30,294 nucleotides of DNA, from IMG/VR virus record IMGVR_UViG_3300042305_000299, positions 1 to 30,294 of that record. One strand, written 5' to 3'. The notes beneath the pieces are model-generated. The model did not search any database, was not told the DNA's origin, and saw only the letters and a program-made list of their open reading frames with translations. Source of the stretch: a virus. Numbering within the stretch: position 1 is the first letter of the stretch; the number at the start of each line of letters is the position of its first letter. Positions 1-30,294 of this stretch are shown one piece after another. Both the position numbers and the translations under genes were made by a program.

Positions 1-207
1 AAACAAAGATTGGTTAAATATCTTTTGGATAGAAGCGGTTTTAATACGTTCCCCGAATACAATAACCCAGGCTCTACGTACGATACAATCATTCCCGAAA
101 GGCAAGCCTACACTACTTCAATTTGGTTAGGCGATGATGATAATTGCAAAGGGATGACCTTTGAAGAAAAATATCAAGGTAACATAAATCGTTGCTGTGG
201 CGAATAA
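1..207 (+). CDS. Partial structural-region protein, 3' end only
   Basis: The frame is open from the first base, so the true start lies upstream of the window; the visible part is 68 codons ending in TAA at 205-207. The C-terminal stretch is polar, with an acidic patch (GDDDN) and two adjacent cysteines (RCCGE) near the end. I recognise no family. It lies 56 bases upstream of a tail-completion-like gene, on the same strand, so a head-tail or tail structural role is the most likely guess from position alone. Confidence 0.55.
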   Translation, partial: KQRLVKYLLDRSGFNTFPEYNNPGSTYDTIIPERQAYTTSIWLGDDDNCKGMTFEEKYQGNINRCCGE

Positions 208-263
208 AACTTACTCGTTAAAAAATCAAAAGAAGCTAAAAATCTTCTTACAAAAACAAGAGA

Positions 264-710
264 ATGACACTAAACCAAGTGGTAGCCACGATAACAAATC
301 TGGCGAGCGCACACGAGCAGATAAAAAGCGTGTACTTCGGGGAAATAAGTGATTACCTTTCGAGAGGAACGGAAAACATTTACCCATCCTTGTTCTTTGA
401 TTTAACAGGTGGGCAAATACAAGAAAAGAGTGTCGTGCTTAATTTCTCGTTGTATTTCTTTGATAGGATGCTCCCTGAGGACACGAACGAAACCGAGGTA
501 TTGAGCGACCAATTAGAAATCTGCCAAGATATCATCGCACAACTTAGATACCACAATTTTGAGTTCGATGAAGGGTTAAATGCAACCTTGACTTTCTTTA
601 CCGAAGATACCCCTGATTTATTGGCTGGTGTGAGAGCCGATATTACCCTTGATTTACCATATACGGCAAATCGTTGTGTTGTGCCTACCACGTTCCAATA
701 CCCTGCATAA
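264..710 (+). CDS. Putative tail terminator / tail completion protein
   Basis: A 148-residue soluble protein without signal peptide or membrane segment. The N-terminal helix (about residues 1-25) is followed by alternating beta strands (SLFFDLTGG, VVLNFSLYFFDR) and an acidic helix around residues 75-95 (ETEVLSDQLEICQDIIAQL). Small alpha/beta proteins of this size directly before the tail fibre are common in Bacteroidota phages and are usually called tail completion or terminator proteins; that role is inferred from size, fold pattern and position, not from a signature motif. A weak hairpin (AAGAAG at 230-235 with CTTCTT at 244-249) sits 14 bases before the start codon. The next gene begins 19 bases after its stop. 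Confidence 0.6.
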   Translation: MTLNQVVATITNLASAHEQIKSVYFGEISDYLSRGTENIYPSLFFDLTGGQIQEKSVVLNFSLYFFDRMLPEDTNETEVLSDQLEICQDIIAQLRYHNFEFDEGLNATLTFFTEDTPDLLAGVRADITLDLPYTANRCVVPTTFQYPA

Positions 711-729
711 TTCTATTTAATAAAAAAAT

Positions 730-3700
730 ATGGCTAATAAGAAGATAAGCGAACTGCAAACGAGAACCCCAAGTTTAAGCGACCTAATATTGGTGGGTGA
801 CCCTTCGAATGGGTTTAGCTATAAGTGTACTGTTTCTGCGCTGGCTACGATTATCGAAACCGATATTTCTGATGGGTACGTTACCTTAGGAACTACTCAA
901 ACGATTAGCGGTGCAAAGACCTTTTCTAATAACCTTACCTTAACGAGTGTTGCAAACGCATCTACCGATACCGATAAGTTTATTGTTCTAAATGCCAGCA
1001 ACGTAGTTAATTTCCGTACAGGTGCTGAAGTGCTTTCCGATATCGGCGGTCAAGGAACAATCACGTTAACTACAACAGGCACTTCGGGTGCTGCTACTTT
1101 TGTGGCTAATACTTTAAATATCCCACAATATCAAGGTGTCATCACTTTGACTACGACAGGCACAAGCGGTGCAGCTACCTTAGTAGGCAATACCTTGAAT
1201 ATCCCTAACTATGCGCCTGATTTAAGTGGCTACGTACCTACCTCACGAACCATTACGATTAACGGAACTACGCAAGATTTAACCGCTAATAGAACTTACA
1301 ACGTAGGAACAGTTACTTCGGTTGCTGCCTCTGGCGGTACAGGAATATCTATTTCGGGTAGTCCTATCACATCAAGCGGAACAATTACGATTACTAACAC
1401 CGCACCCGACCAAGTGGTTGCTTTGACTGCTGGCACGGGAATTTCTATTTCTGGTACTTATCCGAACTTTACGATAACAAATAGTTCGCCATCTTTGGGG
1501 GGAACTGTTACCTCGGTGGCTCTTTCTGCGCCTACGGGTTTTGCGGTAACAGGTTCGCCTATTACTTCGAGTGGAACACTTGCGCTGGCTTTTGATACAG
1601 GTTATTCTCTACCGACAACCGCCTCACAAACGAATTGGGATAGTGCTTATAATAATATGATTGTAAGTGCTGCCGTTACAGGAACGACAACAAAGACACT
1701 TACTTTAACGCAACAAGATGCTGGAACGATTACCGCTTCTTGGACTGATGATAATACCGATGCGGTTACTTCGGTATTCGGTAGAACAGGTGCGGTAGTA
1801 GCTACTGAGGGCGATTATAGCTTAACGCAACTTAGTGATGTAACAATCACTTCACCATCAACAGGGCAGGTCTTAAAATACAACGGAACAATTTGGGTTA
1901 ATGATACCGATGCAAATACAGGTACGGTAACGAGTGTTGCATTGTCTGCACCGACTGGCTTTTCTGTTAGTGGCTCGCCAATAACTTCAAGTGGTACATT
2001 AGCTTTATCTTTTGCATCTGGTTATTCTTTGCCGACTACGGCTTCGCAAACGAATTGGGATACGGCTTACACAAATAGAATCACAAGTTTAACTACTACC
2101 GGTTCGAGTGGCTCGGCTACTTTAATTTCTAACACTCTTAATATTCCGACTTATACCTTAGCTGGTTTAGGTGGTATTTCTCTTACTTCATTGAGCGCAT
2201 TTGTTCCTTTAAGTTATAATAACACAACGGGGCAATTTTCTATTGATAAAGCTACTACTACTGCCGATGGATATTTGAGTGCTACCGATTGGAATACTTT
2301 TAATAATAAACAAGCAACAATCACTTTAACTACTACGGGAACAAGTGGTGCTGCAACCTTTACATCGAATACATTAAACATACCTCAATATCAAGGTGCT
2401 TTAACTCTTACTACAACGGGTACGAGTGGCGCAGCTACTCTTGTTGGGAATACATTGAATATCCCGCAATATAGCGGTGGTGGTGGTACTGTCTCTGGAA
2501 CGACTAATTACATAGCTAAATTCACAAGTTCTACTGCGGTAGGCGATAGCTTACTATTTGATGATGGAACTAATGTGGGAATATCAACTGCGACTGCGGG
2601 TTCTAAGCTACAAGTCAATGGTAATGCTGCTATTGGATATTCTACTTCTACGGCTGCGCCTACGAATGGTTTGGCTGTAAGTGGATTGGTTGGTATAGGT
2701 ACAAATTCAGTTACTATATCACAGATAGGGCAAGGGATGCAAATTGGGGATAATACAAGCAATGCAGGTATTAGATTTAATGTAATTTCAACAGGTATAG
2801 GATACATAGAATATTATCAAGGTACAACTGCAAAATACTTAACAGGATATAGGGATAGTAATAATAGTTACAATATTAGAACAGGTACAAGTTTTACCGC
2901 AGGAAATGGTATAACTTTATTATCAACAGGACAAACAGATATAGGCAATTCAACCTCTTTCTTAAAGATAATTCCTGCTTGGAATGCAGGTACAGGAACT
3001 TGGTTAGATATAAGTACAGATGGTGCAAGTGCTATCGGTAGCGGTGGGGCAGGTGTAAATCCTTGGGTAGCTTATGCAGCAAGCGCAACACAATGGTTTA
3101 CTGCTTCTACAACGGGGGATATATGTTATAGAAATACTGCTGGTAAATTACTATTTGGTAATTCTACTACATTCGCAATGGCAATCACAGGTGGCAATGT
3201 TGGAATAGCCACAACAACAATCGGTAGTAAATTCCAAGTCAACGGAAATGCAGCTATCGGCTACTCTGCTTCTACTGCTGCTCCAACAAATGGATTGCAA
3301 GTTGCTGGTAATAGTATTTTAGCAGGTACTGTTTTTTCTGGTAATGCGGAAACTTCAGCAACACCCGCAATAGGTATAATCTCAGGAACAGGGGGTACAG
3401 GAACGAACATTGCAGGTGCAGAATTGAGAATAAGAGGTGGTGCTTCTACGGGAAGTGCAGCAGGAGGTCCTATAACATTCTATACAAGTGCAGCGGGAAG
3501 TGCTGGTACAGGGGTAAATGCTGGTGTAGAGAGAATGAGATTAAGTACTTCATTGCAAGTTGGAAGTTCTACTACAAGCGTTCCTACAACTATATTTATC
3601 AATAGTAGCGCAACAGCTCCAAATGTGTTCAATCCAACTTTAGCGTTGATAAATAAGAACGCTACATCAGGGGCACTCAATGGTATAGCGTTCAATAATA

Positions 3701-4614
3701 GTGGAGAATTTCTTTCTGCTGCAATTTATACCACACAAACGCAAACAACTAACAGTGGGGATAACTTAGTATTGAATACTAAAAATTCAGGAGGTGGTTG
3801 GAATACAGGTGTAATATTAAACACAAGCGGAAGTTTGGGTATAGGAACTACCACTATCGGTAGCACTCTACAAGTCAATGGAAACGCAGCCATAGGATAT
3901 TCAGCAAGTACCGCAGCACCTACGAATGGGTTAGCGGTTGCGGGAAACATTGCATTAAATAGTACAATAAGTGGATGGATTTCTCCTTTCAATGTTATAG
4001 AGGGGAATACCTATGCTGGCTATGTTGGTTTTCAAACTAATGCCGCTGATATGAAAGTCGGTATTAATAATTTTTATGACGGAACTGGAACAAGTGGTTA
4101 TAAATACAAAACAACAAATGGTGCGGTACAATTAGGACTAAGTGCAGCTAATGGTTTTCAAGTTAATGTTGTAACAAGCGGAACTGCTAATACTAATTTT
4201 GTATGGACACAAGCAATGCTTATTAATCTTTCTGGTGAAGTAAAATTAACTCCAGCCGCCAATACTTCGGTATTAAGTACAACAGGTGCTTATTCCCTTA
4301 CGGGTGCAAATGCTCAATCATTAATAGACCTAGCAGGAACTTGGAACACCACAGGAAACCCTGCGGCTATAAAGTTAAACATCACTAATACGGCTTCGGG
4401 TGCAAGTGCTTACTTAATGGATTTGCAAGTTGGTGGAACAACACAATTTAGAGTTACAAAAGCAGGTGCAATTAGAACGGCTGCACCAGCAAGTGGAACG
4501 GCTAATGATTGGAAATTGGGAACAAGAATTGCAGCAACAGTTGCTTTAGATACTACACAATACATAGAGGTTGAAGTAGGTGGTACTTTATATAAATTAG
4601 GAATAGTAACATAA
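730..4614 (+). CDS. Large repeat-rich tail fibre protein
   Basis: A 1294-residue protein very rich in Thr, Ser, Gly, Ala and Asn and poor in charge, typical of trimeric beta-structured phage fibres. The N-terminus (MANKKISELQTRT, residues 1-50) looks like the tail-attachment end. Three repeat families follow. Five copies of an ITLTTTGTSGAAT...NTLNIPQY unit lie between residues 111 and 581. Two long copies of a GTVTSVALSAPTGF unit start at residues 258 and 398, with a shorter relative at 193. Three copies of a VGI-T-T-QVNGNAAIGYS unit start at residues 615, 823 and 1035, like the head repeats of fibres that often end in an S74 chaperone. No S74-type Ser-Lys protease domain is visible at the end; the C-terminus finishes with a short beta-rich cap (YIEVEVGGTLYKLGIVT). 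It probably binds the host surface. The middle part (about 2690-3190) is more AT-rich than the first half. Confidence 0.85.
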   Translation: MANKKISELQTRTPSLSDLILVGDPSNGFSYKCTVSALATIIETDISDGYVTLGTTQTISGAKTFSNNLTLTSVANASTDTDKFIVLNASNVVNFRTGAEVLSDIGGQGTITLTTTGTSGAATFVANTLNIPQYQGVITLTTTGTSGAATLVGNTLNIPNYAPDLSGYVPTSRTITINGTTQDLTANRTYNVGTVTSVAASGGTGISISGSPITSSGTITITNTAPDQVVALTAGTGISISGTYPNFTITNSSPSLGGTVTSVALSAPTGFAVTGSPITSSGTLALAFDTGYSLPTTASQTNWDSAYNNMIVSAAVTGTTTKTLTLTQQDAGTITASWTDDNTDAVTSVFGRTGAVVATEGDYSLTQLSDVTITSPSTGQVLKYNGTIWVNDTDANTGTVTSVALSAPTGFSVSGSPITSSGTLALSFASGYSLPTTASQTNWDTAYTNRITSLTTTGSSGSATLISNTLNIPTYTLAGLGGISLTSLSAFVPLSYNNTTGQFSIDKATTTADGYLSATDWNTFNNKQATITLTTTGTSGAATFTSNTLNIPQYQGALTLTTTGTSGAATLVGNTLNIPQYSGGGGTVSGTTNYIAKFTSSTAVGDSLLFDDGTNVGISTATAGSKLQVNGNAAIGYSTSTAAPTNGLAVSGLVGIGTNSVTISQIGQGMQIGDNTSNAGIRFNVISTGIGYIEYYQGTTAKYLTGYRDSNNSYNIRTGTSFTAGNGITLLSTGQTDIGNSTSFLKIIPAWNAGTGTWLDISTDGASAIGSGGAGVNPWVAYAASATQWFTASTTGDICYRNTAGKLLFGNSTTFAMAITGGNVGIATTTIGSKFQVNGNAAIGYSASTAAPTNGLQVAGNSILAGTVFSGNAETSATPAIGIISGTGGTGTNIAGAELRIRGGASTGSAAGGPITFYTSAAGSAGTGVNAGVERMRLSTSLQVGSSTTSVPTTIFINSSATAPNVFNPTLALINKNATSGALNGIAFNNSGEFLSAAIYTTQTQTTNSGDNLVLNTKNSGGGWNTGVILNTSGSLGIGTTTIGSTLQVNGNAAIGYSASTAAPTNGLAVAGNIALNSTISGWISPFNVIEGNTYAGYVGFQTNAADMKVGINNFYDGTGTSGYKYKTTNGAVQLGLSAANGFQVNVVTSGTANTNFVWTQAMLINLSGEVKLTPAANTSVLSTTGAYSLTGANAQSLIDLAGTWNTTGNPAAIKLNITNTASGASAYLMDLQVGGTTQFRVTKAGAIRTAAPASGTANDWKLGTRIAATVALDTTQYIEVEVGGTLYKLGIVT
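1060..2472 (+). repeat. Five in-frame copies of a 24-26 residue fibre repeat
   Basis: Copies lie at 1060-1137, 1141-1212, 2080-2154, 2320-2397 and 2401-2472, as two tandem pairs and one single. All encode versions of ITLTTTGTSGAAT followed by NTLNIPQY. The protein sequence is nearly the same in each, but the codons differ: the TSGAA core is written acttcgggtgctgct, acaagcggtgcagct, acaagtggtgctgca and acgagtggcgcagct in the four closest copies. Confidence 0.85.
1501..2076 (+). repeat. Pair of 52-residue fibre repeats
   Basis: Two 156-base copies at 1501-1656 and 1921-2076 encode the same module: GTVTSVALSAPTGF, then GSPITSSGTLAL, then GYSLPTTASQTNWD. A shorter related unit begins at 1306 (GTVTSVAASGGTG). 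The spacing of 420 bases suggests duplication of a larger block that has since diverged. Codon choice differs between the two copies. Confidence 0.8.
2572..3945 (+). repeat. Three copies of a 38-residue VGI/QVNGNAAIGYS fibre repeat
   Basis: Copies at 2572-2685, 3196-3309 and 3832-3945 encode NVGI or SLGI, then a Thr-rich turn, then QVNGNAAIGYS and STAAPTNGL. They are about 630 bases apart and separate blocks of unrelated sequence, so they look like connectors between the fibre's domains. Again the residues are kept while many third codon positions change. Confidence 0.8.
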
Positions 4615-4625
4615 AATAAAATAAA

Positions 4626-4976
4626 ATGACAACTTACAATTGGGAAATCTTACAACTAGATACTATCCCACAAGAGGGCGATTTACAAGACGTAGTAAAA
4701 ACAATTCACTTCCGTTATAACGGAACAAAAGAAGTAGGCAATGAATTCTACTATGCCGAGATTTATTCTACTATGGAATGCCCACAACCATCGGAAACAG
4801 ATTTTACGGCTTATCCCGATTTAACCGAGGCACAGGTTGTTTCTTGGTTGGAAGATGGAGCGGATGTAACTTCGTTGAAGGAAAACGTAGATGCACAACT
4901 TGAAAACCTTATCAATCCACCGATTGTAAACTTAGGTTTGCCGTGGGCAGAAAATGAAAGCCAAAATTCTATTTAA
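4626..4976 (+). CDS. Small tail-fibre-associated protein (DUF7936-like)
   Basis: A 116-residue acidic protein. It has the pattern of a small family found next to phage fibre genes: an N-terminal WEI-LDTIPQEGDLQDVV strand pair, a central TAYPDLTEAQVVSWLEDG segment (the PY-DLTE-QV--W motif, residues about 59-77) and a C-terminal VNLGLPW tail. I match it to that family from memory of the motif. The role is unknown; a fibre accessory or assembly factor fits its place 12 bases after the fibre gene. The start ATG at 4626 follows an A-rich leader without a clear ribosome binding site. Confidence 0.6.
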   Translation: MTTYNWEILQLDTIPQEGDLQDVVKTIHFRYNGTKEVGNEFYYAEIYSTMECPQPSETDFTAYPDLTEAQVVSWLEDGADVTSLKENVDAQLENLINPPIVNLGLPWAENESQNSI

Positions 4977-4988
4977 AATAAAATACCT

Positions 4989-5399
4989 ATGAATTTGAAA
5001 CTACACGAAGTAATCGCCCTTTATTACGAACTTAACGGAGTAACAAGACAAGGGGAAAGTACCGAAGTACTCACACAAGGAATGTTAAAGCAAAAAATGT
5101 CTTTGAAAACAAAGGTTTATTTGCAGCGACTAAACAAAGTGGTAAGTGAAGAACTTAAACTTTATGAGGAAGCTAAGAACGAACTTTTCAAAAAGTTTGG
5201 CGAAGAAAACGATGGTATGATTGAAATACCAAAAGAGAAGATTGCCGACTTTAACAAAGAGCATTTAGATTTACTAACGGCTGAAAAGGAAATCAATGTT
5301 AGTGAACTTTGGGGTGCAGACCTCAAATTAGAACACCTTGATAGTGTTGAAACGGATGAATACTACCCTGCATTATTCAGTTTGATAGATTCGAAATGA
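4989..5399 (+). CDS. Hypothetical helical protein (DUF1617-like?)
   Basis: A 136-residue, highly charged, mainly helical protein. Residues 30-80 look like a helical hairpin (KMSLKTKVYLQRLNKVV, then a Lys/Glu-rich helix). The layout of an N-terminal helix, an RLNKVV-like helix and a charged middle resembles the DUF1617 proteins of other phages, but I am not certain. Its stop overlaps the start of the next gene by four bases (ATGA), which suggests translational coupling to the lysis cassette. Confidence 0.6.
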   Translation: MNLKLHEVIALYYELNGVTRQGESTEVLTQGMLKQKMSLKTKVYLQRLNKVVSEELKLYEEAKNELFKKFGEENDGMIEIPKEKIADFNKEHLDLLTAEKEINVSELWGADLKLEHLDSVETDEYYPALFSLIDSK

Positions 5400-5614
5400 C
5401 AAACGTATTACTTTTTATTGCTGGTCAAGCCATCTTAATCATAGGTGGCTTGATTGGCATCTATGTAAAAGTTTCTTTGAAACTTAAAGAATTAGAGATT
5501 AGGGTTCACGTTGTAGAAAAGCAAGATGACCAGATTTCAAGAAAGTTAGACACAATTGCAAGCCAATTAAATCAACTTTCAATTCAATTACAGAACAAAC
5601 AAGACAGAGAATGA
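5396..5614 (+). CDS. Small membrane protein with coiled coil, possible lysis factor
   Basis: A 72-residue protein with one N-terminal membrane helix (residues about 4-25, rich in Leu, Ile and Gly) followed by a charged helix with heptad spacing (residues 29-68, ending QLQNKQDRE). Proteins of this form commonly stand before holin genes in Bacteroidota phages and may act as a holin partner or antiholin. The role is inferred from topology and place. It overlaps both neighbours by four bases, so it lies inside a tightly coupled lysis operon. Confidence 0.65.
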   Translation: MTNVLLFIAGQAILIIGGLIGIYVKVSLKLKELEIRVHVVEKQDDQISRKLDTIASQLNQLSIQLQNKQDRE

Positions 5615-5811
5615 AAATAGGCTTTAAGCATTATTTCGAGCCTACTCCGAAGCGAATAAGAGTGTTCGGGGATAGCTTGGCTGCCGCTGGTACGTTTGGT
5701 GCATCTATTGTGATCCTAAATGGGCATCCGGTCGCAGGTACGATTATTATGGTTGTTGCCGTTATTGGCAAGTTTATTTCAAACTTTTTTAGTGAGGATA
5801 CTACTGATTAG
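5611..5811 (+). CDS. Holin-like membrane protein
   Basis: A 66-residue protein with two predicted membrane helices (about residues 22-38 and 41-58) joined by a short NGHP turn, a positively charged N-terminus (MKIGFKHYFEPTPKRIR) and an acidic C-terminus (SEDTTD). This is the form of a class II holin, which would make the inner membrane lesion that releases or activates the endolysin. It overlaps the spanin gene downstream by 20 bases. No family signature beyond topology is visible, so the holin call rests on topology and the neighbouring endolysin. Confidence 0.65.
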   Translation: MKIGFKHYFEPTPKRIRVFGDSLAAAGTFGASIVILNGHPVAGTIIMVVAVIGKFISNFFSEDTTD

Positions 5812-6256
5812 TTTGCTTTTGCTTTCCTGTAATCCCGTGAAGCAGGTTTTGAGGGATAGGGAAAAATTCGATGAGGTCGCTAAATATGTGGTGGCTTCGG
5901 GATATTGCGCAAACGATACTATCATCCAAACTAAAAGCGACACTACCTACCAGACCGATACGATTTTCGAGTTAAACACCGACACCATTCGGTTAACAGA
6001 TTTTAAGGATAAACCCTTAACAATTACTAAAAAGATACTCAAAACCATTACCATCCGTGATACGATTAAGTCGGTAGTGGTGGATAATGCCCGTATAAGG
6101 CTATTAGAGGCTAAATTAGCCGTTCAAACCGAAAAGACCGAGGAATATAAGGCTAAGGCAAATAACCGCTTAAAATGGCTTATTTTACTGATTGTGGCTA
6201 TTTCAATTCGACTACTCTATAAACCTTTACTAAAACTAATAGCGTGGCACTCTTAA
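5792..6256 (+). CDS. Candidate unimolecular spanin (lipoprotein with C-terminal membrane helix)
   Basis: I place the start at the GTG at 5792, because this gives an ideal lipoprotein signal (MRILLISLLLLSC, lipobox LLSC with Cys13). A start further upstream would add residues that only mirror the holin frame. The mature protein of about 140 residues has a Thr/Asp-rich periplasmic part, then a likely coiled coil (about residues 95-125, RLLEAKLAVQTEK) and a C-terminal membrane helix (about residues 129-143, WLILLIVAIS). A lipid anchor at one end and an inner membrane helix at the other is the layout of u-spanins such as phage T1 gp11, which link and then fuse the two membranes in the last step of lysis. 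Its place between holin and endolysin fits. The start codon choice is inferred. Confidence 0.65.
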   Translation: MRILLISLLLLSCNPVKQVLRDREKFDEVAKYVVASGYCANDTIIQTKSDTTYQTDTIFELNTDTIRLTDFKDKPLTITKKILKTITIRDTIKSVVVDNARIRLLEAKLAVQTEKTEEYKAKANNRLKWLILLIVAISIRLLYKPLLKLIAWHS

Positions 6257-6714
6257 CCGATGCTCAAATAATTAGCAAATACGGCACGGCTGGCAACCCC
6301 GATAACTTTACGATATTTGCTTTGCCTTATCCTATGCGGATAGCTTGGGATTTAAAAGTCAAGGTTCAAAAGATGCAATGCCACGAATTGGCTGCCGATA
6401 ACTTTACCAACGTATTTAATCAACTTTTAAAGCACTACGGATTATCGGAACTGCAACGATTAGGCATTGACCTATTCGGTGGGTGTGTAAATGTGAGAAC
6501 GATGCGAGGTTCTAAAACCCGTTGGAGTAGGCACGCTTGGGGTGTGGCTATTGATTTAGACCCTGCAAGAAATCAATTAAGATGGGGTAAAGATAAAGCA
6601 CAATTTGCCAAACCAGAATATAAGGCACTAATTGATATTTTCTATTCTAATGGATTTTTAAATTACGGAATAGAAAAAAACTATGATTTCCAACACTTCG
6701 AACTATGTGTATAG
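6244..6714 (+). CDS. M15-family peptidase endolysin (L-Ala-D-Glu endopeptidase type)
   Basis: A 156-residue zinc peptidase that should cut the peptide stems of peptidoglycan. The metal motif SRHAWGVAIDLD gives His97 and Asp104. The C-terminal motif YDFQHFEL gives His151 as third ligand and Asp148 as the likely catalytic acid, the D-x-x-H arrangement described for the phage T5 endolysin (Asp130/His133). There is no signal peptide, so export probably depends on the holin. The start is GTG at 6244, overlapping the spanin gene by 13 bases. The length is usual for a single-domain M15 endolysin; no cell-wall-binding domain is present. Confidence 0.88.
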   Translation: MALLTDAQIISKYGTAGNPDNFTIFALPYPMRIAWDLKVKVQKMQCHELAADNFTNVFNQLLKHYGLSELQRLGIDLFGGCVNVRTMRGSKTRWSRHAWGVAIDLDPARNQLRWGKDKAQFAKPEYKALIDIFYSNGFLNYGIEKNYDFQHFELCV

Positions 6715-6721
6715 GTATTTT

Positions 6722-6760
6722 TTTGATATTGAGGTAAAATCCTAAAATTTGCTATTTATA
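6722..6760 (+). promoter_or_regulatory. Possible promoter before the first HNH gene
   Basis: The only sizeable gap in this part of the genome (6715-6773) is AT-rich. It holds TTTG at 6722-6725 and TAAAATTTG at 6743-6751, a near match to the Bacteroidota promoter (TAnnTTTG with one extra base). It also holds CTATTTATA at 6752-6760, one base off the late-type element seen at 20184 and 29215. The upstream half of that late element is only weakly present. The two readings overlap and I cannot choose between them. Confidence 0.3.
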
Positions 6761-6773
6761 TTAAAATAGCTAA

Positions 6774-7250
6774 ATGATAAAAACATTCTTTCTGCCAAAG
6801 TATTACACAATAGAAGTCAATGAAGATAGTGGTTGTGTTAAAGTTTATAGCAATTCAAAGCACGCAAAAGGTAGAGAATTATCACAATTTTTAAACCCAT
6901 ATGGGTATTTACGAGTAAAAATGAATAACAAATCTTATGAAATACATAGGATTGTTAGCAGATTTTATTTAGGCGATTTGCCAAAAGGGTTATGTGTTAA
7001 TCATAAAGACGGCAATAAATTAAATAATAAGCCTGATAATCTCGAATATATTACCATAGCAGAAAATATAAAACATTCTATTGCTATGGGTATGCATATC
7101 TGTAATAGACCTGAATTACTACCAACCTATAAAGATGGGCGAACGAGAGATTTAAAAAAGTATAAACACGATTGGTATGTGAAAAATCGGGACAAAATTC
7201 TACTTAAAACTAAGAACCGATACAATGCTACCAAACAACTACAAGCGTAA
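6774..7250 (+). CDS. HNH homing endonuclease
   Basis: A 158-residue protein of the HNH_3 type. An N-terminal strand-rich part ends in an EIHRIV motif (His58). The core VNHKDGNKLNN (His77, Asp79, Asn85) is followed by NLEY (Asn89), the classic homing-endonuclease HNH signature. The C-terminus is very basic and contains a KYKHDWYVKNRDK stretch, perhaps for DNA binding. The gene is more AT-rich than its neighbours, stands alone behind a 59-base gap, and its last 26 bases overlap the start of the exonuclease gene in another frame. These are marks of a free-standing mobile endonuclease inserted between two phage genes. Confidence 0.85.
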   Translation: MIKTFFLPKYYTIEVNEDSGCVKVYSNSKHAKGRELSQFLNPYGYLRVKMNNKSYEIHRIVSRFYLGDLPKGLCVNHKDGNKLNNKPDNLEYITIAENIKHSIAMGMHICNRPELLPTYKDGRTRDLKKYKHDWYVKNRDKILLKTKNRYNATKQLQA

Positions 7251-7956
7251 AAGATTATACTTTGATTTAGAATGCAGCCCCAATATCGGTTTGTTTTGGT
7301 CGGCTGGCTACAAACAAAAAATCGACTACTCGAATATTATCAAAGAACGTGCAATCATTTGTATCTGTTACAAGTGGGAAGATGATAGACAAGTTCACGC
7401 TCTAAGTTGGGATAAGAACCAATCCGATAAAAAACTCTTACAAGAATTTATTAAGGTCGCTAACGAAGCCGATGAATTAGTAGGGCATAATGGCGATAAA
7501 TTTGATTTACCCTGGATACGGACAAGATGCCTGTACCATAGGGTTGACCTATTCCCTAAGTACACTACGATTGATACGTTGAAACTTTCACGCAGACAAT
7601 TCCGCTTCAATTCAAATAGGCTGGATTACATTGCTTCATTTTTAGGCATAGGCAAGAAGATTAAGACCGACTTTAATTTGTGGAAAGACATCGTACTAAA
7701 TAAGTGCGAGAAGTCAATGGCTAAGATGATTGACTATTGCAAGCAGGATGTTAAGTTATTAGAGCAAGTACACAAGGAACTAAGGTCGCACGATACACCT
7801 AAAACGCATTACGGAGTATTGTATAATGGGGATAAGCGAAGCTGTCCTGAGTGTGGTTCGAACAATGTTATCATAAGCAAAACAAAAATAACCGCAGCCG
7901 GAACGAAGCAAACACAATACCAATGTAAGGATTGCGGAAAATACCATTCAAAATGA
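7225..7956 (+). CDS. DEDDy 3'-5' exonuclease with C-terminal zinc ribbon
   Basis: A 243-residue RNase H-fold exonuclease. Exo I is LYFDLECSP (Asp14, Glu16), Exo II is HNGDKFDLPWI (Asp94), and Exo III is DYCKQDVKLLE (Tyr171, Asp175), which places it in the DEDDy group with DnaQ-like and YprB-like proteins. Residues 207-237 form a zinc ribbon (CPEC and CKDC). It could degrade or proofread DNA ends during replication or recombination. No polymerase domain is attached. The stop overlaps the next gene by four bases. The first ten residues overlap the HNH gene, so the original start may have been altered by that insertion. Confidence 0.82.
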   Translation: MLPNNYKRKRLYFDLECSPNIGLFWSAGYKQKIDYSNIIKERAIICICYKWEDDRQVHALSWDKNQSDKKLLQEFIKVANEADELVGHNGDKFDLPWIRTRCLYHRVDLFPKYTTIDTLKLSRRQFRFNSNRLDYIASFLGIGKKIKTDFNLWKDIVLNKCEKSMAKMIDYCKQDVKLLEQVHKELRSHDTPKTHYGVLYNGDKRSCPECGSNNVIISKTKITAAGTKQTQYQCKDCGKYHSK

Positions 7957-8156
7957 GCCAGCTATTAGGAAAATTATTTGCCGAATTTATCGAGCGTGAG
8001 GAACGTGGTGTTAAGAAATACGGAACGACAATGGATAGAAACGACCTATCTTTGGATGAGTGGGTACAACACTTGAAAGAAGAATTACTTGACGCAATTT
8101 GCTATCTTCAAAAGGTGCAGGACATAATTGAACAAAATGGGAAAGAAATTAAATAA
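7953..8156 (+). CDS. MazG-like nucleotide pyrophosphohydrolase
   Basis: A 67-residue protein. I chose the ATG at 7953 because it overlaps the previous stop by four bases, and longer starts only extend into the exonuclease frame. The sequence GVKKYGTTMDRNDLS followed by WVQHLKEELLDAICYL carries the all-alpha NTP-PPase pattern EExxD (Glu43, Glu44, Asp47). Short proteins of this kind in phages are thought to clean nucleotide pools, for example by acting on dATP/dGTP or on (p)ppGpp. It is shorter than full MazG domains, with only the core helices. Confidence 0.75.
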   Translation: MSQLLGKLFAEFIEREERGVKKYGTTMDRNDLSLDEWVQHLKEELLDAICYLQKVQDIIEQNGKEIK

Positions 8157-8823
8157 TTTAATAGGCTATAAATTTAATAGGCTTTTAGTAATTGACAAAA
8201 TTGAAAGCAAAAATTATGGCAAGTATAAAAAAAGACAGTGGAAATGTAAATGTGAATGTGGAAATTTAACTTTTGCTATTACATCACAGTTAACAAATAA
8301 TCTTAAAAAATCTTGTGGTTGTTTTCATAGCGAAGTTTCAATAACAAACGGAAGAAATTCAAGATATAAAGTGGCAAAACAGGATGCTGGGTATAATTCA
8401 ATTTATGCATCATATAAAAATAATGCAGAATATAGAAATTTAGCATTTGAATTAGATAAAGAATACTTTATTCAGCTTTTATCTATGGATTGTAATTATT
8501 GTGGAATAAAACCATCAAGCATACATAATAAATCTTATTATCATATTTTATACAATGGTATTGATAGAATAGATAATAAAATCGGATATATTAAATCAAA
8601 TGTTGTAACTTGTTGTAAAATATGCAACATAGCAAAAAATAATTTATCATTTGAAGATTTCTATAAATGGGTTCAAAGATTGATAAACAATAAAGAAAAC
8701 ATCGAAAAAATACAAACTATTTATGACGCACAAAGACATTCCGATTATCAAAAAGCAGATTCAAGAAATGATGAAGGTATTAACACCCGTGGAGAAACTG
8801 AGCATCCTCGAGCCTCTTTGTGA
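8137..8823 (+). CDS. HNH endonuclease with N-terminal zinc-ribbon module
   Basis: A 228-residue protein from the ATG at 8137. Residues 8-65 form the module often fused to phage HNH and AP2 endonucleases: IGYKFNRLLVI, then WKCKCECGN and KSCGC. The nuclease part has CNYCG, then YNGIDRIDNKIGY, then VVTCCKICNIAKN, with paired cysteines around the catalytic region. The gene is strikingly AT-rich compared with its neighbours. It begins 20 bases inside the MazG-like gene and its last 100 bases run over the next gene in a different frame; its final 35 residues (after KIQTIYDAQ) look like out-of-frame translation of that gene. This is good evidence of an inserted mobile endonuclease. Confidence 0.85.
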   Translation: MGKKLNNLIGYKFNRLLVIDKIESKNYGKYKKRQWKCKCECGNLTFAITSQLTNNLKKSCGCFHSEVSITNGRNSRYKVAKQDAGYNSIYASYKNNAEYRNLAFELDKEYFIQLLSMDCNYCGIKPSSIHNKSYYHILYNGIDRIDNKIGYIKSNVVTCCKICNIAKNNLSFEDFYKWVQRLINNKENIEKIQTIYDAQRHSDYQKADSRNDEGINTRGETEHPRASL

Positions 8824-8917
8824 TAAATACCGAAAGCAATCAAGAGCCGAAGTAGAGAAAGATATCATTGAGTTTTCGAGAAGAAGGGGCATACCTCGCA
8901 TTAAAACTGACTACTGA
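8723..8917 (+). CDS. Hypothetical small helical protein
   Basis: A 64-residue basic protein, probably two or three helices (IPIIKKQIQEMMKVL, then KLSILEPLCDKYRKQ). Its first 34 codons share DNA with the end of the HNH gene in another frame. The last base of its TGA is the first base of the next ATG, so the two are likely co-translated. I recognise no family. Confidence 0.5.
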   Translation: MTHKDIPIIKKQIQEMMKVLTPVEKLSILEPLCDKYRKQSRAEVEKDIIEFSRRRGIPRIKTDY

Positions 8918-9147
8918 TGGAAGAAGTTATTGAGCCACTAAATATAACACCGCACGAAGATATTGCAGCGTGTACCAATGCACTCAGCGCAATAACGGAA
9001 TACGACTATGCAATGCTTGATGAAGAAGAAAAGGAATTGGTGCGTATGATTAAAAAGATGGCTCTTTACATTATTCACATTGGTATTCAAGAAATTTATA
9101 CCTCTAATTTTTATGCCGAAGAAAGTACACCAAGTAGTTCATCGTAA
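8917..9147 (+). CDS. Hypothetical small acidic protein
   Basis: A 76-residue acidic protein with a helical middle (MLDEEEKELVRMIKKMALYI) and a low-complexity end (STPSSSS). Start and stop overlap both neighbours: one base with the gene before and 35 bases with the gene after. No recognised domain. It probably belongs to the same small-gene operon as the HExxH protein. Confidence 0.5.
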   Translation: MEEVIEPLNITPHEDIAACTNALSAITEYDYAMLDEEEKELVRMIKKMALYIIHIGIQEIYTSNFYAEESTPSSSS

Positions 9148-9364
9148 GTTAGGCAAAGAGCGTGCCTACGGCATTGCTTATACCGAAGAAAACACGATGG
9201 AGATTGATGAAAGATTGAGAGGGTACAGGTATATGCTTTACCTATTGCACGAGCATTTTCATTTGAAGCATCCCGATTGGTCGGAAACAAAAGTTCTCAA
9301 AGAAAGCAGCAAGACCGCCAGATTTATGTGGCAGATGGGTTTCCGTTACGTTGAGTTGAAGTAA
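9113..9364 (+). CDS. Small HExxH metallopeptidase-like protein
   Basis: An 83-residue protein from the ATG at 9113; an upstream TTG would only add residues overlapping the previous gene. LLHEHFHLKHP holds an HExxH zinc motif (His46, Glu47, His50). The basic N-terminus (MPKKVHQVVHRKLGK) and the sequence AYGIAYTEENTMEIDERL before the motif fit the core of minimal gluzincin-type proteins such as ImmA/IrrE- or SprT-like ones, but the usual third ligand is not obvious. It is the last gene of the rightward unit, and its stop abuts the stop of the convergent gene. Confidence 0.5.
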   Translation: MPKKVHQVVHRKLGKERAYGIAYTEENTMEIDERLRGYRYMLYLLHEHFHLKHPDWSETKVLKESSKTARFMWQMGFRYVELK

Positions 9365-9568
9365 TTATTTCTTTCTGGTGGTTATCGTTCTCTCAAAGTA
9401 CATATGCCGCCACTCCTGTTGCCCTACGAATAGATTGTAAAAACTTTCGGGATGCAAAAAGAAAGTGCTTGAACCTTTTGCGCATACCCTGCATTCTTTA
9501 TTTCTGTAACCTTTGAATAAAGCAAATTCCTCAATCGGTTTGCTTTCTTTACATTTCTTGCATTTCAT
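9365..9568 (-). CDS. Small zinc-finger protein
   Basis: A 67-residue protein whose N-terminus is MKCKKCKESKPIEEF followed by NKECRVC, so two CxxC pairs (Cys3/Cys6 and Cys27/Cys30) can bind one zinc. This is a common small phage and plasmid zinc finger, probably nucleic-acid binding; the C-terminal half is not recognised. It is the last gene of the leftward operon and overlaps the gene before it by four bases. Confidence 0.6.
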   Translation of the reverse strand: MKCKKCKESKPIEEFALFKGYRNKECRVCAKGSSTFFLHPESFYNLFVGQQEWRHMYFERTITTRKK

Positions 9569-9876
9569 TTTTTTAGGATTGAATAAATGATAAGCATAAT
9601 GTTTGCTAAATTGGTTTTGTGTTTATCATCAACATCTTGCCTGCTTGCCCATTCGGTAAAATCTTTACCGAGAGCTTTGCATTCATCGAACGCACCAATG
9701 TACTTATAGGTGTACACAATCCAATCGCACACCAACCGGATTGAGTTATAGTTTTTATATGCGCTGATAAATGCCTTTGGGTTCTTCTCGTAATTACGAG
9801 CATAGGTAAGGCTTATTTCAACGAATGAATGATTAGTAATCTCGTTGAATACTTTTAGTTTGTCGGCTGCGTTCAT
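9565..9876 (-). CDS. Hypothetical helical protein
   Basis: A 103-residue, mainly helical protein without membrane segment (KVFNEITNHSFVEISLTYAR, then IRLVCDWIVYTYKYIGAFDE). Four-base overlaps with both neighbours place it firmly in the replication operon. I recognise no family. The same DNA is open in another frame on this strand, but that reading lacks coupling and is rejected. Confidence 0.6.
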   Translation of the reverse strand: MNAADKLKVFNEITNHSFVEISLTYARNYEKNPKAFISAYKNYNSIRLVCDWIVYTYKYIGAFDECKALGKDFTEWASRQDVDDKHKTNLANIMLIIYSILKK

Positions 9877-10409
9877 TGTTTAATAAAATAAATGTAAGTA
9901 AAACCTTTGTCTTTGCAACCAGCAAAATAATCATTTAAGGTTTGTTGCTTGGCTATTGTTACATCGTTCGTGTAATGTTTAAGATATGCATTCAAAGGTA
10001 TCTTGCCATCCACCATAAGCCTATCGTAAATATGCGGATGCATCTGCGTTGTGCTTGTGCCATTCAAAAACGAAGTGAATGCTTTGTTGACTTCCTTATT
10101 CCAATCCTCTTGCTTTTCGGGGTATCGATTATCGTACATTGAAACATCAGCCGTGAGTAATGGTTGTTCATAGTAGCTTCGTTGCTGCCCTTTGTTTGTA
10201 ATGTGTTTTCTAATCCAATCCAAAATCGTTTCGGGGTCTGCAGAATAAACCTTACCATACTCGCCTGCGATGCCGTTTTCAAATATCTGCACGAGTTCCT
10301 TCATTCCAAGTTCGGGATATTTCTTTTTGATAAACTTTGTTACCAATGCTTCGGTATCATCGCTTATCTTTTTAAATTGTCTTAGGTAGTCAAATGCTGG
10401 ATTGCTCAT
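9873..10409 (-). CDS. Hypothetical replication-operon protein
   Basis: A 178-residue soluble protein. The N-terminal third is helical (YLRQFKKISDDTEALVTKFI), the middle contains GIAGEYGKVYSADPETILDW, and the C-terminus ends in an aromatic GFTYIYFIKQ. The central EYGKVYSADPETI stretch seems familiar from Bacteroidota phage and plasmid replication regions, but I cannot name the family. It directly follows the replisome-organiser-like gene with a four-base overlap, so it may take part in helicase loading; that is only inference from context. Confidence 0.6.
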   Translation of the reverse strand: MSNPAFDYLRQFKKISDDTEALVTKFIKKKYPELGMKELVQIFENGIAGEYGKVYSADPETILDWIRKHITNKGQQRSYYEQPLLTADVSMYDNRYPEKQEDWNKEVNKAFTSFLNGTSTTQMHPHIYDRLMVDGKIPLNAYLKHYTNDVTIAKQQTLNDYFAGCKDKGFTYIYFIKQ

Positions 10410-11026
10410 AGTTCGCTAAATTTTTTGTTTCCTATTAGTTCAAGTTTGTGTGCAATGCTTTCCTGCGTGGGTTCAATCTTTGTGCGTGCCATCCAACCGG
10501 ATACTGCGTGCCTCCACGATTTCATTTTGTTCTTACCTACGAACCATCCATTGCTTTCGTAATAATCATAAAATCTATTAGCTTGATACGTTGCGTTCTT
10601 TTCATCCCACTTATTCATCATTTCTGTCTTAATATCCTCAATGGTTGGCTTAACAAACCCACGAGCAATTACGTTCTTTGTTTCGTGTTCTATCTCATAA
10701 CGAGAGAGAATATCAATAACCTTTCTATGTATCGGACTGCTTGGGTTTAGTTCCGTTCCGTATTGAAAGCGTACAAAGTCAATACAGAGTATTTTACCAT
10801 CGTGCAAAGCCTGAAATTGTTTTCCGTTATCAATACTCACTAATCTTTTTTCATCGACCTTATCGCCAATAACGTAAGATGCTAAGGTATAATTAGGTTT
10901 CCAAATTCCAGCAAGATCACATTTATCTCTTACATATTTAACTAAGCATTTATCGGTTGGGGATAGAGACATAAACCATTCTTTTTCCCAAATATCGGTG
11001 TCAGTAAATCTCTTAGGCATTTTCAT
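10406..11026 (-). CDS. Replisome-organiser / replication initiator-like protein
   Basis: A 206-residue protein. The N-terminal half (MPKRFTDTDIWEKEWFMSLS, then a winged-helix-like stretch to about residue 95) resembles the DNA-binding part of phage replisome organisers. The C-terminal half has FYDYYESNGWFVGKNKMKSW followed by AVSGWM, the typical signature of DnaD-like replication proteins that bring the host helicase to the origin. No phage helicase or primase gene is visible in the window, so use of the host helicase is plausible. The start overlaps the DnaA-like gene by 14 bases; a start at codon 3 (MPKRF) is also possible. Confidence 0.72.
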   Translation of the reverse strand: MKMPKRFTDTDIWEKEWFMSLSPTDKCLVKYVRDKCDLAGIWKPNYTLASYVIGDKVDEKRLVSIDNGKQFQALHDGKILCIDFVRFQYGTELNPSSPIHRKVIDILSRYEIEHETKNVIARGFVKPTIEDIKTEMMNKWDEKNATYQANRFYDYYESNGWFVGKNKMKSWRHAVSGWMARTKIEPTQESIAHKLELIGNKKFSEL

Positions 11027-11453
11027 AGTATTTTATATTTTCTAAAAATGAAGCATCGCTTTCGTAACGCATAAAAGGAATTGATTGTGTGCAGGCTCTT
11101 TTGTATTCCGTTGATATGCCGAGTTCCTTTGCTAAATTATACAATGTCGCGTAATAGGGCATAAAGTAGCTATCGTTATTTTGTATGTACGATGTGATTT
11201 GTTTGCGCTGGCAGCTAAGTGTTGAGTGGTCAGCATAGCCAACCATTACGGCTACCTCTTTAATTCGTAAAGGGAAATACATAAATAAAAAGTAACCTAA
11301 TGCCATTCGCAAAGATGCGGTGTTAACGTACGTTCCGTTTTTGATAATTACTTTCGCTGGGTATGCCGACTTTCGTTTTAGATTCTTAGGTTCTAAGTTG
11401 TAAATCTGGCAATACTTTTCTACTAATTGTTTGGCTTGTTCGTGTGTGTTCAT
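11013..11453 (-). CDS. DnaA domain IV-like DNA-binding protein
   Basis: A 146-residue protein with the DnaA C-terminal signature RIKEVAVMVGYADHSTLSCQRKQI (Asp75, His76, Ser77, Thr78; compare DHTTV in bacterial DnaA), which in DnaA reads the TTATNCACA box. The AAA+ ATPase domain is absent, so this is only the box-binding half with extra N- and C-terminal helices. A perfect DnaA box exists at 15394-15402 within the promoter of this gene's own operon, so it could bind the origin, repress its operon, or compete with host DnaA. The gene lies directly upstream of the replisome-organiser-like gene in the operon. Confidence 0.72.
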   Translation of the reverse strand: MNTHEQAKQLVEKYCQIYNLEPKNLKRKSAYPAKVIIKNGTYVNTASLRMALGYFLFMYFPLRIKEVAVMVGYADHSTLSCQRKQITSYIQNNDSYFMPYYATLYNLAKELGISTEYKRACTQSIPFMRYESDASFLENIKYYENA

Positions 11454-11456
11454 AGT

Positions 11457-11873
11457 TTAGATGTTGTAAATAAAATATTCATTTTGGTTAAATAATAAGA
11501 AGGTAATCTCTTTTGCATCCTCTATGGGCAAATATCCCACTTTTTTAAATACAAAGTTCCGATTTTCAAAATCTGTTTGCTTAGGCATTTTGTGATCCTT
11601 CCAATCCGGTTCAGGTAGTTCTTTTAAGTCAAAGCTAAATACTCCTTTGGGGGTGCTATTAACGTATCGAATGTTCTTATACCTTATTAGGTTATCCCAT
11701 TTGTGCTTTTCGATTAGGATATCTTGGTAATGGGTTCTACGGCATTTGAGTTCTAAGGTAAGGTTGTATCTTCTACTATATGCATCCCGATAGCTATACT
11801 GGCTTGTCTTTTCTAAGTCGCAAATCATTCTTTTGAGAAATTGAAATAGTATTTCCTCAGTCAGCAATATCAT
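11457..11873 (-). CDS. PD-(D/E)XK nuclease-like protein (tentative)
   Basis: A 138-residue protein. Residues about 30-65 read SRRYNLTLELKCRRTHYQDI then LIEKHKWDNL. The ELK triplet on a strand, followed by a Lys-containing helix and a strand pair (GVFSFDL), is the pattern of a PD-(D/E)XK nuclease, with Asp30 of YRDAYSRRY as a possible first acid. I am not certain of the fold. It overlaps the cytosine methyltransferase gene by 17 bases, so a DNA-cutting partner to the methylase is conceivable, but a repair or junction-cutting role fits as well. Confidence 0.5.
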   Translation of the reverse strand: MILLTEEILFQFLKRMICDLEKTSQYSYRDAYSRRYNLTLELKCRRTHYQDILIEKHKWDNLIRYKNIRYVNSTPKGVFSFDLKELPEPDWKDHKMPKQTDFENRNFVFKKVGYLPIEDAKEITFLLFNQNEYFIYNI

Positions 11874-12612
11874 TGTACTGTTGTATTGCTTTGAATATTT
11901 GTAAAACTAACTGAGGTACTATTGCGTTTCCTCCTGCTTTGATTGATTCTTTTCTCCATTTAGAAAAGGTAATAAAGTCCAATCGGTCGGAAAGCCCATC
12001 ATCTCCAAAACATAATCCGGACGAAGCTGGTTTTTCGTACCACAAATCCCATTCAGGACTGAGGGTAAATCGCTTTTGCCTAACCATTTTTCTGTTGGCC
12101 ATTGTGCGTTGAAATCCGATGCTCTTGGTGTTGGCAACAAACCAAACTCTGTCTCTGCGATGTGGTGCATTGACGGATACAGCTGGCAATACATACGGCC
12201 ATACTTCGTACCCTTCAGCTTCCAGGTCAGTTTGCACTTCGTGGAATACCAACCCTCCATTCCAATTAACAAGGCCATAAACATTTTCGCCCACGACCCA
12301 ACTTGGTTTAATCTCTCTAATTGCTCTAAGCATTTCCGGCCAGAGGTGGCGGTCATCTTCTTTGCCAAGTCGCTTTCCTGCCATTGAGTAGGGTTGGCAG
12401 GGGAATCCTCCTGTGAGAACATCAATTCGGTTTGCATACTTTGTAAAGTCGGTTTTTGTTATATCGGTAAAAGATTCTGCATCTGGCCAATAATAGTTAA
12501 GGACTTTTTTCCCAAAGTCATTCCATTCACAATGAAAAAGATTTTCCCATCCCATCCATTCTGCTGCCAGGTCGAAGCCTCCAATACCGCTAAAGAGTGA
12601 TCCGTGTGTCAT
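11857..12612 (-). CDS. DNA cytosine-5 methyltransferase
   Basis: A 251-residue C5-MTase that methylates cytosine in DNA with S-adenosylmethionine. Motif I is FSGIGGFDLAAEWMG (residues 7-21), motif IV is GGFPCQPYS with catalytic Cys72, motif VI is ENV (109-111), motif VIII is APHRRDRVWFVAN (149-161) and motif X is KAGGNAIVPQ (225-234). The target-recognition region between motif VIII and the C-terminal motif is short (about 60 residues), so the protein is near the lower size limit of the family. It overlaps NinG by four bases and the nuclease-like gene by 17. It may protect phage DNA from host restriction. A long second reading frame lies wholly inside this gene (11919-12437). Confidence 0.92.
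   Translation of the reverse strand: MTHGSLFSGIGGFDLAAEWMGWENLFHCEWNDFGKKVLNYYWPDAESFTDITKTDFTKYANRIDVLTGGFPCQPYSMAGKRLGKEDDRHLWPEMLRAIREIKPSWVVGENVYGLVNWNGGLVFHEVQTDLEAEGYEVWPYVLPAVSVNAPHRRDRVWFVANTKSIGFQRTMANRKMVRQKRFTLSPEWDLWYEKPASSGLCFGDDGLSDRLDFITFSKWRKESIKAGGNAIVPQLVLQIFKAIQQYNDIAD
11919..12437 (-). CDS. Gene nested in another frame of the methyltransferase
   Basis: A 172-residue frame, same strand, one base off the methyltransferase frame and wholly inside it. It does not read like a random shadow: it has DSPANPTQWQ near the start, TSGRKCLEQLE, then WYSTKCKLTWKLKGTKYGRM, ETEFGLLPTPRASDF, and RPDYVLEMMGFPTDWTLLP near the end. The LLPTP-ASD and F(V)--MMGFP--WT motifs occur, as far as I recall, in stand-alone phage proteins often mislabelled as DNA methylases. 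The C-terminal motif lies where the methyltransferase frame encodes its own conserved end, so both frames seem constrained. Function unknown, perhaps linked to the methylase. Alternatively, its conservation is only a by-product of selection on the other frame. Confidence 0.5.
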   Translation of the reverse strand: MQTELMFSQEDSPANPTQWQESDLAKKMTATSGRKCLEQLERLNQVGSWAKMFMALLIGMEGWYSTKCKLTWKLKGTKYGRMYCQLYPSMHHIAETEFGLLPTPRASDFNAQWPTEKWLGKSDLPSVLNGICGTKNQLRPDYVLEMMGFPTDWTLLPFLNGEKNQSKQEETQ

Positions 12613-12986
12613 TTGTAGGTTTCAATTATGATTTCAAGTTCATCCCTACTCCATTTCTTTAAGCGATTGGTTTCTGCCTCGGCTTCTAATTGCTTTACAT
12701 AATCCTCGCCAAACCTATTGACTAAACCTTGTCGGTACTTGATTAGGTTTCCGTGTAGAAACATATTGCACCGAATGCATTGCCCGTTGGTATTGTGATA
12801 AGCTAAGGTATGAGGTAATCCGAATCGCAAAGCGGAGTGTTGCCCCTGCGAAAAATAATGCCCTGCTTGTTGTACTTCGCCACCGCAAGAGATACAACCT
12901 AACTTTTCATCACGTTCTCGGATGTGGGCATTATATATCGCTTGTGCTTTCTTTAGTAGCTTAGGGAGTGGGGTTAGCTTTGCCAT
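12609..12986 (-). CDS. ninG: NinG/Rap-like recombination nuclease
   Basis: A 125-residue protein of the lambda NinG (Rap) family, which cuts recombination intermediates such as D-loops and Holliday junctions. The zinc-binding and HNH-like core is visible: CISCGG, then AGHYFSQGQHSALRFG, then NGQCIRCNMFLHGN, followed by YRQGLVNRFGEDYVKQLE. The N-terminus MAKLTPLPKLLKKAQAIYNA is the usual helical start. It is shorter than lambda NinG (about 200 residues) but keeps the conserved part. It sits among ERF, SSB-like and methyltransferase genes, a typical phage recombination set. Confidence 0.85.
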   Translation of the reverse strand: MAKLTPLPKLLKKAQAIYNAHIRERDEKLGCISCGGEVQQAGHYFSQGQHSALRFGLPHTLAYHNTNGQCIRCNMFLHGNLIKYRQGLVNRFGEDYVKQLEAEAETNRLKKWSRDELEIIIETYK

Positions 12987-13240
12987 TAGAAGGGTAAGTC
13001 AGCGGGTGGTGTATTATCGTGCGTGAATTTAGATTTTTCCTCTGGCTTCCAAGTATCAATCGTAATAGCAACGTCTTTGCCATATTGGTCAGGCTCGGCT
13101 TTTACGTTGATGTTTACTTTGATAAATTTACTTCCGTTGTACTCTTGGATGTGATCCTTAATCTTGTCAAGATTGATAGTTGCACTAATCCAATTGTCGC
13201 TTCGCTTTTTACCGCTTCCGCAGTAGATTTTCTTTTCCAT
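12986..13240 (-). CDS. Small SSB-like single-stranded DNA-binding protein
   Basis: An 84-residue protein. The body is strand-rich (WISATINLDKI, then KFIKVNINVKAEP, then DVAITIDTWKP), fitting a small OB-like fold. The end is DNTPPADLPF, close to the acidic DDIPF-type tip through which SSB proteins recruit partners. A small SSB next to ERF and NinG makes sense for annealing-type recombination. The body does not show a clear SSB signature, so the call rests mainly on the tail and the context. One base overlaps NinG. Confidence 0.6.
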   Translation of the reverse strand: MEKKIYCGSGKKRSDNWISATINLDKIKDHIQEYNGSKFIKVNINVKAEPDQYGKDVAITIDTWKPEEKSKFTHDNTPPADLPF

Positions 13241-13268
13241 TTTGTTTTTGTTTTAAGTTAAAGAAAGA

Positions 13269-13334
13269 ACTCGGTGCAGGGTTCGAACCTGCTCGTTTTC
13301 TTAGAAAGGTGCTACCAATTACACCAACCGAGTT
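13269..13334 (-). tRNA. tRNA-like element with a shrunken anticodon arm
   Basis: On the minus strand the ends pair perfectly over 7-8 bp (AACTCGGT with ACCGAGTT). The D arm is GGTG/CACC around a loop with the invariant GG, and the T arm is GCAGG-TTCGAAC-CCTGC, a textbook T arm. Between D and T arms there are only 15 bases (TTTCTAAGAAAACGA), about six too few for a 5-bp stem, a 7-base anticodon loop and a variable loop. They fold only into TTTC-TAA-GAAA, so no normal anticodon exists. CCA is not encoded. It may be a decayed tRNA, an attachment-site relic or a tRNA mimic. It lies between the SSB-like gene and the 42-residue gene, within the leftward operon. Confidence 0.65.
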
Positions 13335-13341
13335 ACCATTA

Positions 13342-13470
13342 CTAAACACCGAGTTTCTTACGGAACTCCAATGCCTGCTTTCGGCTCGTGAAATTTCTGC
13401 TTACACGCTTGCCGTTTTTCTGCACTCGTACTCTGTACGAGTTACCGACCTTTTGGATGTTGGCTAACAT
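13342..13470 (-). CDS. 42-residue Arm-type (integrase N-domain-like) DNA-binding peptide
   Basis: The peptide contains KVGNSYRVRVQKNGKRVSR, then a helix FTSRKQALEFRKKL. Three short strands followed by a helix, with many Arg and Lys, is the pattern of the Arm-site DNA-binding domain at the start of tyrosine integrases and of the related AP2 fold. Here it stands alone without any catalytic domain. It might act as a small DNA-bending or excisionase-like protein, or be the remnant of an integrase. It directly follows (on the genome map) the tRNA-like element, a typical integration target. Start ATG at 13470, stop TAG at 13342-13344. Confidence 0.65.
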   Translation of the reverse strand: MLANIQKVGNSYRVRVQKNGKRVSRNFTSRKQALEFRKKLGV

Positions 13471-13480
13471 TTCTGTCGTT

Positions 13481-13720
13481 TTAAGGGTTATTAAATTCCA
13501 TTATCTCAAATATACTAATTCCATCTATTTGATCCATCAATTCTTCTTCGCTGATTTCATCCGGTGCGTTGTGCCAAATAATCTCGTAGGTAAAATCATA
13601 AGGCTCGCCATACGGATTATCAAAGGTTGGTCTTATTTCGGGTGTGTACCACCAGCGAATAATAACCAATACTGTTACCCCATTGATAAGGATGGGTAGT
13701 TCCGTTTTACCTTGTTTCAT
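13481..13720 (-). CDS. Hypothetical small acidic protein
   Basis: A 79-residue acidic protein with an N-terminal strand pair (LPILINGVTVLVIIRWWYTP), a Pro/Tyr-rich middle and an acidic end (APDEISEEELMDQ). No recognised family. It overlaps the previous gene in the operon by four bases and is followed by the 42-residue DNA-binding peptide, so it is likely expressed with ERF and SSB. Confidence 0.6.
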   Translation of the reverse strand: MKQGKTELPILINGVTVLVIIRWWYTPEIRPTFDNPYGEPYDFTYEIIWHNAPDEISEEELMDQIDGISIFEIMEFNNP

Positions 13721-14190
13721 TTTAGGTTAACGCTTATTGAGGTGGTTGATGTTTTTTGCGGAGGATATAGGGTAACGACTTCATCCTCGATTAAGGTTTC
13801 CAACCCTTGCGGTGGGATAGCTTTTAGGAACTTTTCTCGCTCTTTTATAGCCTTAGTTAATTCCTCTTGCTGAGATAATAGGTCATTCATTATCGGGCAG
13901 CCACAAGTCGCAAAATCGTATTTAACACCCATCTCTTTGATCTCAAACTTGGCATTATATTGCTCAAATGTTTTGCCGTACTTATAGGCTTCATCTAAGG
14001 TCAGTTCCTTATAGTCGGGATTGCTTGTTATTTGCTTAATCAAATCTTCTAAGCACTTAACCTGCAAGTGTAGCTTTAAGGGGTTTATTAAGCCTTCCTT
14101 TGCGTTATTTACGACTGATTGAGCAAACTCTTGCCTTTCGCCTTTTGAGGTCTCAAATAGGCTTAAATCGGTGTAGGTAGTGATGTTCAT
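13717..14190 (-). CDS. Hypothetical protein coupled to ERF
   Basis: A 157-residue, mostly helical protein. Residues 10-60 have KGERQEFAQSVVNNAKEGLI and LHLQVKCLEDLIKQI; a Cys pair occurs at FATCGCPIMN; a helix with KAIKEREKFLKAIPP follows. This general pattern is found next to ERF or Sak-type genes in other phages, where it is thought to be a recombination accessory protein, but I cannot assign a family with certainty. Four-base overlaps with both neighbours indicate co-translation. Confidence 0.6.
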   Translation of the reverse strand: MNITTYTDLSLFETSKGERQEFAQSVVNNAKEGLINPLKLHLQVKCLEDLIKQITSNPDYKELTLDEAYKYGKTFEQYNAKFEIKEMGVKYDFATCGCPIMNDLLSQQEELTKAIKEREKFLKAIPPQGLETLIEDEVVTLYPPQKTSTTSISVNLK

Positions 14191-14786
14191 TTTACTGATT
14201 TTTTGAGGTGGTTAGTAATATCCTTTTGAGTAGGATTAACGATTTGGTCGATTGGCTTCTTTCTACTTTCAAGGCGATGCTGAATAGCTTGGTACGTTTT
14301 GTAGTCGGAACAATTACTAATCGCAGTTAAAGCCGACTTTGCTTCGGTAGCAGATAGGTCAGTTTCTAACATTAAATTAGTTAATAATACTTTCTCTTGT
14401 TCTGTCGGTGTATCGTGCGTATTCGTAGCATCGGCATCCTTTGTATCATCAATAGCGAACAATCCATTAAGGGCATATTTGCGAGCGTAGGAACTGGCTG
14501 CTCCGGTTACTTGTGCGCCATCCATACCTTTCTTGGTTTCTTCTTCTCTTGCGTAGGCGGTAGCCGTGTACGTTTGTTCCCCATTAGAAAGGGTAGCGAT
14601 TGCCTTTACATAAACCCTATTGCCAATTAACACAATCTCATCCATTAGGGTAAGATAAAAGCCAAGCGGATTGATTACGAGTTTAACGGCTTCGACGATA
14701 TCCTCGCAAGAGCGATATTTGTAGTTACCAAATTTGTTGAATTGCCCTTTCGGTGCTTTTACAAGCGATTGAATTTTTGCTAACAT
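14187..14786 (-). CDS. erf: ERF-family single-strand annealing protein
   Basis: A 199-residue protein of the ERF superfamily, which pairs complementary single strands during phage recombination. Diagnostic stretches are KFGNYKYRSCEDIVEAVK (residues about 18-35), YTATAYAREEETKKGMDGAQ and TGAASSYARKYALNGLFAID with DTKDAD after it (residues about 80-120). The C-terminal tail is charged and less conserved (residues 125-199) and may bind the SSB-like partner. The start ATG at 14786 lies three bases from the stop of a tiny membrane peptide gene. Confidence 0.9.
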   Translation of the reverse strand: MLAKIQSLVKAPKGQFNKFGNYKYRSCEDIVEAVKLVINPLGFYLTLMDEIVLIGNRVYVKAIATLSNGEQTYTATAYAREEETKKGMDGAQVTGAASSYARKYALNGLFAIDDTKDADATNTHDTPTEQEKVLLTNLMLETDLSATEAKSALTAISNCSDYKTYQAIQHRLESRKKPIDQIVNPTQKDITNHLKKSVK

Positions 14787-14789
14787 AGT

Positions 14790-14870
14790 TTAGTTTTTTA
14801 AGGTGTATAGTATAGCGAGTAAAAAAAGACAAGCTAAGATAAGCAAGGAAATAATAATTACTGAGATCAT
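14790..14870 (-). CDS. 26-residue membrane peptide before ERF
   Basis: A small frame coding for MISVIIISLLILACLFLLAI and six more residues (LYTLKN), almost entirely one membrane helix. The stop lies three bases before the ERF start, so it could act as a leader whose translation passes ribosomes to ERF. It is also possible that it is non-functional; only size, hydrophobicity and placement support it. Confidence 0.4.
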   Translation of the reverse strand: MISVIIISLLILACLFLLAILYTLKN

Positions 14871-14890
14871 AAGTTTGGTTTTTAGTATTA

Positions 14891-14925
14891 GGGGGAGGCG
14901 ACCATAACCCATAAGAACCTCCCCC
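14891..14925 (-). other. GC-rich hairpin in the leader of the ERF segment
   Basis: GGGGGAGG at 14891-14898 pairs with CCTCCCCC at 14918-14925 around a 19-base loop. There is no T-run on either side, so it is not a standard terminator. On the minus strand it stands about 21 bases before the 26-residue peptide gene, within the 84-base gap 14871-14954, where it could slow transcription or control translation of ERF. Confidence 0.45.
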
Positions 14926-14954
14926 CGTTTCTAATTCGTTGCAGATTAAACTCC

Positions 14955-15035
14955 TTAACGACACGGAGTATTCAGTAATGAGTAGATATATTTAATCCAC
15001 TCGTTAAAATCTTTTGGCGGGTTAGGCGGGTACAC
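14955..15035 (-). CDS. Possible 26-residue peptide with GTG start
   Basis: From the GTG at 15035 the frame reads MYPPNPPKDFNEWIKYIYSL and then LNTPCR. Its start overlaps the end of the preceding gene by 14 bases. The composition (Pro-rich start, amphipathic helix) is plausible for a real small protein, but such a short frame can easily arise by chance. Confidence 0.3.
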   Translation of the reverse strand: MYPPNPPKDFNEWIKYIYSLLNTPCR

Positions 15036-15252
15036 GGTTCGCATTGAATAAAGATTTTACTTGTTTCATAGTATAAGATTGACCAGAGAGGAATAACCCC
15101 ATTGCAAGCCATTCGGCTTTGATGGCATCGAACTCTAAAGTGATTTCCCCTGTTGTTGCATTCGCACCTACAAACTCGACTTTAAAAAGTGAGGTCGGGT
15201 TTTCTAATAAGTAGGTAGCGGTTTCGGCTGAGAAGTTTAATTGAATTTTCAT
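15022..15252 (-). CDS. Hypothetical small protein, early operon
   Basis: A 76-residue protein with a strand-rich start (MKIQLNFSAETATYLL) and a helical end (WLAMGLFLSGQSYTMKQVKS). It is the second gene of the leftward operon and therefore expected to be expressed early. I recognise no family. An early host-takeover or control role is possible but not shown by the sequence. Confidence 0.6.
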   Translation of the reverse strand: MKIQLNFSAETATYLLENPTSLFKVEFVGANATTGEITLEFDAIKAEWLAMGLFLSGQSYTMKQVKSLFNANRVPA

Positions 15253-15270
15253 CGTGTTTAGTTTTAAAGA

Positions 15271-15354
15271 TTAAAAAGAAATTTGGTCTTGTAATTTACC
15301 AACAATGTAGCAAATAACCAAGAGTGCGATTAGTAATTTTGTTTGTGGTTTCAT
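15271..15354 (-). CDS. 27-residue membrane peptide, first gene of the leftward operon
   Basis: The frame reads MKPQTKLLIALLVICYIVGK and then LQDQISF, one membrane helix with a short charged start. It begins about 17 bases after the expected transcription start of the promoter at 15379-15410, so it would be the first thing translated from that operon. It could be a leader peptide or a small early membrane protein. Size alone keeps confidence modest. Confidence 0.45.
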   Translation of the reverse strand: MKPQTKLLIALLVICYIVGKLQDQISF

Positions 15355-15378
15355 AGTTTTTGTTCGTTGTTTAGGATT

Positions 15379-15410
15379 CAAAACTAACACCTATTATCCA
15401 CATCACCAAA
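15379..15410 (-). promoter_or_regulatory. Bacteroidota-type promoter for the leftward operon
   Basis: On the minus strand TTTG (15407-15410) is followed after exactly 20 bases by TAGTTTTG (15379-15386). This matches the known Bacteroidota primary sigma promoter, TTTG with 19-21 bases to TAnnTTTG. Transcription would begin at about 15371, giving a leader of about 17 bases to the first small gene. It would let the host polymerase transcribe the replication and recombination genes early. Confidence 0.75.
15394..15402 (+). promoter_or_regulatory. Perfect DnaA box within the promoter spacer
   Basis: TTATCCACA matches the DnaA consensus TTATNCACA. It lies between the -33 and -7 elements of the leftward promoter, so a bound protein would block RNA polymerase. 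Either the host DnaA or the phage DnaA domain IV-like protein (11013-11453) could bind. The AT-rich stretch next to it (15411-15480) could melt, so the site may also serve the origin. Confidence 0.7.
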
Positions 15411-15487
15411 CATTTCTTTATCTTTTTTTTAGATTTTTATAACTCATTGATAATTAAATAGATAACATATTGATTTATATGGTTTTG

Positions 15488-15529
15488 TAGGGTATTCCAT
15501 AGGTATGCCTTACTCTATACAGTACCCTA
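15488..15529. repeat. Inverted repeat in the divergent control region
   Basis: TAGGGTA (15488-15494) pairs with TACCCTA (15523-15529), and inside it ATAG (15499-15502) pairs with CTAT (15515-15518). The two-level symmetry over 42 bases suggests a protein-binding site or a cruciform in the intergenic region 15355-15602. It lies about 75-115 bases before the sigma factor gene, so it may be its operator. Confidence 0.5.
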
Positions 15530-15544
15530 TAATATAAAGAAGAA

Positions 15545-15575
15545 GAATAATAAGAGGAATAATAAGAGGAATAAT
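15545..15575. repeat. 12-bp iterons before the sigma factor gene
   Basis: GAATAATAAGAG is repeated directly at 15545-15556 and 15557-15568, with a third partial copy GAATAAT at 15569-15575. Purine-rich tandem repeats in an AT-rich region beside a DnaA box are typical of origins, but could also be a binding array for the replication protein or part of the sigma gene's leader. Confidence 0.5.
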
Positions 15576-15602
15576 ATGTATTATATTAGATGATGTTTTT
15601 CA

Positions 15603-16106
15603 ATGAATAAACGTGATTTCATCATACAAGAAATGTATCTCAGTAGGGATATTAACGATGCCATCGGTAAGATGAATCCTAACGATTTGCAGGATGATTT
15701 GCGCCAAGAGGTATTCCTTGTGTTATGTGAAATGGATGAAGCCAAACTATTTGAAATGTACGATGGTGGATATCTAAAATACTTTATCGTTCGTACCATA
15801 CTAAATATGGCTAAGAGCGACCGCAGTAACTTTTACAAAAGGTTTCGCCAGGTTTATGCCGAGATTCCGGTTACATACGAAATAAAAAAAGAGGAATACG
15901 ATGAAACCTTAATGAATAAACTTGAAAAGGGATTGGAAGTTTTGCATTGGTACGAAGCAGAATTATTAAAGCTATATGCAAACAACGGAAAGAATCTTTT
16001 GGCAATAAGCAGAGAAACAAAGATACCTTATCGATCTTTGATTAAGACAATACGCAAAGCAAAAATATTGATGAAATATAAAATCAGGAATAATGAAAAT
16101 ATTTGA
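15603..16106 (+). CDS. Phage-encoded RNA polymerase sigma factor (ECF-like)
   Basis: A 167-residue protein with the two-domain layout of small sigma factors. The region 2-like part has LQDDLRQEVFLVLCEM and then YFIVRTILNMAKSDRSNFYK with a basic end (KRFRQ). The region 4-like helix-turn-helix is LLAISRETKIPYRSLIKTIR (residues about 133-152). Similar proteins occur in Bacteroidota phages. It would redirect host RNA polymerase to phage promoters; the bipartite element at 20158 and 29189 is a candidate target. It is the first gene of the rightward unit, after the control region, consistent with an early or middle regulator. Confidence 0.75.
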   Translation: MNKRDFIIQEMYLSRDINDAIGKMNPNDLQDDLRQEVFLVLCEMDEAKLFEMYDGGYLKYFIVRTILNMAKSDRSNFYKRFRQVYAEIPVTYEIKKEEYDETLMNKLEKGLEVLHWYEAELLKLYANNGKNLLAISRETKIPYRSLIKTIRKAKILMKYKIRNNENI

Positions 16107-16350
16107 AGTCATCTTAGCGGCTAACTTCTTTAGCTTCTATTTTATCGTTCAAAACAACTTTCCGCAAAAGTGGAAACTAAACTTTAAGCCGTTTAATTGT
16201 ACGCTTTGCCTGACTGCTTGGATTGGTTTAATTCTTTATATCCTTCCTTTATGTGCAACCGAAGCAATGTTATGTATGTTCGGTGCTGGTGTGATCTCGC
16301 CATTCTTTAGAAACTTTTTAAATAATTTATATGAAGCAAAAAGACATTGA
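16093..16350 (+). CDS. Small membrane protein with CxxC motif
   Basis: An 85-residue protein with two hydrophobic segments (about residues 3-20 and 41-68). NCTLCLTAW just before the second segment holds a CxxC pair, as in DUF1360-like phage membrane proteins. The function is unknown. It overlaps both neighbours by 14 and 20 bases, so it is part of the sigma-factor operon. Confidence 0.6.
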   Translation: MKIFEVILAANFFSFYFIVQNNFPQKWKLNFKPFNCTLCLTAWIGLILYILPLCATEAMLCMFGAGVISPFFRNFLNNLYEAKRH

Positions 16351-16621
16351 CTTTTGTCAACAACACATTATCAACTTTGAATCGGTAAAACTTGGCTTTA
16401 CTCGAAACATTCCTTTCGATGTATTGGGGGAATACGAAAGAATGTATCGTGAATACTTAGATGCTCAATTCATCCTAACCTATTGGTGTGGCGAGTGTGT
16501 TTTCGATATGCTCAAAAGATTGATTACTTTATTTGAATTAACATTAGCTGCACAACCGAAAGTGCAAATTGAACAAGCACAACCAGAAGTGCAAAAAAAG
16601 CGAGGCAGACCTAAAAAATGA
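16331..16621 (+). CDS. Hypothetical protein with C-terminal AT-hook
   Basis: A 96-residue protein. The body has an YREYLDAQFILTYWCGECVF segment and an amphipathic helix with ending QPEVQKKRGRPKK. The terminal KKRGRPKK is an AT-hook that could bind AT-rich minor groove. The WCGECVFDMLKRL core seems common in Bacteroidota phages, but has no known role. It overlaps the glycosyltransferase gene by four bases. Confidence 0.6.
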   Translation: MKQKDIDFCQQHIINFESVKLGFTRNIPFDVLGEYERMYREYLDAQFILTYWCGECVFDMLKRLITLFELTLAAQPKVQIEQAQPEVQKKRGRPKK

Positions 16622-17616
16622 GAATACTTGTATTAACTGCACCCAACTCTGGTGTCGGCTATCATCGTTTAATGTTGCCAATTTATTATTTGGAAAAGAC
16701 GTATGCGATGTTTACCGATTCCTTAACCGATGAGGTATTAGAGGAAAACTTTGATCTTGTAATTTTCAACCGCTTTATACCAGGCACTACCTTAGAAACA
16801 CTAATTGAGAAGCGAGATAAGTATGGCTTTAAGATTATTTGCGATATAGATGACTATTGGATATTGGATAGTTCACACATTTTAGCAAGTGTATATCCCA
16901 CACAAGAAATTATCAATCACATAAAGATTTCCGATTTAGTTACTTGCACGAATGAAAAGCTATGGAATGAGATTCGACCTTTGAACTCTAATGTCGCTAT
17001 TCTACCGAATGCTTTGCCTTATGGTAACGACCAATTTACCGATGTAAGAGAATACACCGATAAGGTTAAGTTTGTCTATACAGGTTCGATAACGCACGAA
17101 GAAGATATCAAGATTATTCAATTCCCTTTTAAAAAAGTAGCTTCCGATAATTCACTTAGAAACAAGGTGCATTTCCAATTGTGTGGCTTTGATGATAGAG
17201 GCGAGGGTTCGGCAGCCATCTGGCATCGGATGATCTCGAACTTTACTTGCGGATTAAAGTTAGGCGATGTAAGAAGGTTTCTGCCTGTTACGGAATATAT
17301 GAACTTCTATAACGATGCGGATTGTTCTATCGTTCCGCTAAGAGCAACAAGGTTCAACTCAATGAAATCAAACCTTAAACTCTTAGAAGCAGCCACAAAG
17401 AAAATTCCCGTAATAGGTAGCCACGTTGAGCCATATCTTAATTCGCCAATGATAGAGGTTAACTATCAAAGCGATTGGTACAAAGAGATTAAAAAAGTTG
17501 CCGAAGATGCTATTTATAGGCAAGAGAAAGGTTTGCAGCTATTCGAATGGGCAGTTACAAACTTTAGCTTATTTAAGGTAAACGAGAAAAGAAAACAATT
17601 GTATGCCAATCTATAA
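16618..17616 (+). CDS. GT4-like (GT-B fold) glycosyltransferase
   Basis: A 332-residue protein with the start MRILVLTAPNSGVGYHR, a Rossmann-type first strand and glycine-rich loop. The second half has KFVYTGSITHEEDIKII, the strand-loop where GT-B enzymes bind the nucleotide sugar. NFYNDADCSIVPLRATRF follows, then SMKSNLKLLEAATKKIPVIG, the K-LE helix typical of GT4 enzymes (residues about 255-275). It should transfer a sugar from an activated donor to an unknown acceptor: the phage particle, phage DNA or the host surface. It is the first gene of a four-gene glycan cassette reaching to 19251. Confidence 0.8.
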   Translation: MRILVLTAPNSGVGYHRLMLPIYYLEKTYAMFTDSLTDEVLEENFDLVIFNRFIPGTTLETLIEKRDKYGFKIICDIDDYWILDSSHILASVYPTQEIINHIKISDLVTCTNEKLWNEIRPLNSNVAILPNALPYGNDQFTDVREYTDKVKFVYTGSITHEEDIKIIQFPFKKVASDNSLRNKVHFQLCGFDDRGEGSAAIWHRMISNFTCGLKLGDVRRFLPVTEYMNFYNDADCSIVPLRATRFNSMKSNLKLLEAATKKIPVIGSHVEPYLNSPMIEVNYQSDWYKEIKKVAEDAIYRQEKGLQLFEWAVTNFSLFKVNEKRKQLYANL

Positions 17617-18004
17617 ATGCAGTAACGGCAGATATCGCATAGGGACAGGCGGTTGCGTTTTTGAAACAAAAGAGAAAGCCGAAAAAGCATATAAAGCTAT
17701 TTTGGCACAAGGTAAATTAGCTGCACAAAAAGTAAGTTTAGATTACGATGGAGTGTTAAGTACGACGCGTGGTAAATTGTTATTGAAAAAACTACTAAGC
17801 GAGGGTACTGATGTTTATGTAATTTCAGCACGCAGCGAAGAAATGAACGTTGAGGGAGTGCCAGCTTCGCGTATTTATGCAACAAGTTCAAATAAAGCCA
17901 AAATTGAAAAAATAAAAGAACTTGGAATTGAAACACATTATGACGACAATCCTGATGTTGTAAATGAATTAAAAAAATTAAATATCAAATCAATAAAGTG
18001 GTAG
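17603..18004 (+). CDS. Fusion of small phage domain and HAD-like hydrolase
   Basis: A 133-residue protein in two parts. Residues 1-38 (MPIYKCSNGRYRIG, then FETKEKAEKAYKAIL) match a small module seen at the ends of phage capsid or packaging proteins. Residues 42-133 look like a compact HAD phosphatase: VSLDYDGVLST (Asp47 and Asp49 of the DxDG motif), then VYVISAR with the Ser that fits motif II, and HYDDNPDVV (Asp-Asp) as the last acidic motif. It may remove a phosphate from a nucleotide or sugar phosphate; its place inside the glycan cassette favours a sugar substrate. The fusion is unusual. Confidence 0.65.
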   Translation: MPIYKCSNGRYRIGTGGCVFETKEKAEKAYKAILAQGKLAAQKVSLDYDGVLSTTRGKLLLKKLLSEGTDVYVISARSEEMNVEGVPASRIYATSSNKAKIEKIKELGIETHYDDNPDVVNELKKLNIKSIKW

Positions 18005-18162
18005 TTGAGTTATGGCTAAACTTGGAACTATTGGAAAGCAAACATTTGGCAAGCGAAGAAAAGGAAAGGCTCATAAGAAGTATAATAAACACAATCGAAA
18101 GGAAAGAAATTATCGAGGACAAGGAAAGTGTTGAAATTGACTATCTTAAACTAATGAACTAA
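17998..18162 (+). CDS. Possible 54-residue protein, overlapping frame
   Basis: From the GTG at 17998 an acidic, leucine-rich helical frame runs to a TAA whose last base is the first base of the next ATG (TAATG). It reads LWLNLELLESKHLASEEKER, then LIRSIINTIERKEII. Heptad-like spacing and the tight coupling to the acyltransferase gene support it, but it shares nearly all its DNA with the basic 40-residue frame (18012-18134). Only one may be real, or both. Confidence 0.35.
   Translation: MVVELWLNLELLESKHLASEEKERLIRSIINTIERKEIIEDKESVEIDYLKLMN
18012..18134 (+). CDS. 40-residue very basic peptide
   Basis: The ATG at 18012 opens MAKLGTIGKQTFGKRRKGKA, then HKKYNKHNRKERNYRGQGKC, with about two in five residues Lys or Arg. 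Small proteins ending in KYRGQG or NYRGQG with such basic runs recur in Bacteroidota phages, as I recall; they could bind nucleic acid or sit inside the particle. It lies between the HAD fusion and the acyltransferase genes. Confidence 0.55.
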   Translation: MAKLGTIGKQTFGKRRKGKAHKKYNKHNRKERNYRGQGKC

Positions 18163-18638
18163 TGTACATACACCCTACCGCAATTATTTACCCAAATGTA
18201 ATTATCGAACCCGATGTTTACATCGGTCCTTATTGTATTATTGGTGCGCCTGCGGAATGGAAAGGCTATGAGCATTGCGAGGGATTGGTAACGATATTAT
18301 CAGGCACAAGGCTTACGGGTTTGGTTACAGTAGATAGCGGAACGGAGCGCAGAACGATAATCGGTAAAGGTTGTTACCTTATGAAGCACTCGCACGTTGG
18401 TCACGATGCTATCTTGGTCGAGAATGTTACGTTAAGTTGTGGCGCAAAAGTCGGTGGGTTCACTATAATTGAAAAGAATTGCAACATAGGACTGAATGCG
18501 GTTTTGCATCAAATGATAAGAATACCCGAGGGTTGTATGATTGGTGCTTCAGGATTTGTCGGTAAAAAATCTATTTTGAAACCTAATTACAAATATGCAG
18601 GTGTACCTGTAAAAGAAATCGGAAGCAATGCTCGTTAA
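18162..18638 (+). CDS. LpxA-like hexapeptide acyltransferase
   Basis: A 158-residue left-handed beta-helix protein. Imperfect hexapeptide repeats run through the sequence: IHPTAIIYPNVIIEPDVYIG, then IIGKGCYLMKHSHVGHDAIL and VENVTLSCGAKVGGFTIIEK. The HSHVGHD stretch (residues about 77-83) carries the His expected at the active site of LpxA-type UDP-sugar acyltransferases. It lacks the C-terminal helical domain of LpxA, which is about 260 residues, so it is closer to short sugar O- or N-acyltransferases. In the cassette it probably acylates the sugar handled by the flanking glycosyltransferases. A phage copy is notable. Confidence 0.8.
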   Translation: MYIHPTAIIYPNVIIEPDVYIGPYCIIGAPAEWKGYEHCEGLVTILSGTRLTGLVTVDSGTERRTIIGKGCYLMKHSHVGHDAILVENVTLSCGAKVGGFTIIEKNCNIGLNAVLHQMIRIPEGCMIGASGFVGKKSILKPNYKYAGVPVKEIGSNAR

Positions 18639-19251
18639 TGTAATCTTATTAAACTACGAAAGAAAGGAACACACCCAAAGGGTTAAGAATGTAAACTTCT
18701 CTAACGCAGGGTTTCATTTTGACTTTATAGAGGTTGAAATGAAAGGCATATCAAGAGCCATTAACTACGGCATAAGTAGAAGTTATCAATACGACGCTAT
18801 TGTAACGATGGCAAACGATATTTTAATGCCCGACGATTGGTTGGCGCGAATGGTAGAAGCTGCATACGCTATCCCGAATACAGGAATGTGTGGCATACAT
18901 TGCGTAGAAGGTTTAGGTGAAAGAACTTATGTTCAAGATATTCCTATTCATAAAGCCGATGCGGTATTTGGAAATGTTTTAATCCCGATGAAAGCTATTG
19001 AAACAATAGGAAAGTTTAACGAGGTATACGACCCATATGGTATGCAAGACCGAGATTATTCATTTAGGTTACAACAAACAGGACACTTAAATTATTACTT
19101 AGGAGGATTAACGGCTGAGCATATAGGACACGATGTGGGACAAGACACACCTTATAGAAGGATGAAAGATGAAGGGTTAAGCAAGTGCGATAAACTATGG
19201 GCGCAAGAAACTGCCAAATATCAATCTACCAATAATTACGTTATTCTATGA
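18628..19251 (+). CDS. GT2-like (GT-A fold) glycosyltransferase
   Basis: A 207-residue protein beginning MLVNVILLNYERKEHTQRVK, the strand and loop typical of GT-A enzymes. YDAIVTMANDILMPDDWLAR places the acidic metal-binding motif near residue 60. DPYGMQDRDYSFRL (residues about 135-148) resembles the later acidic motif with the ED-D pattern near the catalytic base. It overlaps the acyltransferase by 11 bases and the ParB-like gene by four. Together with GT4, HAD and the acyltransferase it makes a small glycan pathway; donor and acceptor are unknown. Confidence 0.75.
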   Translation: MLVNVILLNYERKEHTQRVKNVNFSNAGFHFDFIEVEMKGISRAINYGISRSYQYDAIVTMANDILMPDDWLARMVEAAYAIPNTGMCGIHCVEGLGERTYVQDIPIHKADAVFGNVLIPMKAIETIGKFNEVYDPYGMQDRDYSFRLQQTGHLNYYLGGLTAEHIGHDVGQDTPYRRMKDEGLSKCDKLWAQETAKYQSTNNYVIL

Positions 19252-19694
19252 AAATAGAAAAGGTTTTTATTAGTCAAGTAAAACTTAATCCTAATAACCC
19301 AAGAATAATTAAGGATGAAAAGTTTGCTAAACTTGTAAAGAGCATAGAAGATTTCCCTGCTATGTTGGATATTCGACCTATTGTAGTAAATGAAGATATG
19401 ATTGTTTTAGGCGGTAATATGAGATTAAGAGCGTGCCAAGAAGCAGGCTTAAAAGAAATACCCATCATAAAAGCCTCAAACCTAACCGAAGAACAACAAA
19501 AGGAATTTATCATCAAGGATAATGTAGGATTCGGGGAATGGCATTGGAACGACCTGGCTAACAATTGGTTTCCACAAGAACTCGAAGATTGGGGATTAGA
19601 TATACCCGATTTAGATGAAGATATAAAACAAAAAGACAATACAAAGACAGAAACTAATTTGTGTCCGAATTGTGGCACGGAAATAGTGAAGTAA
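19248..19694 (+). CDS. ParB/Srx-fold protein with zinc finger
   Basis: A 148-residue protein. Residues 1-90 have the ParB N-domain: VKLNPNNPRIIKDEKF, then IRPIVVNEDMIVLGGNMRLR with ACQEAGLKEIPI, where GGNMRLRA is the conserved ParB box II. Residues 95-120 (EFIIKDNVGFGEWHWNDLA) are typical of the phage forms next to terminases. The C-terminus ends with CPNCGTEI, half of a zinc ribbon. In phages these proteins may be CTPases or nucleases, or regulate packaging; no partner ParA is present. It stands 9 bases before the small terminase gene. Confidence 0.75.
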   Translation: MKIEKVFISQVKLNPNNPRIIKDEKFAKLVKSIEDFPAMLDIRPIVVNEDMIVLGGNMRLRACQEAGLKEIPIIKASNLTEEQQKEFIIKDNVGFGEWHWNDLANNWFPQELEDWGLDIPDLDEDIKQKDNTKTETNLCPNCGTEIVK

Positions 19695-19703
19695 TAGAGA
19701 GAA

Positions 19704-20066
19704 ATGGCAAATGAACAAAACTTAAAACCCTTTAAGAAAGGGGAGGTGGCTAACCCTAATGGCAGACCTAAAAAGTATGTAACCCTACTTAGAGAGCAAG
19801 GGTACAAGCTATCCGAGATTAACGATACTATCCAAGTAATGCTTCAAATGGGTGTGGATGAATTAAAAGAGGTATGGGATAATCCTAAAGCTACAATTTT
19901 GGAAAAGACAATCGCCAATGCAATGCGAAAGAGTTTAGAGAAAGGTAGTTTGTATTCGGTAGAAACTTTATTAACAAGGGTTTACGGCAAGCCAAAAGAA
20001 AGCCAACAAATTCAAACCGATAGTCGGATTGAGGTAGTTTTTGTAAACGGCAAAACAATATTATGA
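19704..20066 (+). CDS. Small terminase subunit-like protein
   Basis: A 120-residue protein with the start KPFKKGEVANPNGRPKKYVT, the NPNGRPK motif of DUF5681-type small terminase-associated proteins. The middle is helical (REQGYKLSEINDTIQVML, then ATILEKTIANAMRKSLEKGS). A helical middle and C-terminal strand (RIEVVFVNGKTIL) fit a DNA-recognising packaging subunit. It is the last gene before the large terminase, with about 430 bases of other sequence between. The terminase call rests on motif and position. Confidence 0.65.
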   Translation: MANEQNLKPFKKGEVANPNGRPKKYVTLLREQGYKLSEINDTIQVMLQMGVDELKEVWDNPKATILEKTIANAMRKSLEKGSLYSVETLLTRVYGKPKESQQIQTDSRIEVVFVNGKTIL

Positions 20067-20069
20067 TGC

Positions 20070-20115
20070 TTGTTCGGAGTGGTACTCGCCTCTGCTGACC
20101 TTGACCAGCGAACAA
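20070..20115 (+). other. GC-rich structured element after the small terminase gene
   Basis: TTGTTCG (20070-20076) pairs with CGAACAA (20109-20115). The 32 bases inside form a small hairpin GAGT-ggt-ACTC (20077-20087) and a weaker CTG/CAG one (20092-20108). The stretch is clearly more GC-rich than its surroundings. Lying between small and large terminase genes, it could be a packaging start site (cos or pac) or a structured RNA. In 20067-20157 I see no convincing gene. Confidence 0.4.
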
Positions 20116-20157
20116 AGGATGCCCTACGTCTATCCTAAAAAGAGGCAAACCAATTTT

Positions 20158-20192
20158 TATATGGTACATAAGTATAACAATTGCTATTTATG
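20158..20192 (+). promoter_or_regulatory. Conserved bipartite promoter-like element, copy 1
   Basis: TATATGGTA (20158-20166), 17 bases, then CTATTTATG (20184-20192). Both 9-mers and the exact spacing are repeated at 29189-29223. The 17-base spacing is that of a sigma-type promoter, but the boxes do not match the TTTG/TAnnTTTG type, so the phage sigma factor is a candidate reader. The downstream genes are terminase and tail genes. Confidence 0.65.
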
Positions 20193-20492
20193 TGCATAGG
20201 TTTTTCCCAAGGTGTTACCCTATTTTCTTTCAAGGAGAAAAGAATAATAACCTTTCAGTTCATTCAATACGTAGGCAAAAGTGAGAGCAATGTCTTACCC
20301 CTGACAACTCTTGACGTACAAGTTTCAACAATAGCCGAGAAAACCTGCCACCGGATGCAGAGGAAAGGATGGGTACTGAGTGATAGAGATGCCTTGAGCA
20401 AAAAAAAACACATCTCTATACTTCGATATAAGTTTGGTAAAATTCAATTACCCTACTTGTACGGATATAGAGGGGGTGTATCTAAAGCATAA
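20190..20492 (+). CDS. Hypothetical protein before the large terminase
   Basis: A frame of about 100 codons from the ATG at 20190 to a TAA three bases before the terminase start. The protein is basic with alternating strands: KEKRIITFQFIQYVGKSESN, then TCHRMQRKGWVLSDRD, and the end LRYKFGKIQLPYLYGYRGGV. The composition reads like a real protein and the coupling with the terminase is tight. The start is doubtful: the ATG at 20190 is the last three bases of the promoter-like element, so from that promoter the transcript would begin after it. Upstream read-through or a rare start codon further in (an AAGGAG lies about 45 bases downstream) would be needed. Confidence 0.5.
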   Translation: MCIGFSQGVTLFSFKEKRIITFQFIQYVGKSESNVLPLTTLDVQVSTIAEKTCHRMQRKGWVLSDRDALSKKKHISILRYKFGKIQLPYLYGYRGGVSKA

Positions 20493-20495
20493 AGT

Positions 20496-21647
20496 ATGAG
20501 AATAGAATTGCCTCAACCACATACTAACCAACAAGCAATCCTTGATAGTTCAGCAAGATTTAGAGTGGTTATGGCTGGGCGAAGATTTGGCAAATCGGAA
20601 CTTTCTCAAATAGAAATAATCGTTAATGCTTTACAAGGCAAGCAGGTATTCTACGTTACACCTACCTACAATCTGGCAAGGGTATTCTTTGACCAACTAA
20701 GCAAAGCCGTACCTTTCGAAGCCAACAAATCGGAACTATCAATCAAGTTCCCAAATGGCGGTGCGGTTTATTTCTTTACAGGCGAACGATTAGACAACCT
20801 ACGAGGTCGCAAATTCCACTTTGGGGTAATAGATGAAGCCTCGTTTATCCCTGACCTTGAAAACGGCTGGCTTAATTCAATCCGACCAACCCTAACCGAT
20901 TACAAAGGGCGAGCCTTGTTCATCTCAACCCCTAAGGGCAAGAACTTCTTTTATTCCCTATTCCTAAAGGGTGGCGAACAAGATTGGCAATCCTTTAAGT
21001 TTACGACCTACGACAACCCCCATATCGACAAGACCGAGATTGATGATGCAAGGCTTCAGTTACCCGAAGTTGTATTCGAGCAGGAATATATGGCTAATCC
21101 TGCCGAAAATGCATCTAATCCGTTCGGGAGTGCCTACATCAAGCAATGTACATTTGAAGCCAGCCACGAGCCTCCTATTGCGTTTGGTATCGATTTAGCG
21201 AAGTCGGTTGACTATACCGTTATCGTAGGCTTGGATAAGAACGGCTCAGTTAGCTATTTCGACCGATTCCAAAAGGATTGGCGGCAGACAAAGCAAGTCA
21301 TCGGAAACTTACCCAAAGTACCTACCTTGATTGATAGCACGGGTGCTGGCGACCCTATATTCGAAGATTTGCAACGAGAGGGTTTACCCGTAAGTGGGTT
21401 TAAGTTTACCTCAACCTCAAAGCAGCAATTGATGGAAGGTTTGGCATCGGCTATCCAACAAAGAAAGATAACCTTTCCCGAAGGGCATATAACCCAAGAA
21501 CTTGAAATATTCGAGTATCAATATACCGCAACGGGGGTTAGGTATTCAGCACCGCAAGGATTCCACGATGATTGCGTAATGGCTCTGGCTTTGGCTTGGC
21601 ATCACTACACCCGAAACACAGGGCAAGGCAAGTATTCTTTTGCATAG
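20496..21647 (+). CDS. terL: Terminase large subunit
   Basis: A 383-residue packaging motor protein with both domains. The ATPase has the Walker A-like AGRRFGKSE (Gly28-Ser34), the Walker B FGVIDEAS (Asp113, Glu114), and coupling motif LFISTPKGKN (residues 141-150). The nuclease has GIDLAKSVDYTVIVG (Asp233), LIDSTGAGDP (Asp280) and GFHDDCVMALALA (Asp358, Asp359). It pumps DNA into the prohead and cuts it. The length is slightly short for the family but nothing essential is missing. The start ATG at 20496 follows the upstream stop by three bases. Confidence 0.95.
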   Translation: MRIELPQPHTNQQAILDSSARFRVVMAGRRFGKSELSQIEIIVNALQGKQVFYVTPTYNLARVFFDQLSKAVPFEANKSELSIKFPNGGAVYFFTGERLDNLRGRKFHFGVIDEASFIPDLENGWLNSIRPTLTDYKGRALFISTPKGKNFFYSLFLKGGEQDWQSFKFTTYDNPHIDKTEIDDARLQLPEVVFEQEYMANPAENASNPFGSAYIKQCTFEASHEPPIAFGIDLAKSVDYTVIVGLDKNGSVSYFDRFQKDWRQTKQVIGNLPKVPTLIDSTGAGDPIFEDLQREGLPVSGFKFTSTSKQQLMEGLASAIQQRKITFPEGHITQELEIFEYQYTATGVRYSAPQGFHDDCVMALALAWHHYTRNTGQGKYSFA

Positions 21648-21671
21648 CAACAATTAGGGTTTTATCTATTT

Positions 21672-22438
21672 ATGGATATGAATTGGAAAGACATATCCGT
21701 ATTTCAATGGCAGCAACTTAACGACCTGTTCCTTAAATCTAAGGAATTAAACGAGTTAGACCTGGCAATTCAGTCGGCAGCGATTTGTACTCGTATGACC
21801 GAGAACGAAATTGATAGCTTGCCAATCGAAGATTTGAACCCCTTACTCAAATCTATTCAGTTCATCCACGATGAGATCAAACCCGAACCCCAATCGTACA
21901 TAAAGATAAACGGCAGAAAATATAAGTGCATTTATGACGTGCGTAAGATACCTGCTGCACGTTATATCGAAACAAAGCACTTCAGTCAAGATGTAAACGG
22001 CAATCTGCATAAGATTGCTGCCTGTATGGTTATGCCGATGAAGAAAACCTTATTCGGGTGGAAGTTAGATAAGTACGATGCAAGTAGGCACGAGGATTAT
22101 GCGCAGGATATGCTCGAAGCACCTATCACGGCAATTCTCGGAAGCGTGGTTTTTTTTTATCAAGTATACAGAAATTGGATAAAGAGTTCGAAGGATTATT
22201 TGATAGCGGAAATGTCGAAGAAGATGAGCCGGTATCAAGCAGAGGCGGTGTATCAAACTTTATGCGATACTATGGATGGATATACCAAACCGAGCTGGTT
22301 GCTGCACTCGAAAAGATCACGTTGGAACAAACATATGAAATCCCTACACTTCAATACCTTAATGACCTTGCTTACCTCAAAGCGAAAGGCGAATACGAAG
22401 CCGAGCAATTAAAGAAAGTGTATGGCAAAAAGTATTAA
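21672..22438 (+). CDS. Tail assembly chaperone, -1 frameshift fusion
   Basis: The first frame runs from 21672 to 22412 (246 residues if read through). A run of nine T at 22150-22158 contains the heptamer T TTT TTT in the correct phase (22151-22157). A -1 slip there joins the first 162 residues to a second frame that ends at 22438, giving about 255 residues. The second frame (SSIQKLDKEFEGLF, then SNFMRYYGWIYQTELVAALE and PTLQYLNDLAYLKAKGEYEA) reads as a good protein. The first frame beyond the slip becomes Ser/Lys/Thr-rich and less protein-like near its end (HSKRSRWNKHMK). Gene position before the tail genes fits lambda gpG/gpGT-type chaperones, which use the same device. Confidence 0.65.
22151..22157 (+). 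promoter_or_regulatory. Slippery heptamer for -1 ribosomal frameshift
   Basis: T TTT TTT in the frame of the chaperone gene (codons GTT TTT TTT TAT). After a one-base back-slip the next codons are TTA TCA AGT, and the frame stays open to 22438. I see no strong pseudoknot directly after it. A sequencing error in the nine-T run is the main alternative. Confidence 0.55.
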
Positions 22439-23093
22439 ACAATTACAAGCCGAACTCTTAAACGAGGGTTTACTCAATCGATTAGGCGCACAAAAGGAAG
22501 ATTTATCACGCCTGCCATTGATTGAGCAATTGATGATACAAGCCGCTGCAAACTTTATCATAAAGGTAAAAGAGAACATTGAAACACTTGGGATTAGCGA
22601 TACAGGTGCTTTAAGTGATGATATTAGTCAGGGCGAACTAACAAAGCAAGGCGGCACGTACTCAATCTCGTTAGGATACCCACGAGGCTCTAAGGCTGCT
22701 AAATACTATGACTTTGTAAACAAAGGGGTAAGGGGAGTTAAATCGGGCGAACCGAACTCGCCTTATGCATTTAAGAATTTAGGGGTTAGCAGAAACTTTC
22801 AAGAGAATATCTTTTCGTGGGTTAAGCGCAACAACGTGAAAGGCGATGTAGCTATAACCAGAAGGCAAGCTAAAAGGCAATCGCTATCTAAGATGGTTGA
22901 CCAAGCTAAAAACCAAAAGAGTTTAGCGTATGCGATAGCAGTAGGCATAAAAAAGAAAGGATTGAGAAAGACCGGATATTTTGATAACGCAGTTAATACA
23001 ATATTCGGGGATGACTTTGCAACGGCAGTAGGTAAAATATTAGGGCAAGATTTAAGAATAATAATCAGGCAAGATGGCAATAACAATCAATAG
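22422..23093 (+). CDS. HK97 gp10-like / tail or neck structural protein
   Basis: A 223-residue protein. Residues 1-80 are helical, then ISLGYPRGSKAAKYYDFVNK gives a turn and helix found in tail-completion or gp10-like proteins, followed by GVRGVKSGEPNSPYAFKNLG. The basic region RRQAKRQSLSKMVDQAKN and the end FATAVGKILGQDLRIIIR are typical of neck and tail-completion proteins. Its start overlaps the frameshifted chaperone by 17 bases and its stop overlaps the next gene by 20. Confidence 0.6.
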   Translation: MAKSIKQLQAELLNEGLLNRLGAQKEDLSRLPLIEQLMIQAAANFIIKVKENIETLGISDTGALSDDISQGELTKQGGTYSISLGYPRGSKAAKYYDFVNKGVRGVKSGEPNSPYAFKNLGVSRNFQENIFSWVKRNNVKGDVAITRRQAKRQSLSKMVDQAKNQKSLAYAIAVGIKKKGLRKTGYFDNAVNTIFGDDFATAVGKILGQDLRIIIRQDGNNNQ

Positions 23094-24282
23094 TACACCA
23101 GCAAATTATAGTTCGCTGCATAGCGCACTTTACTTTGTAGTGAGTTCAACCAATAGCGCACAAACTAACTTTAAGTTCGTATGTGATGTTTATGTAAACG
23201 GAAACTTAGTAACGAGGCTCAAATCATTCCCACAACCGAGTTCATCAAAGGGGATATTCAACGTAGCACCGATAGTGAGAAACTATTGGAACTCTTATTT
23301 CAAGCCAAATATCAGCACGAATAGTGCTATCTCTTATACAGGCAACGATATCTACGTTGAGTACGAACTAAAGTTTGGCGAAGATTACGGAGGTACAACG
23401 TATACAAACTTAGAAGAACAAAGCGCATTCGCTTACAATTACGTTCAAGATTTCCTTTACAATCCGACTTCGGATGCGTTCCTTTCGCCATCGAGATACG
23501 ACACCTCTTATGCTGGCTTCTACCTAACCAATAGGGATAAGACACAAGTTACCTTCCCTGCAAGTTTAATCAGCACAGGTAGATTGTTCACTTCGTTTTT
23601 GAGTGATGCTGAGAACACACCAAAGAACCTTTCGTTAGATATTACCAGAGTAAACGGATCAACAAGCACCAACTTTACAGGTGCTACGCAATCGTGGGAA
23701 GATTTCGCCTTATTGGATATTTCGCCAAGAGGGATAAATACTTACTTAGGCACTACGGCTATAACCGATGCCACTATTTACTACGATGTAAAAGCTAAGA
23801 TTGCAGGAGTGCAAACCGATGTTATCCGAGTTACTTTGAACTGCACGCAATACGATGTTATTCCTTTGCACTTCCTTAATTCAGTAGGTGGATATGAAAC
23901 CTTTAACTTCACATTGGTTAATCGCCAAAATAGAAGCGTAGAACGCAAATCATTTCAGCGTTTGCAATACGAATACGAAACAGGCACAAGCGCTATGGAT
24001 ATGGTTGATGCCTATGGTCGCTTATATGGCGGTATGATACCCTTTGCAACGCAACAAAAAGTAACGTACAAACTAATTAGTGATTGGGTAAACTTTACCG
24101 ATTACAATTGGCTAAAAGAGTTAATCGCATCGCCAGAGGTCTATATGGAAAGAAACAATCAGTTCGTTCCGGTTATGATCTCAACAACCAATTGGTCAGA
24201 GAAGAAACGCTTTGCCGACAAGACCTTTAACTTAGAATTAGATATTGATTTGGCTTATCAAGTTAATTCACAATACCGATGA
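23074..24282 (+). CDS. Tail structural protein (distal-tail-like)
   Basis: A 402-residue strand-rich protein. The N-terminus (ITINSTPANYSSLHSALYFV) is followed by FKFVCDVYVNGNLVTRLKSF and IVRNYWNSYF, a pattern I recall from tail proteins of Flavobacterium-type phages. The C-terminal third has YKLISDWVNFTDYNWLKELI and PVMISTTNWSEKKRFADKTF. No catalytic motif is visible. In gene order it lies between the chaperone and the baseplate-like protein, so it is likely a tail tip or distal tail component. It overlaps the next gene by four bases. Confidence 0.6.
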   Translation: MAITINSTPANYSSLHSALYFVVSSTNSAQTNFKFVCDVYVNGNLVTRLKSFPQPSSSKGIFNVAPIVRNYWNSYFKPNISTNSAISYTGNDIYVEYELKFGEDYGGTTYTNLEEQSAFAYNYVQDFLYNPTSDAFLSPSRYDTSYAGFYLTNRDKTQVTFPASLISTGRLFTSFLSDAENTPKNLSLDITRVNGSTSTNFTGATQSWEDFALLDISPRGINTYLGTTAITDATIYYDVKAKIAGVQTDVIRVTLNCTQYDVIPLHFLNSVGGYETFNFTLVNRQNRSVERKSFQRLQYEYETGTSAMDMVDAYGRLYGGMIPFATQQKVTYKLISDWVNFTDYNWLKELIASPEVYMERNNQFVPVMISTTNWSEKKRFADKTFNLELDIDLAYQVNSQYR

Positions 24283-26462
24283 TATCAACTGAAATTTACA
24301 TAGAGAACAATAGGTTAGATTTAAGCCAAGATTTATCAAGCGAGTTCACTTATTCGATTGATGATATACAGGACTTTGCTTCTCGTAACACGAGTTTCTC
24401 TAAAACCATTATACTGCCAGGCAATGCAATCAACAACAAGCTATTCGGTCATATATTCGAGTTCAATAACGCTAACTTCTATAACCCATCACAGGATAAT
24501 GTGGGTTACAACTTTAACGCAGCCAAATCGGCTGATTGTGTTATCTATGTAGACAAAATACAAATCTTCAAAGGTGTTATTCGATTATTAGAGATTACCA
24601 TTGATAGAGGAACGATAGAATACGAGTGTGCGGTGTTTGGCGAATTGGGTGGCTTTATTGCTGCTCTCGGTAATGACAAACTTGAAAACCTTGATTTCTC
24701 TGCATACGACCATAATTGGACACACGAAAACATAGAAGCAAGTTGGGTGCAAGCAAGTGGAACAACCGCAAGCGGAATGGGTTATTATTATCCTCTAATT
24801 GATTACGGGCAGGTTAGTGATACAAAAAAGCATTGGAGCTACAAGGCTTTTAGACCTGCTTTGTTTGTTCGTGAATACGTTGATAAGATTATTAGGGGTG
24901 CTGGCTATACTTGGGAAAGCGACTTCTTCAATACGAACTTATTTAAGCGGTTAGTAATTCCAAACAACCAAAAAGAGTTAAGCAATTACACCAACACACA
25001 AATAGCAGCGAATGCGGATGAAGAAACGGCATCAACAACAGGCGCAACAATAACCAGAGATTTAGAGTTCTCAAATACGCAAACACTAATCGGATTTGAG
25101 TTTGGAGTAGGTGGATATCGTGATTTCTATTGGCGAGGTGCTAACTTTACACCAACACTTACCTTACGATTTATAGGCGAATTAGCAAACGAGCAAGGCG
25201 GTACATCGGGTCTAAGAATGCGTGTCTTAAAGAATGGAACTTCTGTCAATATGCAAGTAATTGCAACAGGCGACCCACAGGGTAGAATATTCTTTGATAC
25301 TACGCTAACATACGCTATTGCGTTAAATACGAACGATTATTTCAGCATACAAGTAGAACTCTACAATGTAACAGGTGGTGGTGCATCATTTATCATTGAT
25401 AGCAATTCAACCATAACTTCTACAACTTCGACTTCGATAGCTTCGCCATTAGGATACAATGGAAAGATATTTATGAACTCTGGTATTCCAAGAGGGATAT
25501 ATCAAAAGGATTTTATCAGTTCGATTGTAAAGATGTTCAATCTTTATATTGTAGAGGATACAAATAAAGGAAAGCATTTAAGAATTGAGCCATATATTGA
25601 CTTTTTTACTATACCTACAAGTTTCTTAGAGGTCAATGATTTAAATGAGTTTTTGTTAATTGATAATACGAACCTTCTTTTATTGGATGACCCGACAGGC
25701 GAGAACTTAGATTGGTCGTATAAGGTTGACCGAAACAAGGCTTTTAAGATAAAGCCAATGTCGGAACTAAACGGAAGATATTTTGAGTTCAAGTACAAAA
25801 GTGATAACGATAATTACAACGAGGAATATTCTAAGCACTATGGTGAAGGATATGCAGATTACGTTGAGGATACAGGTTTTGAGTTTGCCAATGAAAAACA
25901 AACGGCTGAACTGATATTTGCCTCTACTCCTTTGCTAAGTTATGCAGGCGATGATAAGGTATATCCTACTATCTTTAAAAAATCAAATACTCAAAACGCA
26001 CCATCGGAAGACCCGATTGACCATACGATAAGGATAATGCAAGTAAGAAAGATTACAGATGTTAGTCCTTGGGATATGAAAGGCGATACGGGAAATCTTG
26101 TAACCAACCTTACTTACTATGGTTATGGTGGGCATTTGAACGACCCTGATGTGCCTACTGCCGATATTAACTTTGGTGTACCAAAAGAAATATATTTTAG
26201 CTTGGCGGTAACCTACCCAACGGCTAACCTCTATAACTCGTATTGGTCACCTTATATTGCAGAGATATCGGACAAGGATAGTAAGCTACTTAGCTGCTAT
26301 GTGTATCTCAAAATCCAAGATATTTATTCGCTTGACTTTTCAAAGTTAATCTACATTGATGGCTCACTCTGGCGGTTAAATAAAGTGGTTGATTACAACC
26401 CTACTGTTCCCGAATCTACGAAATGCGAATTTTTAAAAGTAATTGAATTAACTTATACATAA
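24279..26462 (+). CDS. Baseplate / tail-tip protein
   Basis: A 727-residue protein. The start (MISTEIYIENNRLDLSQDLS, then DDIQDFASRNTSFSKTIILP) is characteristic of a large tail-tip protein in Bacteroidota phages. The N-terminal third contains GYNFNAAKSADCVIYVDKIQ, a central jelly-roll-like part follows (about residues 300-380), and the C-terminal part has YLKIQDIYSLDFSKLIYIDG. It probably forms the hub or adsorption platform at the tail tip. No peptidoglycan hydrolase motif is seen. The stop overlaps the tape measure start by one base. Confidence 0.65.
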   Translation: MISTEIYIENNRLDLSQDLSSEFTYSIDDIQDFASRNTSFSKTIILPGNAINNKLFGHIFEFNNANFYNPSQDNVGYNFNAAKSADCVIYVDKIQIFKGVIRLLEITIDRGTIEYECAVFGELGGFIAALGNDKLENLDFSAYDHNWTHENIEASWVQASGTTASGMGYYYPLIDYGQVSDTKKHWSYKAFRPALFVREYVDKIIRGAGYTWESDFFNTNLFKRLVIPNNQKELSNYTNTQIAANADEETASTTGATITRDLEFSNTQTLIGFEFGVGGYRDFYWRGANFTPTLTLRFIGELANEQGGTSGLRMRVLKNGTSVNMQVIATGDPQGRIFFDTTLTYAIALNTNDYFSIQVELYNVTGGGASFIIDSNSTITSTTSTSIASPLGYNGKIFMNSGIPRGIYQKDFISSIVKMFNLYIVEDTNKGKHLRIEPYIDFFTIPTSFLEVNDLNEFLLIDNTNLLLLDDPTGENLDWSYKVDRNKAFKIKPMSELNGRYFEFKYKSDNDNYNEEYSKHYGEGYADYVEDTGFEFANEKQTAELIFASTPLLSYAGDDKVYPTIFKKSNTQNAPSEDPIDHTIRIMQVRKITDVSPWDMKGDTGNLVTNLTYYGYGGHLNDPDVPTADINFGVPKEIYFSLAVTYPTANLYNSYWSPYIAEISDKDSKLLSCYVYLKIQDIYSLDFSKLIYIDGSLWRLNKVVDYNPTVPESTKCEFLKVIELTYT

Positions 26463-28228
26463 TGGCACAAGAAACAGTAGGTATAAAAATACAGGTCGAT
26501 GGTGGTCAAGCAACGCAATCTGTTGGTTCGCTTAAACAACAATTAAGGGAAGCACAAAAGGAAGTAACTGAACTTTCTGCAAAGTTTGGTGCTACCTCAC
26601 AACAAGCAGTTGAAGCAGCAAAGAAGGCAGCCGAATTAAAAGATGCGATTGGGGATGCTAAAAGTTTAACCGATGCCTTTAATCCAGATGCTAAATTTAG
26701 AGCGTTTACTTCAACACTTGCAGGTGTTGCTGGTGGTTTTGCAGCCGTACAAGGTGCGTTAGGTTTGGTAGGAGTAGAAAGCGACAAAGTAGAAAAGACC
26801 TTGCTAAAGGTTCAATCTGCAATGGCTATATCACAAGGCTTGCAAACTATTGGCGAAAGCATTGATAGCTTTAAGCAACTTGGTGCGGTAATTAGAAATG
26901 TAGGAGTATTTCAAAAAGCCTATAACGCTGCGACTATTGCCGCAACCGCTATACAAAGAGCATTTGGGGTAGCCGTAGTTACAACAAGTACCGCTTTTAA
27001 AGCCTTGCGTGCGGCTATTATTACAACAGGTATCGGTGCGCTTGTTGTAGGTATTGGGTTATTGATTAACAAAATAATCGAATGGAATGAAAGTAGCAAA
27101 GCTGCCGCAGATGCACAAAAAGCATTAGCAAAAGAAATCGAAAATCAAAATGATGTTATCGATGTGCAGATTTCAAAACTCGAAGCATTAGGCGGTAAAG
27201 AAGATGAAATCTACTCTAAAAGGGTTGAGCGAATACAAAATGAGTTAAGGCTAACAACTGAAAAGCTAAAAAAGGGCGAAGAATTAACAGATGAAGAAGT
27301 TAAGCAACGAATTAAGTTGGCTTCACAATTAGAAGTTTTAGATATACAAGAACAAAAAAGAAAAGATAAAGTTGCAGAAGAAGCAGCCAAAAGAGTAGAA
27401 GAAGCAAGAAAAAAAGCTGCCGATGAAGCATTAAAAAAACAACAAGAAGATGCAGCCTTAGAAGATGCAATCGAACAAAGAAGAATTGAAAGGTTAAAGG
27501 AACGAATTGATGCAGCGGATGCGATATTAAATATCTTAGATAAAAAAGATGAAGAAAGAAAAAAGCTGCAAGAGGAAAAGGAAAAGGAAAGAATAGAGCG
27601 TGAAAAACAATTATTAAACGAGCGTGTTCAAAGCAATATAGATGCTTTAAATCTTCAAATACAAAACACGCAAAATGCAAATGCTGAAATTGTAAGAAAT
27701 GATGAAGAAGCGGCACAAAGAAGAATTGATATACAAAACGGATATATTGATTTATCAAGCAATTTGGCTGGATTGTTACGGAATGTAGCAGGACAGAATA
27801 AGGCATTACAAATCGCCGCCATAGTTGCTGAACAAGCTGGCTCTATTGCTCGTATCGTTTCTAATACCGCAGTAGCAAACGCAAAGGCTGCCGCTGCAAC
27901 ACCACTTACCGCAGGACAACCATTTGTAGGTATTAACACGGCTTCGGCTGCTATATCTATCGCTTCAACTATTGCTGCCGCTGCAAAAGGTATACAACAA
28001 ATCAAAAGTTCAAGTACAAGTGTAGGCGGTGCATCCTCATTGCCAAGAGGTAGCGCAGGTGCGCCATTATCACCCGAAGCACCATTAGTAAACACAAGAA
28101 CGCAATTAGATGCGACAACAATACAACAAATGGGTTCAGCTACAAATAGAGCCTATGTGGTTGAAAGTGATGTAACTAACTCACAAGAAAGAATACGCAG
28201 GATCAATAGAGCTGCAAGATTAGGATAA
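26462..28228 (+). CDS. Tape measure protein
   Basis: A 588-residue protein. Residues 15-80 are a long coiled coil (KQQLREAQKEVTELSAKFGA); a hydrophobic stretch at about 185-208 (AAIITTGIGALVVGIGLLIN) could cross the membrane during DNA entry. Residues about 225-410 form a Lys/Glu/Gln-rich coiled coil; an Ala-rich part and the end YVVESDVTNSQERIRRINRA follow, a common end in this phage group. By the usual ratio of about 0.15 nm per residue the tail would be near 90 nm. It is the protein around which the tail tube is built. Confidence 0.85.
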   Translation: MAQETVGIKIQVDGGQATQSVGSLKQQLREAQKEVTELSAKFGATSQQAVEAAKKAAELKDAIGDAKSLTDAFNPDAKFRAFTSTLAGVAGGFAAVQGALGLVGVESDKVEKTLLKVQSAMAISQGLQTIGESIDSFKQLGAVIRNVGVFQKAYNAATIAATAIQRAFGVAVVTTSTAFKALRAAIITTGIGALVVGIGLLINKIIEWNESSKAAADAQKALAKEIENQNDVIDVQISKLEALGGKEDEIYSKRVERIQNELRLTTEKLKKGEELTDEEVKQRIKLASQLEVLDIQEQKRKDKVAEEAAKRVEEARKKAADEALKKQQEDAALEDAIEQRRIERLKERIDAADAILNILDKKDEERKKLQEEKEKERIEREKQLLNERVQSNIDALNLQIQNTQNANAEIVRNDEEAAQRRIDIQNGYIDLSSNLAGLLRNVAGQNKALQIAAIVAEQAGSIARIVSNTAVANAKAAAATPLTAGQPFVGINTASAAISIASTIAAAAKGIQQIKSSSTSVGGASSLPRGSAGAPLSPEAPLVNTRTQLDATTIQQMGSATNRAYVVESDVTNSQERIRRINRAARLG

Positions 28229-28229
28229 A

Positions 28230-29132
28230 ATGCTATTTAAGATTATGGAAAAAGAATTACCGATATACAGATTAGACATAAGCGAGGATATGGATAGCAA
28301 CGTAGAAGTTGACTTCGTTGCCTTAGTAGATAGACCTGCAATTGAGAAAGCATTTTTAGCTTTCCAAGATAGTTATTCGGATTATCCCGATGCCGTAAAG
28401 AACAATGCTCAAAACGCATTAGATTGGGCAGAGGAAAACGGATGGGGTTCGTGCGGTACACCTGTTAGAAAGCAAAGAGCCAATCAATTAGCCAATGGCG
28501 AGCCTATCAGCGTAGAAACCATTAAGCGTATGTACTCGTTTCTTTCCAGACACAAAGAGAATGCGGAAAGTTCAAAAGGCTATGGCGATGGGTGCGGTCA
28601 ATTGATGTACGATGCGTGGGGTGGTGCAAGTGCTTTGAGTTGGGCAGAAAGCAAACTCAAACAAATCGAAAGGCAAAGTTTTGCCATACAAGATGAAGAA
28701 GAAAGGATCATCACGGGTGCTTTGATGCTTGCTGACACTCCTATCTACCGGAACGATGGCAATGGCGAATATTACGTTGTATTCGGAAAGGACACGATAA
28801 AAAAGATTGCTCAAAAATATTTCAAGAAAGGTTACCAGAATAACGTAAATTTGATGCACGATAGCGGTCAAGTGATGGATGGGGTAACGATGTTTGAGAG
28901 TTGGATAGTAGATGAGAAAAGAGGTATCAAACCGATGAAAGGTTTTGAGGATGTAAAAGAGGGTTCGTGGTTTGGTTCTTTTAAGGTTGAGAATGAGGAA
29001 GTTTGGAATATGATAAAAGATGGCAAGGTAAAAGGGTTTTCGGTAGAGGGGATATTTAATTACTCTAAACCGCAGACAATTGAAGAACAAATGATGTCGG
29101 ATATCATAGAAATCTTAAAGCAAGTAGATTAG
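28230..29132 (+). CDS. XkdF-type prohead protease with inserted domain
   Basis: A 300-residue protein. Residues 1-45 and 160-300 form the XkdF-like part: FGKDTIKKIAQKYFKKGYQN, then NVNLMHDSGQVMDGVTMFES, WIVDEKRGIKPMKGFEDV, and VKGFSVEGIF. Between them (about residues 48-146) an extra domain is inserted: DAVKNNAQNALDWAEENGWG, then RANQLANGEPISVETIKRMY and LMYDAWGGASALSWAESKLK, a module also fused to other phage head proteins. The protein is thought to mature the prohead. The start may be the first ATG or the one five codons later (MEKELPIYRL). It is followed by a strong terminator. Confidence 0.75.
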   Translation: MLFKIMEKELPIYRLDISEDMDSNVEVDFVALVDRPAIEKAFLAFQDSYSDYPDAVKNNAQNALDWAEENGWGSCGTPVRKQRANQLANGEPISVETIKRMYSFLSRHKENAESSKGYGDGCGQLMYDAWGGASALSWAESKLKQIERQSFAIQDEEERIITGALMLADTPIYRNDGNGEYYVVFGKDTIKKIAQKYFKKGYQNNVNLMHDSGQVMDGVTMFESWIVDEKRGIKPMKGFEDVKEGSWFGSFKVENEEVWNMIKDGKVKGFSVEGIFNYSKPQTIEEQMMSDIIEILKQVD

Positions 29133-29155
29133 GTTTTTCATAGTTTGGTTTTAGG

Positions 29156-29185
29156 AAAGGGGGTGTTTCTACACTCCCTTTTTTT
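29156..29185 (+). terminator. Rho-independent terminator after the protease gene
   Basis: AAAGGGGGTGT (29156-29166), a four-base loop ttct, and ACACTCCCTTT (29171-29181) form an 11-bp stem with one G-T pair, followed by T at 29179-29185. It separates the tail/protease genes from the scaffold and capsid genes, which have their own promoter-like element directly downstream. Confidence 0.85.
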
Positions 29186-29188
29186 GTC

Positions 29189-29223
29189 TATATGGTAACT
29201 TATGATCTAAGTAACTATTTATG
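29189..29223 (+). promoter_or_regulatory. Conserved bipartite promoter-like element, copy 2
   Basis: TATATGGTA (29189-29197), 17 bases, then CTATTTATG (29215-29223), identical in both boxes and spacing to 20158-20192. It starts four bases after the terminator's T-run, where a new promoter for the scaffold and major capsid genes is expected. The scaffold ATG lies only ten bases after the second box, which implies a very short leader. Confidence 0.7.
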
Positions 29224-29233
29224 AATAAATTTT

Positions 29234-29785
29234 ATGACTGCACAAGAAGCACTTTTAAAAATCAAGGCGATGTTTGCCGAGGCTCAACCTCAGGTAGCTG
29301 CCGTTGCTCTTGCCGAGTATGTACTCGAAGGTGGAGCAAAAGTAATGATTGATAAACTTGAACTTGGCGGTAAGGTTTCTATTGTTGATGAATCTGGTAA
29401 TGAAATGCCTGCACCTGCTGGCGAACACAAACTTGCCGATGGTACAGTAATCACTCTGGATGAAAACGCAACAATCGTAGAAATCGAAAGCCCCGAAGTT
29501 CCTGTTGAAGAACCCGTAAACGAGGTAGAACTTTTGAAAAAGAAAGTTGCCGAAATGGAAGCACAACTCGCTGACTACGGAAAGAAGAAAGAAGATGAAA
29601 AAGCTATGATGGCTGAGCAATCTGCTAAGTTTTCACAAGCTATTCAAGAACTGACTGATGTAGTTATCGAACTGACTAAAACTCCTTCGGTTGAACCTAC
29701 ACAACCTAAAGAGGCTTTCAACAAGCATATCGAAAGCAAGAACGACAAGATTTCACGTTTTCTCAATTTGTACACTAAGAAATAA
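29234..29785 (+). CDS. Putative capsid scaffold protein
   Basis: A 183-residue acidic protein. Residues 1-75 are mixed helix and strand (MTAQEALLKIKAMFAEAQPQ, with a beta-rich GGKVSIVDESGNEMPAP part), 90-140 a coiled coil (VNEVELLKKKVAEMEAQLAD), and the C-terminus is basic (SKNDKISRFLNLYTKK). An acidic coiled-coil protein with a basic C-terminus directly before the major capsid gene is the usual scaffold layout, the basic end binding the capsid protein. It has no protease motif of its own. Confidence 0.7.
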   Translation: MTAQEALLKIKAMFAEAQPQVAAVALAEYVLEGGAKVMIDKLELGGKVSIVDESGNEMPAPAGEHKLADGTVITLDENATIVEIESPEVPVEEPVNEVELLKKKVAEMEAQLADYGKKKEDEKAMMAEQSAKFSQAIQELTDVVIELTKTPSVEPTQPKEAFNKHIESKNDKISRFLNLYTKK

Positions 29786-29813
29786 TTTTTCAAACAATTA
29801 AAATTTAATAACA

Positions 29814-30294
29814 ATGGCTTTTGACGTATCAGCATTAGCAAACTATACCAAAGAGAACGAAGCTCTATTGGTAACTTCTTCCGTACTCGGAAGTAAAACC
29901 GCTTCTTTGATTAAAGACCAAGGAAACGTAATGGTAGGTGTGAAATCTGCCGAGACAATCAACATTATGGACACTGACGCTATTTTCCAAAGCGGTTCAT
30001 CTTGCGGCTTTAATGCCTCAGGTACTACCACTTTCACTCAGCGTACTGTAACCGTAGGTAAGATTAAAGTAAACGAATCTCTTTGCCCCAAGGATATGGA
30101 AGCAAAGTATCTTCAAAAGGCTCTGCCCGAAGGAAGTCGTTACGATTCAATCGCTTTCGCTGCCGACTACACCGACAAGAAATCGGCTCGTATCGCTGCT
30201 CAACTTGAAACTGCCATCTGGCAAGGTGCTACTGGCTCTGCCAACGTAAACCTTAACAAGTTCCAAGGTCTGGTAACTTTGATTGGTTCTTCTG
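29814..30294 (+). CDS. Major capsid protein, 5' part
   Basis: From the ATG at 29814 the frame is open to the end of the window (160 codons). It begins MAFDVSALANYTKENEALLV, then VMVGVKSAETINIMDTDAIF and VTVGKIKVNESLCPKDMEAK, with YLQKALPEGSRYDSIAFAAD and the AARIAAQLE-type helix later. The family and position directly after the scaffold point to an HK97-fold capsid protein of Bacteroidota phages. The leader is A/T-rich (29786-29813) without a Shine-Dalgarno sequence, as expected for a strongly expressed gene in this host group. Confidence 0.82.
   Translation, partial: MAFDVSALANYTKENEALLVTSSVLGSKTASLIKDQGNVMVGVKSAETINIMDTDAIFQSGSSCGFNASGTTTFTQRTVTVGKIKVNESLCPKDMEAKYLQKALPEGSRYDSIAFAADYTDKKSARIAAQLETAIWQGATGSANVNLNKFQGLVTLIGSS

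Follow-up and report, generated by a model that had tools for sequence, protein, structure and literature searches.

The window, a stretch of 30,294 bases from an IMG/VR virus record, very probably encodes a single C5-cytosine methyltransferase that is split into two polypeptides, alpha and beta, read from the same DNA (Table 1). The beta ORF comprises 172 codons and a stop, begins with ATG and lies fully within the 251-codon alpha ORF. The initial annotation, which named no strand, had placed such a 172-codon frame wholly inside the methyltransferase gene, on the same strand and in another frame. This layout is borne out, with both genes on the minus strand, and the motifs quoted from the inner frame were all found there (DSPA near the start, TSGRKCLE, LLPTPRASD and MMGFPTDWT). 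The suggestion of two conserved proteins encoded by a single stretch of 519 bases is likewise supported by homology, by the open frames and by the pattern of substitutions. Most likely, the nested protein does not represent a second, unrelated function but the missing half of the same enzyme, the one bearing motif IX. The window contains phage genes, for example those for a terminase and an Erf-type recombinase. The stop codon of the NinG-like gene overlaps the start of alpha (ATGA), and the 3' end of alpha overlaps the next gene.

Table 1. Positions of the nested gene pair, its motifs and other features of the window
Feature	Position	Strand	Basis or remark
alpha, C5-cytosine methyltransferase large subunit, 251 aa	11857..12612	-	motifs I-VIII and X, without motif IX
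beta, predicted small subunit, 172-aa ORF nested in alpha in its +1 frame	11919..12437	-	
alpha motif I, FSGIGG, SAM binding	12577..12594	-	sequence; near-invariant across aligned relatives
alpha motif IV, GGFPCQPYS, catalytic Cys	12385..12411	-	within the beta ORF; C72 invariant
alpha motif VI, ENV	12280..12288	-	E109, N110 and V111 invariant
alpha motif VIII, HRRDRVWFVA	12133..12162	-	sequence, conservation and M.HhaI profile match
beta LLPTPRASD, opening the variable, module-repeated region	12114..12140	-	evolves as the frame of beta
beta motif-IX-like block LRPDYVLEMMGFPTDWT	11976..12026	-	profile-profile match to single-chain C5 methyltransferases
alpha motif X, GGNAIVPQ	11911..11934	-	21.7 codons of DNA past the Gly of beta motif IX
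NinG/Rap-like recombination gene, directly upstream of alpha	12609..12986	-	PF05766, E 5.9e-27
small protein with a helix-turn-helix-like stretch	11013-11453	-	HTH_19, below the Pfam cut-off
weakly DnaD-like helicase-loader candidate	10406-11026		adjoins the helix-turn-helix-like gene
tRNA-like element	13268-13333	-	Rfam tRNA, 43.2 bits, E 3.5e-8
two glycosyltransferase-like phage genes near the terminase	16618-17616, 18628-19251	+	phrog_7162, E 1.7e-59; phrog_2456, weak

Alpha contains motifs I, IV (PCQ), VI (ENV), VIII and X of the PF00145 C5 methyltransferases and matches PHROG 363 (E 2.4e-64). The match to PF00145 itself (E 1.7e-43) covers only positions 2-168 of the 324 in the profile, and the M.HhaI profile match of alpha spans 14-176. 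Profile comparison with single-chain enzymes also aligns them to alpha over motifs I-VIII. Alpha has no motif IX in the stretch that separates motif VIII from motif X.

A sequence resembling motif IX, LRPDYVLEMMGFPTDW, occurs in beta where, on the DNA, one-chain enzymes have their motif IX. When the beta profile was compared with those of 26 single-chain C5 methyltransferases using hhalign, motif IX was the sole local match; this match is short and of modest significance (P 0.012). It aligns beta residues 138-156, LRPDYVLEMMGFPTDWTLL, with the single-chain motif IX, MTPREWARLQGFPDEFKIV, and the residue spacing of the beta block is also that of E. coli Dcm, which reads RRLTPRECARLMGF. No methyltransferase was retrieved when the 27-column block of motif IX was used for a profile search of PDB. 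On the DNA, motifs IX and X are 21.7 codons apart in 82 of the 89 nested viral loci, compared with 19-22 codons in single chains. Because this spacing agrees, the locus is collinear with a one-chain gene in which the segment comprising the target-recognition region (TRD) and motif IX lies in the +1 frame. The number of LLPTP modules per beta varies among relatives from 0 to 6 and is mostly 1-4. Given the variability of the region, its module repeats and the beta-led selection described below, the variable target-recognition region probably lies in beta.

The motifs of the nested protein had also been likened to those of stand-alone phage proteins, but almost all of these proteins are nested too. 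One truly separate beta gene was found, in Porphyromonas somerae (locus L169), where alpha and beta are distinct, adjacent genes. The P. somerae alpha (ORF to 3600, ATG at 2797) has motifs I-VIII and X joined by a short linker, and the beta gene (3605-4315), which follows directly, contains two LLPTP modules and LNPLYVEEMMGFPEGW. This alpha still contains a remnant of beta (residues 3-58), interrupted by two TAG stops, and two other genomes of the genus retain the nested form. With the P. somerae beta as query for stand-alone betas, only nested relatives were recovered, in viral contigs and two congeneric genomes. Since P. somerae keeps a separate beta gene, beta can persist as a protein without the overlap, and its short linker indicates that the linker of alpha is short once freed of the overlap. 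This un-nesting, at one locus only, serves as an illustrative natural control.

The question arises whether beta is a real protein with a function of its own, for example in anti-restriction or regulation, unrelated to the methyltransferase reaction. Most of its N-terminal half has no recognised relative, and searches of Pfam, NCBIfam and PDB with beta gave no match; it is matched by phrog_1008 (E 3.4e-20). The AlphaFold model of beta alone, built with 44 relatives, was poor (pLDDT 60), and Foldseek matched nothing in PDB to it. We nevertheless consider an unrelated function improbable, as beta is confined to loci with this kind of alpha, its C terminus resembles exactly the motif that alpha is missing, and the un-nested beta still adjoins alpha. 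The precedent of M.EcoHK31I, discussed below, also argues for a shared reaction.

Along the gene, the frame under the stronger selection is alpha over motifs I-VIII, beta over the variable region and motif IX, and alpha again at motif X. In the part of the DNA that encodes beta residues 1-50 and 51-95 and alpha motifs IV-VIII, evolution mainly follows the alpha frame: alpha-silent, beta-changing substitutions occur at rates of 0.203 and 0.134, respectively, against 0.012 and 0.034 for alpha-changing, beta-silent ones. The order is reversed in the variable region of beta (0.053 against 0.161) and becomes extreme in the motif IX block (0.012 against 0.099). In the motif IX zone the third codon position of alpha shows 0.020 changes per codon, compared with 0.225 in alpha-only DNA, while the rate at the first position of alpha, the wobble position of beta, holds at 0.124. 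In the tail of beta and in motif X, alpha leads again. As the substitution order swaps between motifs VIII and X, this stretch of alpha looks like a loosely constrained linker, and what selection reads there is the C-terminal half of beta.

The same data bear on a programmed +1 frameshift in alpha, by which a single fused chain (motifs I-VIII plus TRD-IX) would be made and the beta start would remain unused. Such a shift would fit the constant +1 position of beta, and its product would be collinear with a one-chain enzyme. We regard it as unlikely. The N-terminal half of beta, upstream of any useful shift site, is conserved and constrained (alpha-silent rate of 0.134 in beta residues 51-95, against 0.258 outside), the fused chain would lose motif X, and the separate Porphyromonas pair needs no shift. 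Under the preferred reading of two chains, beta would be initiated internally. No initiation signal for beta is evident in the window, and the start codons of beta differ between relatives. A descriptive scan for ribosome-binding sites revealed purine-rich stretches upstream of beta in many Bacillota loci.

The following sequence tests show that beta is a genuine protein-coding gene. When the window's alpha was recoded synonymously, following local codon usage, the beta frame acquired about seven stops on average and stayed open in none of 200 versions; an independent run gave 6.2 stops on average and 0 of 100 open. In each of 19 diverse loci, the real beta scored higher than any of 100 synonymous recodings of alpha. 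Recoded alpha retains some of the beta score (a mean of 115 of 293 bits in the window), so that raw similarity scores overstate the evidence, whereas the comparison with recodings does not. For changes silent in alpha, the ratio of beta-changing to beta-silent rates was 0.23 (bootstrap 0.17-0.33) in the overlap and 1.45 (0.91-3.0) outside it, in non-overlapping alpha (26 disjoint pairs for each). Methyltransferase-silent changes that alter beta are about 4-fold depleted, and, with the N-terminal part of alpha as reference, the relative synonymous rate of alpha in the overlap is 0.51 (0.42-0.63). Protein-level constraint on beta is thus strong after the methyltransferase frame has been accounted for, and the outcome that the initial annotation had foreseen for a spurious frame, all homologues overlapped and the beta protein unconstrained, is not what we found. 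It is hardly credible that the nested frame does not code and merely reflects the choice of codons in alpha: the letters of beta do follow in part from conserved residues of alpha, which even when recoded yields some beta score, but in all the loci tested recoding introduces stops and removes most of this score, the substitution pattern is inverted in the beta-led region, and P. somerae has an un-nested beta.

The nested arrangement is widespread in phages and bacteria and usually unannotated. All 89 related viral loci have beta in the +1 frame of alpha, and this frame is open in every one of them, whereas a mean of 16.7 stops interrupts the third frame over the same stretch. These loci were picked by beta patterns, so the presence of beta in them is by construction; the nesting and the frame are not. 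The +1 nest was also found in nearly all of approximately 110 bacterial loci. It is present in 19 of 19 Pseudomonadota loci and in 8 further Bacteroidales loci, and its occurrence extends from Bacteroidota, Bacillota and Pseudomonadota to phages of cyanobacteria and mycobacteria. A tblastn search with beta matched 70 phage records, all below 60% identity, with 31-44% identity among the matches listed. No beta match in any frame was detected in 27 single-chain C5 methyltransferase loci of Flavobacteriaceae. Our literature search found no paper describing a nested alpha/beta pair in phages.

Several individual loci have a structure or annotation of their own. Five loci (L110, L136, L143, L144 and L158) are frame mosaics: motif IX is back in the frame of alpha in L136 and L144 and in the third frame in L143, and motif X is in the frame of beta in L143 and L110. 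They are possibly decaying prophages or intermediates of frame exchange. In mycobacteriophage OfUltron (L176, 899-1817), alpha itself is divided between two ORFs, gp75 and gp76, which differ in frame and each bear the annotation 'DNA methylase', and a beta-like frame is nested in the second; the locus is either in three pieces or a frameshifted gene. For four E. coli prophages (L288-L291), RefSeq annotates alpha alone, as 'DNA cytosine methyltransferase', and omits the nested beta; in L289 alpha is annotated as a split pseudogene. These four are the E. coli matches inspected; they lie among phage genes, and none shows an annotated restriction enzyme.

We propose that alpha would form the large domain, providing SAM binding, the catalytic Cys and motifs I-VIII and X, and that beta, made from the internal ATG in the +1 frame, would contribute motif IX and, probably, the variable region for target recognition. 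Both chains would then assemble into an active enzyme marking the phage genome. Its likely role would be that of an orphan methyltransferase protecting against host restriction, because the gene sits in a NinG/Erf phage recombination cluster and no restriction endonuclease family was recognised in the neighbours scanned, several of which have no family at all. The pair probably derives from an ancestral one-chain enzyme in which the TRD-IX segment shifted to the +1 frame; the linker of alpha and the N-terminal half of beta would represent newer, overprinted sequence.

A more general proposition, for and against which we see equal chances, is that a large class of 'cytosine methyltransferases' in phages and bacteria consists of enzymes that need two chains, encoded in two frames of one piece of DNA, with the strongest selection alternating alpha/beta/alpha, born of the move of TRD-IX to +1. 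If true, the recognition segment can diversify by whole modules while keeping both frames open. Many of these loci are entered in databases as one methyltransferase. Should beta be required, such records describe half an enzyme, alpha cloned alone should fail, and recognition sites assigned from alpha would be misleading. The pair is also a clear example from nature of one enzyme encoded by two overlapping genes that share constraint in a position-dependent way, with P. somerae as un-nested control, so that the origin and the cost of overlap between genes on one strand become open to test.

Elsewhere in the window, the acceptor, D and T arms of the tRNA-like element are normal, but the loop of its anticodon hairpin is reduced to 3 bases, and ARAGORN does not report a tRNA there.

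Among known two-chain enzymes, M.EcoHK31I of E. coli (recognition sequence YGGCCR), a C5 methyltransferase of two polypeptides, divides its motifs between the chains as alpha and beta do here. Its beta ORF is said, in work by Lee, Kam and Shaw from 1995, to lie inside the alpha ORF in another frame. The pair described here is most likely of the EcoHK31I kind, a likeness drawn from the published motif division and the nesting. The large chain of M.EcoHK31I has motifs I-VIII and X, the small chain has motif IX, and the TRD has been predicted on the large subunit (PMC3404938). In the window, by contrast, the variable region is under selection in the beta frame; the published location of the TRD departs from the one proposed here and counts against placing it in beta. 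M.EcoHK31I is moreover part of a restriction-modification system, whereas the genes scanned around the window pair include no recognisable restriction enzyme. M.AquI (CYCGRG) is likewise one C5 enzyme of two chains; its split lies inside the variable region and places both motifs IX and X on the small chain (PMC3404938). The window pair differs in having motif X in alpha. The EcoHK31I architecture has thus already been published; notable here are the breadth of its occurrence, the frame swap and the absence of beta from Pfam, NCBIfam and most annotations. PHROG 1008 includes the beta family under the label 'DNA methyltransferase' only. The same nested pair is annotated as two overlapping CDS in Paenibacillus larvae phages Lily (gp62/gp63) and Rani (gp50/gp51), where beta appears as 'g62/g50 internal gene', and in Escherichia phages K1ind1 and K1ind3, where it is a second CDS inside the methyltransferase. 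The labels on these pairs are 'DNA methyltransferase', 'internal gene' and 'Mte8-like', with no function given to the inner frame, for which the present analysis suggests that of a methyltransferase small subunit.
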